Positions 1 through 64,000 of a stretch of 64,000 nt of DNA are shown here, in pieces. The DNA comes from Rhodoferax ferrireducens (GTDB lineage Bacteria > Pseudomonadota > Gammaproteobacteria > Burkholderiales > Burkholderiaceae_C): NCBI RefSeq assembly GCF_003347515.1, contig NZ_QEII01000315.1:1-64000 (forward strand), in the 5' to 3' direction. The notes under the pieces were generated by a model. It was not told the origin of the DNA and searched no databases. It was given only the letters and a program-made list of their open reading frames with translations. The position numbers and the translations under genes were made by a program. The stretch's first letter is position 1. The number at the start of each line of letters is the position of its first letter.

Positions 1-407
1 GGCCGGTCCCTGTTTGCCGCCGTCTTTCCTGAGTTCATCGCCCGCGAAAAACCGGGCCAGCGAGGGACTGGCTGTCAAGGAAGAAGCGCAGGGTTGGTGC
101 GGCCCACAGCACAGCGAGGACTCGGCCCTGCGCGCCTTGACGGCCTGGCACTGCGGGCTACGGTCGCGGGAGAAAGCGATGGACTTGGGGAAAGACGAAC
201 AGCGGCCGATGGGCCAGGGAATGCGCCGAAACCAACGCCGCGCGGCGAGCGCCCTTGCGTGCCAGCAGCACGCCTAGATGGATGGCTGTTGGCCGATCAG
301 GCGTAGCCTGTTCGGCGACTGTCAGGGGCGACAAGCAAAGCGCGGCGGGGTGGGCGTCAGCCGACCCCTGGAGGCAAGCGCAGCGCGCAGCGGCATACGG
401 ACGAAGC
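1..407. other. no gene seen (left flank of the mobile element)
   Basis: I see no credible coding region here. Every open frame is short, GC-driven and shows no recognisable domain or good ribosome binding site. The stretch lies downstream of the radC gene on the minus strand, and the integrated element probably continues to the left beyond the window. Confidence 0.4.
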
Positions 408-429
408 AAAAAAGGGGGCGATGCCCCCT
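408..429 (-). terminator. rho-independent terminator of radC
   Basis: On the minus strand a 7-bp stem AGGGGGC/GCCCCCT (413-419 with 423-429, three-base loop) is followed by six T residues (complement of 408-413). It begins five bases after the radC stop codon, the expected position for an intrinsic terminator. Confidence 0.8.
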
Positions 430-433
430 CGGG

Positions 434-940
434 CTACAGCAGCCCGCGTTCCGCGAAACTCATGACGTCGTTGCCTGCCACGATCAGGTGATCCAACACC
501 CGCACGTCCACCAGCGACAGCGCGGTTTTCAGCGTCTGGGTCAACACCTCGTCCGCCCGTGACGGCTCGGCGACACCCGACGGATGGTTATGACAAAAAA
601 TCAATGCCGCAGCATTGAACGCGAGAGATTCCTTGACCACCTCGCGCGGATACACCGATGCCTGACTCACCGTGCCCCGGAACAGCTCGACGTATTCGAT
701 CAGGCGGTTCTGCGCATCGAGCATCAGCACCGCGAACACCTCGTGCTCCAAACCACCCAGTTTGACGCGCAGGAAGTCGCGCACCGCCTGCGGCGAAGTC
801 AGAACCTCACGCCCGCGCAGTTGCGCACCCAGTAGCCGCTGAGCGGCCTGCAACACCTCGTCGGCATTGGCCGGACGGTAGTCGCCCGCGACATCGCGAA
901 CGAGAAGGGAAGAATCGAGGGAAAGAGAAAGTTGCGACAT
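434..940 (-). CDS. radC: RadC-family JAB/MPN domain protein
   Basis: A 168-residue RadC-like protein, shorter than housekeeping RadC (about 220), as is usual for copies on genomic islands and integrative conjugative elements. The C-terminal JAB/MPN metalloprotease-like core is visible: the motif HNHPSGVAEPSRAD supplies the H-x-H…S…D metal-binding pattern, preceded by a conserved glutamate in the FAVLMLDAQNRLIE region. I chose the ATG at 940 (MSQLSLSL) over an in-frame start at 991, because homologous island copies begin there and the extension is unlike protein. The role of RadC is unsettled; a direct DNA-repair function is doubted. A strong terminator follows at 408-429. Its position opposite a tyrosine recombinase, with cargo between, recalls Tn4371-like elements (inference from memory). 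Confidence 0.88.
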   Translation of the reverse strand: MSQLSLSLDSSLLVRDVAGDYRPANADEVLQAAQRLLGAQLRGREVLTSPQAVRDFLRVKLGGLEHEVFAVLMLDAQNRLIEYVELFRGTVSQASVYPREVVKESLAFNAAALIFCHNHPSGVAEPSRADEVLTQTLKTALSLVDVRVLDHLIVAGNDVMSFAERGLL

Positions 941-1313
941 GGTCTGCTCCGGTCTGTAGCGGGCGGAATTGCCCGAGACCGGCTCCAGCACGCTGCAGCG
1001 CAGTTGTCAGGGTTCGCAGACGGCCGCAAGGACGCAAGCGCACACCGTGCGCGCAGACCTTGACAGCGAGAACAGCGTGGTACGTTGAAGGGAACAGCAA
1101 GGCCACCCCACCACCACACTCCGTTGCCCTTGGGCAAGCGACGCGCGCAGGCCGGGAACGCAGAGACGGCCGGAGGTGTCAGGGATCAAAGCCGCATGGC
1201 CGCGACTCGGCACGAGGCGCGGGGCAACGCCCGCGAGCCCGACGGCGGCACGCCGGGACACCAAGTCGCTTATGACAGAAAGTAAGTGACCCAATGGCAT
1301 AAATGAGCCACAA
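941..1313. other. intergenic region without a gene
   Basis: About 370 bases between the divergent radC and antitoxin genes. No reading frame has a domain or a plausible ribosome binding site. It must hold the radC promoter (minus strand) and probably the antitoxin promoter near its right end, but I could not pick a convincing -35/-10 pair. Confidence 0.4.
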
Positions 1314-1323
1314 TGTAGCTACA
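1314..1323. promoter_or_regulatory. palindrome, likely antitoxin operator
   Basis: A perfect 10-bp palindrome TGTAGCTACA lies 19 bases upstream of the RelB/DinJ-type start codon. Antitoxins with ribbon-helix-helix N-termini usually bind such short palindromes to repress their own operon, so this is a likely operator. The assignment is inferred from position and symmetry. Confidence 0.5.
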
Positions 1324-1342
1324 AACACTTAGAGCATATGCA

Positions 1343-1534
1343 ATGGCGAGTACCGATGTCGTTCGTGCCCGGATTGACGGGCATATCAAAGAGGAAGCGA
1401 CCAGCGTCCTGGCCGAAATGGGTCTATCCGTTTCGGATGCCATCCGAATGCTGCTAACCCGCATCGCGGCGGACAAAGCGCTGCCATTTGACGTCAATCG
1501 TGTGCTCCCCCATTCGGATCGGAAGACACCATGA
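1343..1534 (+). CDS. RelB/DinJ-family antitoxin, C-terminally truncated
   Basis: Sixty-three residues with the ribbon-helix-helix DNA-binding half of RelB/DinJ antitoxins: STDVVRARIDGHIKEEA, then GLSVSDAIRMLLTRIAADKALPFDV. Intact family members continue for 20-30 residues after the LPFDV segment, and those residues wrap the partner toxin. Here the frame ends with an unrelated tail, NRVLPHSDRKTP. No YafQ/RelE toxin gene follows; the next gene is an ABC-3C component. The likely reading is that insertion of the defence cargo cut the end of a toxin-antitoxin operon and removed the toxin. DNA binding at 1314-1323 could still work. A full-length divergent variant is possible but less likely. Confidence 0.75.
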   Translation: MASTDVVRARIDGHIKEEATSVLAEMGLSVSDAIRMLLTRIAADKALPFDVNRVLPHSDRKTP

Positions 1535-1577
1535 GGTTGTGCCTGAAGACATTTAACCGTTCTTGGCTCTGAACCGC

Positions 1578-2498
1578 ATGGATCGCGTACAACAGCTCAG
1601 CTACGAAAAAGATTTCCGAATCATCTTCCTTGAAGCCAAGGGAGACGGATTTCAGCGCCTATTCGAAAAACTGATGGCGAAGGCCCACCCTAACGATTTC
1701 ATGGCCTGCCGACCATGGGGCAATGTCGGCGACCGGAAAAACGATGGATACCTGCCATCGGCCCGAATCCTATTTCAGAGCTATGCGCCCAATGAGTTGA
1801 GTGCTGCCGAAGCCATCAAGAAGATCAATGAGGATTTCGAGGGCGCACAAGAGCATTGGGAAGAATATTTTGATGAATGGACCTTTGTCCACAATGCACC
1901 CGATGGGCGCCTGGGTCCCCACGTCATCGAAGCGCTGGCCAAGCTCGCGCAAGAAAACCCAAAGATCAAGATCGGCCACTGCGGCTGGGAAGAAATGCTG
2001 GCGAAGTTTCGCCAGCTCAACCTGCAGGATCTCGAATCCTGGTTCGGCCCATCGCTGACCATGGAAGCAAACGTCAATCTGGGCTATAGCGATTTGATGG
2101 CCGTACTCACACATATCAGCGTTGCCCCTGCGCCAGCAACGAGCGAAGTCAAGGACGTATCGCGAGGAAAGATCGAGGCAAACCTTCTGTCTCAGGTGGT
2201 CGCCGCTTTTTTGAAGATCGGTATGCAGAAGTCGCCGCTAGTCATGCAGTTCTTCGATAACTGGAAGAACCCCGTGTATGGCGAACAAATTGCCTCGGCC
2301 TTCAAGAGCCAATACGTGTCTCTGAGGGATGCGACACCCGCGCTTCATCCCGATGAAATCTTTGGACAACTTGAAACCTGGGCGGGGGGAGTCGTGAACA
2401 CGACACCCACCCACAAGGCGGCAGTGCTGGCGGTCATGGCTTACCTGTTCGACAAGTGCGAAATATTCGAAGACGCTCAAGCAGTGAGGTCAACATGA
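1578..2498 (+). CDS. ABC-three component (ABC-3C) system protein, nuclease-like N-terminus
   Basis: A 306-residue first gene of a three-gene set whose third gene is a DUF2326 ATPase, the layout of ABC-3C systems. These are predicted conflict or defence systems in which an SMC-like ATPase controls an effector. Residues 45-70 contain GDRKNDGY followed by ILFQSYAP, with a helix holding E30 before it; this resembles the E…GDxKxDG…QxK core of Mrr-like restriction-endonuclease folds, with the final lysine replaced by tyrosine. The C-terminal half (about 190-306) is helical and matches what I would expect of the ABC-3C C-terminal domain. The ATG at 1578 is preferred to an upstream TTG at 1563, although neither has a clear Shine-Dalgarno. 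The stop overlaps the next start (ATGA). Confidence 0.7.
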   Translation: MDRVQQLSYEKDFRIIFLEAKGDGFQRLFEKLMAKAHPNDFMACRPWGNVGDRKNDGYLPSARILFQSYAPNELSAAEAIKKINEDFEGAQEHWEEYFDEWTFVHNAPDGRLGPHVIEALAKLAQENPKIKIGHCGWEEMLAKFRQLNLQDLESWFGPSLTMEANVNLGYSDLMAVLTHISVAPAPATSEVKDVSRGKIEANLLSQVVAAFLKIGMQKSPLVMQFFDNWKNPVYGEQIASAFKSQYVSLRDATPALHPDEIFGQLETWAGGVVNTTPTHKAAVLAVMAYLFDKCEIFEDAQAVRST

Positions 2499-2746
2499 TC
2501 TTGCCGTCCAAGCATCTCCCGCAAGATCGCGCGCTGCTTACTGTGGGAGGTCATGTTCTGACTTTTCTCGCACGTCCCAAGACGGTCTCCGCACTGTGGG
2601 AAGAATTGAACCAACAGGACCAAGGGCTGGGTGCCACGCGTCCTCGGCGAATCACCTACGACTGGTTCGTGCTGGCGCTGGACCTGCTGTACTCCCTTGG
2701 AACCATTGAACTAGAAAGCGGCCTTGTTGCACGGAGGACAGCTTGA
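2495..2746 (+). CDS. ABC-3C system middle component (MC6-like)
   Basis: An 83-residue protein beginning MILPSKHLPQDRALLTVGG. It has the short two-part layout of ABC-3C middle components: an N-terminal segment followed by a winged-helix-like stretch (KTVSALWEEL … YDWFVLALDLLYSLGTIEL). The LPSKH opening and the YDWFxLALDLLY segment are what I associate with middle component family 6; that family number is from memory and less sure than the general call. It overlaps both neighbours: ATGA with the upstream gene, and its TGA lies inside the TTG start of the ATPase. The tight coupling implies fixed stoichiometry in one complex. Its ribosome binding site is GAGG at 2486. Confidence 0.72.
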   Translation: MILPSKHLPQDRALLTVGGHVLTFLARPKTVSALWEELNQQDQGLGATRPRRITYDWFVLALDLLYSLGTIELESGLVARRTA

Positions 2747-4464
2747 TCCATAACCTATTCAGCACGCTGCCCACCTTCAAGAATCTCGGTGACCTGAAGC
2801 CGGGTCTGAACGTGCTGCTGGCCCAAAAAACCGAGGGTTCAACCAGTAAGCAAACCCGCAATCGTGCAGGTAAAACCAGTTTTATTGAAGCTATTCATTT
2901 CCTGACGGGCTCGGAAGCCGGTCCTGACTCCATCTTCCGCACGCCAGAATTGGCCGAATACACCTTCGGCATGGATTTCGATTTGAAGGATGCGCGCACC
3001 GTCGTCGAGCGCAGTGGCAGTGCTAAAGCCAAGATCTACGTGACGACACCACCAGCGGCCAAGCGCAAACTGTCGGCAACCGATTGGGTCACGTTTCTCG
3101 GAGAGGAGATGTTCGGTTTGAGCAGCCTCGAAGCGGCAGGCAGCAAGCCCCCTTCATTCCGGTCACTGTTCGCCTACTTTGTGCGTCGCCAGATGAGCGG
3201 AGCATTCACCACACCGGAGAAGCAGGCCACTATGCAAGGAACAGGCGACATGCAAATGGCGCTGATGTTCCTCCTCGGGCTGGACTGGCAGATCGCGCGC
3301 GACTGGCAGGCCGTTCGCGATCGTGAAAAGACATTGGATGAGCTAAAAAAGGCAGCCGGTACGGGCGCATTCGGTTCGATCATCGGCAAGGCTGCTGACT
3401 TGCGCACGCAGTTGACCCTGCAGGAGGCCCGTCTCAAGAAACTTTATGCGGAAACCGAGTCCTTCCAGGTGTTGCCCGAATATCGGGAACTGGAAGTCGA
3501 AAGCGCCAAGCTGACACGCCAGCTCAATGAACTGGCCAATGCCAATACCATCGATTTCGCTGCCATCCGGGATCTCGAAGGCGCGCTGGCCTCCGAGATC
3601 CCTCCCGATCTGGAAGACCTGCAAGCGGTTTATCAGGAAGCCGGTGTTGCGCTTCCCGGTCTCGTGAAGCGCCGTTATGAGGATGTGAAGAGTTTTCATC
3701 AATCGGTGGTGCGCAACCGCAAGGACTACCTGTCTAGCGAACTCGAAGCGGCCAAGCTGCGCATCGAGCTTCGCGACAGCAAGAAGGCGCAACTCGACCA
3801 GCGCCGCGCGGAAATCATGGGCATTCTCAGGAGCCATGGCGCGCTGGACCAATTCCTCAAGTTGCAGGGAGAGCTAGGCCGTCTGGAATCAGAAGTGGAA
3901 TCGCTGCGGCAGCGGTTCGAAGCAGCGGAGCAGCTCGAAGGCACAAAAAACGAACTGGAAATCGAGCGCAACCGACTCACGATCCGACTGCGACGCGACT
4001 TTGCCGAACAGAATGACCGACTGGCCGAAGCCATCGTCGCCTTCGAGGAAACATCGCAGCGGCTCTACGAGTCGGCCGGCAGCATGACTGTCGACGAAAC
4101 CTCCAACGGCCCGATGTTCAAGTTTCCGATGCAGGGCCAGCGCAGCAAGGGCATCAAGAACATGCAGATCTTTTGCTTTGACATGATGCTGATGCGCTTG
4201 TGCGCCAAGCGTCAGATCGGTCCGCGTTTCCTGATCCATGACAGCCATCTGTTTGACGGCGTAGACGGTCGGCAAGTGATCAGTGCCTTGCGCCTTGGCT
4301 CGGAAATTTCGCAGGAACTTGGTTTTCAGTACATCGTGACGATGAACGAAGACGACGCCTTCAAAGAAACCATTGAGGGCTTCGATCTCAATGACCATGT
4401 GCTTACAACGCGCCTGACCGATGCCACGGAAGATGGTGGGATGTTTGGCATTCGGTTTGGTTGA
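2743..4464 (+). CDS. DUF2326 / ABC-3C SMC-like ATPase
   Basis: A 573-residue SMC/RecN-like protein. The N-terminal P-loop is at residues 38-46 (TRNRAGKTS), keeping GKT but with the first P-loop glycine replaced. Long charged coiled-coil stretches run roughly 180-440. The C-terminal domain, where DUF2326 sits, holds a hydrophobic strand ending LIHDSHLFD (497-505), the Walker-B-like site of this family, followed by YIVTMNEDD. It is the motor or sensor subunit of the three-gene ABC-3C set. Translation starts at TTG (2743) with a strong GGAGG five bases upstream (2733-2737), and the start overlaps the stop of the middle component. The specific threat sensed by this subtype is unknown. Confidence 0.82.
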   Translation: MIHNLFSTLPTFKNLGDLKPGLNVLLAQKTEGSTSKQTRNRAGKTSFIEAIHFLTGSEAGPDSIFRTPELAEYTFGMDFDLKDARTVVERSGSAKAKIYVTTPPAAKRKLSATDWVTFLGEEMFGLSSLEAAGSKPPSFRSLFAYFVRRQMSGAFTTPEKQATMQGTGDMQMALMFLLGLDWQIARDWQAVRDREKTLDELKKAAGTGAFGSIIGKAADLRTQLTLQEARLKKLYAETESFQVLPEYRELEVESAKLTRQLNELANANTIDFAAIRDLEGALASEIPPDLEDLQAVYQEAGVALPGLVKRRYEDVKSFHQSVVRNRKDYLSSELEAAKLRIELRDSKKAQLDQRRAEIMGILRSHGALDQFLKLQGELGRLESEVESLRQRFEAAEQLEGTKNELEIERNRLTIRLRRDFAEQNDRLAEAIVAFEETSQRLYESAGSMTVDETSNGPMFKFPMQGQRSKGIKNMQIFCFDMMLMRLCAKRQIGPRFLIHDSHLFDGVDGRQVISALRLGSEISQELGFQYIVTMNEDDAFKETIEGFDLNDHVLTTRLTDATEDGGMFGIRFG

Positions 4465-4478
4465 AGAGGAATATCCAC

Positions 4479-4640
4479 TTGAAGCCCCAGCTATTCACGC
4501 AAAAAATTATTGTCGCAATCAGCGAATTTCCAAGTTCGATGTCACGTCAATCTACCTTTCTCAAGGGGAACGCCTACCTCCAGGAACAGGACGCGGATAT
4601 CGAGAGCCCAGGCGATGCGCGTAGCGAGAGTTATCAATGA
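4479..4640 (+). CDS. unannotated small ORF, 53 residues
   Basis: The gap between the DUF2326 ATPase and the DUF2130 gene is filled by a single open frame of 53 codons. It starts at TTG 4479, eight bases after a good ribosome binding site (AAGAGGA, 4464-4470), and its stop overlaps the next start as ATGA at 4637-4640. The product begins MKPQLFTQKIIVAISEF and ends in an acidic, polar tail (EQDADIESPGDARSESYQ). I recognise no domain. The spacing on both sides argues for translation; the alternative is the remnant of a larger gene lost by deletion. Short length and a TTG start would make automatic annotation miss it. Confidence 0.45.
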   Translation: MKPQLFTQKIIVAISEFPSSMSRQSTFLKGNAYLQEQDADIESPGDARSESYQ

Positions 4641-5920
4641 CAGAACCAACAATTATCTGCCCGAATTGTAAGACTGAGATTCGGTTGACCGAGTCGCTCG
4701 CAGCTCCGCTGATTGCCGCAACGCGCCAACAGTATGAGCAGCAGCTCCTGCAAAAGGATGAAGAGGTTGCCAAACGCGAACAGAGCATTCGCGAGAAGGA
4801 AAAGCAGGTCATAGAGGCAAAACGCACTCTTGATGAACAAGTTGCGGATCAGGTAGCGGCACAATTAATAACTGAACGCACACGCGTAATAGCGGAAGAG
4901 GCTAAGAAGGCAAAACTCGCCAGTGCAGCGGAGCTTGACGCGAAGGCGCGTGAGCTTGTGGAACTGCAGGAAGTATTGAAGGTGCGTGACGAGAAGTTGG
5001 CCGAGGCTCAGAAAGCGCAGGCCGAGCTGATCAAGAAGCAACGAGAGCTGGACGATGCCAAGCGCGAATTGGAACTCACGGTTGAAAAGCGGGTGCAGGA
5101 CGGCCTAAGTGAAGTTCGCGCCGCGGCGAAACGAGAAGCTGAGGATGGGTTGAAGCTCAAGGTGATGGAGAAAGACCAGACCATTGCGTCGATGCAGCAG
5201 AAGATCGAAGAACTGAAGCAGAAGGCGGAGCAAGGCTCCCAGCAGATGCAAGGTGAAGTCCAGGAAATGGATCTTGAAAATCTGCTGCGCGCGAAGTTTC
5301 CGTTCGACTCCATTGAACCCGTCGCGAAAGGCGAATTTGGCGGCGATGTGCTGCAACGGGTGATCAGTCAGGCTGGTCAGCAAAGCGGAGCGATCCTCTG
5401 GGAGTCAAAGCGTACAAAAAACTGGAGCGACGGGTGGCTGACCAAGCTGCGTGATGATCAACGAACGGCCAAGGCTGAAATATCGGTTCTCGTGAGCCAA
5501 GTTCTTCCGAAGGGCGTCGAAGCCTTTGACGTGATTGATGGTGTCTGGGTGACCAATCCGCGGGCGGCACTGCCGGTGGCAACCGTACTTCGTCATACGT
5601 TGCTGCAGGTGAGTATGGCCCGCCAAGTCAACGAAGGACAGCAAACCAAGACGGAGATGGTGTACCAATATTTAACCGGCCCACGGTTTCGCCATCGCGT
5701 GGAAGCGATCGTGGAAGCCTTCTCGTCGATGCAGGAAGACTTGGACAAGGAACGCAAAGTCATCATGAAGCAATGGGCCAAACGCGAAGAGCAAATCGAG
5801 CGTGTCATGGGTGCCACGGTGGGAATGTATGGTGACCTGCAAGGCATAGCGGGGAAGACGTTGCAGGAAATTGAGGGCTTGAGCTTGGAAGCATTGCCGG
5901 GGCCTAGCGAAGAAACTTAA
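4637..5920 (+). CDS. DUF2130 domain protein, coiled coil plus putative nuclease domain
   Basis: A 427-residue protein. It opens with a half zinc-ribbon (PNCKTEI preceded by CP; one CxxC only). A long, highly charged coiled coil runs about 25-215, and the DUF2130 domain follows from about 220 to 400. In that domain D237 (GGDVLQRV) lies 19 residues before E256-x-K258 (LWESKRTKNW), the spacing of a PD-(D/E)XK nuclease core, so a DNA-cutting role is a reasonable inference. No function has been established that I know of. The gene overlaps the small ORF upstream and lies five bases before the SIR2 gene, so it is probably co-transcribed with the SIR2–HerA pair. Confidence 0.78.
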   Translation: MTEPTIICPNCKTEIRLTESLAAPLIAATRQQYEQQLLQKDEEVAKREQSIREKEKQVIEAKRTLDEQVADQVAAQLITERTRVIAEEAKKAKLASAAELDAKARELVELQEVLKVRDEKLAEAQKAQAELIKKQRELDDAKRELELTVEKRVQDGLSEVRAAAKREAEDGLKLKVMEKDQTIASMQQKIEELKQKAEQGSQQMQGEVQEMDLENLLRAKFPFDSIEPVAKGEFGGDVLQRVISQAGQQSGAILWESKRTKNWSDGWLTKLRDDQRTAKAEISVLVSQVLPKGVEAFDVIDGVWVTNPRAALPVATVLRHTLLQVSMARQVNEGQQTKTEMVYQYLTGPRFRHRVEAIVEAFSSMQEDLDKERKVIMKQWAKREEQIERVMGATVGMYGDLQGIAGKTLQEIEGLSLEALPGPSEET

Positions 5921-5925
5921 AGGAT

Positions 5926-7263
5926 ATGAATATCGTGACAAAAAACCAAAGCGCAAGCACTGCCCCGGTTCCGGTACCCGCCGCTGCCGCTGCACCGACA
6001 TCGGCAATCCCATTACCTGCGCTCCACGACGCAGCGCAGCAAGCAAGAAATCTGCGGCAGGTGCTTCAAGATGACAAGCAGCGTATCGGCTGTTTCCTTG
6101 GTGCAGGTTGCCCGCTTGGAATCTACGATGCGGCAGGAAAAAACAGTGTCGTGCTGATCCCTGCCGTCGTAGAACTTACGAAGCGTGTTGCCGCCGGGCT
6201 GCAGGCAAGCGACAGCGCCGTTGGATCAACATCAAAATTCAAGACAAATTGGGATGCATTGTGCGTGGAATGCAAACCAACCGATGGCAAAGATCCAACC
6301 GTTGAAGACGTGTTGACAGAACTACGTACTCTGGCCAATCGGCGCGGGAGTGCGGAAATTTTGGGGATGTCGAAGAAGGATTTGAGCGACCTCGACGACG
6401 AAGTCTGCGCACTGATCGCAACTGAGATGCGTAAGCCGTTACCCGCCTACCGCAGTTCATACAACCGCTTCGCATCGTGGATCGGTGGCGTTCACCGTGA
6501 TTCTCCAGCAGAAATATTTACGCCTAACTATGACCTGCTTTTTGAACAGGCGCTTGAACAGCATCCGCTGCCGCACTTCGATGGTTTTGTTGGTTCACGA
6601 GAGCCATGGTTCGACCTGGCATCGATAGAGCACGACGTAATTCCTGCCAGGTGGACGAGGCTGTGGAAGCTACACGGCTCCATCAATTGGGAGAAGAGCG
6701 AGGAAATCGTGAACGGGGCGAAGATCACGCGTGTTGTTCGCGTCACACGCGAGGCCGCAGCGGGCAAGGTAATGATCTTCCCATCGCATCTCAAGTACGA
6801 CCAAAGCCGCCGCATGCCATACCTCGCAATGCTCGATCGACTAAGAGCATTTTTCCACGGGAAGGATGCTCCCAGACTAGTTGTGTGCGGCTATTCCTTT
6901 CTCGACGATCACCTCAATGAAGTTTTGCTAGATGGACTGCGGGGCAACCGGAACGCTCAATGCTTCGCGCTGATGTATTCGGATCTCGGACAACATTCGA
7001 GGGTGGTCGATTACGCAGTAAAACAGAGCAACCTCACGGTTCTTGCTTGGGACGGAGCAGTCGTAGGAACTCGCGTGGGGCTCTACCGGCCCGGAACCAT
7101 TGGCGGCCACGAGCACACGCCGTGGCTGATGGAAGAAGCGGTGACCGGTGGCGATCCCAAAGAATTACAGCCGCGCAGCCGTCTCGGAGACTTCCACTAT
7201 TTTGGTCTTTTCCTCGAACAACTTTGCGGTGGGAGCAATCATGATGCGCAGCCCGTCGTCTAA
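5926..7263 (+). CDS. SIR2-family defence protein (SIR2–HerA system)
   Basis: A 445-residue SIR2-like protein. Nucleotide-binding and catalytic signatures are visible: GAG at 59-61 (CFLGAGC), the PNYD motif at 200-203, and LHGS at 249-252 supplying the conserved histidine (H250). The family cleaves NAD+, and in anti-phage systems such as SIR2–HerA infection-triggered NAD+ depletion stops phage growth. The HerA ATPase follows immediately with a 23-base overlap, the known partner arrangement. The N-terminus (residues 1-35) is Ala/Pro rich and probably disordered. The ribosome binding site AAGGA is closer than ideal to the ATG, so the true start could differ slightly. NADase activity is inferred from the retained motif residues. 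Confidence 0.88.
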   Translation: MNIVTKNQSASTAPVPVPAAAAAPTSAIPLPALHDAAQQARNLRQVLQDDKQRIGCFLGAGCPLGIYDAAGKNSVVLIPAVVELTKRVAAGLQASDSAVGSTSKFKTNWDALCVECKPTDGKDPTVEDVLTELRTLANRRGSAEILGMSKKDLSDLDDEVCALIATEMRKPLPAYRSSYNRFASWIGGVHRDSPAEIFTPNYDLLFEQALEQHPLPHFDGFVGSREPWFDLASIEHDVIPARWTRLWKLHGSINWEKSEEIVNGAKITRVVRVTREAAAGKVMIFPSHLKYDQSRRMPYLAMLDRLRAFFHGKDAPRLVVCGYSFLDDHLNEVLLDGLRGNRNAQCFALMYSDLGQHSRVVDYAVKQSNLTVLAWDGAVVGTRVGLYRPGTIGGHEHTPWLMEEAVTGGDPKELQPRSRLGDFHYFGLFLEQLCGGSNHDAQPVV

Positions 7264-9151
7264 TCCCGATCCTTCACGGCTCGGTTCCGTCGAGGATGTA
7301 AACGGTTCAAGCGTGAGCGTGAAGCTTGCGGAGAGCACTCCGGGCGGACTTCTATTTGTCAATGGTGAGGCATATCGTGTCGGACAAGTCGGGGGATTTG
7401 TCCGTATTCCATCAGGATACGTAGACCTCTATGGGGTGATCTCACAGGTTGGGGCCGGAGCGGCCCCTGGGCCACCGGAACTCGCCCCTCAGTTTGGCAA
7501 TCGATGGCTCAGGATTGAACTCGTCGGTCAAGGACGCCGCGGCACAAAATTTGAACGCGGTATCGCGCAGTACCCCTCCATCGGCGACTCTGTCCATGTC
7601 GTAACCGAATCGGACTTGAAAACTGTCTACGCGCCTGGAGACGAAGATGGCTATGTTGCCGTTGGGCGCGTCGCCAGCGCCGAGTCGATCCGTGCGTACC
7701 TCGACATGAACCGCTTGGTTAGCCGTCATTCTGCAGTAGTGGGAAGCACGGGCTCTGGGAAATCGAATGCCGTGGCGAATCTGCTTGGTGCTGTTTCTGA
7801 TCGAACTCTGTTCAAGTCCGCTCGCGTCGTATTATTTGATCTTCACGGCGAGTACGCGAAGGCGTTTGGTGATCAAGCCCGAGTATTTAGGGTTGGAGCG
7901 GATACCGCCGCAGGGGAGCGGGAACTTCATGTTCCATTTTGGGCGCTCACAGCGGAGGAGTTTATTTCGCTAGCCATGGGCCCCGTATCGGGGACGCCTC
8001 TGACGTTGCTACAAGAAAGGCTGTTGTCCGGCAAGAGAGCGTCGAAGGCGGGGGGTGTCCCCCATGGTTTGCCTGATCTCACTGTCACGGTGGATACTCC
8101 GTTACCATTCTCGGTGTATCAGCTCTGGCACGATTTGTACTCACTGCATTCTTCGACGCACAGTGTCAGTAAAAACCAAAATCAGACCGAAGCGACGCGA
8201 GCATATATTCAAGATGGCGCTCCTCCAATAAATGCGGTTGGCGATTCAGACAAGCTTGAGCGTCCTCGATTTCGTCCGCTCAAGGATGTAAAGGAAGATC
8301 CTGACAAGGTGTATGCAGGTCTTTATGGTGATCTGCCCCGCGCGCACCTTGATATTTTGGAGAGCAAGCTACGTGACCCCCGCATGCAGTTTCTCTTTCG
8401 CCCTGGCGAATGGGCGGTCGCAAAGGATGGCACAACCCAAGCTGATCTAGATGCATTACTTGCGGCGTGGATAGGGGCGGATGCACCCATTTCTGTCTTT
8501 GATTTGTCAGGCATTCCCACCGCAATCGTCGACGACCTTGTTGGGGCTGTCTTACGAATTCTGTATGACGCTGTGTTCTGGGGACGGCTGAAGCAGGAAG
8601 GCGGTCGGGAAAGGCCTTTACTTATCGTTATGGAAGAAGCGCACGTGTATCTCGGTGCTCAGTCAAAGAGTCGTGCAGCTACTGCGGCCCGGCGCATCGC
8701 GAAAGAGGGACGAAAATACGGGGTTGGGCTAATGCTAGTCAGTCAGCGTCCTTCTGAGGTTGACACAACGATCCTTTCACAGTGTGGCACGATCATCGCG
8801 TTGCGCCTCACCAATGATTCGGATCGCACTCAAGTCACGTCATGTGCGTCAGACAACCTCAAGGGCCTCTTCTCGATGCTCCCTGTTCTTCGTACTGGCG
8901 AAGCGTTGATCGTCGGAGAAGCAGTCAACATGCCGATACGCGCAATCATTGACCGTCCCCCGGAAGGCCGGCGACCTGATAGCGACGATCCGGTGGTCGT
9001 TGTACCAAAAGGAAATGATGGGAAGCGTATAAAGAGTGGGGGCTGGACTGAGCCGGTACAGAATGAAGACTACAAGCCTTTAGTTGAAGCTTGGCGTAAA
9101 CAAGATCCAACCGCCGGCGGTATAAAGCAGCCGGTGAAGCCCAAAGTTTGA
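7241..9151 (+). CDS. HerA-type hexameric ATPase/translocase (SIR2–HerA system)
   Basis: A 636-residue HerA/FtsK-clade ATPase. The N-terminal HAS-barrel (about 15-150) contains LLFVNGEAYRVGQVGGFVRI. Walker A is at 168-175 (GSTGSGKS) and Walker B at about 459-466 (LLIVMEEA, catalytic E465/E466); the SQRPSEVD and RLTND sensor and arginine-finger region follows. The ATG at 7241 is chosen over an upstream frame opening because GGGAG (7231-7235) lies just before it. The start is 23 bases inside the SIR2 gene, so the two are translationally coupled. In known systems HerA hexamers assemble with SIR2 oligomers into one large complex with ATPase, NADase and sometimes nuclease activities. Confidence 0.9.
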   Translation: MMRSPSSNPDPSRLGSVEDVNGSSVSVKLAESTPGGLLFVNGEAYRVGQVGGFVRIPSGYVDLYGVISQVGAGAAPGPPELAPQFGNRWLRIELVGQGRRGTKFERGIAQYPSIGDSVHVVTESDLKTVYAPGDEDGYVAVGRVASAESIRAYLDMNRLVSRHSAVVGSTGSGKSNAVANLLGAVSDRTLFKSARVVLFDLHGEYAKAFGDQARVFRVGADTAAGERELHVPFWALTAEEFISLAMGPVSGTPLTLLQERLLSGKRASKAGGVPHGLPDLTVTVDTPLPFSVYQLWHDLYSLHSSTHSVSKNQNQTEATRAYIQDGAPPINAVGDSDKLERPRFRPLKDVKEDPDKVYAGLYGDLPRAHLDILESKLRDPRMQFLFRPGEWAVAKDGTTQADLDALLAAWIGADAPISVFDLSGIPTAIVDDLVGAVLRILYDAVFWGRLKQEGGRERPLLIVMEEAHVYLGAQSKSRAATAARRIAKEGRKYGVGLMLVSQRPSEVDTTILSQCGTIIALRLTNDSDRTQVTSCASDNLKGLFSMLPVLRTGEALIVGEAVNMPIRAIIDRPPEGRRPDSDDPVVVVPKGNDGKRIKSGGWTEPVQNEDYKPLVEAWRKQDPTAGGIKQPVKPKV

Positions 9152-9175
9152 TTTACAACCGACGGAGACAATACT

Positions 9176-9385
9176 ATGGAACGTACACCAGTTTCTTCAA
9201 GCAATCTCAGCGCAGTTGGCTATGACGTAGATAGACAAGCCCTTGAAGTGGAATTTAAGAACGGAGCTGTGTATGAATACTCAGGAGTACCTGATGGCGA
9301 ACACGATGGGCTGATGAGCGCGGGCTCCAAGGGCACGTACTTTAACGCCAATATTAAAAATCGATATCCGTTTGTGAAGCTTTGA
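9176..9385 (+). CDS. KTSC domain protein
   Basis: A 69-residue protein matching the small KTSC-domain family: an N-terminal VSSSNLSAVGYD, then a beta hairpin VEFKNGAVYEYSGVP, and a C-terminal YFNANIKNRYPF. The family has no known function; some members are fused to or lie near nucleases, recombinases or defence genes. It starts 24 bases after the HerA stop with GGAG at 9163-9166, so it is probably the last gene of the SIR2–HerA transcript. The stretch is visibly more A/T rich than the flanking chromosome, in line with horizontal transfer. Confidence 0.8.
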   Translation: MERTPVSSSNLSAVGYDVDRQALEVEFKNGAVYEYSGVPDGEHDGLMSAGSKGTYFNANIKNRYPFVKL

Positions 9386-9417
9386 TCCTGCGAGGGATTT
9401 CATTCGCTAAATTTCTT

Positions 9418-9735
9418 TTACGCCGTTGGCACTGCGGGCGCAGCCAACGGCTGCACCGCCAGCCGCAGCCCCATCGCCTTGAGGATCGCCAGCAAGCTGT
9501 TGAGCGCCGGATTGCCCTTCGGAGAAAGCGTGCGATAAAGCTGGGTCGGGTTCAGATGCGCCTGTTCGGCCACCGCCTGAACGCCACCGAAGGCTTCGGC
9601 CATCTGACGCAGCACGATCAACAGTTCGGCCTGGTCGCCGTCTTCCAGAATGCCATTGACCACTTCCAGCGCGAACGTGGGGTCGTTGCGGTACAACTCG
9701 GCCATCGCATCGTCATGGGGTCTACTTCTCATCAT
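9418..9735 (-). CDS. higA: HigA-type antitoxin (XRE helix-turn-helix)
   Basis: About 105 residues from the ATG at 9735. The C-terminal helix-turn-helix reads AFGGVQAVAEQAHLNPTQLY followed by RTLSPKGNPALNSLLAILKAMGLRL, typical of the antitoxins paired with Gp49/HigB toxins. The start lies 14 bases inside the upstream toxin gene, giving the reversed (toxin-first) order characteristic of higBA. A second ATG at 9732 is equally possible. The antitoxin neutralises the toxin and represses the operon, probably at the inverted repeat 10065-10080. Confidence 0.85.
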   Translation of the reverse strand: MMRSRPHDDAMAELYRNDPTFALEVVNGILEDGDQAELLIVLRQMAEAFGGVQAVAEQAHLNPTQLYRTLSPKGNPALNSLLAILKAMGLRLAVQPLAAPAVPTA

Positions 9736-10063
9736 CTGATCTCCGTTGCCAGTCCTGCCAGTAATCCACTGCCCGAGCAATGTCCGCGTCCTGAGTCCTC
9801 TTGTCGCCGCCGCACAGCAGCAACACCGCACGCCGGCCCGACAAGGCGTAGTACACCCGGTAGCCCGGCCCCACATCGATGCGCAGTTCCCAAACGCCCT
9901 CGCGACAGAACTTGTGGTCACCGAAGTTGCCTTGCTCGATGCGAATGACGCGCCGTGCTACCGCAACCTTGGCCTGCCCGTCGCGTAACCGCTTCAGCCA
10001 GTCGATGTACAAGTCCTTCTGCTCACCGGGGCTCAGGTAGTGCTCAATCTCGTAGAGCGTCAT
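9722..10063 (-). CDS. higB: HigB/RelE-superfamily toxin (Gp49-like)
   Basis: A 113-residue protein of the phage-derived Gp49-like/HigB family. The conserved core is WLKRLRDGQAKVAVARRVIR, then GNFGDHKFCREGVWELRID, GPGYRVYYA and LLCGGDKRTQDADI. Members are ribosome-dependent mRNA interferases; the activity here is inferred from family. It precedes and overlaps its antitoxin. The pair lies between the recombinase and the SIR2–HerA operon, in the opposite orientation to the latter, and would help hold the element in the chromosome. Confidence 0.85.
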   Translation of the reverse strand: MTLYEIEHYLSPGEQKDLYIDWLKRLRDGQAKVAVARRVIRIEQGNFGDHKFCREGVWELRIDVGPGYRVYYALSGRRAVLLLCGGDKRTQDADIARAVDYWQDWQRRSDDEK

Positions 10064-10064
10064 T

Positions 10065-10080
10065 TTCGTCTATAAACGAA
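10065..10080. promoter_or_regulatory. inverted repeat at higBA promoter, likely operator
   Basis: TTCGT (10065-10069) and ACGAA (10076-10080) form an inverted repeat with a six-base spacer immediately before the toxin start codon. On the minus strand the spacer contains TATAGA, a -10-like hexamer only about five bases from the ATG, which would give a very short leader or a leaderless transcript. Binding by the HigA-type antitoxin is inferred from the position. Confidence 0.45.
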
Positions 10081-10086
10081 TAACAG

Positions 10087-11289
10087 TCAAGATGCAGAAA
10101 CCGGCACGGCAACCGTACCTGCCACCACCGACTTGCGCCTGTTCGCCACCAGTTCGGCGGCTTGCCGCACGGGGCCATCCTCGGTGTGGACATAGCGCAT
10201 GAACATCGCCACCGTCTTGTGCGCGGTGAGCATCATGCCGACCTTCACCGGAATGCCCGAGTTGGCGATGTCCGTGGCTGAACGATGGCGGATGCCGTGT
10301 GTGCCGACGTGCGCCACCCCAGCGGTCTTCAAGGCGCGGCTCCAGCCGTTGTAATACTCTCCGGTGGTCAGGTGCTTCATCCGGTCGCGCGGCGAGGGCA
10401 GCACGTAGAGCGACCCTTCGTAACGGGGTGCTGTCGAAAGCAGCCGATAGGCTTCCTCGCTTATGGGTTTGGACATGCCTCCGGTCTTGCTGTCGGGCCA
10501 GACCACGCGCCGCTGCTCCAAATCGACCCATGCCCATTCGAGCAGAACAATTTCGGAACGGCGGGCGGCGAACTCGAACTGCAAGCGAATCGCCAATGGG
10601 ATGACGCAGGACTCCAGCCCCTCGGCCTCCAACTGGTCAAGATGCCGGAACAGCTTGCCCATTTCCTCATCGCTGATGAGGTGTGTGGATTTTCCGGCAG
10701 GGAACATCGGAACATGGCGGCAGGGATTCGTACCATCAGTCCGATGCCCCCAGACCTCGGCCAGGTTGAACATCTTGCGCATGACGCTGAAGGTGCGGTT
10801 TGCATCGGCTGGCTTGTGGGCCATCTTCTTCATCATCGCCGCCACATCGGGCCGCTTCACGTCCTGAACCTTCATCCGCCCCAGGAGCGGGACGATGTTG
10901 CGGTCAATCACAGCCTGGTAGCCGTCCTGCGTGCTGGGCTTGTTGCGCTGCTTGGAGTAGTCCTCCATGAACTTCGTGCACAGTTCCTTGACCGTGGGTG
11001 CCTGACGCGCCTGTGCCTTGTCGCCGCCAGGGTCTCCGCCCCGGCGAACCTCGGCCAGCCAGTTCTGGGCCAGCGAGCGGGCCTGTTCGACGGTCAGTTC
11101 CCCGTACAAGCCCAAAGCGGGCTTGCGCCGCTCACCGGCATTCGTGCGGTACTGGAGCATGAACACCTTGCGACCTGCTGGTGTAATCTTGCACAGGAAG
11201 CCGGGCACCAGCGTATCGCGCAGTTCGACGGGCTGCGCCTGGGGTTGTGCCGCATCGACTGCGGACTTGGTGATCTTGATCTTGGCCAT
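10087..11289 (-). CDS. tyrosine recombinase / integrase of the mobile element
   Basis: A 400-residue tyrosine recombinase. The N-terminal arm-binding domain (1-95) has VELRDTLVPGFLCKITPAGR, a SAM-like core-binding domain covers about 98-195, and the catalytic domain covers 205-385. Catalytic residues are visible: R243 (ARRSEI), H331 and R334 (HGIR), H357 (TAHK) and the nucleophile Y366 (MRYVH). The ATG at 11289 (MAKIKITK) is preferred to a longer frame. It is the outermost element gene on the right, with only 180 bases to the ompA terminator, so the attachment site should lie in that interval. The int–cargo–radC arrangement resembles Tn4371-family elements. Confidence 0.92.
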   Translation of the reverse strand: MAKIKITKSAVDAAQPQAQPVELRDTLVPGFLCKITPAGRKVFMLQYRTNAGERRKPALGLYGELTVEQARSLAQNWLAEVRRGGDPGGDKAQARQAPTVKELCTKFMEDYSKQRNKPSTQDGYQAVIDRNIVPLLGRMKVQDVKRPDVAAMMKKMAHKPADANRTFSVMRKMFNLAEVWGHRTDGTNPCRHVPMFPAGKSTHLISDEEMGKLFRHLDQLEAEGLESCVIPLAIRLQFEFAARRSEIVLLEWAWVDLEQRRVVWPDSKTGGMSKPISEEAYRLLSTAPRYEGSLYVLPSPRDRMKHLTTGEYYNGWSRALKTAGVAHVGTHGIRHRSATDIANSGIPVKVGMMLTAHKTVAMFMRYVHTEDGPVRQAAELVANRRKSVVAGTVAVPVSAS

Positions 11290-11463
11290 GACGAATCCTA
11301 GAGAAACCCCGATTTCCAGGTGTCGGCTGGGAGCCAAGCGAAGGAAAAGCGGAGCGGGTTGCGGAATGCACCGGCATATGGTGAACCCGCTTGTTCCCTA
11401 GGGAAACTCGCTGTGGCGAGCCTCAGCGAACGTCAGCCAAATTCGGTGCTAACGTCATGGTGA
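11290..11463. other. right junction of the integrated element (attachment-site region)
   Basis: This interval separates the recombinase start from the ompA terminator and should contain the right attachment site, the recombinase arm sites and its promoter. A perfect 12-bp palindrome TTCCCTAGGGAA sits at 11394-11405. There is no tRNA gene here, so insertion does not seem to use a tRNA 3' end. The matching left repeat would lie outside the window, so the exact boundary cannot be set. Confidence 0.4.
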
Positions 11464-11466
11464 AAT

Positions 11467-11494
11467 AAAAAACCCCGCATGAGCGGGGTTTTTT
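11467..11494. terminator. bidirectional rho-independent terminator (ompA)
   Basis: A 12-bp perfect stem, AAAAAACCCCGC / GCGGGGTTTTTT, with the tetraloop ATGA. It is symmetrical, with a GC core flanked by A and T runs, so it can stop transcription from either side: ompA on the minus strand, or read-through on the plus strand. Confidence 0.9.
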
Positions 11495-11537
11495 ATTGAA
11501 GCGGCCTTTACAGACCGCTTCTTGGCATAAGTGCCTA

Positions 11538-12188
11538 TTACTTGGCAGCGGCGCGGGTACCGACCACTTCGATTTCAACGCGACGGTTTTTCGAGCGACC
11601 TTCTTTGGTCTTGTTGTCAGCCACTGGCTGCTTCTCGCCCTTGCCTTCGGTGTAAACGCGGTTCTTTTCGATGCCCTTGGACACCAAGTAAGCCTTCACG
11701 GCTTCAGAACGCTTGACCGACAGTTTCTGGTTGTATGCATCCGAGCCAACAGAGTCGGTATGACCCACAGCAATGATGACTTCCAGATTGATGTCCTTGA
11801 CTTTACCAATCAGGTCATCCAGTTTGGCCTTGCCTTCAGGCTTGAGCACGGACTTGTCGAAGTCAAAGAATGCATCAGCTGCGTAGGTCACCTTGGTCGC
11901 TGCGGGTGGCAGGGGTGCGGGCGCTGGTGCAGGCGCTGGTGCAGGTGCTGGTGCGGCTTCAGGGGCTGGTGCAGGAGCTGGAGCAGCGACAGGGGCCACG
12001 ATGGCACCATCGCAACCGACGGCTGCAGTAGCAGGTGTCCAGTTGGAATCGCGCCAGCACAGTTCATTGGTGCCGTTTTTCCAGGTAATACCATTGGAAC
12101 TGACCCAGTTGTCAACAGATTGTGCGCCAGCGACGGTTACGAGTGCTGCGGAAGCAATCAGCATTGCCACTTTGTTTAATTTCTTCAT
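11538..12188 (-). CDS. ompA: OmpA-family outer-membrane lipid-free peptidoglycan-binding protein
   Basis: A 216-residue protein from the ATG at 12188, which has a good ribosome binding site (AGGAG on the minus strand). A signal peptide (MKKLNKVAMLIASAALVTVAGA) leads to a short N-terminal domain with two cysteines (ELCWRDSNW…VGCDGA) and no beta barrel, followed by a flexible Pro/Ala repeat linker (about 65-95). The OmpA C-terminal domain (about 100-210) contains FDFDKSVLKPEG and the peptidoglycan-binding motif region TDSVGSDAYNQKLSVKRSEAV, ending GRSKNRRVEI. It anchors the envelope to peptidoglycan. This barrel-less form is typical of Burkholderiales. It is divergent from gyrA and ends at the bidirectional terminator 11467-11494. 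Confidence 0.93.
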   Translation of the reverse strand: MKKLNKVAMLIASAALVTVAGAQSVDNWVSSNGITWKNGTNELCWRDSNWTPATAAVGCDGAIVAPVAAPAPAPAPEAAPAPAPAPAPAPAPLPPAATKVTYAADAFFDFDKSVLKPEGKAKLDDLIGKVKDINLEVIIAVGHTDSVGSDAYNQKLSVKRSEAVKAYLVSKGIEKNRVYTEGKGEKQPVADNKTKEGRSKNRRVEIEVVGTRAAAK

Positions 12189-12446
12189 GGTTCTCCTTAG
12201 GGGGGAAAAAGCCGCAGCAGCGCTGCGATTATTTTTTGGACGCTCTAAATGCCTATCACCTAAAACGTTCATGCAATTGTGCCACAGCCATATTGAGCCT
12301 TAAACTCAAAACCAGTCTAAAGCCGATCCCTTGGTATTTCGGATTCAAAAACAGCGGAAATTGCGTTCAGTCGTTGCGGGGACGCCACAAGGCACGCCCT
12401 TTAGAATCGGGGGTTGCCTTTGACATTGCCTTAGCCACGATCCCCC
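12189..12446. promoter_or_regulatory. divergent promoter region ompA–gyrA
   Basis: A 258-base non-coding region between the divergent ompA and gyrA starts. It contains the inverted repeat TTGAG-N7-CTCAA (12293-12309) and a -10-like TAGAAT at 12402-12407, 40 bases before the gyrA start. No matching -35 at the standard distance is convincing. Promoter placement is tentative. Confidence 0.4.
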
Positions 12447-15089
12447 ATGACCCAATTCGCCAAAGAAACCTTGCCCATCAGCCTTGAAGAGGAAATGCGG
12501 CGCAGCTACCTCGATTACGCCATGAGCGTGATTGTGGGTCGCGCCCTGCCCGATGCGCGGGACGGCCTGAAGCCGGTCCATCGTCGCGTGCTGTTTGCCA
12601 TGCATGAACTCAACAACGACTGGAATAGGCCGTACAAGAAATCGGCCCGTATTGTGGGTGACGTTATTGGTAAGTACCACCCGCACGGCGACAGCGCGGT
12701 GTATGAAACCATCGTTCGCATGGCGCAGGACTTCTCTCTGCGCCACATGCTGGTAGATGGCCAGGGCAATTTCGGCTCCGTGGACGGCGACAACGCTGCA
12801 GCCATGCGGTACACCGAAATCCGCATGTCCAAGATCGCCCATGAGTTGCTGGCCGATCTGGATAAGGAAACGGTGGATTTCGGCCCCAACTACGACGGCA
12901 GCGAGCAAGAGCCACTGGTCATGCCCGCCCGCTTTCCCAATTTGTTGGTGAATGGTTCCTCTGGCATTGCGGTGGGCATGGCCACCAACATTCCACCGCA
13001 TAACCTGAACGAAGTGGTCGATGGCTGCCTGCATCTGCTACGCAACCCACAGGCCTCCATCGACGAGTTGATGGAAATCATCCCTGCGCCCGACTTCCCG
13101 ACGGCGGGCATCATTTACGGCATCAACGGCGTCAAAGATGGCTACCGCACAGGGCGCGGGCGCGTTGTCATGCGCGCCAAATGCCACTTTGAAGATATTG
13201 ACAAGGGCCAGCGGCAAGCCATCATCGTGGACGAGCTGCCCTACCAGTGCAACAAAAAGACCTTGCAAGAACGCATGGCCGAGTTGGTGCACGAGAAAAA
13301 AATCGAAGGCATCAGCCACATCCAGGATGAGTCGGACAAATCCGGCATGCGTCTGGTGATTGAACTCAAACGCGGCGAAGTGCCCGAGGTGGTGCTGAAC
13401 AATCTGTACAAACAGACGCAGCTGCAAGACACATTTGGCATGAACATGGTGGCGCTGATCAACGGCCAACCCAAACTGTGCAACCTCAAAGACCTGATTG
13501 AAGTCTTCCTGGAACACCGCCGTGAAGTGATAACGCGGCGCACCATCTTCAACCTGCGCAAGGCCCGCGAGCGCGGTCATGTGCTGGAAGGACTGGCGGT
13601 CGCCTTGGCGAACATCGACGAATTCATCCGCATCATCCGCGAATCACCTACGCCACCCGTGGCCAAGGCGGAGTTGATGACCAAGCTGTGGGACAGCAAG
13701 CTGGTGCGCGAAATGCTCACTCGGACACGAGCCGATGGTGGCTTGGTGAATGCGGACGACTACCGCCCCGATGGTCTGGAGAAGATGTACGGCATGGGCA
13801 GCGATGGCCTGTACCGTCTCTCTGACACGCAAGCCCAGGAAATTCTGCAAATGCGTCTGCAGCGCCTGACCGGGCTGGAGCAGGACAAAATTGTGGCGGA
13901 ATACAAAGAGGTCATGGCCGAGATTGACGACCTGCTCGACATTCTGGCCCGACCCGAACGTGTCACCATCATCATCAGCGAAGAACTCACCGCCATCAAG
14001 ACCGAGTTCGGCCAAACCAAGCTGGGCGCGCGTCGCAGCCAGGTCGAGCACAGCTCGTTTGATCTGAGCACCGAAGACCTGATCACCCCGACCGACATGG
14101 TGGTCACGCTCTCGCACAGCGGCTACATCAAGAGCCAGCCGCTGAGTGAATACCGGGCGCAAAAGCGTGGCGGACGCGGCAAACAGGCCACCGCCACCAA
14201 GGAAGACGACTGGGTCGACCAGCTCTTCATTGCCAACACGCACGATTACATCCTGTGTTTCAGCAACCGCGGCCGCCTCTACTGGCTCAAGGTGTGGGAA
14301 GTGCCGCAGGGTTCGCGCGGTTCGCGTGGACGCCCGATTGTCAACATGTTCCCGCTGGCCGAAGGTGAGAAGATCACCGTGGTGCTGCCACTCACTGGCG
14401 AGAAGCGCACCTTCCCCGCCGACCAGTATGTGTTCATGGGCACGAGCATGGGCACGGTCAAGAAGACGGCGTTGAATGAGTTCAGCAACCCGCGCAAGGC
14501 CGGCATCATTGCCGTGGACCTGGACGAAGGCGACTTTTTGATTGGTGCCTCGCTGACCGATGGCAAGCACGATGTGATGCTGTTCAGCGACGGCGGCAAG
14601 GCCGTGCGCTTTGACGAGAACGATGTGCGCCCGATGGGTCGCCAAGCACGCGGCGTGCGCGGCATGATGCTGGAAGAGGGCCAGGGCGTGATCGCCATGC
14701 TGGTGGCCGAGGATGAGCTGCAAAGCGTGCTGACGGCGACCGCGAATGGCTTTGGCAAGCGCACCAGCATCACCGAGTACACGCGCCATGGCCGCGGCAC
14801 CAAGGGCATGATTGCCATCACCCAATCCGAGCGCAATGGCAAAGTGGTGGCCGCCACGCTGGTGCATGCCGATGACGAAATCATGCTGATCACCGACAAG
14901 GGCGTTTTGGTGCGCACCCGGGTCAGCGAGATTCGTGAACTGGGTCGTGCCACGCAAGGGGTCACGCTGATCGGTCTGGACGAAGGCTCCAAGCTGAGCG
15001 GCCTGCAGCGCATTGTCGAAAATGACGCGAATCCCATCGTTGACGACATCGCGGATGAAGGCGAAGACGACGCTGGCACGACCGCCTGA
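12447..15089 (+). CDS. gyrA: DNA gyrase subunit A
   Basis: An 880-residue GyrA, the breakage–reunion subunit of DNA gyrase (A2B2), which introduces negative supercoils. The N-terminal winged-helix/tower core has the catalytic Tyr122 ([10 protein letters not shown]). The quinolone-resistance region keeps Ser83 (HPHGDS) and carries Glu at 87 in place of the Asp of E. coli. The C-terminal beta-pinwheel (about 530-850) begins with a GyrA box, QKRGGRG, a one-residue variant of QRRGGKG. Repeated blade motifs (GRxKxT-like, RGxxG) follow. Length and residue numbering match E. coli closely. It is followed by serC after a 73-base gap carrying a repeat. Confidence 0.98.
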
Positions 15090-15095
15090 TTACTT

Positions 15096-15153
15096 CTATT
15101 TTTATAGCTACTCACGCTTATTAAACGGGGGCTAGAGCCCAATTTAGCATATA
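15096..15153 (+). repeat. interspersed repeat copy 1 (gyrA–serC gap)
   Basis: The element starts with a small AT-rich hairpin (CTAT-TTTT-ATAG), continues CTACTCACGCTTATT, and ends ACGGGGGCTAGAGCCC then AATTTAGCATA. The same plan (hairpin head, CGCTT, GGGCTAGAG tail, A/T-rich end) recurs at 42414-42480 and, more diverged, inside aroA at 18979-19033. I remember related sequences scattered through Comamonadaceae genomes, but that needs a search. Confidence 0.55.
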
Positions 15154-15162
15154 AAGTTACGG

Positions 15163-16254
15163 ATGAACCGACCCTTTAACTTCTCCGCCGGACCGGCGGC
15201 CATGCCGCAGGAAGTTCTGACCGAGGCGGCCGCAGAGATGCTGGACTGGCATGGCAGCGGCATGGGCGTGATGGAAATGAGCCACCGCGGCAAAGAGTTC
15301 ATCGCGATCTACGAGCAGGCGCAGGCGGATCTGCGCGAACTGCTCGCGGTGCCCGACAACTTCAAGATCCTGTTCATGCAGGGTGGCGGCCTGGCGGAAA
15401 ATGCCATCGTGCCGCTGAATATCTCGCGCGCTGGCACGGTAGACTTTGTCGTCACTGGCAGCTGGAGCCAGAAGTCGCAACTGGAAGCGCGCAAGTACTG
15501 CACGGTCAACGTCGCCGCCAGCAGTGCGCCGAATGGGCACACGACATTGCCCGAGCCGGCCAGCTGGCAACTCAGCCAGGACGCCAGTTACGTGCAGGTG
15601 TGCACCAACGAAACCATTCATGGCGTTGAATATCACGCGCTGCCGGACCTCAAAGTGCTGGGCAGTAACGCCCCGCTGGTGATTGACTTCTCGTCGCATG
15701 TGGCATCCCGTCCGGTGGACTGGTCACGGGTCGGGCTGGCGTTTGGTGGCGCCCAGAAAAACCTGGGGCCAGCGGGCCTGACACTGGTGGTCGTCCGGGA
15801 AGATCTGCTGGGCCATGCGCTGGCGGTTTGTCCCAGTGCCTTTGACTACAAAACAGTGGCCGATCACCAGTCGATGTACAACACCCCACCAACCTACGCT
15901 ATCTATATAGCAGGGCTGGTGTTCCAGTGGCTCAAACGCCAGGGCGGCATGACCGCCATGGAGACGCGCAACAGGGCCAAGGCCGCCTTGCTGTACGACG
16001 CCATTGACAATTCGCAGCTGTACCTGAACAAAGTAGCCGCCAACTGCCGCTCGCGCATGAACGTGCCGTTCTTCCTGCGTGATGAAAGCCTGAACGAGAC
16101 CTTCCTGACGGGTGCCCGCACGCGTGGATTGCTGCAGCTCAAGGGCCACAAATCGGTGGGCGGCATGCGTGCGAGCATCTACAACGCGATTCCGATCGAG
16201 GGCGTGCAGGCGCTGGTGGACTACCTGCGAGAATTTGAAAAAACCCAGGCCTGA
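15163..16254 (+). CDS. serC: phosphoserine aminotransferase
   Basis: A 363-residue class V PLP aminotransferase. It converts 3-phosphohydroxypyruvate and glutamate to phosphoserine (serine synthesis) and serves a parallel step in pyridoxal phosphate synthesis. It opens with the hallmark [10 protein letters not shown]; the PLP-binding lysine lies in [11 protein letters not shown] (about 195-205), and the conserved NTPPTYAIY follows. The C-terminus has [10 protein letters not shown]. Length is normal. It leads the gene run serC–pheA–tyrA–aroA/cmk, the usual order in Burkholderiales, with pheA three bases downstream. Confidence 0.97.
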
Positions 16255-16257
16255 ACC

Positions 16258-17358
16258 ATGACAAACCCCGCCACCCCACTGCCGAGTCTGTCTGACTTGC
16301 GCGTCCAGATTGACGCCATCGATCAGCAGTTACTGACGCTTCTCAATGATCGCGCCCTGGTGGCCGAAAAGGTCGGCGAAGTCAAAAAGCGCGAAGGCAC
16401 GGCGTTTTTCCGGCCCGACCGCGTGGCGCAGGTGATTGAAAAAATCCAACTGGCCAATCCAGGGCCTCTGAAAAATCCACATGTCGCGGCCATCTGGCGC
16501 GAAATCATGTCGGCGTGCCTGGCACTTGAAGCGCCGCAGCGAGTGGCCGTTTTGGGGCCCGCCGGCACATTCTGCGAACAAGCCGCGATTGAGTTCTTTG
16601 GTGGCGCTGCCGACCTGATTTACTGCGCCAACTTTGATGAAGTGTTTCACGCGACGGCAGCGGGCAGCGCGCAATACGGGGTCGTGGGGGTCGAAAACTC
16701 CACCGAGGGCATGGTGACGCGCTCACTCGACCTGTTTTTGCACTCTCCCACGCATGTGATCGGCGAGGTCACGCTGCTGGTTCGTCACAATCTCCTGCGT
16801 CTGGAAAATTCACTGGATGGCATTGAAGTCGTCCTGGCCCACCCCCTGGCGCTGGCCCAGTGCCAGGCCTGGTTGTCCAAGCACCTACCCCACGCCGAGC
16901 GCCGCCCCGTGTCGAGCAATGCCGAAGGAGCCCGACTGGCCACCACGAATCCCGCTTGGGCGGGCTTGGCCAGTGAGCGCGCGGCAACCCAATTTGGTCT
17001 GCACATTGCCGCCCACGCGATCCAGGATGAGGCTTACAACCGCACCCGCTTTGCCATCATCTGCCTGCCGCAAACCGTGGGAACGCCGCCCCCTTCAGGG
17101 AACGACTGCACCAGTCTGATTGTTTCAGTCCCCAATAGGCCTGGCGCGGTACATGACTTGTTGATGCCGCTCAAGACACACGGTGTGTCCATGACCCGGT
17201 TTGAATCCCGTCCGGCGCGTACGGGCCAATGGGAATACTATTTTTACATCGACATCCAGGGCCATCCGTCACAGCCGCATATCGCCCTGGCGCTCAAGGA
17301 ACTTCAGGGATTGAGTGCGTTCTACAAAGTGCTTGGCACCTACCCGGTGGGCGAATGA
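16258..17358 (+). CDS. pheA: chorismate mutase / prephenate dehydratase (P-protein)
   Basis: A 366-residue bifunctional enzyme of phenylalanine synthesis: chorismate to prephenate to phenylpyruvate. Domains in order are an AroQ chorismate mutase (about 8-95; R-x-QID…IDQQLL, LNDRA, V…KKREG), a prephenate dehydratase (about 100-280; LGPAGTFCEQAA, VENSTEGMV, and the TRFAII catalytic motif), and a C-terminal ACT domain (about 285-360) with the phenylalanine-binding ESRP segment (FESRPARTGQWEYYF), which suggests feedback inhibition. It starts three bases after serC and overlaps tyrA by four bases. Confidence 0.97.
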   Translation: MTNPATPLPSLSDLRVQIDAIDQQLLTLLNDRALVAEKVGEVKKREGTAFFRPDRVAQVIEKIQLANPGPLKNPHVAAIWREIMSACLALEAPQRVAVLGPAGTFCEQAAIEFFGGAADLIYCANFDEVFHATAAGSAQYGVVGVENSTEGMVTRSLDLFLHSPTHVIGEVTLLVRHNLLRLENSLDGIEVVLAHPLALAQCQAWLSKHLPHAERRPVSSNAEGARLATTNPAWAGLASERAATQFGLHIAAHAIQDEAYNRTRFAIICLPQTVGTPPPSGNDCTSLIVSVPNRPGAVHDLLMPLKTHGVSMTRFESRPARTGQWEYYFYIDIQGHPSQPHIALALKELQGLSAFYKVLGTYPVGE

Positions 17359-18230
17359 TGTTTGAACAACTTGGCATTATTGGTTGTGGCCTGATGGGCG
17401 GCTCGTTTGCGCTGGCGCTCAAGCGCGCCGGATTGGTGAAACGGGTGGTCGGCTACAGCAAGTCGCCCTCGACCACCGAGCGTGCCCGCAAGCTGGGGGT
17501 GATTGACGTGGAGGCCCCCTCCGCCTTGCTGGCCGTGTCCGGCGCCGACATTGTCCTGATCGCGGTCCCCGTGGCGGCCACCGAAGCCACCTTCAAGTCC
17601 ATCAAACACCTGGTGACCCCGCAGATGCTGGTGATGGACGTCGGCTCGACCAAGCGCGACGTGGTTGATGCCTCTCGCCGGGCTCTGCGCGAGCAAGTCG
17701 GGTCCTTCGTACCCGCCCACCCCATTGCGGGCAAGGAAGTCTCGGGGGTAGAACACGCGGACGCGGACCTGTACACGGGCAAGCAGGTCATTCTCACGCC
17801 GATTGAACGCACCCTGACGGTGCAACTGCAAAAAGCGGTCGATGTCTGGACAGCGCTGGGCTGCCGCGTGGTCAAGATGTCGCCCGAGTCGCATGACGCG
17901 GCGTTTGCCGCCGTCAGCCACCTGCCGCACCTGATTTCATTTGCGCTGATGAACGCCATCTCGGGCCAGCCCCACGGCAAAGACTATCTGTCGCTGGCGG
18001 GCCCCGGTTTTCGCGACTTCACCCGCATTGCCGCCAGCGACCCCAAAATGTGGCGCGACATCATGCTTGCCAATCGCGAAGAACTGTTGGCCCAAGCCAA
18101 AATATTCCAGCACAACCTCCAGGCGCTGGAACTCATGATCTCCAGTGGCAACAGCGACGCCCTTGAAGGCTTGATTGAGCAGGCCAGTCAAACCCGTGCC
18201 CACTGGAGCATGGCCAAACACCAAAAATAA
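17355..18230 (+). CDS. tyrA: prephenate dehydrogenase family protein
   Basis: A 291-residue TyrA-type dehydrogenase for tyrosine synthesis. It starts with a Rossmann glycine motif, [19 protein letters not shown], followed by VVGYSKS. The conserved [11 protein letters not shown] motif and the [15 protein letters not shown] segment carry the substrate-binding histidines. The start overlaps the pheA stop (ATGA); a second ATG three bases on is equally possible. Whether it prefers prephenate or arogenate, and NAD+ or NADP+, cannot be read from the sequence. No ACT domain is present. Its TAA overlaps the ATG of aroA–cmk by one base. Confidence 0.95.
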
Positions 18231-20236
18231 TGTTTTCCACCGCGTTTCTTGATATTCCACCGCTGGCAAGTGCCGGCGGCACCATCGTTCTGCCCGGCTC
18301 CAAGAGCATTTCCAACCGCGTGCTGCTGCTGTCGGCCCTGAGTCAGGGCACGACCACGCTGCACGATCTGCTGGACTCCGACGACACGCGCGTCATGCTG
18401 GATGCCTTGCGCCTGCTCGGCTGTGGCGTGCGGCAAAGCGGCAGCACGGTCGAGATCGACGGACTGGGCGGACAACTTGGCAAGCGCCAAACCGAGCTCT
18501 TCATGGGCAACGCCGGCACCGCCATCCGCCCGCTCACCGCTGCGCTGGCGGTGATGGGAGGCAACTTCGAATTGCGCGGGGTGCCGCGCATGCACGAACG
18601 CCCGATTGGTGACCTGGTGGATGCACTGCGCCAGCTCGGCTGCCACATTGACTACCTGGGAGAGGACGGCTACCCCCCGCTGAAAATCGGCGAACCGACC
18701 CTGAAGCTGGACGCACCGATCCAGGTCCGTGGCGATGTGTCGAGCCAGTTTCTCACCGCGCTGTTAATGGCACTGCCTCTGGTGGCCCGGCAGGACATCG
18801 TTATTGAGGTGGTGGGCGAGCTGATCTCCCGACCCTATATTGAAATCACGCTCAATCTGCTGGCGCGCTTTGGCATTGCGGTGGTGCGTGACGGCTGGCA
18901 AAAATTCACCATTCCGGCGGGCAGCCAATTCACATCACCCGGCGTTCTGCACGTCGAGGCCGACGCCTCATCCGCTAGCTATTTCATAGCGCTTGGCGCC
19001 CTAGCGACGGGGACTACAGGCCAAAAAAGCATAAGAGTCGAGGGTGTGGGCGCAGACTCCATCCAAGGCGACATCCGCTTTATCGAGGCCGCACAACTGA
19101 TGGGCGCGCAAGTGGTGAGCGGCCCGAGCTGGCTGGAAGTGTCACGCGGCAGCTGGCCGCTCAAGGCCATCGACCTGGACTGCAACCACATCCCCGATGC
19201 GGCCATGACGCTGGCCGTGATGGCCCTGTACGCCCAAGGCACGACCACGCTGCGCAATATTGCCAGTTGGCGCGTCAAGGAAACCGACCGCATTGCCGCC
19301 ATGGCCACGGAGCTGCGCAAGCTCGGCGCGACAGTGGAAGAAGGCGCCGATTTCATTTGCGTTACACCACCGGCCAGCCCCGCCGACTGGCGGGCTGCCA
19401 GCATCCACACCTACGATGATCACCGCGTCGCCATGTGTTTTTCGCTCGCCGCCTTCAACCCGGCCGGACTTCCGGTGCGCATCGAAGACCCGAAGTGCGT
19501 GGCCAAGACCTTTCCCGACTACTTTGAAGCGCTATTTTCCCTGGTGCAGACGCCGGACAGCGCCATTCCCGTCATTTGCGTGGACGGCCCGACCGCCTCC
19601 GGCAAAGGCACGCTGGCAGCCGTTTTGGCAACGAAGCTGGGCTACCACTTCCTGGATTCGGGCTCGCTCTACCGCATCACCGCCCTGGCCGCCATGCAGG
19701 CCGGCATGACATTGGATGCAGCGCATGAACAAGCGATCGCGGACATGGTTCAAACACTGTCCATCCAGTTTATCGAAGGCCGGGTCCGGCTCAACGGCAC
19801 CGATGTCAGCGACACCATCCGCACTGAAGAGGCCGGCATGAACGCGTCCCGCGTCTCGGCATTGCCCAAGGTCCGGTTGGCACTGGTTGACTTGCAGCAC
19901 GGTTTTCGGCAACTGCCCGGACTGGTGGCCGATGGACGCGACATGGGAACCATCATCTTCCCGGGGGCCCCACTCAAGGTGTTTTTGACCGCCAGCACCG
20001 AGAAGCGGGCCCAGAGACGCTATAAACAATTGATTTCAAAGGGAATTTCAACTACACTCCCATCTCTTCGCGCCGATCTGGAAGCACGCGATGCGCGGGA
20101 CTCATCCCGCAGCGTCGCACCTCTCAGGCCAGCAGAAGATGCCCGGTTGCTGGACAACTCGGATTTAACGGTTGAAGAATCGGTTGATCTGGTGTTGAAA
20201 TGGTGGCAGGACATACAGCCTTTCAAATCAGTTTGA
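18230..20236 (+). CDS. aroA-cmk: EPSP synthase – cytidylate kinase fusion
   Basis: A 668-residue fusion. Residues 1 to about 440 are 5-enolpyruvylshikimate-3-phosphate synthase (shikimate pathway): [29 protein letters not shown] (the glyphosate/PEP loop with GNAGTA), [25 protein letters not shown]. Residues about 445-668 are CMP kinase: P-loop [12 protein letters not shown], then [21 protein letters not shown] and KRAQRR. The frame runs through the junction with no stop. In most bacteria these are adjacent separate genes; the fusion is known in Comamonadaceae. Residues about 250-268 coincide with a stretch resembling the interspersed repeat (see 18979-19033). The gene ends the aromatic run; rpsA follows. 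Confidence 0.96.
18979..19033 (+). repeat. repeat-like sequence inside aroA (candidate copy 2)
   Basis: Within the aroA reading frame, a perfect hairpin head GCTAT-TTC-ATAGC (18978-18990) is followed by CGACGGGGACTACAGGCC and AAAAAAGCATA. Against copy 1 at 15096 the last 43 bases match at about 25 positions, including ACGGGG.CTA.AG.CCAA…AGCATA. It encodes a few residues (around TTGQKS) that lengthen a loop compared with E. coli AroA. The left half also encodes conserved family residues (SYFIA), so partial chance similarity is possible. Confidence 0.35.
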
Positions 20237-20342
20237 GAGGCTGAAAAGCAAAGTCTCCTGGATTTTGCGTCGGTCCACACAGGCCTTCTCGCGCTGCTTT
20301 GGCGCCCTCCTTGTGTGGTTCAACAAACTAACCCGCGGATAA

Positions 20343-20364
20343 AACCGCAAATTACCCTGCGGTT
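20343..20364 (+). promoter_or_regulatory. hairpin in rpsA leader
   Basis: AACCGCA (20343-20349) pairs with TGCGGTT (20358-20364) around an eight-base loop, ending 16 bases before the rpsA ATG. The leader has no usable Shine-Dalgarno. In E. coli, rpsA translation depends on structured leader hairpins and is autoregulated by free S1; this hairpin could serve the same purpose here. A second imperfect inverted repeat (CCACACAGG…CCTTGTGTGG) lies upstream at about 20275-20320. Confidence 0.4.
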
Positions 20365-20380
20365 AATGCCGCATCAAAAA

Positions 20381-22063
20381 ATGTCAGAATCTTTTGCCGC
20401 CCTATTTGAAGAGTCCTTGACACGCACAGAAATGCGTCCAGGCGAAGTTATCACTGCTGAAGTGGTACGTATCGAGCACAGCTTTGTGGTTGTCAACGCT
20501 GGCCTCAAGTCTGAAGCCTACGTGCCGCTCGAAGAATTCAAGAGTGACAAGGGCGAAATCGAAGTTCAGGTTGGCGACTTTGTGTCGGTGGCCATTGGTT
20601 CCATCGAAAACGGCTATGGCGACACCATTCTGTCGCGCGACACCGCCAAGCGTCTCGCTTCGTGGATGAGCCTGGAAAAAGCCCTGGAAACCGGCGAGTT
20701 CGTCACCGGCACCACCAGTGGCAAAGTCAAGGGCGGCCTGACCGTGCTGGTCAATGGCATCCGCGCCTTCCTGCCAGGCTCGTTGGTGGACACACGTCCT
20801 ACCAAAGACCTGTCCCCGTACGAAAACAAGACCCTGGAATTCAAGGTCATCAAGCTCGATCGCAAGCGCAACAACGTCGTGCTGTCACGCCGCGCCGTGG
20901 TCGAAGCCAGCATGGGCGAAGAACGCGCCAAGCTGATGCAAACCCTGAAAGAAGGCTCCGTGGTTCAAGGTGTTGTCAAGAACATCACCGAATACGGCGC
21001 ATTCGTGGACCTGGGCGGTATCGACGGCCTGTTGCACATCACCGACATGGCATGGCGCCGCGTCCGTCACCCCTCTGAAGTGGTGACCGCTGGTCAAGAA
21101 ATAACCGCCAAGATCCTGAAATTCGACACCGAGAAAAACCGCGTGTCACTGGGTCTGAAACAAATGGGCGACGATCCCTGGATGGGCGTCAACCGCCGCT
21201 ACCCCCAAGGTACGCGCATGTTCGGCAAGATCACGAACATTGCCGACTACGGCGCATTTGTGGAACTCGAACCCGGAATCGAAGGCCTGGTCCACGTGTC
21301 CGAAATGGACTGGACCAACAAGAATGTGGCTCCTTCGAAGATCGTTGCTTTGGGCGACGAAGTCGAAGTCATGGTTCTGGAAATCGACGAAGACAAACGC
21401 CGCATCTCCCTGGGCATGAAGCAATGCAAGGCCAACCCTTGGCAAGAATTTGCGCAGAACACCAAGCGCGGCGACCGCGTGAAGGGCCCGATCAAGTCGA
21501 TCACCGACTTCGGCGTGTTTGTGGGTCTGGCTGCCGGCATCGACGGTCTGGTTCACCTCTCCGACCTGTCCTGGAACGAGCCCGGCGAAACCGCTGTGCG
21601 CGAATACAAAAAGGGCCAGGAAGTCGAAGCCCTGGTGTTGGCCGTGGACGTGGACCGCGAACGCATCTCCCTGGGCATCAAGCAGCTGGATTCCGATCCA
21701 TTCACCACCTTTGCCACGATCAATGACAAGGGCCAGGTTGTGACCGGCAAGGTCAAGACCGTGGACGCCAAGGGCGCTGAAATCGATCTGGGCGACGACA
21801 TCATCGGCTACCTGCGCGCCAGCGAAATCTCCCGCGACCGCGTGGAAGATGCACGCAACGTGCTCAAGGAAGGCGACGAAGTCACTGCTGTGGTTGTCAA
21901 CGTGGATCGCAAGACTCGCAACATCCAGTTGTCCATCAAGGCCAAGGATGCAGCTGATCAGAACGAAGCCATGTCCACCTTGAGCCAGCAATCGGCTCGT
22001 GAAAATGCTGGCACCACCAGCCTGGGCGCATTGTTGCGTGCCAAACTCGATAACAACAATTAA
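20381..22063 (+). CDS. rpsA: 30S ribosomal protein S1
   Basis: A 560-residue S1 with six S1 (OB-fold) repeats, as in proteobacteria. Repeats 3-6 show the repeated G.V..I..YGAFV.L..G..GL.H.S.M.W pattern (for example [20 protein letters not shown], then [21 protein letters not shown]), each closed by RISLG(M/I)KQ. S1 binds mRNA on the small subunit and helps initiate translation on weak or structured leaders. I chose the ATG at 20381 ([13 protein letters not shown]), the conserved start, over an upstream in-frame alternative. There is no Shine-Dalgarno, as in E. coli. The downstream terminator at 22085-22119 separates it partly from ihfB. Confidence 0.97.
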
Positions 22064-22084
22064 TTGTTGATTCGCCATTAAAAG

Positions 22085-22119
22085 AACGACCGGCTGCGTA
22101 AAGCGCCGGTCGTTTTTTT
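22085..22119 (+). terminator. rho-independent terminator after rpsA
   Basis: A ten-base stem AACGACCGGC / GCCGGTCGTT with a ten-base loop runs directly into a tract of seven T residues (22113-22119), about 20 bases after the rpsA stop. Some read-through into ihfB is likely because that gene begins only 20 bases later. Confidence 0.9.
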
Positions 22120-22138
22120 GTCCGGATTTATTTATCTC

Positions 22139-22450
22139 ATGACTCGCTCCGACCTTGTCGAAGAACTGGCCGCCCGGTTCAGCCAGCTCACCCACCGCGA
22201 TGCCGAATTCGCCGTCAAGGCCATTCTTGACGCCATGAACGACGCATTGGTACGCGGACATCGCATTGAAATTCGGGGGTTCGGCAGTTTTTCCGTCAAC
22301 CACAGACCGCCCCGCATGGGACGTAATCCACGCAGCGGCGAAAGCGTGGCCATCCCGGAAAAACGCGTGCCTCACTTCAAACCCGGCAAAGCCCTGCGTG
22401 AAGCAGTCGACCTGCGCACGGCCGAACTGGAAGCCAAGACCCAGGTCTGA
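22139..22450 (+). CDS. ihfB: integration host factor subunit beta
   Basis: A 103-residue HU/IHF-family protein. [11 protein letters not shown] and a dimer core precede the DNA-bending arm signature [21 protein letters not shown], then [15 protein letters not shown]. The proline at the arm tip (R-x-GRNP) intercalates into DNA. It forms the IHF heterodimer with an alpha subunit encoded elsewhere. The rpsA–ihfB linkage is conserved across proteobacteria and supports the beta assignment. The ATG at 22139 is the conserved start. Confidence 0.96.
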
Positions 22451-22516
22451 CGCAAGGCATTGAGCGCGGGGACATGACGCCAGGACGTTAGAATCGTTAC
22501 GTCACTGGGGAGATCG

Positions 22517-22816
22517 ATGAAACACCTCATGTGGCTGCTTAAGTGGATACTTAAAGCAGCCATTTTTTTTACCCTGTTTGCCTTCGCGCTGAACAACCAG
22601 CAGGACACCACTGTGCATTTTTTCTTTGGTACGCAGTGGCGTGCGCCCCAGGTCCTGGTCGTCCTGACCGCTTTTGCGACCGGGGTGGCCGTTGGCGTGC
22701 TGGGCATGGTACCTCGTTGGTGGAAGCATCGCCGCGCCAGCGCCCTGACGACATCGACCACGGCAGACGTCCACAAAACGCAGGCCACGCCACCGCCCAT
22801 CCCGCATGGACTTTGA
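22517..22816 (+). CDS. lapA: LapA-domain inner-membrane protein
   Basis: A 99-residue protein of the LapA (DUF1049/YciS) family, with two transmembrane helices (about 10-26 and 45-66) and a basic cytoplasmic tail (RWWKHRR). The conserved FFALNNQQDTTVHFF-like stretch lies between them. LapA works with LapB in controlling LpxC degradation and lipopolysaccharide assembly. Shine-Dalgarno GGGGAG is placed correctly before the ATG. It overlaps lapB by 11 bases. Confidence 0.9.
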   Translation: MKHLMWLLKWILKAAIFFTLFAFALNNQQDTTVHFFFGTQWRAPQVLVVLTAFATGVAVGVLGMVPRWWKHRRASALTTSTTADVHKTQATPPPIPHGL

Positions 22817-23963
22817 CCTGAGTTGGATACTTCTTGGCCTGCCTTTTGCATTTGTGCTGGGCTGGGTCGCCTCCCGGCTTGATCTTCGCCAGTTGCGCAT
22901 TGAAAACCATCAAGCGCCCAAAGCCTATTTCAAGGGCTTGAACTTCTTGCTCAATGAGCAGCAGGACCAGGCGATTGATGCTTTTATCGAAGCCGTACAG
23001 AACGACCCGGACACGTCGGAGCTGCATTTCGCGCTGGGCAATCTGTTTCGTCGACGGGGCGAATACGAACGCGCCGTGCGCGTCCACGAGCACCTGCTGT
23101 CGCGCGGCGATTTGAGCCTGGCCGACCGTCAGCGCGCGCAGCATGCACTGGCACTGGACTACCTCAAGGCAGGTCTGCTCGACCGCGCTGAAGCGGCCTT
23201 GCTCAAGCTGGAAGGAACGCCGTTTGAGGCCCAGGCGCGCTTGGCCTTGCTCGCCAACTATGAGCGCAGCCGGGACTGGACCCAGGCAGCCCAAATTGCG
23301 CAAAAACTGGCCCACGCGAATCAGGGCAGTTTCAGCGGCCGTCTGGCGCATTACTTGTGTGAGCAGGCTGCTTCTTGTATTGCCAATCAGGAACCCGAGC
23401 AAGCCCTCTCCCTGCTTCAGGAATCAATCGAAACGGCGCCAGATGCGCCGCGACCCCGCATAGATCTCGCCAAGCTACTGAATAGCCAAGGCAAGCCGGG
23501 AGAAGCTTATGCAGCACTTCAGAAGTCTCTTGAATCCTCACCCGCTGCCACGCCCCTGATCGCCGGACCTTTCGCCGAATATGCGCTTGCATCCGGGCAT
23601 TCATTCGAAGCACTTGAATTGCTCAAAACAAATTACGACCTGGCCCCCTCACTGGATGTTCTGGATGCCATCGTGGCGCTGGAGGCCACCGTGCAGGGCC
23701 CCTCGCCCAGCGCACGCGACTGGTACGTGCGACATCTGGAACGAGAGCCATCGCTGGTCGCCGCAGCCAAATGGATTGCGGGCGAAAAGCTCGAACACGA
23801 GCAGTTTCATCCGCAGGTACAACGGGCCTTGGACCATGCCGTCAAACCGCTGACACGCTACCGCTGTGCTGCCTGCGGCTTCGAGGCCAAACAACATTTC
23901 TGGCATTGTCCGGGCTGCCAGGCGTGGGACAGTTACCCGACCCGACGGGTTGAAGAGCTATGA
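22806..23963 (+). CDS. lapB: lipopolysaccharide assembly protein B
   Basis: A 385-residue LapB (YciM). One N-terminal membrane anchor (about 5-20; LSWILLGLPFAFVLGWVASR) precedes a series of tetratricopeptide repeats (about 35-330; LNFLLNEQQDQAIDAFIEAV, LHFALGNLFRRRGEYERA) and a C-terminal rubredoxin-like metal knuckle with two CxxC pairs (RCAACGF…HCPGCQAW). In E. coli it brings LpxC to the FtsH protease and balances lipopolysaccharide synthesis. The ATG lies inside lapA, and the stop overlaps the next start. The heptose genes directly downstream fit a shared lipopolysaccharide theme. Confidence 0.95.
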   Translation: MDFDLSWILLGLPFAFVLGWVASRLDLRQLRIENHQAPKAYFKGLNFLLNEQQDQAIDAFIEAVQNDPDTSELHFALGNLFRRRGEYERAVRVHEHLLSRGDLSLADRQRAQHALALDYLKAGLLDRAEAALLKLEGTPFEAQARLALLANYERSRDWTQAAQIAQKLAHANQGSFSGRLAHYLCEQAASCIANQEPEQALSLLQESIETAPDAPRPRIDLAKLLNSQGKPGEAYAALQKSLESSPAATPLIAGPFAEYALASGHSFEALELLKTNYDLAPSLDVLDAIVALEATVQGPSPSARDWYVRHLEREPSLVAAAKWIAGEKLEHEQFHPQVQRALDHAVKPLTRYRCAACGFEAKQHFWHCPGCQAWDSYPTRRVEEL

Positions 23964-24910
23964 CAGACACATCTAATTTCATGACCGTTTCAAGAGAAAA
24001 ATTATCGAAGGCGCGCGTGCTCGTGGTTGGCGACGTGATGCTGGACCGCTACTGGTTCGGCGCCGTCGACCGTATCTCACCCGAAGCACCGGTGCCCATT
24101 GTGCGCATCACGCGCGAAGAAGAACGCAATGGCGGGGCGGCCAACGTAGCCTACAACGTGGTTACGCTAGGTGCCCAATCCTCGCTGCTTACCGTCGTGG
24201 GCGATGATGAAGCCAGCCACAAGCTCGAAGCCCTGGTTGCCGGCACCGGCATCCGCACGCATTTTGGCCGCGATGCCGAACTGAAGACCACCGTCAAACT
24301 GCGGGTCATTGGCCGCCAGCAGCAACTGCTGCGCCTGGATTTCGAAAACACGCCCAAGACGGAAGTGCTGGCCTCGCAGACAACAACCTTCGCCACGCTG
24401 CTGCCCGAACACGATGCCGTCCTCTTTTCGGATTACGGCAAGGGCGGCCTGGCCCACGTGAGCAACATGATTGCGCGTGCCCGGGCGGCCGGCAAACCGA
24501 TCCTGATCGACCCCAAAGGCACCGACTTTTCCCGCTACAAAAATGCCAGCGTCATTACACCGAATCGCGCCGAGTTGCAGCAGGTCATCGGTCCCTGGCT
24601 GGACGAAGCTGACCTCCAGACCAAATGTCAAAACCTGCGCGAACAACTCGGCCTGGACGCCGTGCTGTTGACCCGCAGCGAAGAAGGCATGACACTGTTC
24701 GACGCGCAGGGGCAGCTCAGTGTGAGTGCCCAGGCCCTTGAAGTGTTTGACGTGACCGGCGCTGGCGATACGGTCATTGCCACCATGGCAGCGATGGTGG
24801 CTGCCGGTTTGAGTATGCGGGAGGCCCTGCCGTTGGCGAATCGGGCCGGCGGGCTGGTGGTGGGCAAGTTTGGTACGGCCACGGTTTCTTATGAGGAGTT
24901 GTTCGCATGA
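23960..24910 (+). CDS. hldA: D-glycero-beta-D-manno-heptose-7-phosphate kinase
   Basis: A 316-residue PfkB-type kinase corresponding to domain I of HldE/RfaE. It phosphorylates heptose 7-phosphate at C1 in the ADP-heptose pathway for lipopolysaccharide core. Motifs: [33 protein letters not shown], the second PfkB signature [15 protein letters not shown] (catalytic Asp), and [19 protein letters not shown]. The adenylyltransferase domain of fused HldE is absent, so a separate hldC is expected elsewhere. Its start overlaps lapB (ATGA) and its stop overlaps hldD (ATGA). Confidence 0.93.
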
Positions 24911-25926
24911 CCCGAATCGTTGTTACGGGTGCTGCCGGCTTTATTGGCAGCAACCTGATTAAGGGCCTGAATGCGCGCGGCTTCGACGACATCATTGCCG
25001 TCGATGACCTGACGCAGGGCGACAAGTTTCGCAATCTCGCCGATCTGCAGATTGCAGACTATGTGGATGCCGGCGTGTTTTATGACATGTTCGCCCACGG
25101 TGCCTTCGGCCAGATCGAGGCTGTGTTTCATGAAGGTGCCTGCAGCGACACCATGGAAAGCAACGGCAAGTACATGATGGACAACAACTACGTGACCTCC
25201 GTCAGTTTGTTCCAGGCGTGTCAAAAACGCGGCGCGCGGCTCTTGTATGCGTCCAGCGCCGCCACTTACGGCGGTTCCAACACCTTCAGGGAAGAGCCCG
25301 CCTTTGAGCGGCCTCTCAATGTGTACGGCTACTCCAAACTATTGTTTGACCAGCGCATGCGGCGCGAGTGCGGTGTCGATTTCCAACGCTCCATCGTCGG
25401 CAAAACCGGGCAGGTGGTGGGTTTTCGTTACTTCAATGTGTATGGTCCACATGAGCAGCACAAAGGCCGCATGGCCAGCGTCGCCTTCCACCAGTTCAAG
25501 CAGTTTCAGCTTGAGGGCAAGGTCAAGCTGTTCGGTGACTACGGTGGCTACGCCCCGGGGGCGCAGATGCGTGATTTCGTTTTTATTGACGATGTGGTGG
25601 CGGTCAATCTCTGGTTCTTTGACCACCCCGGTGTGTCTGGCATCTTCAATCTGGGCACCGGCCGGGCCCAGCCCTTCAACGACGTCGCCAGCTCCGTGGT
25701 GAACGCGATGCGGGCCATCCAGGGCGAGGCCGCATTGCCACTTGAAGCGATTGCTGCAGCGGGTCTGATTGAATACGTTCCCTTCCCTGACGCCCTGCGT
25801 GGCAAGTACCAGTGTTACACCCAGGCCGACCTGACTGCCTTGCGGGCCACGGGCTGCGACCACAGCTTCGCTGACGTGCAGAGCGGCGTGTCGAAATACG
25901 TTCAATGGATGGCCAGTCAGGCCTGA
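24907..25926 (+). CDS. hldD: ADP-L-glycero-D-manno-heptose-6-epimerase
   Basis: A 339-residue extended short-chain dehydrogenase. The N-terminal nucleotide motif [18 protein letters not shown] is followed by the [10 protein letters not shown] segment diagnostic of HldD, the SSAATYGG serine region, and YGYSKLLFD with the catalytic Tyr-x-x-x-Lys. It flips C6 of ADP-heptose, the last step before heptose transfer to lipopolysaccharide. It is translationally coupled to hldA. Length and motifs are those of the family. Confidence 0.96.
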
Positions 25927-26070
25927 GTTCAACTATTTGTCCTACCTGCAACAGGATTTTCTGACGGCGCGTCAACGCATCCTGTCTTGTGCTCGTTGTG
26001 TTGCTGGCCTTGTTACAAATACGGGGCCCACATTTTTGTGTGTTTCTCATTCACCTTCAGGAGTTGATTC

Positions 26071-26496
26071 ATGTTGAAGAAAATTCTGGCCATCGTGGCC
26101 ATGTTGTATGCCGCAGCCTGCTTTGCCGCCGTGGACGTCAACAAGGCCGGCGCAGCCGAACTGGACAGCATCAAGGGCATCGGGCCAGCCATGTCCACCA
26201 AGATTCTGGACGAGCGCAAGAAAGGGAACTTCAAGGATTGGAATGACTTCATCGAGCGCGTCAAGGGTGTGGGCGAAGGCAATGCGGCCAAGTTTTCCAC
26301 AGAAGGCCTGACCGTGAACGGGTCCGCGTTCAAGGGCGCTGCGGCGGCACCCGCTGCCAAGGAAGAAAAGAAAGACCTCAAGGCTGAAGCGAAAACCAAG
26401 ACAGACGCCAACAAGGTATCCAAGGCGGATGAAAAGCAGAAAAAAGCTGGAGCGACCACACCCGCCGCCAGTGCAGCCAGTGCTGCCAAGAAGTAA
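26071..26496 (+). CDS. comEA: ComEA-type helix-hairpin-helix protein
   Basis: A 141-residue protein. A signal peptide (about 1-19; MLKKILAIVAMLYAAACFA) precedes a paired helix-hairpin-helix DNA-binding domain (about 20-80) with VDVNKAGAAELDSIKGIGPA and VKGVGEGNAAKF. The tail (about 85-141) is Lys/Ala/Glu rich and low complexity, probably a flexible or cell-wall-proximal extension. ComEA proteins bind incoming double-stranded DNA in the periplasm during transformation; whether this strain is competent cannot be told. A clear Shine-Dalgarno (AGGAG) lies before the ATG. The long tail is unusual compared with the roughly 90-110 residues of typical proteobacterial ComEA. Confidence 0.85.
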   Translation: MLKKILAIVAMLYAAACFAAVDVNKAGAAELDSIKGIGPAMSTKILDERKKGNFKDWNDFIERVKGVGEGNAAKFSTEGLTVNGSAFKGAAAAPAAKEEKKDLKAEAKTKTDANKVSKADEKQKKAGATTPAASAASAAKK

Positions 26497-26504
26497 TTCA
26501 GAGT

Positions 26505-26546
26505 TGATCAATAAAAAACCCGCTTCGGCGGGTTTTTTATTGATCA
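26505..26546. terminator. bidirectional terminator, 42-base perfect inverted repeat
   Basis: TGATCAATAAAAAACCCGC, a UUCG-type loop TTCG, and the exact reverse complement form a 19-bp perfect stem between the convergent comEA and diguanylate cyclase genes. The GC core is flanked by A6 and T6, so it ends transcription from both sides. Confidence 0.95.
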
Positions 26547-26564
26547 GCGCCCGCTCAAGCCGTA

Positions 26565-27428
26565 CTACTGCAGACTCATCTGCCCAGTTGACTTGCACTC
26601 GTACATGGCGCGGTCGGCAACACACAGCAAATTACCCATATCAGCACCGTGATCCGGGTACAGACCCAGACCTAAGCTGGCACTGACACGCACAAACACA
26701 CCGGGGTCCAGTGTGATCGGATCGGATAGTGTCTCAATCAGTTTCATACCAATTTGAACAAGCTCCTGCGGATCGTCAAAGGATTCAACAAGCAGGACAA
26801 ACTCGTCCCCGCCCAACCGGGCAACCGTATCGGACGCCCGAACCGCGCCCACGAGGCGCCGTGCCATGGTGATCAGAACCGCGTCCCCGGCAGCATGGCC
26901 ATAGTCATCGTTAATGGTTTTGAAATCATTCAAGTCAATCATCAACAGCGCAAAAGATTTGCCGCCGCGTTTGGCCCGTTCCACCGCAGAATGGAAACGA
27001 TCTGCCAGGAGTATTCGGTTGGCCAGGCCGGTCAGATTATCGTGATGGGCCTGAATTCTCAGCGTCATCTCACTGGCGCGAAGGTCCGAAATCTCGCGCT
27101 GCAAAGCTTGCACCCGTTGTGCCACACACTGCTCCACGCGAAGATCCTGGCTAAGCAACAGTTCGGATACCTGCCGGCGCATCGCGCTCGCCCGGGCCAA
27201 TGCCCGGTCTCGTTGAGCACGTACCAGCTGCAATCGGCGACTCAACATGAGGACGATAGCGACCATCATCAACACACCAAGCACCAGCGATGCCGACATG
27301 GCGGCGTCGGTCAGTTCATGACCGATCCACGCCAACCCACCCAGGCCCAACACCAGCGCAACACTGCGCCCCAGCCAGAGCCGCTGAGGTCGATGGATAT
27401 ACCCTGCGTGATTACCAAGGCCAGACAT
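26565..27428 (-). CDS. membrane-bound diguanylate cyclase
   Basis: A 287-residue protein. The N-terminus has two predicted membrane helices (about 22-62; SVALVLGLGGLAWIGHEL, SLVLGVLMMVAIVLML), then a coiled-coil linker (about 65-118) and a GGDEF domain (about 120-285). The catalytic motif is intact (RLGGDEFVLL), and the inhibitory I-site RxxD is present (RASD, five residues before GGDEF). The opening HHDNLTGLANRILL is typical. It should make cyclic di-GMP from GTP, with product inhibition. I used the ATG at 27428 rather than a longer frame with an unlikely Cys-rich start. It is convergent with comEA. Confidence 0.9.
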   Translation of the reverse strand: MSGLGNHAGYIHRPQRLWLGRSVALVLGLGGLAWIGHELTDAAMSASLVLGVLMMVAIVLMLSRRLQLVRAQRDRALARASAMRRQVSELLLSQDLRVEQCVAQRVQALQREISDLRASEMTLRIQAHHDNLTGLANRILLADRFHSAVERAKRGGKSFALLMIDLNDFKTINDDYGHAAGDAVLITMARRLVGAVRASDTVARLGGDEFVLLVESFDDPQELVQIGMKLIETLSDPITLDPGVFVRVSASLGLGLYPDHGADMGNLLCVADRAMYECKSTGQMSLQ

Positions 27429-27542
27429 GATCTTTTCCAGAATTTGGCAAGAACAACAATGTGACATCCTGCCTACCCGAGTCGAGCGGGTTGCACAGAT
27501 GCGTTGAGGGTCACATTTTGCCGAGCGATCCTGCCAGCGTCC

Positions 27543-27593
27543 ATCCCCCAAATGGGGGATATGCATCACGTCATTGGCTTGGCGCGTGCCAAG
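27543..27593 (-). terminator. two hairpins downstream of the chemoreceptor gene
   Basis: Just after the chemoreceptor stop are CTTGGC-GCGT-GCCAAG (27578-27593) and then ATCCCCC-AAAT-GGGGGAT (27543-27560). Both are perfect stems, but neither has a T tract on the minus strand, so they may slow or stabilise rather than end transcription. The promoter of the diguanylate cyclase should lie in the same gap. Confidence 0.4.
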
Positions 27594-27596
27594 GGA

Positions 27597-29231
27597 TCAA
27601 TCGATGGACAACAATGCCATCTGTGTCACGCCAGCAAGCGATGCAGGCCGCTCAGCTTCGCGATCAAGCTTGAAGGTGCTGACCGTCGCCGCGAGTTGTG
27701 CCGCCTGGTCTCGCAAGCTCTCTGCGGCGGCGGCACTCTGCTCCACCAGGGCGGAGTTCTGCTGTGTCATCTGGTCAAGTGAGGCAATGGCGGTGTTGAT
27801 CCGGGAGATGCCCTCGCATTGCGCCGACGCGGCGACGGTGATCTCGCCCAGTGTGTCCGTCACCCGCTGAACCGAGTTCACGATGTCATTCATGGTGTCA
27901 CCGGCATCGGCCACCAGTCGCGTGCCACGGGCCACCCGATCAACGCTCGCCGCGATCAAAATCTTGATCTCCTTGGCCGCCTGCGCCGAACGCCCGGCCA
28001 GAGTGCGCACTTCGGCCGCCACCACCGCAAAACCCCGTCCCTGCTCACCTGCGCGCGCGGCTTCCACGGCCGCATTGAGTGCCAGGATGTTGGTCTGGAA
28101 GGCGATGCCGTCGATCACGGTGATGATGTCGGCGATCCGGGCCGAACTGGTGTTGATCTCGCCCATGGTGCTGACGACTTCCGCAACCACCGTGCCCCCG
28201 CGCGCCGCCGCGCTGGCCGCCGATGCGGCGAGCTGACTGGCCAGCCGGGCGGAATCGGCACTGTTCATCACGATGCCGGTGAGATGGTCCATGGACGACG
28301 CCGTCTGCTGCAGGTTCGATGCGGCGTCCTCGGTACGCTGGCTCAAATCCTGATTGCCTGCGGCCACCTCGCTGCTCGCCACCTGAATCGAATCGGCCGC
28401 ATGGCGAATCCCGCCCACCAGAGTCTTTAACTTGTCCTGCATGGCCGCGATGCCCTGCAACAGTCGCCCGGTTTCGTCAAAAATCCGGACCTCGACCTGT
28501 GACGACAAATCACCCGTGGCGATTCGCTCCGCCACCACCACGGCGCGGCTGATCGGGGCCGTCACACTGACCGTGATGCGCCAGGCGATCAGGCCGCCCA
28601 TGACGAGAGCCATCAGCACCAGAGCGCCCACGACGACAAACATGTTGTGCTGCAAGGCCGCCACCTCGACGCTGGCGGACTCACTTTGATGGCGCTGCAG
28701 TTCTATCAATTCCACCACATGGCCGCGCAACACGATTTCCGCCGGCCGCACCCGGTTCATCAGGGTCAGCACCGCCGCCACCGTGTCACCGTCCACGGCC
28801 TGCTTCAGGGAATCCCTGAACTCCGGCAGCACCTTCTCGCCGGCGCGGGAAATGTCGGCCATCAGTTGGCGCTCCTGATCGCTGGCCTTGTCGCCAGCCA
28901 GCAAAGCGGTGAGATCGCGCTGTGTCTTGACATACGACGTCTCTGCAGCCCGCGTACCCTGGGCTTCAACTTCCAGCTGCTTGCGGTCCAGGTCGGCAAA
29001 CAAGGCGGCCGAACGTGTGTGAACCGCCAGGTCGTTGAGACTGCCCATCAATTCATTGGCCAGCGCCGTTTTCAGGTTGTTCACCTGAACGATGCGCTGC
29101 ACTTGCGCCCCGAGCAACCGTAACGCGTACGAGCTGGTGATTGCGACCGCCAGCAGCAGCACCAGGATGCTGACAAAGCCCAGCGCCAGTCGGCGCGCCA
29201 GGGACATCGACCGGAATAAGTGCCTGGACAT
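27597..29231 (-). CDS. methyl-accepting chemotaxis protein
   Basis: A 544-residue chemoreceptor. TM1 is at about 12-38, a periplasmic four-helix-bundle ligand domain at about 40-190, TM2 at about 195-217, HAMP at about 218-270, and the cytoplasmic signalling domain follows, with hairpin tip [20 protein letters not shown] then [14 protein letters not shown]. It starts 23 bases after the oxoprolinase stop on the same strand, so it is likely the last gene of that operon. Its ligand could therefore be the substrate of the TRAP transporter (inference). No C-terminal CheR-tethering pentapeptide is seen. The ATG at 29231 (MSRHLFRS) is used. Confidence 0.93.
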
Positions 29232-29254
29232 AGCGGATGCCAATCTTTATGCGC

Positions 29255-32200
29255 TTAGGCGCCGAAGCCGCCACCACCCGGCGTGCAAATCTCAAACACA
29301 TCGCCGGCTTGCATCTCGGCCTGGCCGATGTGGCCCAGCGCTTCCACCCGTCCATCCGTCCGCAACACCCGATTCACGCCGACTTGCCCCGGCTGGCCGC
29401 CCGCCATGCCAAAGGCACCATGCAGGCGACCGTTGGACAGAATGCTGGCGGTCATGGCTTCCAGGAACCGGACGCGCCGCACGCCGCCGTTGCCGCCGTG
29501 CCAGTGCCCGGACCCGCCCGAGCCCGGGCGGATCTCATAACTTTCCAACCGCACCGGAAAACGGAACTCGAACACTTCCGGGTCGGTCAGGCGGGAATTG
29601 GTCATATGGGTTTGCACCACGTCGGTGCCGTTGAAGCCCCCGACGAGAGCCCCGTCGGCGCTCGTCATGCCACCGGCACCCGAGCCGCCCGAGATCGTCT
29701 CGTAGTACTGGTAGTGGGCGTTGCCAAAGGTGAAGTTGTTCATGGTGCACTGGCTGCCGGCCATCACCCCCAGCGCGCCGTACAAGGCGTTGGTGATGCA
29801 AGTCGAGGTTTCCACATTGCCCGCCACCACCGAAGCCGGCGGATTCGGATTCAGCATGGAGCCCAGCGGAATGATGACCTGAAGCGGCTTGAGGCAGCCC
29901 GCGTTGAGCGGAATGTCGTCGTCCACCAGGGTTCGGAACACATACAAGACCGCGGCCATGCACACCGCCGTCGGTGCGTTGAAGTTGTTGGTCTGCTGTG
30001 GCGAGGTGCCGCTGAAGTCGATCACCGCGCTGCGCTCGGCCGCATTGACACGAATCGCCACCTGGATCTGCGCCCCGTTGTCCAGCGGCAAGGTGAAGGC
30101 GCCATCTTTCAGACGCGTGATGACCCGGCGTACCGATTCTTCGGCGTTGTCCTGCACATGGCGCATATAAGCCTGCACCACCTCCAGGCCGAAGTGATCC
30201 ACCATCTTGCCCAGCTCCTGCACGCCTTTTTCGTTGGCGGCGATCTGCGCCCGGAGATCGGCCATGTTCTGCTGCGGGTTGCGGCTCGGGTATTCGCCAC
30301 TCTGCAGCAGCGCCACCATCTCGGCCTCGCGCAGCACGCCGCGGTCCACCAGCTTGAAGTTGTTGATCTGCACGCCCTCCTCTTCAATGCGCGTGGAGAA
30401 CGGGGGCATGGAACCCGGCGTGATGCCGCCGACATCGGCATGGTGGCCGCGGGAACCCACGTAAAACGTGGGTTGGTCATTCAGGTAGACCGGCGTGATG
30501 ACCGTGATGTCGGGCAAATGCGTGCCGCCATGGTAGGGGTCGTTCAGCACGTACACATCACCGGGCTGCATGCTGGTGGCGTTCTCGCGCACCACGGTCT
30601 TGATGCTTTCACCCATGGAGCCCAGATGCACCGGCATGTGCGGCGCGTTGGCAATCAGGTTGCCGCTAGCGTCGAACAGCGCACAGCTGAAGTCCAGCCG
30701 CTCCTTGATGTTGACCGAGTAGGCGGTGTTCTGCAGTTGCAGGCCCATCTGCTCGGCGATGTTCATGAACAGGTTGTTGAACACCTCCAGCAGCACCGGG
30801 TCCACGGTCGTACCAACTGCAAATTTGATAGCACGCTGCGCCCGTCGAATCAGGGCCAGGTGGTCAAACTCTGTCAAAGTAGCTTCCCAACCGGGCTCCA
30901 CCACGGTGGTGGCGTTCTTCTCGGCGATGATGGCCGGGCCGGGGATGATGTCCCCCGGGCGCAGGTCCTCGCGCACCACCAGCGCCGCCTCCACCCACTG
31001 GCCGCCCGAATACATGCGCACTGTCTCGCGCACGGCACCGCTGGCCCGCAGATCACGCGGCGCATGCAGGGTGTGGCGCGGTTCGGCCGGGGCGTCGCCG
31101 GCAATCACCGCCTCCACCGACACGGCCTCGACGATCAGGCCCTTGCCCTCCATCAAAAAGGAGAAACGCTGGCGATAGGCGGCTTCAAAACCGGCTTCGA
31201 TATGCGCCACGACCAGCGCCGGCGTGGCGTCGCCCATCTGCGGATACACCACCACCAGCGCCGAGTCGCTGCCCTCGTAGCGCACATGCACGCGCCGGTG
31301 CGTGGTGATGTGGCCCTGGCTGACCTGCTGGCGCGTCAACTCTTCCTCGGCCACCGTGGCCAGCGCATCAAGTTGGGCGGCGATGCCGGACAGGGCTTCG
31401 GCCCTGAGTTTGACCTCCACCGCCTGCTCGCGAATCACGGTCTGGTCGGCCAGCCCCATGCCATAAGCGCTGAGCACGCCCGCCAGCGGGTGCACAAAGA
31501 TACGCGTCATGCCCAGCGCATCAGCCACCAGACAGGCATGCTGGCCGCCGGCGCCGCCAAAACACTGCAGGGTGTAGCGCGTGACGTCATAACCCCGCGC
31601 CACGGAAATCTTCTTGATCGCGTTGGCCATTTGCTGCACCGCGATGTTGATGAAGCCCTCGGCCACGTCCTCGGACGCCAGCTGGGTCTGGCCGGCGAGT
31701 GCCTCGAATTTCTCCTGCACCACTTCCAGGCTCAGCGCCTCATTGGCATGCGGACCGAACACCTTGGGGAAATAGCGCGGCTGGATTTTGCCCAGCATCA
31801 CATTCGCGTCGGTCACCGCCAGCGGGCCGCCACGGCGGTAGCTGGCCGGGCCGGGGTTGGCGCCGGCGCTCTGTGGCCCGACCCGAAAGCGCGACCCGTC
31901 AAACGCCAGCAGCGAACCGCCGCCGGCCGCCACCGTGTGAATGCTCATCATCGGTGCCCGCATGCGCACGCCGGCCACCTGGGTTTCGAACTCGCGCTCG
32001 AACTCACCGGCGTAATGCGACACGTCGGTCGAGGTGCCGCCCATGTCAAAGCCGATGACCTTCTCGATGCCGGCAATCGCCGCGGTGCGGGCCATGCCCA
32101 CAATGCCGCCGGCCGGGCCGCTCAGAATCGCGTCCTTGCCCTGGAACACATGCGCGTCGGTCAAGCCACCGCTGGATTGCATGAAAAACAGCTTCACGCC

Positions 32201-32917
32201 CGGCATGTCGCCGGCCACCTGCTCCACATAACGCCGCAGAATCGGCGACAGATAGGCATCCACCACCGTGGTGTCGCCGCGGCTGACGAACTTCATCATC
32301 GGGCTGGTTTCATGCGAGGTGCTGATCTGAGTAAAGCCCACCTCGGTCGCGATGCGTTTGGCCGCCAGTTCATGCTCGGTGTAACGGTAACCGTGCATGA
32401 ATACGATGGAAACAGAGCGCAGACCCCGTGCATATTGCGCAGATAGCTCTTCTTTTAATAGCAATTCGTCAAGCGGCTGAATCACGTCGCCATGCGCGCC
32501 GACGCGCTCCTGGGCCTCGACGACAGCGCTGTACAAGAGCTCGGGCAGCTGGATGTTGCGGTCAAAAATGCGCGGACGGTTCTGGTAGGCAATGCGCAGC
32601 GCATCGCGGAAACCGCGCGTGGTCACCAGCAGGGTCGGTTCGCCCTTGCGCTCCAGCAGCGCATTGGTGGCGACCGTGGTGCCCATCTTGACGCAGGCCA
32701 CGCGCTCGGGCGTGACCGGCTCGCCGGCTTTGAGCCCCAGCAGATGACGAATGCCGGCCACGGCGGCGTCCTTGTATTGCTCGGGGTTTTCGCTCAGCAG
32801 CTTGTGCGTGACCAACGTGCCGTCGGGGCGTTTACCCACCACGTCGGTGAACGTGCCACCGCGGTCAATCCAGAATTGCCAGAGTTTGCTGTCCAGTGTG
32901 TTGTTGAGGTCTTGCAT
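29255..32917 (-). CDS. 5-oxoprolinase / N-methylhydantoinase A–B fusion
   Basis: A 1220-residue fused protein. HyuA (about 1-690) opens with [19 protein letters not shown], an ASKHA-type ATP-binding start, and has [12 protein letters not shown] and [16 protein letters not shown]. HyuB (about 700-1220) begins [20 protein letters not shown], with [25 protein letters not shown] and a C-terminal PGGGGFG. The single-chain layout and length are those of ATP-dependent 5-oxoprolinase, which opens 5-oxo-L-proline to glutamate, but substrate choice in this superfamily (hydantoins, oxoproline, other lactams) cannot be settled by motif alone. It is downstream of a TRAP transporter and a DUF1445 gene, which favours oxoproline. 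A repeat-like sequence lies at the A–B junction (30823-30865). Confidence 0.9.
30823..30865 (+). repeat. repeat-like sequence at the HyuA–HyuB junction (weak)
   Basis: Read on the plus strand, TTGATAGC, TGCGC and GGGCCAGG align with the repeat at 42430-42470 at about 22 of 43 positions. It encodes the linker ([12 protein letters not shown] region) between the two halves. A further weak match lies on the minus strand near 32420-32466. The similarity is modest and may be chance. Confidence 0.2.
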
Positions 32918-32955
32918 GATGATGTTGCGTCGATTCTTGCGAACGACGATCCGGT

Positions 32956-33915
32956 TTAGTTGAAGTAATAAGGGACAAAAATGGCATTGGCCTCGTGGCC
33001 GACCGAGCGAACCCATTCACGCGAAAAGCGCTCGCCCATGCGTTTGATTTCCAGCTCCAGCTCTGGCGACAGGCGCTCAACCTTGATGCCGTTGCGCTGC
33101 AACTCCTGGGTCGAACTCCGGGCCACGGTTTCACTGGTCAGCCAGCCCCGGCCTTCTGCTTCGCTGGCGGCTTTCAATACCGCCGCGCGCGCGTCGGGCG
33201 CGAGCAAGTCGAAGCTTTTTGCGTTGACGAACACGATGTTCTTGGGGAACCAGGCATTGATCTCGTAGTAATACTTGATAGGGCCCCAAACCTTGTTCTC
33301 CACACCGGTCACGGCCGACGTGATCATGGTGTCCAGCCGACCTTCGCCGAGTGCCCGTCCGACATCGCCCATGGCGATATCCACGGGATCGGCGCCCAAT
33401 ATCTCGGCAATGCGAACCGTGGTCTGGTTGTAGGTGCGCATTTTCATATGTCTGAAGTCAGCCGCCGTCTTGATCGGCCGGGTCGCATACAGGCCTTGCG
33501 GTGGCCAGGGCACGGCATACAAAATCTTGAGCCCGCGCCGGGCAAACTCCCGCGCCATGCCAGGACGCTGCAACTGCCACAGGCGTTGGGCGGCTGGGTA
33601 GGAACCGACGACAAACGGAATGGAATCGGCGCCCGCGATCGGCATGTCCGTGACCAGGCTGGTCATGATGGTCTCGCCGGCCTGCACTTTGCCATCCTGC
33701 ACCGCCTGACGAATGTCGTTGAGCTTGAACAGGCTGCCGTTGGGCGCCAACTCAATCTTGAGCTGGCCTTGGGTGGCCGCCTCCACTTCACGCCCAAATT
33801 GGGCGATGTTTTCGCCGTGAAACGATTCCGCCCGATAGCCGGTGGCCAATTTCCAGGTGGTTTGAGCGTGCGCCACCGTGGCCGCGCAGAGCGCAGCAAT
33901 CAGGAACAGTTTCAT
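32956..33915 (-). CDS. dctP: TRAP transporter substrate-binding protein (DctP family), second copy
   Basis: A 319-residue periplasmic binding protein. The signal peptide ([17 protein letters not shown]) is followed by the DctP fold: [21 protein letters not shown], then [19 protein letters not shown], and the conserved arginine and product-binding region [20 protein letters not shown]. It delivers a solute, usually an organic acid, to the DctQM membrane complex. It is a diverged paralogue of the DctP at 35879-36850, and the two flank dctQM; both share the opening TGY…F..EN and a closely similar layout. The ATG at 33915 is used because the signal peptide begins there. Confidence 0.93.
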
Positions 33916-33969
33916 GAGAATCTCCGAAGAGCTTGAAGGGAGTCGGGTTGTGCCTGAAAGGCTAGACAA

Positions 33970-35265
33970 TCACGTCATGTTGCGCGGCATCCACAGCACG
34001 ATGTCCGGCACAAAGTAGGTCAGCAAAACCATGAACACCATCACCAGAAAGAAAGGCAGCGCCACCCGGGCCAGGTAGGTCAACTGCTTTTTGGTCAGGC
34101 CTTGCAGCACGAAGAGGTTGAAGCCCACCGGCGGCGTAATCTGCGCCATCTCGACCACCAGCACAATGAAGATGCCGAACCAGATCAAATCAAACCCGGC
34201 TTTCTCCACCGTGGGCAACAGGATCGACATGGTCAGCACCACCATCGAGATGCCGTCCAGAAAACAGCCCAGCACGATGAAGAAGCCCACCAGCATCACG
34301 ATCAACATGAACGGCGACAGATGCAGCGCGCCAATGAATTCAGCCAGGTGACGCGGCAGGCCGATAAAGCCCATGGCCAGCGTCAGGAACGCAGCCCCGG
34401 CCAGAATCAAACCGATCATGCAATACACCCGGCAGGCCGCCATCACCCCGCTCTTGAAGGTGGCCCAGGTCAGGGTGCGCTCCAACCCGGACAGAATCAG
34501 CGAGCCACCTACCCCTAGCGCCGCCGCCTCCGTGGCGGTGGCGACACCGGAGTAGATCGAGCCTAAAACCAGAGCAATCAAGGACACCACCGGGATCAGA
34601 TGGCGCGAGGCATACACCTTTTGCCCGAAGCTCATGGACACATCGGCCGGGGGCACTTTGTCCTTGTTGAACAAGGCCCAGACAATGATGTAACCGCTGA
34701 ACAAGGCGGCCAACACCAGCCCCGGTATCACCCCGGCAATAAAGAGTTTGGCAATCGACACATTGGCGGCCACGCCGTACACAATCATGATGATGGACGG
34801 CGGAATCAGCAGCCCCAGCGTGCTGGCACCGGCCAGGGTGCCGATGGAGATGTCGTCCGGGTAACCGCGTTTTTTCAGCTCCGGCAACGAGATCTTGCCA
34901 ATGGTGGCGCAGGTCGCCGCCGACGAGCCCGAGACCGCCGCGAAGATGGTGCTGCCAATCACATTGACATGCAGCAGGCGGCCGGGCAAGCGGTCCAGCC
35001 AGGGCGCCAGGCCTTTGAACAGGCCCTCGGAGAGCTTGCTGCGAAACAGGATTTCACCCATCCACAAAAACAGCGGCAGCGCGGTCAGCGTCCAGCTCGA
35101 GGTCGTGCCCCAGATGGTGAGCAACATGGCGTCGCCCACGGGCCGCTGGGTGAACATTTCCATGGCGATCACCGCCACGCCCAGCAGCGACAGGCCGATC
35201 CACAAGCCGGAGCCCAGGACGATAAAGAGCATCAGGATCAATGCGCCCGCAATTAAGATGTCCAT
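33970..35265 (-). CDS. dctM: TRAP transporter large permease subunit (DctM)
   Basis: A 431-residue DctM-type protein with about twelve hydrophobic helices spread over the whole length and the conserved GSSAATCATIGKISLPELKKRGY and ASTLGLLIPPSIIMIVYGVAAN segments of the family. It carries solute inward, driven by a sodium gradient, together with DctQ and a periplasmic DctP. DctQ ends 30 bases upstream and the second DctP follows 55 bases downstream on the same strand. Confidence 0.95.
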   Translation of the reverse strand: MDILIAGALILMLFIVLGSGLWIGLSLLGVAVIAMEMFTQRPVGDAMLLTIWGTTSSWTLTALPLFLWMGEILFRSKLSEGLFKGLAPWLDRLPGRLLHVNVIGSTIFAAVSGSSAATCATIGKISLPELKKRGYPDDISIGTLAGASTLGLLIPPSIIMIVYGVAANVSIAKLFIAGVIPGLVLAALFSGYIIVWALFNKDKVPPADVSMSFGQKVYASRHLIPVVSLIALVLGSIYSGVATATEAAALGVGGSLILSGLERTLTWATFKSGVMAACRVYCMIGLILAGAAFLTLAMGFIGLPRHLAEFIGALHLSPFMLIVMLVGFFIVLGCFLDGISMVVLTMSILLPTVEKAGFDLIWFGIFIVLVVEMAQITPPVGFNLFVLQGLTKKQLTYLARVALPFFLVMVFMVLLTYFVPDIVLWMPRNMT

Positions 35266-35294
35266 GACATTTTTCCAGTTAGATGAGTCGGGGT

Positions 35295-35807
35295 TTATTC
35301 AGCGCGGGCGGATTCGCCATCGGATTCTTCAAAGAAGGTCCGGCCTTGGATGCGGCTGATCAGGGCGTCGGCAAAAGCCACCGCGAAACCGATGCTGCCC
35401 AGCACCATCATGGTTTGCGGTAGCCAGAGCGGGGTCGCATCAGCCGCTGCCGACACGTCATGAAAGGTATAGGAAATCCAGGCCATGCGGGCAGCGAACC
35501 ATGCAAAATAAGCGCTCAAAGCCACTGCGGCGCCAAGACACCAGTACTCAAAAACAAGCTTGGCGCGCGCCGGCAGTTTCTGCAACACCATGGTGACCCG
35601 GATGTGATCGCCGTGCCGGAGCGTCTCCGGCAATGCCAGGAACAGGGTCGCAGCAATCGCATAGCCGGCATAGGCGTCCAGACCGGGAATGTCCCACAGG
35701 AACTCCCGGGCCGCAACCCCCAACAGGATCACGCCAAACGTCATCACCATCGAGATGCAGGCGAGGAGCAGCAGGAATTTATAGAAATTTTTGACAAGTT
35801 TGTTCAT
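35295..35807 (-). CDS. dctQ: TRAP transporter small permease subunit (DctQ)
   Basis: A 170-residue protein with four predicted membrane helices: about 8-30, 45-65, 85-105 and 127-150. The family hallmark LPETLRHGDHIRVTMVLQKLP follows helix two. It pairs with DctM in the membrane. The ATG at 35807 (MNKLVKNFYKF) with a GGAG just upstream is chosen over a longer frame. The C-terminus is acidic (EESDGESARAE). Confidence 0.92.
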   Translation of the reverse strand: MNKLVKNFYKFLLLLACISMVMTFGVILLGVAAREFLWDIPGLDAYAGYAIAATLFLALPETLRHGDHIRVTMVLQKLPARAKLVFEYWCLGAAVALSAYFAWFAARMAWISYTFHDVSAAADATPLWLPQTMMVLGSIGFAVAFADALISRIQGRTFFEESDGESARAE

Positions 35808-35878
35808 GGCATGCTCCTGGAGGACAAGACAAATTGATACTAAAAACACCGGGTGCGTGGCGCGCCCGGTCCGGCTAT

Positions 35879-36850
35879 CTACAGCTTGTGATAAGCGTCA
35901 ATGATGGCTTTGCCTTCAGGGCCAGCCGTCTTGAGCCACTCTTCGGTCATGGTCGCGCCAATCTTGTTCAGGCCGTCGCGAATCTCATCCGTGGGCAGGC
36001 CGGTGACCATGCCGTTCTTGCCCAGGTCCTTGATGTAGGCCGCGTCTTTGGTGCGGCTTGCGGCCCAACCGCGCTCTTCAGCGGCGTTGGCGGCGCCCAC
36101 GATAGCGTCCTGGGTGGCTTTGTCCAGCGCGTCAAAAGCCTTCTTGTTGACCACCGTGGCATTGCGCGGCAACCAGGCGCTGACGATGTAGAAATGCTTG
36201 GTCTGCTCGTACAGTTTGCTGTCGATCCCGCTGGCGCTGGAGGTCAGGAAATTATCGACCGCGCCGGTCGCCAGCGCCTGACCCAACTCGGCCAGTTGAA
36301 TCGTGACCGGCTGGGCTTTGACCAGTTGCGCGATCCGGGTGGTGGCCGGGTTGTAGGCGCGCATCTTGGTGCCTTTGAAATCGTCCATCGTCTTCATGGG
36401 CTTGGTCGAATACAGCGACTGTCCTGGCCAGGGCACCGAGAACAAGAGCTTCAGGCCTTGCTCCGCCAGCAGTTTTTCGGTCGCGGGCTTTGAAGCGATA
36501 TAGAGCTTCTTGGCCGCGCCGTAGCTGGTCGCCAGAAAGGGAATCGAATCGACGCCGAACAGGGCGTTCTCGTTGGACGCGCTGGAGAGAATGAACTCGC
36601 CTATTTGCGCCTGGCCAGTTTGCACGGCACGCTTGATCTCCGGCATTTTGTACAGGGAGGCGCCAGCATGCACGGTGATCTTGAGCTTGCCGGCCGTGGC
36701 CTTGCCCACGTCATCGGCAAACTGCTGCACGTTTTCCGTCTGAAAGGTGTTGGTGGCATAGCCCGTGGGCAAATCCCATTTCGCTTGCGCAAAGGCCAGC
36801 GGTGCCGTCAGGGTGGAAGCGCAGGCCAGGACGAGGACAAGTTTTTTCAT
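35879..36850 (-). CDS. dctP: TRAP transporter substrate-binding protein (DctP family), first copy
   Basis: A 323-residue binding protein with a signal peptide (MKKLVLVLACASTLTAPLAFA). The mature part has WDLPTGYATNTFQTENVQQF, then KLKITVHAGASLYKMPEIKRA, and KMRAYNPATTRIAQLVKAQP with the conserved arginine. It lies directly before dctQ and so is probably the main binding protein of the transporter. The second DctP downstream may widen or switch substrate range. Confidence 0.93.
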   Translation of the reverse strand: MKKLVLVLACASTLTAPLAFAQAKWDLPTGYATNTFQTENVQQFADDVGKATAGKLKITVHAGASLYKMPEIKRAVQTGQAQIGEFILSSASNENALFGVDSIPFLATSYGAAKKLYIASKPATEKLLAEQGLKLLFSVPWPGQSLYSTKPMKTMDDFKGTKMRAYNPATTRIAQLVKAQPVTIQLAELGQALATGAVDNFLTSSASGIDSKLYEQTKHFYIVSAWLPRNATVVNKKAFDALDKATQDAIVGAANAAEERGWAASRTKDAAYIKDLGKNGMVTGLPTDEIRDGLNKIGATMTEEWLKTAGPEGKAIIDAYHKL

Positions 36851-36873
36851 TTCAGTTCCTAAGTGAGTCGCGG

Positions 36874-37716
36874 TTAAAAAGAGGCAAGTTGTTGATTGAA
36901 CAAGTCAGTGATCAGCATCGCCCCCGGAGCATGGGTGATGCAGAACGCGGGGCGGGCCTGGACCAGTGCGGCTTGGGGCGTGACGCCGCAGGCCCAGAAC
37001 ACCGGAATTTCATCAGCCATCACCTCGACCGCGTCGCCATAGTCGGGCGCGTCCAGATCGGTGATGCCGATCAGGGCAGGATCACCCAGATGCACCGGCG
37101 CGCCATGCACATTGGGGAAACGCGAGGTCACCTGGATGGCGCGAATAGCGGCGGCCGCCTTCATGGGGCGCATCGACACCACCATCGGGCCGTGGAAGAC
37201 GCCAGCGGCTTGGGTTTGAATATTGGTGCGGTACATGGCCACATTCTTGCCCTGGGCGATATGCCGCAAGGACAGGCCGGCTTCCAGCAAGGCCTGCTCG
37301 AACGAGAACGAGCAGCCCAGCACAAAGGTCACCAGGTCAGCACGCCACAAGGACGAGATGTCGGTCGGTTCAGCAACCACTTCACCCTGGCGCCACACGC
37401 GGTAGCGCGGCAGGTCGGAGCAGATGTCGATGTCCGCACCCAGACTCGGCAACATGGCCTCGCCCGGCTCCGACACGGCGAGCAGCGGACAGGGCTTGGG
37501 GTTGCGCTGACAGTAAAGCAGAAAGTCATTGGCCTGGGCTTGCGGAAGAATGACCACATTGCCCTGCACATGATCGCTGGCCAGACCGCTGGTGTGCGAC
37601 TGCCAGACACCCTGGCGAATCAGCTTGCGCACATGCGGCGCCTGCTTCGCTCCCTCAGGGCCAAAAACCGACAGGATGGATTCCGAAAGAATGTTCACTT
37701 GAATACCCCAATTCAC
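36874..37716 (-). CDS. DUF1445 family putative hydro-lyase (D-glutamate cyclase-like)
   Basis: A 280-residue DUF1445 (YcsI-type) protein: [21 protein letters not shown] at the start, then the family signatures [40 protein letters not shown]-like [16 protein letters not shown], and the C-terminal [13 protein letters not shown]…[10 protein letters not shown]. The mammalian homologue (DGLUCY) converts D-glutamate to 5-oxo-D-proline; bacterial members are usually called hydro-lyases without proof. A 5-oxoprolinase in the same operon fits oxoproline chemistry. The start is GTG 37716; a second GTG six codons on has a better ribosome binding site (GGGG). Confidence 0.85.
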
Positions 37717-37810
37717 ATGTCATGTTGATGACGATGGGCGGATTGTGGAAGCTCAAATGATGTTGCGCAAATTCAAAATTTTTTGCTTGCAGCATCGATT
37801 TTTTCGATGT
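37717..37810. promoter_or_regulatory. gap between lysR and the catabolic operon; hairpin and possible operator
   Basis: An A/T-rich gap on the minus strand. CATCGA-TTTTT-TCGATG (37793-37809) abuts the lysR stop codon and may act as a weak terminator. The adjoining CAAATTCAAAATTTTTTG contains an interrupted dyad of the LysR-type T-N11-A kind. Assignment as the operator of the downstream operon is inference. Confidence 0.35.
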
Positions 37811-38725
37811 TCAGGGTATACCCTTGGACGCCCGTTTTGGTGCATTTGAAGTCCCTTGCACGAAGGCGATGGCGGACTTGACCAAGGCTTCAACGGCTTG
37901 GGAGCTGGGGTCCGTGCGGTAACTCGCGTGGATCGGCAAGGCCTGCAGCCGGGCATCACAGCTCAGCAGTTTCAGACTGGCAAACCCCGTCAGGCGCTGC
38001 ACGGCAACACGGGGCAACGAGGCCACGCCAAAGCCACCCTGCACCAGTTGCACCATCGCAGAAATAGACGAAATCGCGTGCACCCTTTTGGGTTCCATCT
38101 GGTGTTGGCGGAACAAATCCAGCAGGGTGACGTGGGGCTGCGAGCCTTTTTGAAAGGTCAACAACTCCATTTCAGCCAGTTCATCAAGCCGGTATTTTCT
38201 TTTTTTGTGCAGTGCCGGATGACCGACAAAGGCCATTTCCATCGGCGGCAAGGCATGGTTTCGGACCCCATCGGCTGATGCAGGCAAAACGGCAAAGACC
38301 AGGTCCAGCGTGCCGCGCTGAACCTGCTCTATCAGAAGCGGCGTGGTCTCCACGGTCAGCTCCAGCGCCAGCCCCGGTTGATCCTTGCGCAGCTTCTCCA
38401 GCCAGGGAATCAGCCAGGAATGGAGTACCGACTCGATTGCCCCAATGCGCATCGACACGGCCAGCGGCGCACCGGACCCCATTTCCGCCTTGACTTCGCG
38501 CTGCAGTTCCAGCAACTTCTGGGCGTACACCAGAAACCGCGCGCCGGCGGTGGTGAGCTTGAACTGCTTGTCGCGCCGGTCCAGCAGCAACACCCCCAGC
38601 TCGTCCTCCAGCGTGGAAATACGACTCGACATGGCGGACTGGGTCAGAAACAGTTTGTCGGCGGCCCGCGAGATGCTCTTGAGCGAGGCGACCCAATAGA
38701 AGGCTTCAACAAAACGTAGATTCAT
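37811..38725 (-). CDS. LysR-family transcriptional regulator
   Basis: A 304-residue LysR regulator. The N-terminal winged helix-turn-helix (about 2-60) reads LRFVEAFYWVASLKSISRAA followed by FLTQSAMSSRISTLEDELG, and the C-terminal inducer-binding domain covers about 90-290. It lies immediately upstream of, and in the same direction as, the DUF1445–TRAP–oxoprolinase operon, so it probably controls that operon in response to its substrate. Its start codon overlaps the extended crcB frame on the opposite strand. Confidence 0.92.
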   Translation of the reverse strand: MNLRFVEAFYWVASLKSISRAADKLFLTQSAMSSRISTLEDELGVLLLDRRDKQFKLTTAGARFLVYAQKLLELQREVKAEMGSGAPLAVSMRIGAIESVLHSWLIPWLEKLRKDQPGLALELTVETTPLLIEQVQRGTLDLVFAVLPASADGVRNHALPPMEMAFVGHPALHKKRKYRLDELAEMELLTFQKGSQPHVTLLDLFRQHQMEPKRVHAISSISAMVQLVQGGFGVASLPRVAVQRLTGFASLKLLSCDARLQALPIHASYRTDPSSQAVEALVKSAIAFVQGTSNAPKRASKGIP

Positions 38726-38747
38726 GACGAATTATGATGTTGCCACC

Positions 38748-39131
38748 ATGATCTCTGTCCTCGCAATCTGCATCGGCGCCAGCATTGGCGCACTGGCCCG
38801 CTGGCGCTTGGGGCTGTGGCTCAACCCGGGTGCAGCCATCCCCTTCGGCACCCTCGCCGCCAACCTCATTGGCGGCTACCTGGTCGGCGTCTGCGTCGCC
38901 TTCTTTCAGGCCCTGCCTAACCTCGACCCGGTTTGGCGCCTGGCCCTGGTCACCGGCTTTCTGGGCGCGCTCACCACCTTCTCCAGCTTCTCGGCCGAGG
39001 TGGTCGGCATGCTGGGGCAACAGCGCTACGCCCTGGCTTTCGGCACGACTGCCGTGCACCTGTTCGGTTCGCTGCTGCTGACCGTGGCCGGGATTCAAAC
39101 TGTTACATTTTTTGTAGCGTCTCGCGCTTGA
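38748..39131 (+). CDS. crcB: fluoride ion channel/exporter CrcB (Fluc)
   Basis: About 127 residues and four membrane helices. Family motifs: GASIGALARW, FGTLAANLIGGYLVG (with the conserved asparagine), and TGFLGALTTFSSFSAE with the Phe/Thr/Ser ion pathway. It works as a dual-topology dimer that exports fluoride. The start at 38748 (MISVLAIC) matches family N-termini; an upstream ATG at 38724 overlaps the divergent lysR start. There is no room for a fluoride riboswitch between the two genes. A hairpin GCTGGCG-N15-CGCCAGC (39141-39169) follows the stop. Confidence 0.92.
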   Translation: MISVLAICIGASIGALARWRLGLWLNPGAAIPFGTLAANLIGGYLVGVCVAFFQALPNLDPVWRLALVTGFLGALTTFSSFSAEVVGMLGQQRYALAFGTTAVHLFGSLLLTVAGIQTVTFFVASRA

Positions 39132-39231
39132 CGGACGCGGGCTGGCGGCCGATTAACTTACACGCCAGCGATTTGACGAACTTGTTGTTACCGCTGTTAC
39201 ATCTGTAGCCGTAAGCAGTGTGGGGGCTTCT

Positions 39232-39259
39232 TTTGAAGTCCGCAAGGGTGTCCCATAAT
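39232..39259 (+). promoter_or_regulatory. predicted promoter of the trehalose/glucan cluster
   Basis: TTTGAA (39232-39237), a 16-base spacer, and CATAAT (39254-39259) form a reasonable sigma-70-type promoter. The predicted transcript would start near 39266, just before the leader hairpin at 39270 and about 58 bases before the otsA start chosen here. No experimental support. Confidence 0.4.
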
Positions 39260-39269
39260 GAAAAAAACA

Positions 39270-39300
39270 GACTTCCGGATGCGCAATGCATCTGGAGGTC
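39270..39300 (+). promoter_or_regulatory. strong 5' leader hairpin of otsA
   Basis: GACTTCCGGATGC (39270-39282) and GCATCTGGAGGTC (39288-39300) pair over 13 bases with two G·U pairs and a five-base loop. There is no T tract, so it is not a terminator. It sits at the predicted 5' end of the mRNA, ten bases before the Shine-Dalgarno (GGAAGGA, 39310-39316). It could stabilise the 20-kb transcript or control access to the start. Confidence 0.5.
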
Positions 39301-39323
39301 CAGAAGACTGGAAGGAAAATCTC

Positions 39324-41567
39324 ATGCGTCTGTCTTTACGCTTCATTCTGCCCTTGTTACTCGTTCTGGCGGGCATTGCCTACGCGATCGCCCCCCTGGT
39401 CGACAAGCTGACGCTGGGCTGGTTCATGCGCGATATCGAAATCCGCTCCTCGCTGATCGCCAGCACCATCCAGGAGCCGCTGCAGGAACAGCTCGCCGCC
39501 AACAAGAACGCCAAGATCGCGGAATTTTTCAACCGCATCACCCAGAACGAGCGGATCTATGCCGTCGGCTACTGTCCTGACCCGACCGGTACCGTTCTGG
39601 CCAGCCGCTGGCTGCCGGCCGAGATCCGTTGCGCCAGTCTCGGTCGCTGGGAAGGGCCCGGTCACCACCTGTTGCCGAGCGCGCAAGGCCCCTTGCAAGT
39701 GGCCGTGTTGCCCATGGTCAGCGAGGCCATGCCGGCCGGCCGCCTGATCGTCGTGCATGACATGAGTTTCATCAGCCGGCGCAGCGAGGAAACCAATCGC
39801 TACCTGTTCTACGCCTTCATGGGACTGGCGGCGGTGATCTCGCTGATCACGGTGGTCATCGCCCAGCTGTCGTGGCGCGGCTGGATGGCCGGCATGCGCT
39901 CGCTGCTGCGCGGCGAGGGACTGCTGCGGCGGCCCGAGTTCGATGCACAACCAGCGAACCCGCCCAGCCCACCCGGCTTCAAGCCCATTGCGCGCGACCT
40001 GCAGCGTCTGATTCAGGAGCTGGAAGCCGACACACGGGCCCGGGACGAGAGCCAGGTCACCTGGACGCCGGAAGCCCTGCGCGGCATCCTGCGCGGTGAA
40101 TTGAGCGGCGAGGACGTGATCGTCGTCTCCAACCGCGAACCCTACAGCCACCAGCGCCGCGGCGAGCGCATCGAGGTTCAGCGGCCGGCCAGTGGACTGG
40201 TCACCGCGCTGGAGCCCATCATGCGCGCCTGTTCCGGCACCTGGATCGCCCACGGCAGCGGCTCGGCCGACCGCGACTTCGTTGACAAGAACGACTGCGT
40301 CGGCGTACCGCCGGACAAGCCCGCCTACCAGCTGCGCCGCGTCTGGCTGAGCGCTGAAGAAGAGGCTGGCTACTACTACGGATTCTCCAATGAGGGACTC
40401 TGGCCGCTGTGCCATATCGCCCATGTGCGACCGACCTTCCGCTCCAGCGACTGGGCGCAGTACGTCGCCGTCAACCGCAAATTTGCCAAGGCGGTGGTGA
40501 GCGAGGCCAAGACCAAGGACCCCATCGTTCTGGTGCAGGACTACCACATGGCGCTGTTGCCGAAGATGATCCGCGACGAGCTGCCGAATGCCACCATCAT
40601 CACCTTCTGGCACATCCCATGGCCGAACCCGGAATCCTTCGCCATCTGCCCGTGGCGCGAAGAGGTGCTGGAGGGGCTGCTGGGCAGCAGCATTCTGGGC
40701 TTTCATACCCAGTTTCACTGCAATAATTTTGTCGACACGGTGGACCGCTTCATCGAGGCGCGCGTGGACCGGGCCTCTTTCAATGTCACCTTTGGCGGCA
40801 AGTCCACCGCCGTGCGTCGTTACCCAATCTCCATTGCCTGGCCACCGGAAGCGGAGATGATGGAAAAGTCCGTGGCGGACTGTCGCAGCAGCATCCGCCA
40901 GTTGAACGACCTGCCGCAAGAACACAAGCTCGGCGTGGGCGTCGACCGGCTGGACTACACCAAAGGCATCGTGGAACGCTTTCGTGCGATTGAGCGCCTG
41001 CTGGAGCTGAATCCGGACTGGATCGGTCGCTTTACCTTTGTCCAGATCGCGGCGCCGACGCGCTCGGGCATCGACGAGTACCAGCATCACGAGGAACAGG
41101 TACGAGCCATGGCCGCGCGCATCAACACCCGGTTTGGGCGCCAGGGGCCGCCGCCCATCGTGCTCAAGATCGAGCACCACGAACCGCGCGAGGTGTATGG
41201 CTATTTCCGCGCCGCCGATCTCTGCTTCGTCAGCAGCCTGCATGACGGCATGAACCTGGTGGCCAAGGAATTTGTCGGCGCCCGCGACGACGAGCGCGGC
41301 GTCCTCATCCTCTCCGAGTTCACGGGCGCCGCCCGGGAACTGCCCGAGGCCCTGGTCGTCAACCCCTACGATGCCGATCAGTGTGCCGCGGCGCTGCACC
41401 TGGCGCTGACCATGTCGCCCAACGAGCAGCGCGACCGCATGCGCCTGATGCGGGGTCTGGTGGCTGAGTACAACGTCTTCCGCTGGGCTGGCCGCATGCT
41501 GCTCGATGCGGCCGCCATGCGCCGGCGCAGCCGGCTCACGGATAAACCAGGAACATCGACCTTATGA
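39324..41567 (+). CDS. otsA: membrane-anchored trehalose-6-phosphate synthase with putative sensor domain
   Basis: A 747-residue protein. TM1 (about 5-27), an extracytoplasmic region of about 130 residues, TM2 (about 160-184; [20 protein letters not shown]), an amphipathic linker, and then a complete GT20 trehalose-6-phosphate synthase (about 264-740). The GT20 part has [39 protein letters not shown] and [11 protein letters not shown]. It makes trehalose 6-phosphate from UDP-glucose and glucose 6-phosphate. Ordinary OtsA is a soluble protein of about 470 residues, so the receptor-like N-terminal half is unusual and may tie synthesis to envelope or osmotic state. The ATG at 39324, with GGAAGGA upstream, is preferred to 39258. 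It overlaps otsB by four bases. Confidence 0.9.
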
Positions 41568-42316
41568 CAACATCGCGCTCCCGCATTCCGCCAGCGCCCA
41601 AGCTGACTTGGGCCTATTTTCTCGACGTCGACGGCACCCTGATCAACATCGCCGACACACCCGAGGCGGTCCTGGTGGACGAAGCGCTGCTCGACCTGAT
41701 CGGGAATCTGCATCGGGCCAGTGGCGGCGCCACGGCTTTGGTGAGCGGACGCATGATCGCGGATTTACAGAGCCGCATCGGCCTGCCCCAGCTGCCGCTG
41801 GCCGGACTGCACGGACTGGAGCGGCGCGATAGCACGGGGCGGCTGTGGATTCACGCCGCGCCGCCCGCCGCCAAGAGCGCGATCAAGCAAGCACTGGTAC
41901 CGGTGCTGGCGCGTCACCCGGGTCTGCTGCTGGAGGACAAGGGACTGACACTGGCCCTGCACTATCGCAAGGCCCCCACGCTTGCCAGCTATGTCCACAA
42001 GCTCATGGGCGACTTCGCCAATGCGCCAGGGCAAGGGCTGGAGCTGCAGCGCGGCAAATGCGTGGTGGAGATCAAGCCGGCCGGCATCGGCAAGGGCACG
42101 GCGGTGGCCGAGTACCTGGCGGAGTCCCCGTTCAAGGGACGCCGTCCGGTGTTCATCGGCGACGACCTCAACGACGAGCATGGCTTCGCCGAAGTGAACA
42201 GGCTGGACGGGGTATCCATCAAGGTCGGCAAGGGCGCCAGCTGCGCGCACTTTCGCCTGCCTGACGTGGCGGCGGTACACCACTGGCTGGGCACGGCCCT
42301 GAAAGAAATAACTTGA
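41564..42316 (+). CDS. otsB: trehalose-6-phosphate phosphatase
   Basis: A 250-residue HAD-family phosphatase. Motif I is FLDVDGTLINIADTP (nucleophile and acid Asp), GGATALVSGR is motif II, and the C-terminal GKGTAVAEYLAE then FIGDDLNDEHGF supply motifs III/IV. It releases trehalose from trehalose 6-phosphate, completing the OtsA–OtsB route. The start overlaps the otsA stop (ATGA). Confidence 0.96.
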   Translation: MTTSRSRIPPAPKLTWAYFLDVDGTLINIADTPEAVLVDEALLDLIGNLHRASGGATALVSGRMIADLQSRIGLPQLPLAGLHGLERRDSTGRLWIHAAPPAAKSAIKQALVPVLARHPGLLLEDKGLTLALHYRKAPTLASYVHKLMGDFANAPGQGLELQRGKCVVEIKPAGIGKGTAVAEYLAESPFKGRRPVFIGDDLNDEHGFAEVNRLDGVSIKVGKGASCAHFRLPDVAAVHHWLGTALKEIT

Positions 42317-42413
42317 GACACGCGATCTCGCCATGACCCATGCGCGGCGCTGCCATCGGCAGGCGCTGCTTTGTGCGATTCGCTGCCGAGCGGGCGATTT
42401 GGAGTAGCCATGT
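42317..42413. other. intergenic, left part
   Basis: Non-coding sequence after otsB with no clear terminator or gene. It precedes the repeat copy at 42414. Confidence 0.3.
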
Positions 42414-42480
42414 CTATAGCTATCTTATTGATAGCTTCTTGCGCTTTATCCATGCGGGCTAGAGAGGTATTTTGTTTATA
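42414..42480 (+). repeat. interspersed repeat copy 3 (otsB–glgB gap)
   Basis: A perfect hairpin head GCTATC-TTATT-GATAGC (42419-42435) is followed by TTCTTGCGCTTTATCCATGC and GGGCTAGAGAGG with an A/T-rich end. It matches copy 1 (15096) in order and in the ATAGCT.CT..CGCTT and GGGCTAGAG blocks. It divides otsAB from the GlgB-led run. Confidence 0.55.
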
Positions 42481-42506
42481 AAATTGCCAAAAATTGTCAA
42501 TACGGA

Positions 42507-42535
42507 TTGCTCATGCAGGGGCAATGTGCTAGGGT
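42507..42535 (+). promoter_or_regulatory. weak candidate promoter of glgB
   Basis: TTGCTC (42507-42512), a 17-base spacer and TAGGGT (42530-42535) lie just before the glgB ATG at 42545. The -10 is poor and leaves almost no leader, so this is tentative; read-through from otsB is possible. Confidence 0.25.
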
Positions 42536-42544
42536 AAAAAAGCT

Positions 42545-44434
42545 ATGACAAACGATCACGACATCTATCTTTTTCGCGAGGGAACGCATGCGCATCTGGC
42601 CGATCGGCTGGGCTGCCACCTGCGTTCCAGCGGCGGTGCAGACTTCGCGGTTTGGGCGCCCAACGCCGAATCCGTCTCGGTGGTGGGGGACTGGAACGCC
42701 TGGTCCGGCGACGCGGACCCGCTCCAGGTGCGCGAGGATGGCTCCGGCATCTGGCAGGGCTTCGCCGCGGGCGCCGAGCATGGCCAGACCTACAAATACC
42801 GCATCCACTCGCGCCACGCGGGCTATGTCGTGGACAAGGCCGATCCGTTCGCGTTTTATGCCGAGGCACCGCCGGCCACGGCCTCGCGAATCTGGAGTCT
42901 TGAGCACACCTGGAACGACCAGACCTGGATGGGCGCACGCGGCCCGAAGAACGCGCTGGATGCGCCGATGGCGGTGTACGAGGTCCACCTGGGTTCCTGG
43001 CGACGCCAGGACGGCCAGTTTTACGGCTACCGTGAGCTCGCGCATCTGCTGGCCGACTACGTGCTTCAAATGGGGTTCACCCACGTCGAGCTGATGCCGG
43101 TAACCGAGCACCCGTTTTACGGTTCCTGGGGCTACCAGACGACGGGCTACTTCGCGCCCACGTCGCGCTATGGCACGCCCCAGGACTTCATGTATTTCGT
43201 TGACCACCTGCACCAGCAGGGCATTGGCGTGCTGCTGGACTGGGTGCCATCGCATTTTCCGACCGACGAGCACGGGCTGGGTTATTTCGACGGCACGCAT
43301 CTCTTCGAACACGCCGATCCCCGCCAGGGTTTTCACCCGGAATGGAATTCGAGCATCTTCAACTATGGGCGCAACGAGGTTCGCAGCTTCCTGATCTCGT
43401 CGGGCCTGTTCTGGCTGGACAAATACCACCTGGACGGCCTGCGCGTAGATGCCGTGGCGTCAATGCTCTACCTCGACTATGCGCGCGAACCCGGCGAGTG
43501 GATTCCCAATCCCCACGGCGGGCGGGAAAACCTGGCCGCCATCGAGTTCCTGCGGACCCTGAATCAGGCGGTGTACCGGGAACACCCTGACACCCTCACC
43601 ATCGCCGAGGAATCGACCGCTTGGCCCCGGGTGTCGCGCCCCACCGATATGGACGGTCTGGGCTTCGGCATGAAGTGGAACATGGGCTGGATGCACGACA
43701 GCCTGTCCTACATGAAGGAGGACCCGATCCATCGCCAATACCATCATCACCATCTGACCTTCTCGCTGATCTACGCCTTCAACGAGAATTTCGTCCTCCC
43801 GCTATCGCACGACGAAGTGGTGCATGGCAAAGGGTCGCTGCTCAACAAGATGCCCGGCGACGCGTGGCAGCAGTTCGCTAACCTGCGCGCGCTGTTCGGT
43901 TTCATGTGGGGGCATCCCGGCAAGAAGCTGCTCTTCATGGGCGCTGAATTCGGGCAGCGGCGCGAGTGGACACACGACGGTGAGCTGGAATGGTGGGTGG
44001 CGGCGCTGGACGGCCATGCCGGCCTGCAGCGCTTCGTCGCGCAGCTGAACCGCGTCTACAAGGAAACGCCAGCGCTCTATCAACTGGACTTTTCCGCCGC
44101 CGGATTTGAATGGGTGCTCGCTGACGACACCCGCAACAGTGTTTTCGCCTTTCTGCGCAAGCCACGCAATGAGGGGGGGAGTGAGAGCGCGCCCGTGCTG
44201 GTGGTCAGCAACATGACGCCGGTGCCGCGCACCAACTACCTGCTCGGCGTGCCCCTCCCCGGCTACTGGCGCGAAGTGATCAATAGCGACGCCAAGGAAT
44301 TTGGCGGCGCGGGCTGGGGCAATCTGGGTGGCGTCGAAGCCGCGCCCGTGCCTTCCAATGGCCGGGCCCATTCGCTGTGCCTGACCCTGCCACCTCTTTC
44401 CACCCTCATCCTTGAGTACGTTGCCCATGCCTAA
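42545..44434 (+). CDS. glgB: 1,4-alpha-glucan branching enzyme (short form)
   Basis: A 629-residue GH13_9 branching enzyme with one N-terminal CBM48 domain (about 20-115; DFAVWAPNAESVSVVGDWNAW), a catalytic barrel (about 150-520) and a C-terminal beta domain. Catalytic residues: D302 (LRVDAVASMLYLDY), E355 (TIAEES) and D423 (LSHDEVVHG). It adds alpha-1,6 branches to linear glucan. It lacks the extra N-terminal N1 domain of the 728-residue E. coli enzyme, like forms that work with GlgE. It overlaps glgE by eight bases. Confidence 0.96.
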   Translation: MTNDHDIYLFREGTHAHLADRLGCHLRSSGGADFAVWAPNAESVSVVGDWNAWSGDADPLQVREDGSGIWQGFAAGAEHGQTYKYRIHSRHAGYVVDKADPFAFYAEAPPATASRIWSLEHTWNDQTWMGARGPKNALDAPMAVYEVHLGSWRRQDGQFYGYRELAHLLADYVLQMGFTHVELMPVTEHPFYGSWGYQTTGYFAPTSRYGTPQDFMYFVDHLHQQGIGVLLDWVPSHFPTDEHGLGYFDGTHLFEHADPRQGFHPEWNSSIFNYGRNEVRSFLISSGLFWLDKYHLDGLRVDAVASMLYLDYAREPGEWIPNPHGGRENLAAIEFLRTLNQAVYREHPDTLTIAEESTAWPRVSRPTDMDGLGFGMKWNMGWMHDSLSYMKEDPIHRQYHHHHLTFSLIYAFNENFVLPLSHDEVVHGKGSLLNKMPGDAWQQFANLRALFGFMWGHPGKKLLFMGAEFGQRREWTHDGELEWWVAALDGHAGLQRFVAQLNRVYKETPALYQLDFSAAGFEWVLADDTRNSVFAFLRKPRNEGGSESAPVLVVSNMTPVPRTNYLLGVPLPGYWREVINSDAKEFGGAGWGNLGGVEAAPVPSNGRAHSLCLTLPPLSTLILEYVAHA

Positions 44435-46469
44435 GACCCCCGCATCGAAGCAGGACCTGCTTCACGCCCCTGCCCAGGACGGACGCATTCGCGCTGTCAT
44501 TGACGCCGTGCTGCCTACCGTGGATGGTGGACGCTTCGCGGTGAAACGGGTGGCGGGCGACAGCATGCAGGTCACTGCCCACTGCTTCACCGATGGCCAC
44601 GACGTGCTGCGCGTCATGCTGTGCTGGCGCCAGGACGATCAGGCCGAACTGCGCGAAGTGCCCATGAAGCCCTTGGGCAACGATGTGTGGTCAGCCGAAT
44701 TTGCACTGGCGGCGGTCGGGCGCTACCACTACACCGTGATCGCCTGGGTCGATCCGTTCGAGTCCTGGCGGCACGAGATGGCGCGCCGCATCGACAACGA
44801 TGACATCCGCATCGCCTCACAAGTCGGTGCGCTGGAGATCACAACAGCAGCGCAGCGCGCGCGCAGCGAAGACCGCAAGACGCTGTCGCGCTGGGCCAAG
44901 GCCCTGGAGCGCGCGGCGGCCGACCCCGGGTTTGACACCAAGGCGCTCAAGGCGCTGGCGCTGGACGAGGTGCTGGCCGCGCTGGCCGCGCGCTATCCGG
45001 ACCGGCAACTGGCAACCCAGTATCCAGTGGAGTTGCCCGTGATCGCCGACCGCGAGCGGGCTCGTTTCAGTGCCTGGTACGAGCTATTTCCGCGCTCCGC
45101 CGCCAGCGACCCGAGCACGCACGGCAGCTTCAAGGATGTGGAGGCCCGTCTGCCGGGCATCGCGGCCATGGGTTTCGACGTGCTGTACTTCCCACCGATT
45201 CACCCGATCGGCCGGGAGCAGCGCAAGGGTCCCAACAATGCGCTGATCGCCGGCCCGGCGGACGTTGGCAGCCCGTGGGCGATTGGTGCTGCGGAAGGGG
45301 GTCACAAATCCATTTTGCCGGCGCTGGGCACGGCCGAAGACTTCAGGCACCTGGTGGCAGAGGCCGCCAGTCTCGGCCTCGAAGTGGCGCTGGACATTGC
45401 CTTTCAGTGCGCGCCAGACCATCCCTACGTCAAGGAGCACCCGAGCTGGTTCCGCTGGCGGCCCGACGGGCTGGTGCAGTACGCGGAAAACCCGCCCAAG
45501 AAGTACCAGGACATCTATCCGTTCAACTTCGAGAGCGAGGACTGGCGCGCGCTGTGGGTGGAACTCAAGAGCGTGTTCGACCACTGGATCGGCGAGGGTG
45601 TGAAGATCTTCCGCGTGGACAATCCGCACACCAAGTCCTTCGCGTTCTGGGAGTGGGCCATCACGGAAATCAAACGCGCACACCCCGAAGTCATCTTCCT
45701 GGCCGAAGCCTTCACACGGCCGAAGGTCATGCACCGGCTGGCGAAGCTGGGCTTTTCCCAGTCCTACACCTACTTCACCTGGCGCAACAGCAAGCAGGAG
45801 CTGATCGCATACTTCAGCGAGCTGTCAAGCGGGCCGGGTGTGGAATACTTTCGCCCCAATGCCTGGCCCAACACGCCCGACATCCTGCACGAACAACTGC
45901 AGACGGGCGAGCCCGCCGTCTACATGGCGCGCCTGGTGCTGGCGGCCACGCTGGCGGCCAACTATGGCATCTACGGCCCGGCCTACGAGTTGCGCGATCA
46001 CCTGCCCCGAGAGTCCAGCAGCGAGGAATACCTGAACTCCGAGAAGTACCAGTTGCGCCACTGGAACCACGACGATCCGGCCAGCCTGGCCCCCTTCATC
46101 GCCCGCATCAACCGCATCCGACGCGACAACCCTGCCCTCCACGGCGACCACGGCCTGCGCTTCCTGCCGATCGACAACGACCAGCTCCTGGCCTACGCCA
46201 AGAGTTCTGACGATGGTGACAACGTGGTGGTCACGGTGGTGAACCTCGACCCGCACCATGTTCAGTCCGGTTGGGTCCATCTGGACCCCGAGTCGATCAA
46301 CGTCGCGCCATCCCAGTCCTTCCAGATGCATGACCAGCTGAGCAACCAGCGCTTTCTCTGGCACGGACAGCACCACTTCATTCAACTTGATCCGCACACC
46401 GTGCCGGCCCATGTTTTTCTGGTACGCCGCCGCGTTCTGGATGAACGCGACTTCGACTACTTCCTCTAA
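44427..46469 (+). CDS. glgE: alpha-1,4-glucan:maltose-1-phosphate maltosyltransferase
   Basis: A 680-residue GH13_3 enzyme. The N-terminal beta domain (about 30-130) and helical insert precede RFSAWYELFPRSAASDPSTH then GSFKDVEARLP, the family opening. The nucleophile is D398 (KIFRVDNPHTK) and the acid/base is E427 (IFLAEAFTRP). It extends alpha-1,4-glucan using maltose 1-phosphate, releasing phosphate. The presence of TreS–maltokinase directly downstream, which makes that donor, supports the assignment. The ATG at 44427 lies inside the glgB end. Next gene starts eight bases after its stop. Confidence 0.96.
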   Translation: MPKTPASKQDLLHAPAQDGRIRAVIDAVLPTVDGGRFAVKRVAGDSMQVTAHCFTDGHDVLRVMLCWRQDDQAELREVPMKPLGNDVWSAEFALAAVGRYHYTVIAWVDPFESWRHEMARRIDNDDIRIASQVGALEITTAAQRARSEDRKTLSRWAKALERAAADPGFDTKALKALALDEVLAALAARYPDRQLATQYPVELPVIADRERARFSAWYELFPRSAASDPSTHGSFKDVEARLPGIAAMGFDVLYFPPIHPIGREQRKGPNNALIAGPADVGSPWAIGAAEGGHKSILPALGTAEDFRHLVAEAASLGLEVALDIAFQCAPDHPYVKEHPSWFRWRPDGLVQYAENPPKKYQDIYPFNFESEDWRALWVELKSVFDHWIGEGVKIFRVDNPHTKSFAFWEWAITEIKRAHPEVIFLAEAFTRPKVMHRLAKLGFSQSYTYFTWRNSKQELIAYFSELSSGPGVEYFRPNAWPNTPDILHEQLQTGEPAVYMARLVLAATLAANYGIYGPAYELRDHLPRESSSEEYLNSEKYQLRHWNHDDPASLAPFIARINRIRRDNPALHGDHGLRFLPIDNDQLLAYAKSSDDGDNVVVTVVNLDPHHVQSGWVHLDPESINVAPSQSFQMHDQLSNQRFLWHGQHHFIQLDPHTVPAHVFLVRRRVLDERDFDYFL

Positions 46470-46477
46470 GGCCGCCC

Positions 46478-49810
<3,333 letters not shown>

Positions 49811-49849
49811 GCCGCCCTAGCACCTGCAACTTTCAAAGGAGAAAACATC

Positions 49850-50527
49850 ATGGAAAGTCTGGACATTCAGCTTGAGCCCTTGAGGGCCGTTCTTTTTCAG
49901 ATCGGCGCCTTCCTGCCGCGCCTGCTGATCGCCGTGGTGGTGGTGGCCGCCGGCTGGCTACTCGCCAAGATCGCGCGTGTCGCGGTGACCAAGGCCTTGC
50001 GCGCGATCAATTTCAACGTGCTCACGGAGCGCTCGGGCCTGGACGGTTTCCTGCGCCAGGGCGGCATGGCCGGCGACACGACAACGCTCTTCGGCATGCT
50101 GCTGTACTGGCTGGTCATCCTGACAGCCCTGCTGGTTGCCTTCAACGGGCTCGGCCTGACCTACATCACCGACCTGCTGTCGCGCGTGGTGTGGTTTGTG
50201 CCGAACGTCTTCGTCGCTCTGCTGGTGCTGGCGTTCGGCTCTTACTTCGCGCGTTTCGTCGGCAACAGCGTGGTCAGCAGCGTCAAACTGGCGGATGCGC
50301 GCCTGCTGGGCAAGCTCGCGCAGTACGCCATCATGGCCTTTGTGGTCATGATTGCGCTGGACCAGGTCAAGGTCGGCGGCGACATCATTCGCGAAAGCTT
50401 TCTGGTGATCCTCGCTGGCGTCGTGTTTGCGCTGGCACTCGCCTTTGGGCTGGGCGGCAAGGACTGGGCCGCCGAACGCATCGAGCACTGGTGGCCGCGT
50501 GAGAAGAAAAACAAGGATGAAATTTGA
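49850..50527 (+). CDS. small MscS-like membrane protein (conserved TM-helix family)
   Basis: A 225-residue integral membrane protein with about five hydrophobic segments: about 18-38, 75-95, 108-128, 150-170 and 180-198. It carries the Gly/Ala-rich helix pattern of the conserved TM-helix domain (PF05552-type), often annotated as a mechanosensitive channel component; the repeated GFGxG-like end (ALAFGLGGKDWAAE) resembles the MscS pore end. The beta and C-terminal vestibule domains of MscS are absent. Placed between trehalose genes, it may respond to osmotic change or leak solutes, but that is inference. A strong Shine-Dalgarno (AAAGGAG) precedes the ATG; the stop overlaps glgX. Confidence 0.8.
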   Translation: MESLDIQLEPLRAVLFQIGAFLPRLLIAVVVVAAGWLLAKIARVAVTKALRAINFNVLTERSGLDGFLRQGGMAGDTTTLFGMLLYWLVILTALLVAFNGLGLTYITDLLSRVVWFVPNVFVALLVLAFGSYFARFVGNSVVSSVKLADARLLGKLAQYAIMAFVVMIALDQVKVGGDIIRESFLVILAGVVFALALAFGLGGKDWAAERIEHWWPREKKNKDEI

Positions 50528-52710
50528 ATAGTCAGACCATGGCAACCAGCAATTTGATCACAGCCATCTGGCCCGGCCAGGCTTATCCGCGCGGTGCGCA
50601 CTGGGACGGCGAAGGCGTCAACTTCGCGCTGTTCTCGCAGTATGCCGAAAAGGTCGAGCTTTGCCTGTTCGACGAGAACGGGCGCCATGAACGCCAGCGC
50701 ATCGTGATCCGCGAACGCACCGACGACATCTGGCACTGCTACCTGCCCGAAGCCCGGCCCGGACTCGCCTACGGCTACCGCGTGTACGGGCCGTACCGGC
50801 CCGAAGACGGCCATCGCTTCAATCCCCACAAGCTGCTGCTCGACCCCTACGCGAAAGACATGGTCGGCCAGCTGCGCTGGGGCGATGCGCTGTATGGCTA
50901 CACGGTCGGCAGCAAGCGTGCAGACCTGTCTTTTGACCGCCGCGACAGTGCGCCCCTGATGCCCAAGAGCCGCGTGCTTGAACCAGCCTTCACCTGGGGC
51001 GATGATCGCCGGCCCTCGGTGCCGTGGCAGGACATGGTCATTTATGAGTTGCATGTGCGCGGCTTCACGATGACCCATCCGGCGGTACCCGAACGCCTGC
51101 GCGGCACCTATGCCGGGCTCGGTTGCGGGCCCGTGGTCGACTACCTGAAGCGTCTCGGCGTGACCACGATCGAATTGCTGCCGGTGCACAGCTTCATCAA
51201 CGACCGGCATCTGGCAGACAAAGGGCTGCAGAACTACTGGGGCTACAACACCCTGGGCTTCTTCGCGCCGGAGATGCGCTACAGCGCCTCGGGCAAGGTG
51301 AAGGAATTCAAGACCATGGTCAAGACACTGCACTCCGCAGGCATTGAGGTCATCCTCGACGTGGTCTACAACCACACCTGCGAAGGCAACCAGCTTGGAC
51401 CCACACTCTCGATGCGGGGCCTGGACAACACGTCCTACTACATCACCAACACGGACAACCGCCGCTACTACGACGACTTCACGGGTTGCGGCAACACCGT
51501 GAACCTCGAACATCCGCGCGCACTGCAGCTGGTGATGGACTCCTTGCGTTACTGGGTCGAAGAGATGCACATCGACGGTTTTCGCTTTGACCTCGCATCG
51601 GCGCTGGCGCGCGAATCCGGCAAGGTGGAGAACCTGGGTGGATTCTTCGACGCCATCCGCCAGGACCCGACGCTCAATCGCGTGAAGCTGATCGCCGAGC
51701 CCTGGGACCTGGGCCACGGCGGCTACCAGGTGGGCAACTTTCCGCTCGGCTGGGCCGAATGGAATGACCGCTACCGCGACGGCATGCGCGGCTACTGGAA
51801 GGGCGACGGCGGCGTCATCGGCGAGTTCGCGCAGCGCCTCACCGGCTCACGGGACCTCTACAGCTGGTCGGGCAAGCGCCCGCCTGCAAGCATCAACTTC
51901 GTCACGGCGCATGACGGCTTCACCCTGCATGACCTGCTCTCCTACAACGAGAAGCACAACGAGGCCAATGAAGAAGAAAACCGCGACGGCAGCAGCAACA
52001 ACCTGTCGTGGAATTGCGGTGTGGAAGGACCGACCGAGGACCCCGAGATTCTCACGCTGCGCGATCGCCAGAAGCGCAATCTGCTCGCCACGCTGCTGCT
52101 GTCGCAGGGCGTGCCGATGCTGCTGGCGGGCGATGAATGCGGCCACACCCAGCTGGGCAATAACAACGCCTATTGCCAGGACAACGAGCTGGGTTGGCTC
52201 GACTGGACCTCAACGCCCGAGCGCGAGGCGCTGACCACCTTCGTGCAGCGCGTGATCGCCCTGCGTCGCGCGCACCCCTCGTTTCGGCGGCGCAATTTCT
52301 TCGAGGGCAAACCCTTCGACGGCGACACCGCCAAGGACGTCTGCTGGTTCAAGCCCGACGGCACCGAGATGACGCCGGAAGAATGGAACGACGGCAATGC
52401 GCGATGTCTCGCGATGCTGATATCGGGCCACGGCATCCCGGACCGGGGCGCCCGCGGAGAAACGCTGCTGGATGACGACTTTCTGCTGTTGTTCAACGCC
52501 CACCACGACACAATCCCGTTCACGTTGCCGCAAGCCAAAAATGGCGCCTGGCGGCTGTTGCTGGACACCGCGACTGAAGCTCTGCCGCCCGCACAGCACG
52601 AGACCGTTGCCGTTGCCGTTGCCGCTTTGACAGCCGATTGGACCGATGCCATCTATCTGCTGCAAGGGCGGTCCTTTGTCCTGCTGAGCTCCTCGGAGAA
52701 GCCCGCATGA
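50524..52710 (+). CDS. glgX: glycogen debranching enzyme GlgX (isoamylase type)
   Basis: A 728-residue GH13_11 enzyme. A CBM48 domain (about 15-115) opens [20 protein letters not shown], and the catalytic barrel has D356 ([12 protein letters not shown]), E392 (LIAEPWDLG) and the [15 protein letters not shown] region. It removes alpha-1,6 branches, giving linear maltodextrins for TreY. The start is taken as TTG 50524: AAGGA at 50513-50517 and stop/start overlap with the membrane-protein gene support it; the ATG at 50539 is the alternative. Confidence 0.94.
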
Positions 52711-54572
52711 AGCGCGCCCATGCGATGCCCTTCGGATCCTGCGTGTTGCCAAGCGGCGGTGTGCGCTTTGCGCTATGGGCGCCAGCCGTCGAGGCCGTCG
52801 TGCTCGAAGTCGGACCCGACAATAATGCGCAGCCCTACCCGATGGTGCGCGACGCCCAGGGCTGGCACCACGTGGAACTGATGCAGGCCGGCGCTGGCGA
52901 CCGCTACCGCTATCGCCTGCCCGACGGCCTGCGCGTGCCCGACCCGGCCTCCCGCTTCAATCCCGACGACGTGCATGGCGCCAGCGAAGTGATCGATCCG
53001 CGCGCCTATGCCTGGCGAGACGGCAGCTGGCGTGGCCGCCCGTGGCACGAGGCCGTGATCTATGAGCTGCACGTGGGCACCTTCACGCCCGAGGGCACTT
53101 TCGCCGCGGCACAAGACCGGCTCGCGGACCTGGTCAAACTGGGCGTCACCGCCGTGGAGTTGATGCCGCTGGCGGATTTTCCGGGCCGGCGCGGTTGGGG
53201 CTACGACGGCGTGCTGCCGTTCGCGCCCGACGCCTCCTACGGCACGCCGGACGAACTAAAAGCGCTGGTTGACTCGGCCCATGGGCTCGGTCTCATGATG
53301 CTGATCGACGTGGTCTACAACCACTTCGGGCCCGAGGGCAACTACCTGCACGCCTACTGCCCGCAATTCTTCAACCCGGCCCACCAGACGCCCTGGGGCG
53401 CGGCCATCAACTACGACGGTCCGGACGCGCGCGCGGTGCGCGACTTCTTCATCCACAACGCGTTGTACTGGGTGGAAGAATTCCATTTTGACGGCCTGCG
53501 CATGGACGCGATCCATGCCATCCGAAACGACTCCGACCCGCACATCGTGCGCGAGATCTGTGAGGCGCTGCGGAGCGGGCCGGGCCGCGAGCGCCAGGTG
53601 CATGTGGTGCTGGAGAACGAGGCCAACCAGGCCTCCCTGCTGGCGCGCGATGCGCACGCTGTGCCGCGCACAGGCACGGCGCAATGGAATGACGATTTGC
53701 ACCATGCGGTCCATGTGCTCGCCACCGGCGACACCGACGGCTATTACATGGACTACGCCGAAGCTCCGGTCGCGCAGTTCGGGCGCGCGCTGGCGCAGGG
53801 CTTCATCTACCAGGGACAGCCCTCAGCGTTTAAACATGGCTCGCCGCGCGGCGAGCCGAGCATCGGACTGCCGCTGGGCGCTTTTGTCTCCTTTCTGCAG
53901 TCACACGACCAGGTCGGCAACCGGGCCTTCGGTGAACGCATCCACGCCCTGGGCGACCCGGTGCTTTTGCGCGCGGCCTGCGCCTGCGTGCTGCTGTCAC
54001 CGCATACCCCCATGCTGTTCATGGGCGAGGAATACGCCGCGTCCACGCCCTTCCAGTATTTCTGCGACTTCGGGCCGGAGCTGGCAGACGCCGTGTCGCA
54101 GGGGCGGCGCGCGGAGTTTGGCCGCTTCGCGGCCTTCGCGGATGAAGCCGCGCGCGCGCGCATTCCCGATCCCAACCAGGAGTCGACTTTCCTCGCCTCC
54201 AAGCTGCGCTGGGAAGAACGCGACACACCGCCGCACCGTGCCTGGCTGGCCGGCGTGCAGCAGTTGCTGGCGCTGCGCCAACGCTGGCTGGTGCCACTGC
54301 TGGCCAGTCCGTGTGGGCTGGGACAATTTCGCTGCGAGGGCGACACGCTGTGGGTTGAATGGACGCTGGGGGCACAGGGAGAGGTTCCCGGCGGACTGCC
54401 CGGTGTGCGCCTGCATCTGCTCGCGTATTTTGGCGCCACGTCGGTGGACGGTATCGCCACGCCCGCTGGCGAACTGATTTATGCCATGGGAACGCAAGTC
54501 GACGATGCGTCGATGCTGCGGCTCGCCCACGGCGCGGTGTATGTGACGCTGCAGGAAGCCGGCCATGTCTGA
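52707..54572 (+). CDS. treZ: maltooligosyltrehalose trehalohydrolase
   Basis: A 621-residue GH13_10 enzyme. The N-terminal domain has GVRFALWAPAVEAVVLEV; the barrel carries D267 (LRMDAIHAI), E303 (VVLENEAN) and the SHDQVGNRAFGER segment. It cuts free trehalose from maltooligosyl-trehalose made by TreY. The ATG at 52707 overlaps the glgX stop, and its own stop lies inside the MalQ–TreY start region (eight-base overlap), so treZ and treY are coupled. Confidence 0.95.
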   Translation: MKRAHAMPFGSCVLPSGGVRFALWAPAVEAVVLEVGPDNNAQPYPMVRDAQGWHHVELMQAGAGDRYRYRLPDGLRVPDPASRFNPDDVHGASEVIDPRAYAWRDGSWRGRPWHEAVIYELHVGTFTPEGTFAAAQDRLADLVKLGVTAVELMPLADFPGRRGWGYDGVLPFAPDASYGTPDELKALVDSAHGLGLMMLIDVVYNHFGPEGNYLHAYCPQFFNPAHQTPWGAAINYDGPDARAVRDFFIHNALYWVEEFHFDGLRMDAIHAIRNDSDPHIVREICEALRSGPGRERQVHVVLENEANQASLLARDAHAVPRTGTAQWNDDLHHAVHVLATGDTDGYYMDYAEAPVAQFGRALAQGFIYQGQPSAFKHGSPRGEPSIGLPLGAFVSFLQSHDQVGNRAFGERIHALGDPVLLRAACACVLLSPHTPMLFMGEEYAASTPFQYFCDFGPELADAVSQGRRAEFGRFAAFADEAARARIPDPNQESTFLASKLRWEERDTPPHRAWLAGVQQLLALRQRWLVPLLASPCGLGQFRCEGDTLWVEWTLGAQGEVPGGLPGVRLHLLAYFGATSVDGIATPAGELIYAMGTQVDDASMLRLAHGAVYVTLQEAGHV

Positions 54573-57500
54573 GCACGACACGCAGGATGACGCCCAGGCC
54601 TTGAGCCGGCTCTGCGCCTACTTCGGCATTGCCTCAGAGTACGACGACATCTGGGGCACACGCCACCCGGTGGCGCGCGAAGGGCTGCTGGCCCTGTTGG
54701 GCGAGTTCGACGTCCGGATTGATGCCACTTCAAGCGCACAAGACGCGCTCGACACCGCGCGCCGTGCGGCCTGGCGCCAGGCGCTGCCGCCGGTGGTGGC
54801 GATTGCCGCCTCGGCGTTGGAATGGGACGTGTCGCTGCGCCTGCCCGCCTCGTTGCACCTTATCCGCTGGCAACTGCGCGACGAAACCGGCGCCCTGCAC
54901 CAGGGCGAGGTCGCAGCCGATGCGCTGCCCGAGATGGATCGCACCGAACTCGACGGCGTCGCCTGGTGCGAGCGAAAGCTGTCGTTCAGTGTGCGACTGG
55001 CTGCTGGCTACCATCGCTTGAGCGTGGCCGACCTGGCCGGCGAAACCCTGGTGATCAGCGCACCCGAGCATTGCTACCGTCCGGCGGCCCTGCAAAATGG
55101 CGGCAAGGTCTGGGGACCCACCGTGCAGCTGTATGCGCTGCGCTCCCGGCGCAACTGGGGCATGGGCGATTTCAGCGACCTGGCGCAACTGGTTGCCCAG
55201 ATGGCCGAGCGCGGTGCCGACATCGTGGGGCTCAACCCCTTGCACGCGCTGTTCGCGCACAACCCGGCCCATGCCAGCCCTTACAGCCCCTCGTCACGCC
55301 TGCAACTCAACGTGCTGTACATCGATGTCGAGGCGGTCGATGACTGCACTGGCTGCGAGCCGGTCCAGCGGCTGGTGCGATCGCCCGAATTCCAGGCCCG
55401 GCTAGCACACTTGCGCGCCGCGCCACTGGTCGACTATGCCGGCGTGGCGGCGGTCAAATTCGAGGCGCTTGAATTGCTGTTTGGCCACTTCCGTGAACGC
55501 CACCTGATGCCGGATGGCGCGCAGGCACGCGACGACAGCGGGCGCGCCTTCCTCGCCTTTGTGGCGCAAGGCGGCGAGGCGCTGTATCGCCACGCCCTGT
55601 TTGAGACGCTGCAGGCCCATTTTCATGCCAGCGACGCCGCCATCTGGGGCTGGCCGGTGTGGCCGCAGGCCTACCGAGATCCGAGCAGCAGCGAGGTCGC
55701 GCAGTTCGCTGAGCAATGCAGCGAGCGTGTGCAATACCACCAGTACCTGCAGTGGCTGGCGGCAGGCCAGCTGGCACGCGCGAGCGACTACTGCCAGACG
55801 CTGGGCATGGGGGTGGGCCTGTATGTCGACCTCGCGGTCTCGGTCGATCGCGCGGGCAGCGATGTGTGGAGCGAACGCGCGAGCTTTGCCGCAGATGCCA
55901 GCATCGGTGCCCCGCCCGACGAATTCAATCCGAATGGCCAGGGCTGGGGCTTGCCACCGCTGCGGCCGGACCGCCTGCGCGCCAGCCACTACCGCTACTT
56001 CATTGCCACCTTGCGCGTCACCATGCGCGGTGCAGGTGCGCTGCGCATCGACCATGTGATGGGCCTGATGCGCCTGTTCTGGATACCCCCTGGGCAGAGC
56101 GCACGCGAGGGCACTTATGTGCATTACGCGCTGGACGAAATGCTGGCCATCGTGGCACTGGAGAGTCAGCGCAACCGCTGCATGGTCATCGGCGAAGACC
56201 TGGGCACCGTGGCCGACGAGGTGCGTGCGGCCCTGGCACGGTTTGACGTGCTGTCCTATCGCCTGCTGTATTTCGAACGCCAGGCCAATGGCGAATTCAA
56301 GCCAGCGGCCGACTACCCGGCGAATGCGCTGGTCGCCGTCAGCACTCACGATCTGGCCACACTGGCCGGCTGGTGGCGCGGTCTGGATTTGCGCCTGCGC
56401 CTGCAGCTCGGCCTGTTCCCCGATCTGCAGGTGTTCGAGAACCAACTGCTCGACCGCGCGCAGGAGCGCGTGCGACTGTTGTCGGCGCTGCAACATGCCG
56501 GCCTGTTGGCGGCGACCGACGTGGCCGATGCGCTGGCCGGACCCGACCTGTCTGCGCACGCCGTGCAGGCGGTGCACGCGTTTCTGGCGGCCACGCCGTG
56601 CGCCATCATGACGCTCCAGCTGGAGGACGCGCTCGGCGTGGCCGAGCAAATCAACATGCCCGGCACGACCGAGGAACAACCCAACTGGCGGCGCAAGCTG
56701 CCACTGGACCTGGCAGCCCTGGCCACTGACGAGGCAATGGTAGGCCTGAGCCGCACGCTGGCCGGGCTGCGGCCACGCGGCTCCGGTGCGGCCTTCAAGC
56801 ACAGCCGTGCCCAGGCGATCGTGCCGCGTGCCACCTACCGGCTTCAGTTCCACAAGGGCTTCACTTTCATGGATGCCCTGCGCATCCTGCCCTACCTCGC
56901 ACGTCTGGGTGTGAGCCACGTCTACTGCTCGCCGATCCAGCGGGCACGCGCCGGCAGCCTGCACGGCTACGACGTGGTCGATCACAAGGAGGTCAACCCC
57001 GAGCTGGGCGGACGCGAAGGCTTCGAGCGCTTCGCCGCTGCGTTGCGTGAACGCGGCATGGGCATGCTGCTCGACATGGTGCCCAACCACATGGGCGTCA
57101 TGGGCGGCGACAACGCCTGGTGGATGGACGTGCTGGAGAACGGGCCGGCCTCGCTGTTTGCCCAGCACTTCGATATCGACTGGCAACCGCTCAACCCCGA
57201 ACTCACCGGCAAGGTGCTGCTCCCGGTACTGGGCGACCATTATGGCGATGTGCTCATGAGCGGCAACATCGTGCTGCACTTTGAAGCCAGCACCGGCAGC
57301 CTGGCGCTGCGCTATTTTGACCATCGTTTTCCGCTGGCGCCCGAGAGCTATCCGCAGGTCTTGATGCTGGCGCAGGCGCGGCTGGGCGATGTGGATCTGG
57401 CCGCCAGCCTGGCCAGCACGGCCACCGCCTTCGGTCACCTGCCCGCCCGCGACGCCAGCGACCCCGACGCGCGGGCCGAGCGCGCGCGTGACAAGGAACT

Positions 57501-59676
57501 GCTCAAGACCCGCCTGGCGCGGCTGGCGGCGCGCCAGGCGAGCGTGACGCAGGCCATCGCCAGCGTGGTGGCAGAACTCAATCTGGCGGACGCACGCGAC
57601 GCGCTGCATGCGCTGATCGAAGCCCAGGCCTACCGGCTCGCCTACTGGCGCGTCGCCGCCGACGACATCAACTACCGGCGCTTCTTCGACATCAACGAAC
57701 TCGCCGCCCTGCGCATGGAGCGCGAAGAAGTGTTCGAAGCCACGCAGTCATTCGCGCTGGACCTGGCTGGCGCCGGCCTGGTCGACGGGCTGCGCATCGA
57801 TCATCCGGACGGGCTGTACGATCCGGCCCGCTATTTTCAGCAGTTGCAGGAGGGTTACGCGCGACGCGCCGGCCTGTTGCTGGAGGGGCCGGACGCGCAA
57901 GGCCGGCCAGCGCGACCGCTGTATGTGGTGGCCGAAAAAATCGCCGCACCCCACGAGGAGATTCCGCTGAGCTGGCAGATCCACGGCATGACCGGCTACC
58001 GTTTCACCAACTCGGTCAACGGGCTGCTGGTTGACGCGTCAGCATCGGCCAAATTCGCGCTGATCTGGCGCAACTTCACCGCCGTCAGCGAGAGTTTCGA
58101 CGAGCTGGCCTATGCTGGCAAGCGCGACATCATCCGCACGACGCTGGCCAGCGAGCTCAATGTGCTGTCAACTGAATTGCTGCGCATCGCACGCTCGGAC
58201 CGGCGCACCCGCGACTACACACTCAATGCCCTGCGCCGCGCCTTGACCGAGGTGGCCGCCTGCCTGCCGGTCTATCGCACCTATTTCATCGACCAGGCTT
58301 CCGCGCAGGACCAGCGCTACGTCGACTGGGCCGTGCGCGATGGCGAGCACCACAGCCAGGATGCCGACCTGTCGATTTTCGGCTTCGTGCGCCAGACCCT
58401 GCTTGGGCAGGCGCTGCCCGATGCCCCTGACAGCCTGTGCCAGCGCGTGCGCCGCTTTGCCATCCGGTTCCAGCAATTCAGCGCGCCAGTGGCGGCCAAG
58501 GGCGTCGAGGACACGGCTTTTTACCGCTACTTTCCCCTGAGTTCGCTCAACGAGGTCGGCGGTGACCCGAGCATTTTCGGCGTCACGGTGGCCGCCTTTC
58601 ACGCCGCCAATGCGGCCAGGGCCGAGCACTGGCCGCACAACATGCTGGCCACCTCCACCCACGACAACAAGCGCTCGGAGGATGTGCGCAATCGCATCAA
58701 CGTGCTCTCTGAAATGCCGGCCCGCTGGCGCCTGGCCTTGCGCCGCTGGCGCGACCAGCACCGCGGCTTGCGCGACAAGTTGGAGGCGGCCGGTGCAGCG
58801 GCGGGAGAACCGTCGCACGCCGATGAGTACCTGCTGTACCAGACGCTTTTGGGCACGCTGCCCGTGGGCGACTTGACCGAAGCGACACTGGCGCCCTACC
58901 GCGAACGCATAGTGCTTTACATGCAAAAGGCCGCGCGCGAGGCCAAGCTTCATACCCGCTGGACCCATCCGCAGGAAGGCTATGAGGGCGCGCTCGAAAG
59001 CTTCGTGCGGGCACTGCTGGGGCACACCGAGAACAACAGCTTCCTCACCGAACTGCAGGCGCTCGGCGCCACGCTGACGTGGTTCGGCGCGCTCAACAGT
59101 CTGAGCACGACGCTGCTCAAATTGAGCACCCCGGGTGTGCCGGATTTCTACCAGGGCCACGAGGTCATCGGCCTGACGCTGGTGGACCCGGACAATCGCC
59201 GGCCTGTTGACTATGAGGCGCTTGATGAAAGCCTGAGCGCACTGGAGTCGCTCGATCCAGCGCAGCTGCCAACGCTGATGGCCACACCGCAGGATGGCCG
59301 CGCCAAGCTGTGGATCACCTGGCGCCTGCTGGCGCTGCGGCGCGAGCGGCCGGCGCTGTTTCGCGATGGCGACTACACCGCGCTCAAGGTCAGCGGCGCG
59401 CATGCGCAGCATGTGGTCGCGTTCACGCGTCGCTTCGAGGGCACAACGCTGGTGGTCATTGCCGGGCGCTTGTTCGCCCGGCTGCTCGGTGAGGCCCTTG
59501 TGCCGCCGCTGGGCGAGGCGACATGGGCCGACACGGCCGTCTTGGTCGACCTGCCCGACGGCACCCGGCTGACCGATGCGCTCAGTGGCGAGACGCTCTT
59601 GGTCGCACGCGGACGCATCACCCTGGGCGCCGCCTTCGCCTGCCTGCCGGGCGCCGCCCTGCTCGCGCTAACGTGA
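54565..59676 (+). CDS. malQ-treY: 4-alpha-glucanotransferase – maltooligosyltrehalose synthase fusion (MalQ–TreY)
   Basis: A 1703-residue fusion. MalQ (GH77, about 1-745) has an N-terminal extension, GPTVQLYALRSRRNWGMGDF, nucleophile D496 (LRIDHVMGLMRL), acid/base E544 (VIGEDLGTV) and D596 (STHDLATLAGWW). TreY (GH13_26, about 755-1703) begins YRLQFHKGFTFMDALRILPY, with D1079 (LRIDHPDGLYD), E1124 (YVVAEKI) and D1367 (STHDNKRSED). MalQ disproportionates short maltodextrins into longer chains; TreY turns the reducing end into a trehalose unit for TreZ. In Pseudomonas these are neighbouring separate genes. All catalytic residues are present in both halves. Confidence 0.96.
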   Translation: MSEHDTQDDAQALSRLCAYFGIASEYDDIWGTRHPVAREGLLALLGEFDVRIDATSSAQDALDTARRAAWRQALPPVVAIAASALEWDVSLRLPASLHLIRWQLRDETGALHQGEVAADALPEMDRTELDGVAWCERKLSFSVRLAAGYHRLSVADLAGETLVISAPEHCYRPAALQNGGKVWGPTVQLYALRSRRNWGMGDFSDLAQLVAQMAERGADIVGLNPLHALFAHNPAHASPYSPSSRLQLNVLYIDVEAVDDCTGCEPVQRLVRSPEFQARLAHLRAAPLVDYAGVAAVKFEALELLFGHFRERHLMPDGAQARDDSGRAFLAFVAQGGEALYRHALFETLQAHFHASDAAIWGWPVWPQAYRDPSSSEVAQFAEQCSERVQYHQYLQWLAAGQLARASDYCQTLGMGVGLYVDLAVSVDRAGSDVWSERASFAADASIGAPPDEFNPNGQGWGLPPLRPDRLRASHYRYFIATLRVTMRGAGALRIDHVMGLMRLFWIPPGQSAREGTYVHYALDEMLAIVALESQRNRCMVIGEDLGTVADEVRAALARFDVLSYRLLYFERQANGEFKPAADYPANALVAVSTHDLATLAGWWRGLDLRLRLQLGLFPDLQVFENQLLDRAQERVRLLSALQHAGLLAATDVADALAGPDLSAHAVQAVHAFLAATPCAIMTLQLEDALGVAEQINMPGTTEEQPNWRRKLPLDLAALATDEAMVGLSRTLAGLRPRGSGAAFKHSRAQAIVPRATYRLQFHKGFTFMDALRILPYLARLGVSHVYCSPIQRARAGSLHGYDVVDHKEVNPELGGREGFERFAAALRERGMGMLLDMVPNHMGVMGGDNAWWMDVLENGPASLFAQHFDIDWQPLNPELTGKVLLPVLGDHYGDVLMSGNIVLHFEASTGSLALRYFDHRFPLAPESYPQVLMLAQARLGDVDLAASLASTATAFGHLPARDASDPDARAERARDKELLKTRLARLAARQASVTQAIASVVAELNLADARDALHALIEAQAYRLAYWRVAADDINYRRFFDINELAALRMEREEVFEATQSFALDLAGAGLVDGLRIDHPDGLYDPARYFQQLQEGYARRAGLLLEGPDAQGRPARPLYVVAEKIAAPHEEIPLSWQIHGMTGYRFTNSVNGLLVDASASAKFALIWRNFTAVSESFDELAYAGKRDIIRTTLASELNVLSTELLRIARSDRRTRDYTLNALRRALTEVAACLPVYRTYFIDQASAQDQRYVDWAVRDGEHHSQDADLSIFGFVRQTLLGQALPDAPDSLCQRVRRFAIRFQQFSAPVAAKGVEDTAFYRYFPLSSLNEVGGDPSIFGVTVAAFHAANAARAEHWPHNMLATSTHDNKRSEDVRNRINVLSEMPARWRLALRRWRDQHRGLRDKLEAAGAAAGEPSHADEYLLYQTLLGTLPVGDLTEATLAPYRERIVLYMQKAAREAKLHTRWTHPQEGYEGALESFVRALLGHTENNSFLTELQALGATLTWFGALNSLSTTLLKLSTPGVPDFYQGHEVIGLTLVDPDNRRPVDYEALDESLSALESLDPAQLPTLMATPQDGRAKLWITWRLLALRRERPALFRDGDYTALKVSGAHAQHVVAFTRRFEGTTLVVIAGRLFARLLGEALVPPLGEATWADTAVLVDLPDGTRLTDALSGETLLVARGRITLGAAFACLPGAALLALT

Positions 59677-59683
59677 AAGAACA

Positions 59684-59728
59684 AACTTTCATGACTCCGG
59701 GTGCTCCGCATTCCGAAGCATGAAAGTT
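59684..59728. terminator. hairpin between convergent genes
   Basis: AACTTTCATG (59684-59693) and CATGAAAGTT (59719-59728) form the base of a stem extended inward by CT/AG and CGG/CCG with single bulges. It occupies nearly all of the gap between the convergent MalQ–TreY and exonuclease genes. There is no strong T tract, so termination in both directions is plausible but weakly supported. Confidence 0.5.
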
Positions 59729-60326
59729 AGCTTGAGACCGTCAGCGCGTGGAACACGCGAACGGCGGCGTAGGCGTCGTTCGCGGCATAAATCAGTTGTG
59801 CCTGGCTGAGGCTGGGCAAGGCCCAGTTGGAGGTGGTCGCCTTTTTCGACTTGATGAAGCGCTGCTTGAACAGCACCGCCACCGCCCCTTTGACGCCCAT
59901 GTCCTTGCGGTAACCGCGCTCGCGAAAAACGGTGTTGAGCTCCAGCATGCCGACCACGTCCACACCCAGCTTGGACTGGATGCGCTTGCGGTCGTCGCCC
60001 AGGCCAAAACCGGCCTTGGTGAATCCCGGCAGCGCCAGCAGTTGCGCCACCACGTCGCGGCACGCCGGGTCGTGCAGCTGAAACACCCAGGCCTTGTCCA
60101 CGGTCGCCAGTTGCACGATGTGCGGCCCATCGGACAGCTGGTCCTTAAAAAACGTGGGTTTGGACTCGGTATCAAAACCCCAGACCGTCGCGGCGCTGAG
60201 TTCCGCCTGCGCCTGCTGCGCTTGCGCGGCCGTGGTCACGAGCGCAATCCGGTTCGGCCCCAGGCGGTCGAATTCCGGGAGCAACGCAATCTGTTCTTTG
60301 CTGGGGGTGGTGTGTTGGGTGTGCAT
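59727..60326 (-). CDS. DnaQ/RNase D-like 3'-5' exonuclease
   Basis: A 199-residue single-domain exonuclease of the DEDDy type. Exo I is WGFDTESKP (D-x-E), Exo II lies in AGFGLGDDRKRI, and Exo III is YAANDAYAAVRV (Y-x3-D). It lacks the HRDC domains of RNase D. It may trim RNA or DNA ends; the substrate is unknown. It is convergent with the trehalose cluster and divergent from the EAL gene. Confidence 0.88.
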   Translation of the reverse strand: MHTQHTTPSKEQIALLPEFDRLGPNRIALVTTAAQAQQAQAELSAATVWGFDTESKPTFFKDQLSDGPHIVQLATVDKAWVFQLHDPACRDVVAQLLALPGFTKAGFGLGDDRKRIQSKLGVDVVGMLELNTVFRERGYRKDMGVKGAVAVLFKQRFIKSKKATTSNWALPSLSQAQLIYAANDAYAAVRVFHALTVSS

Positions 60327-60418
60327 GGGGCGATGACGGTGTGGGGCCTGAGCTTAACGGGTTGCGGGGGTCGCCAGCAGCAGGACGCCTTCAGCGCGAA
60401 CAACAAGGTGTCCATAAA

Positions 60419-62365
60419 ATGGGGGGAACTTCACTTGGGCAGCTGATGGCACATCCTACTGACGAACCGCTTGAAGGCGACACGAACTCTGCAGTGGCGA
60501 AAGAGTTGGTGCGCGTCAACCGCGCCCTCCTCACCTTGAGCGCCGGCAACCGTACCCTGCTGCGGGCATCGAACGAGCAGGAACTGCTGCACGACATGTG
60601 CCGGGTCATCGTGGAAACCGGCGGCTACCGAATGGCTTGCGTCGCTTATGCCGAACACGATGAACCCAAGAGCATCCGCTGGATGGTGTGCGACGGGATG
60701 GAAACAGAGTTACTCGAAACGTTTCATTTTACCTGGGCCGATACCGAATTCGGCCGCAGCGCGACCGGCACCGCGATCCGCACCGGTGAACCCGTCGTGG
60801 GCCGGCACATCCTTACCGATCCCGCTATGGCGGGCTCAGTCTACGTCCGGTTGCGCGAGCAAGCGATCCTGAAGGGCTTCGCCGCCGCGACCGCCTTTCC
60901 GCTGCGCGTGGAGGGCGAGGTGCTCGGCGCCCTGGTCATGACGGCGGTGGAGCCCGATGCCTTCAATGCCCAAGAAGTCAAGCTGCTCCAAGAGATGGCC
61001 GATGATCTGGCGTACGGCATTGCCAATTTGCGCACGCGGGTCCAGCATCGCGCAGCGCAAGCCACCATCGCGCGCCTGGCGTATTACGATGCGCTGACCG
61101 GCTTGCCCAATCGCACGCTATTGCTGGAACAACTGGAAGAAGCGATGCAAGCGGCGAAACAGCAGCACCGCTCGCTGGCCCTGTTGCACCTCGAAGTCGG
61201 CCGCTTTCATGAAATCAACAAGGTCTTGGGCTACCGCGCGGGCGATGAACTGCTGCAGGAACTCGGCCGGCGTCTGACGGGCGCGGTCCAGGACAAGGAA
61301 ACGCTGGCGCGGGTGGGGGAAGCCGAATTCGCCCTGCTGCTGCCGACCGGTGGCGCCGAGTATGCGATCCAGGTGGCGCAAGGGCTGGTGAATACCTTGC
61401 GCGAGCCGGTGATGGTTTCCGGCCTCACGCTCGATGCGCGGGTGGGCATCGGCATAGCCCTGTTTCCCGGCCATGCCAGCGATGCCGATGCCCTGATCCG
61501 GCGCGCCAACGCCGCCATGCACCAGACCAAGCCGGTGCGCGGCGGCTATGCCATGTACACCGGCGGGCAGGAGCAGGAAAACACCCGGCGGCTGGCGCTG
61601 ATGGGCGATTTGCACCGGGCCATCGAGCACAACGAACTGCGCCTGTATTGCCAGCCCAAGGTGGCGATCGCCTCGCGGCGCGTGTGCGGCGCCGAAGCCT
61701 TGGTGCGCTGGCAGCATCCGCAGCACGGCATGGTGTCAACGGCGGAGTTCATCCAGCTGGCCGAACAGGCGGGAACGATCACGCCGCTGACCAACTGGAT
61801 GCTGGACGCCGCCTTCAGCCAGAGTTACGCCTGGCAGGAAGCGGGGCTGGCGCGGGCGCTGGCGGTCAATCTGTCGGCACACGATCTCTACGATCCCGGG
61901 CTGATCGACCGGATCCGCGGCTTGTTTTCGACCTGGGGTCTTGACCCGGCGCTGATCCAGTTCGAACTGACCGAAAGCGCCTTGATGGCGGACCCGACTG
62001 TGGCCCTGGAGACGCTCAGCCGCCTGAAGCAATTGGAGGTCGAATTGTTCGTCGACGACTACGGCACCGGTTATTCCAGCCTGAGCTATTTACAGAAGTT
62101 GCCGGTGGATGGGGTCAAGATCGACCAATCGTTCGTGATGCCGATGGTGGGAAGCGCCGATTCGACGGTGATTGTTCGTTCCACGATCGAACTGGGTCAT
62201 AACCTGGGCCTGAAAGTCGTCGCGGAAGGGGTGGAAAGCCAGGCGATCTGGGAGCGTCTGGCGGGGCTGGGCTGCGATGTGGCGCAAGGCTATCTGCTCA
62301 GCAAGCCGATGCCGGCAGAGCAATTCCAGGGGTGGGAAAGCCAATGGGCGCAGCAGTCGGGTTAG
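60419..62365 (+). CDS. GAF–GGDEF–EAL cyclic di-GMP phosphodiesterase
   Basis: A 648-residue soluble protein. A GAF sensor domain (about 45-205) precedes a degenerate GGDEF domain (about 215-375), in which the active motif is GEAEF (RVGEAEFALL), so cyclase activity is probably lost. The EAL domain (about 385-640) is intact: AEALVRWQHP, ELTESALM, DDYGTGYSSL and KIDQSFV retain the metal and catalytic residues. It should degrade cyclic di-GMP under GAF control, opposing enzymes such as the cyclase at 26565. The ATG at 60419 has AAGGTG nearby; 60446 is an alternative. Confidence 0.9.
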   Translation: MGGTSLGQLMAHPTDEPLEGDTNSAVAKELVRVNRALLTLSAGNRTLLRASNEQELLHDMCRVIVETGGYRMACVAYAEHDEPKSIRWMVCDGMETELLETFHFTWADTEFGRSATGTAIRTGEPVVGRHILTDPAMAGSVYVRLREQAILKGFAAATAFPLRVEGEVLGALVMTAVEPDAFNAQEVKLLQEMADDLAYGIANLRTRVQHRAAQATIARLAYYDALTGLPNRTLLLEQLEEAMQAAKQQHRSLALLHLEVGRFHEINKVLGYRAGDELLQELGRRLTGAVQDKETLARVGEAEFALLLPTGGAEYAIQVAQGLVNTLREPVMVSGLTLDARVGIGIALFPGHASDADALIRRANAAMHQTKPVRGGYAMYTGGQEQENTRRLALMGDLHRAIEHNELRLYCQPKVAIASRRVCGAEALVRWQHPQHGMVSTAEFIQLAEQAGTITPLTNWMLDAAFSQSYAWQEAGLARALAVNLSAHDLYDPGLIDRIRGLFSTWGLDPALIQFELTESALMADPTVALETLSRLKQLEVELFVDDYGTGYSSLSYLQKLPVDGVKIDQSFVMPMVGSADSTVIVRSTIELGHNLGLKVVAEGVESQAIWERLAGLGCDVAQGYLLSKPMPAEQFQGWESQWAQQSG

Positions 62366-62476
62366 TGCCCGCATCGTGCCCCGGCCAGTTCAACATCGGC
62401 ACTGCGACCAATGGCGCGTCGGCGCCAGCATACGCAACCCTTTATTTGCAGCGAACAATGGAATATTGACCGCGGC

Positions 62477-63984
62477 CTACACCTCGAACTTGATCCCCTG
62501 CGCCAGCGGCAAAGATGTTCCGTAGTTGATCGTGTTGGTGGCCCGGCGCATGTACGCCTTCCACGCATCCGAGCCGGATTCACGGCCGCCGCCGGTTTCC
62601 TTTTCGCCGCCAAACGCGCCGCCGATCTCGGCCCCGCTGGTGCCGATGTTGACGTTGGCAATGCCGCAGTCCGACCCGCGCGCCGACGTGAAAACTTCGG
62701 CTTCGCGCAGATCCTGCGTGAAGACAGCCGACGACAAGCCATGGGCGACCGCGTTGTTGAGGGCGATGGCTTCGTCAAATGTGTCGTAGGGCACCACATA
62801 CAGAATCGGCGCGAACGTCTCTTGCAGCATGGGGCCGCTCTGCTCGTTCAATTCCACCAGGGCCGGGCGCACATAGAACGCGGACGCTTCGCCCACGGTT
62901 TCACGCTCGCCAAAGTGGACCTTTGCACCGGCGGCCCGTGCCTGCTCCAGCGCACGCTGCATGGCCTCAAAAGCGCGCTCATCAATCAAGGGCCCGACCA
63001 GCGTGCCGGCTTCCAGCGGGTCGCCGACCGGCAGGCATTCAAACACCCGAAGCAGCGAGGCCACCAGGCTGTCATAAATCGAGCGGTGCACGATCAGCCG
63101 GCGCAAGCTGGTGCAGCGCTGGCCGGCCGTGCCTGCGGCCGAAAACGCCACACCGCGCACCACCAGTTCCAGATTGGCCGACGGGCAGACGATGGCAGCG
63201 TTGTTGCCGCCCAGTTCCAGCAGCGAGCGCTTGAACAGCGTGGCACAGCTGGCGCCCACCGCCCGGCCCATGGCGGTTGATCCGGTCGCGCTGACCAGCT
63301 TGACGTGCGGATGCGCCACCAGGGCCTCACCGACTGCGCGCTCGCCAATCAACAACTCGCTCAAGCCTACGGCGTCGAGCCCCTGTGCCCGGGCCGTCTG
63401 CAGGAGCAGGCCGTTGAGCGCCAGGGCCGACAACGGCGTCTTCTCGGACGGCTTCCACACCAGGGTGTTGCCGCACACCAGGGCCAAGGCGGCGTTCCAG
63501 GCGAACACGGCCATGGGAAAGTTGAAGGCCGAGATGATGCCCACCACGCCCAGCGGATGCCAGGTTTCCAGCAACTTGTGATCGGGCCGCTCGCTGGCAA
63601 TGGTCAGGCCATAGAGTTGACGCGACAGGCCCACGGCGAATTCGCAAATGTCCACCACTTCCTGCACCTCGCCCAGCCCCTCCTGCACGATCTTGCCGGT
63701 CTCCAGCGTGATCAAGCGGCCCAGCGGTTCCTTGTGCCGGCGCACGGCTTCGCCAAAAGCCCGCACCAGCTCGCCGCGCTTGGGCGCCGGCACATCGCGC
63801 CAGCTCACGTAACGGGCATGGGCACGCGCGATGGCGGCACTGGCCTGCGCCTCCGGAGTGACGGCGACGCGCGCCAGCAGGCTGCCGTCAATCGGCGTGT
63901 GGACGGCCAGCCCGGTCGGCTGTCGCTCTCGAACACAAGGCCCATGGCCTTGAAGAGGGTTTGAACATCGGTGGTGTGGGTCAT
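62477..63984 (-). pseudogene. ALDH7-type aldehyde dehydrogenase with a 5' frameshift
   Basis: About 500 residues in two frames. The first frame starts at the ATG at 63984 (MTHTTDVQTLFKAMG) and runs to about residue 22. Near 63917-63925 the coding sense moves to another frame, PTGLAVHTPIDGSLLARVAV, and continues through WRDVPAPKRGELVR to the end. The body matches the antiquitin/AASADH group (aminoadipate or piperidine-6-carboxylate semialdehyde dehydrogenase of lysine breakdown): SAFNFPMAVFAWNAAL, LELGGNNAAIV, GTAGQRCTSLRR with the catalytic Cys, and SDCGIANVNIGTSGAEIGGA. A one-base deletion explains the shift, either a real mutation or a sequencing error. Without the first 60 residues part of the NAD-binding domain would be missing. 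Confidence 0.8.
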
Positions 63985-64000
63985 CTCGGGCTTTCTATTT

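Follow-up and report, generated by a model that had tools for sequence, protein, structure and literature searches.

The window analysed here, a 64,000-nt stretch of Rhodoferax ferrireducens contig NZ_QEII01000315.1 (assembly GCF_003347515.1, forward strand), carries five genes on the + strand in the order small ORF, DUF2130, SIR2, HerA and KTSC. Their spacing, taken from the window coordinates, is -4, +5, -23 and +24 bases, which confirms the head-to-tail packing described in the initial annotation. The SIR2-like protein (5926-7263, +, 445 aa), a predicted NADase, was assigned by Pfam (SIR2_2, PF13289, 2.2e-14), PADLOC (PDLC04094, 8.1e-110) and comparison with the PDB (8w9l, 3.3e-78), and its residues N201, D203 and H250 are invariant across an alignment of 10 proteins. 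The HerA-like ATPase (7241-9151, +, 636 aa, ATG at 7241) was recognised in the same way, through its central domain (PF01935, 7.2e-30), PDLC04105 (4.7e-152) and 8wiv (4e-183), and it contains the sequences GSTGSGKS (7742-7765, +) and MEEAH (8630-8644, +), which we take to be its Walker A and Walker B-like motifs. The KTSC protein (9176-9385, +, 69 aa; Pfam PF13619, 1.1e-25) is encoded by a separate gene 24 bases after HerA.

The small ORF (4479-4640, +, 53 aa, TTG start) overlaps the start of DUF2130 by 4 bases. When the loci were searched by tblastn, convincing matches were confined to the window's own copies and L075, a near-identical locus (87%, 53 aa); the other matches had E values of 0.71 or worse, and the ORF was rejected as a conserved component. 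Its dN/dS against L075 is 0.206, calculated from 13 differences only, and its role is doubtful.

A complete ABC-three-component system upstream and an integrase downstream, both absent from the initial annotation, are also present. The former (1563-4464, +; Pfam and PADLOC) comprises a CTD10 effector (PF20275, 1563-2498, +), an MC6 middle component (PF20293, 2456-2746, +) and a DUF2326 ATPase (PF10088, 2743-4464, +), each found with Pfam, and corresponds to PADLOC PDC-M68. It ends 14 bases before the small ORF and is probably a separate system encoded on the same strand as the SIR2 operon. The phage-type integrase (10087-11337, -; Phage_integrase PF00589, 7.2e-18) sits at the island's right end, and the DNA that the window has in common with L075 extends to 11479. 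A terminator scan, which is weak evidence (16 sites overall against a shuffle mean of 12.7), gave no + strand terminator-like site within 1-9385 and a weak one at 9390-9407, just after KTSC.

The SIR2–HerA–KTSC core

A genome scan gave at least 595 stretches, of which 514 encoded a relative, and recurrence was counted in the best 80 of these at least 514 SIR2-related loci, a set whose percentages lean to the window's own clade because the loci were ranked by similarity to the window SIR2. A complete HerA match, that is, one reaching residue 610 of the 667-residue query, was found in 75 of these 80 loci (L115 was counted as complete although its HerA is fragmented, and the SIR2 of L112 is broken). 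KTSC adjoins HerA in 72 of the 75 and is fused to it in two others, giving 74 of 75 within this best 80, a frequency far above that of random cargo, as had been anticipated; the sole match resembling KTSC in L092 is on the other strand. KTSC also follows HerA in all 10 plasmid loci examined among the 30 matches listed of 362 records. SIR2–HerA–KTSC is the core of the system, and KTSC is near-obligate with HerA.

The closest solved relatives of SIR2 and HerA share PDB entries 8wld, 8woc, 8wod and 8wof, and are found in the complex of Paenibacillus sp. 453mf (8wiv, 8w9l, 8wld). The locus of that strain, L140, has the same SIR2-then-HerA order, and its HerA is identical to 8wiv over 696 residues. 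The C-terminal end of this protein (residues 629-695) is KTSC, fused to HerA, whereas its counterpart in the window has a gene of its own. The two loci also differ in DUF2130, which is present in the window and absent from approximately 8-10 kb of flank on each side in L140. The features of the 453mf/PDLC04094-PDLC04105 subfamily are all found in the window: a SIR2-like protein with the catalytic Asn and His, a HerA with Walker motifs directly 3′ of SIR2, and KTSC joined to or after HerA. The claim that KTSC has no known role must be revised, as one of the solved SIR2–HerA complexes has it as a domain of its HerA, and HerA and KTSC gene pairs have already been noted in print (excerpt of PMC9503650). 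The literature excerpts consulted describe KTSC only as predicted to bind DNA or RNA.

DUF2130, SIR2, HerA and KTSC are under purifying selection, with dN/dS values below 0.1 between the window and L075 (0.055, 0.062, 0.037 and 0.098, respectively). By sequence, SIR2 and HerA are distant from Nezha, with matches of 2e-7 and 1e-30 to 8j4u/8su9, presumably the E. coli SIR2–HerA proteins, and the cut-offs of the NCBIfam antiphage SIR2/HerA equivalogs NF042942, NF042943 and NF042944 were missed by a wide margin (50.7 of 500, 174.8 of 800 and 233.9 of 850 bits). The composition is the same: according to the excerpt of PMC11559045, the Nezha systems from E. coli and V. cholerae combine a SIR2-like NADase with a HerA ATPase, and defence in V. 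cholerae needs both the SIR2 active-site residues and HerA.

DUF2130 as a predicted nuclease

The DUF2130 protein (4637-5920, +, 427 aa; Pfam PF09903, 4.7e-83) has an N-terminal CxxC, a coiled coil at about 22-196, a PD-(D/E)XK-type core at about 205-327 and a helical tail. A D-x19-E-x-K motif had been proposed for it; the motif is indeed present, but with a spacing of x18, as it is formed by D237 (5345-5347, +) and E256-S257-K258 (5402-5410, +), and its D, E and K are invariant in all 25 aligned proteins. In the structure model (pTM 0.37), D237 is placed just before strand 238-243, and E256 and K258 at the end of strand 249-258, so that the motif is in register with the predicted fold. Fold comparison aligns residues 205-327 with McrC (Z 9.3), Hjc (8.9) and Cdn1 (9.4), as expected of a restriction-endonuclease-like fold, and the core also aligns with many restriction enzymes; the top VIA Z is at most 10.0, where the tool typically gives 7-8 without a clear match, and Foldseek returned no match to the model below an E value of 0.001. 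The suggested comparison with restriction endonucleases thus points to a predicted PD-(D/E)XK-type fold with intact D/E/K residues.

HerA ATPases pair with nucleases in HerA–NurA and HerA–DUF4297. Neither NurA nor DUF4297 was found by Pfam among the 10 window proteins around HerA; the window nuclease is the predicted DUF2130, and SIR2 is also present. The HerA–KTSC pairs of PMC9503650 in which an endoDNase replaces SIR2 have a HerA, a separate KTSC gene and the idea of a nuclease in common with the window. In the excerpt of that paper, however, sirtuin and endoDNase are mutually exclusive, whereas the window combines SIR2 with a predicted nuclease.

Association of DUF2130 with the core

DUF2130 neighbours were counted by distance, independently of gene calls, because shadow ORFs and overlaps scattered DUF2130 over several positions in a gene-index count (relying on a simple gene caller, that count put it at position -1 in 10 of 77 cases, on the same strand, and two or more positions off in 10 of 1108). 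Once eight loci with less than 1.3 kb upstream of the SIR2 frame are left out of the best 80 of at least 514, 18 of 72 loci have DUF2130 immediately upstream of SIR2, with a stop codon anywhere from 66 bases into the SIR2 frame to 1 base short of its opening; no DUF2130 was found in the remaining upstream flank. In five further loci of the 80, it lies downstream on the same strand. The expectation that it would neighbour SIR2–HerA more often than random cargo was borne out, and by far, since all 24 same-strand DUF2130 genes in approximately 1.07 Mb of flank of the 80 loci are within about 0.5 kb of the core. By contrast, the idea of one fixed five-gene unit could not be maintained: 54 of the 72 loci have no DUF2130 directly upstream of SIR2, the close relatives L076 and L081 have lost it by deletion (a remnant of 53-56 bases is left) and keep SIR2–HerA–KTSC, DUF2130 also adjoins other defence genes, and the small ORF lacks conservation. 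As a partner of SIR2–HerA–KTSC, DUF2130 is therefore recurrent but optional.

This optional character could have a different meaning, namely that DUF2130 is a defence gene or cassette in its own right, hitch-hiking beside the operon and acting separately from SIR2–HerA–KTSC, a possibility that we regard as real but distinctly the less probable. Besides the deletion in L076 and L081, it is favoured by the distribution of the family in 198 relative genomes. DUF2130 is present in 34 of them and the SIR2 subfamily (above 300 bits) in four, and only the window's genome and G108 have both; consequently, 32 of the 34 DUF2130 genomes are without the SIR2 subfamily. In hand-picked loci, which are no random draw, DUF2130 adjoins Gabija-like, Septu-like, OLD-like, DrmD-like, type I and type III genes, and in L168 and L172 it has no adjoining defence partner recognisable by annotation; it was found in none of 13 viral loci. 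Co-inheritance with SIR2 was also rejected, as DUF2130 and SIR2 distances show no significant correlation in 19 loci (rho 0.137, a value reached in 341 of 2000 permutations), where the rows of L078 and L079 had been trimmed to about 105 residues, which weakens this test. A gene moving independently would be expected to show such a lack of tracking. What argues against independence is position: in the best 80 of at least 514 SIR2 loci, DUF2130 occurs only beside the core, the rest of the flanks being free of it. An accessory role is also favoured by the upstream copies in the window's SIR2 clade, where 13 of the 19 members whose flank is known have one, compared with 6 of 54 outside it. Moreover, the window copy belongs to a supported clade of seven, each upstream of SIR2, and that one slot is held by distinct lineages (type B in L078, L079 and L083; type A in L082).

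A housekeeping or guard function, in which an RmuC-like DUF2130 would attack nothing but instead process DNA ends or limit host damage when the system fires, appears improbable. RmuC consists of a coiled coil followed by a PD-(D/E)XK domain, the layout modelled for DUF2130, and L123 has an RmuC gene in the upstream position of DUF2130. Nevertheless, Pfam gave no RmuC row (PF02646) for DUF2130 at E 0.01, an hhalign comparison with eight RmuC proteins was insignificant (probability 0.6%), and L123 is a single case of a gene that is common, being present in 15 of 16 relatives. Finally, that the whole run 1563-9385, the ABC-three-component genes included, is one defence system is very unlikely, since, despite the single strand, the 14-base gap without a + terminator-like site in the weak scan, and an order kept in L075 (and in L076 and L081 minus DUF2130 and the small ORF), the ABC genes match a separate PADLOC candidate system and were found in only three of the best 80 of at least 514 loci (L075, L076 and L081), the window's closest group.

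Proposed activity and implications

The most likely reading of the locus is that a Nezha-like SIR2–HerA NADase is joined by an accessory nuclease; in its specific form, a three-gene SIR2–HerA–KTSC system that acts against phage, is of the same type as in Paenibacillus sp. 453mf and has DUF2130 as the accessory nuclease, we favour it at somewhat better than even odds. HerA would be a hexameric ATPase or translocase, with its KTSC part made as a separate subunit, and would assemble with SIR2; upon infection, the complex would hydrolyse NAD+ and the phage would be stopped. By analogy with its relatives, NAD+ depletion, oligomeric assembly and phage protection may be expected of the window system. 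DUF2130, a long coiled coil bearing a PD-(D/E)XK domain and probably produced from the same transcript, would add DNA cleavage to the NAD+ response where it is kept, possibly in contact with the complex and on the DNA engaged by HerA.

Another family deserves mention here. Downstream of KTSC, 14 of the best 80 of at least 514 loci have a 343-aa protein, which is never found together with DUF2130 in this set and in which D-x15-E-C-K is invariant in eight of eight sequences, the sole point favouring a nuclease. As a proven nuclease it was rejected, since its model is too weak (pLDDT 46). Two of its proteins gave no row in Pfam at E 0.05, two gave none in PADLOC at E 1, one NCBIfam row (0.012, 15 of 325 bits) was taken as chance, a PDB profile search gave one row (0.76), and its profile did not match that of DUF2130 significantly.

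It is tempting, if speculative, to regard SIR2–HerA–KTSC as a conserved NADase motor with a slot for interchangeable PD-(D/E)XK-type nucleases, either DUF2130 or the 343-aa family, where HerA would serve two effectors and DUF2130 would be a general swap-in nuclease. If so, the slot would be occupied mostly upstream by DUF2130, in two distant lineages, and downstream by the 343-aa family, never by both in the best 80 of at least 514 loci; HerA would trigger NAD+ loss through SIR2 and feed DNA to the plugged-in nuclease; and DUF2130 would be linked to several defence ATPases, as where its neighbours are a DrmD-like helicase on one side and a Mod methylase on the other.

No publication with a defence title was found for DUF2130 (or COG4487) among sparse mentions judged by title, and none of the matches listed named it together with SIR2, HerA or KTSC. 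The present results point to this seldom mentioned family as accessory nucleases that recur in defence operons, and bring to light a second, unnamed nuclease-like family at the SIR2–HerA–KTSC operon. They also tie KTSC to one place, as it is near-obligate, split or fused, in one SIR2–HerA branch, which makes its role testable in an already solved complex. Likewise, natural loci with and without DUF2130 offer clean pairs with which to establish the contribution of a second enzyme to a defence that depletes NAD+.

Genes and setting of the SIR2–HerA–KTSC core

A recheck of gene coordinates recovered, with the positions and spacings of the initial annotation, the five forward-strand genes described as one operon: a small ORF (4479-4640, 53 aa) and, each with a clear Pfam match, DUF2130 (4637-5920), SIR2 (5926-7263), HerA (7241-9151) and KTSC (9176-9385). 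A complete ABC-three-component system (CTD10, MC6 and DUF2326; 1563-4464, forward strand; Pfam, and PADLOC model PDC-M68), outside the interval originally described, lies upstream, with a gap of 14 bases to the small ORF. Downstream, on the reverse strand, a RelE-type toxin (HI1419 type) with its HI1420-type antidote (9418-10063) lies between KTSC and a phage-type integrase (PF00589), beyond which chromosomal OmpA-family, gyrase A and class-V aminotransferase genes are found. The locus is very likely a mobile island, judging by sequence conservation, because window positions 122-11479 form a single unbroken 11.4 kb block in the near-identical locus L075 (93% identity) and the island is also shared, in pieces, with L076 (Aeromonas rivuli) and L081 (Hydrogenophaga intermedia). 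The ABC-three-component system is common to these three loci.

The best PADLOC matches of SIR2 and HerA are PDLC04094 and PDLC04105, respectively, and their closest solved chains, 8w9l and 8wiv, co-occur in entries 8wld, 8woc, 8wod and 8wof. The HerA of Paenibacillus sp. 453mf (locus L140) is identical to 8wiv over 696 residues. Residues 629-695 of this chain are a KTSC domain, which is matched by the window KTSC protein (E 3e-14); thus, at the level of sequence similarity, what is a stand-alone KTSC gene in the window corresponds to a C-terminal domain of HerA.

Related loci were collected with an alignment of 10 SIR2 proteins in a single scan of a genome collection of 84,980 species, which yielded at least 595 stretches and at least 514 relatives; the best 80 of these were taken, so that counts lean towards the window's own clade. 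HerA matches were scored as complete when they extended to residue 610 of 667, as in 75 of the 80 loci; in four others the match is incomplete and in one there is none. Of the 75, 72 have KTSC as the immediately neighboring gene and two (L126 and L140) as a fusion to HerA, and in one (L092) it was not found on the HerA strand. Additionally, the order SIR2, ATPase, KTSC is annotated in nine of the 10 plasmid loci opened (out of 30 among the matches listed; 362 records in all), and the tenth, unannotated, has the same order by scan. KTSC proteins in general are frequent, occurring in 67 of 198 relative genomes, where the four top-scoring copies belong to the four that also have this SIR2 subfamily. 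The coupling of HerA genes with a DNA-binding KTSC gene is already mentioned in a passage of PMC9503650.

A frequent but variable DUF2130 neighbor

A profile derived from the loci themselves, applied with a threshold of 100 bits, detected DUF2130 genes in 24 of the 80 loci (best 80 of at least 514 relatives), counting all positions. The proposal that DUF2130 and KTSC neighbor SIR2–HerA was borne out, as KTSC accompanies 74 of 75 complete HerA matches and, over the 582 kb of upstream and 486 kb of downstream flank covered, none of the 24 DUF2130 genes on the core's strand is more than about 0.5 kb away from the core. Since positions were compared inside the same neighborhoods, defense-island clustering is allowed for. 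As a base rate, DUF2130 occurs in 34 of 198 relative genomes; among 369 genomes of the class, 36 have a match over the family cut-off.

By contrast, the idea of a fixed larger unit did not hold: of the 72 loci whose upstream flank spans 1.3 kb or more, 18 have DUF2130 immediately before SIR2 on the same strand, and the gene has been lost in L076 and L081. In these two, the match to the window breaks off at 4460 and resumes at 5865 or 5868. The small ORF and all but the last 53-56 bases (3′ end) of DUF2130 have thus been deleted; this remnant persists as a scar before SIR2 (L076, 9926-9940; corresponding position in L081), and SIR2, HerA and KTSC are retained despite the loss. Elsewhere, DUF2130 follows the core in the same orientation in six loci (L083, L109, L125, L130, L143 and L151), the first of which also has an upstream copy, and is on the opposite strand in L137. 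In two of the four relative genomes with this SIR2 subfamily, the window's and G108, DUF2130 adjoins the operon; in G108 it follows KTSC. In plasmid loci L016 and L171 it is downstream of KTSC with an antisense gene between, and none of 13 viral loci carries it.

In a quick SIR2 tree, where the window's clade has 19 members of known flank (counting the window), 13 of these have upstream DUF2130, compared with 6 of 54 outside the clade, and starred branches force at least nine changes. A quick DUF2130 tree gives a supported clade of seven, window included, all upstream of SIR2. In L083, L078 and L079, the upstream slot is occupied by a distant lineage (type B); by SIR2, L083 and L082 fall together (support 93, not starred), yet the L082 DUF2130 is type A. 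SIR2 versus DUF2130 distances showed no significant correlation over 19 loci.

Other genes were also seen before SIR2: in L123 (8481-9983) an RmuC gene directly precedes it, in the place that DUF2130 has in other loci, and a CAP12/Pycsar-type TIR protein (L131, 4984-5952) abuts SIR2 upstream of SIR2–HerA–KTSC.

Other partners and a second nuclease-like family

DUF2130 is a promiscuous defense-associated gene, not exclusive to SIR2–HerA, because it also adjoins other defense genes. For instance, nine of 10 hand-picked proteins at or near DUF2130 genes elsewhere match PADLOC models at E 1e-4 (PtuA, PDC-S22, DrmD, OLD, OLD/AriA, AriA, HsdR, type III methylase and, weakly, LmuB), the neighbor in L074 being the one without a match; the OLD of L062 and the LmuB-like protein of L063 are one small gene away from DUF2130. 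In L170 (Aliarcobacter plasmid, 4995-10201), a single base separates DUF2130 from a Gabija-like pair, an annotated ATP-dependent endonuclease gene and an overlapping UvrD helicase gene.

Larger assemblies also occur. L088 and L117 have the order DrmD-like helicase, DUF2130, SIR2, HerA, KTSC, Mod methylase; L099 and L111 keep it without DUF2130, L100, at a contig edge, lacks the helicase, and L097 and L155 are looser versions. L062 and L063, without SIR2, keep helicase, DUF2130 and Mod with another ATPase between. Helicase, DUF2130 and type III-like Mod methylase, not all of them in every locus, thus resemble a shell whose interior can be exchanged, the cassette inside being SIR2–HerA–KTSC, an OLD-like gene or another ATPase. 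The DrmD-like/Mod shell is absent from the window.

Additionally, a 343-aa family is found downstream of KTSC in 14 of the 80 loci (best 80 of at least 514 relatives; e.g., L146, 13312-14343), as the next frame in 13 and about 2.2 kb further in L129. With two members tested per database, Pfam gave nothing at E 0.05, PADLOC had no match and NCBIfam no credible one. As its fold was not predictable, its label as a putative nuclease rests on a D-x15-E-C-K motif, invariant in eight of eight proteins. DUF2130 (24 loci) and this family (14) never co-occur among the 80, against 4.2 expected (probability 0.004 assuming independent loci, which they are not), which is suggestive, without being proof, of mutual exclusion.

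DUF2130 as a predicted accessory nuclease

The nuclease-like motif initially reported in DUF2130 is present, its spacing being D237-x18-E256-S-K258 instead of x19; all 25 aligned proteins share D, E and K, located at the expected strands of the structure model (mean pLDDT 79, pTM 0.37), which has a coiled coil (22-196) and a mixed alpha/beta core (about 209-332). VIA matched this core mostly to restriction-endonuclease-like proteins (McrC, Z 9.3; Cdn1, 9.4; Hjc, 8.9), the top row being Tk-TIP26 (Z 10.0), described as a TBP-interacting protein. Foldseek alone was weak (best E 5e-3, an unrelated-looking protein; second, a SPARDA assembly). On this modeling, we take DUF2130 to have a restriction-endonuclease-like fold, with predicted nuclease activity.

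The window most likely encodes a Paenibacillus-type SIR2–HerA NADase system with a split KTSC and an accessory nuclease. As in its relatives, from which NAD+ depletion and assembly are taken (described in part of PMC11559045), the SIR2–HerA complex would assemble and deplete NAD+, while DUF2130 would probably be produced from the same transcript as the core and may cooperate directly with it.
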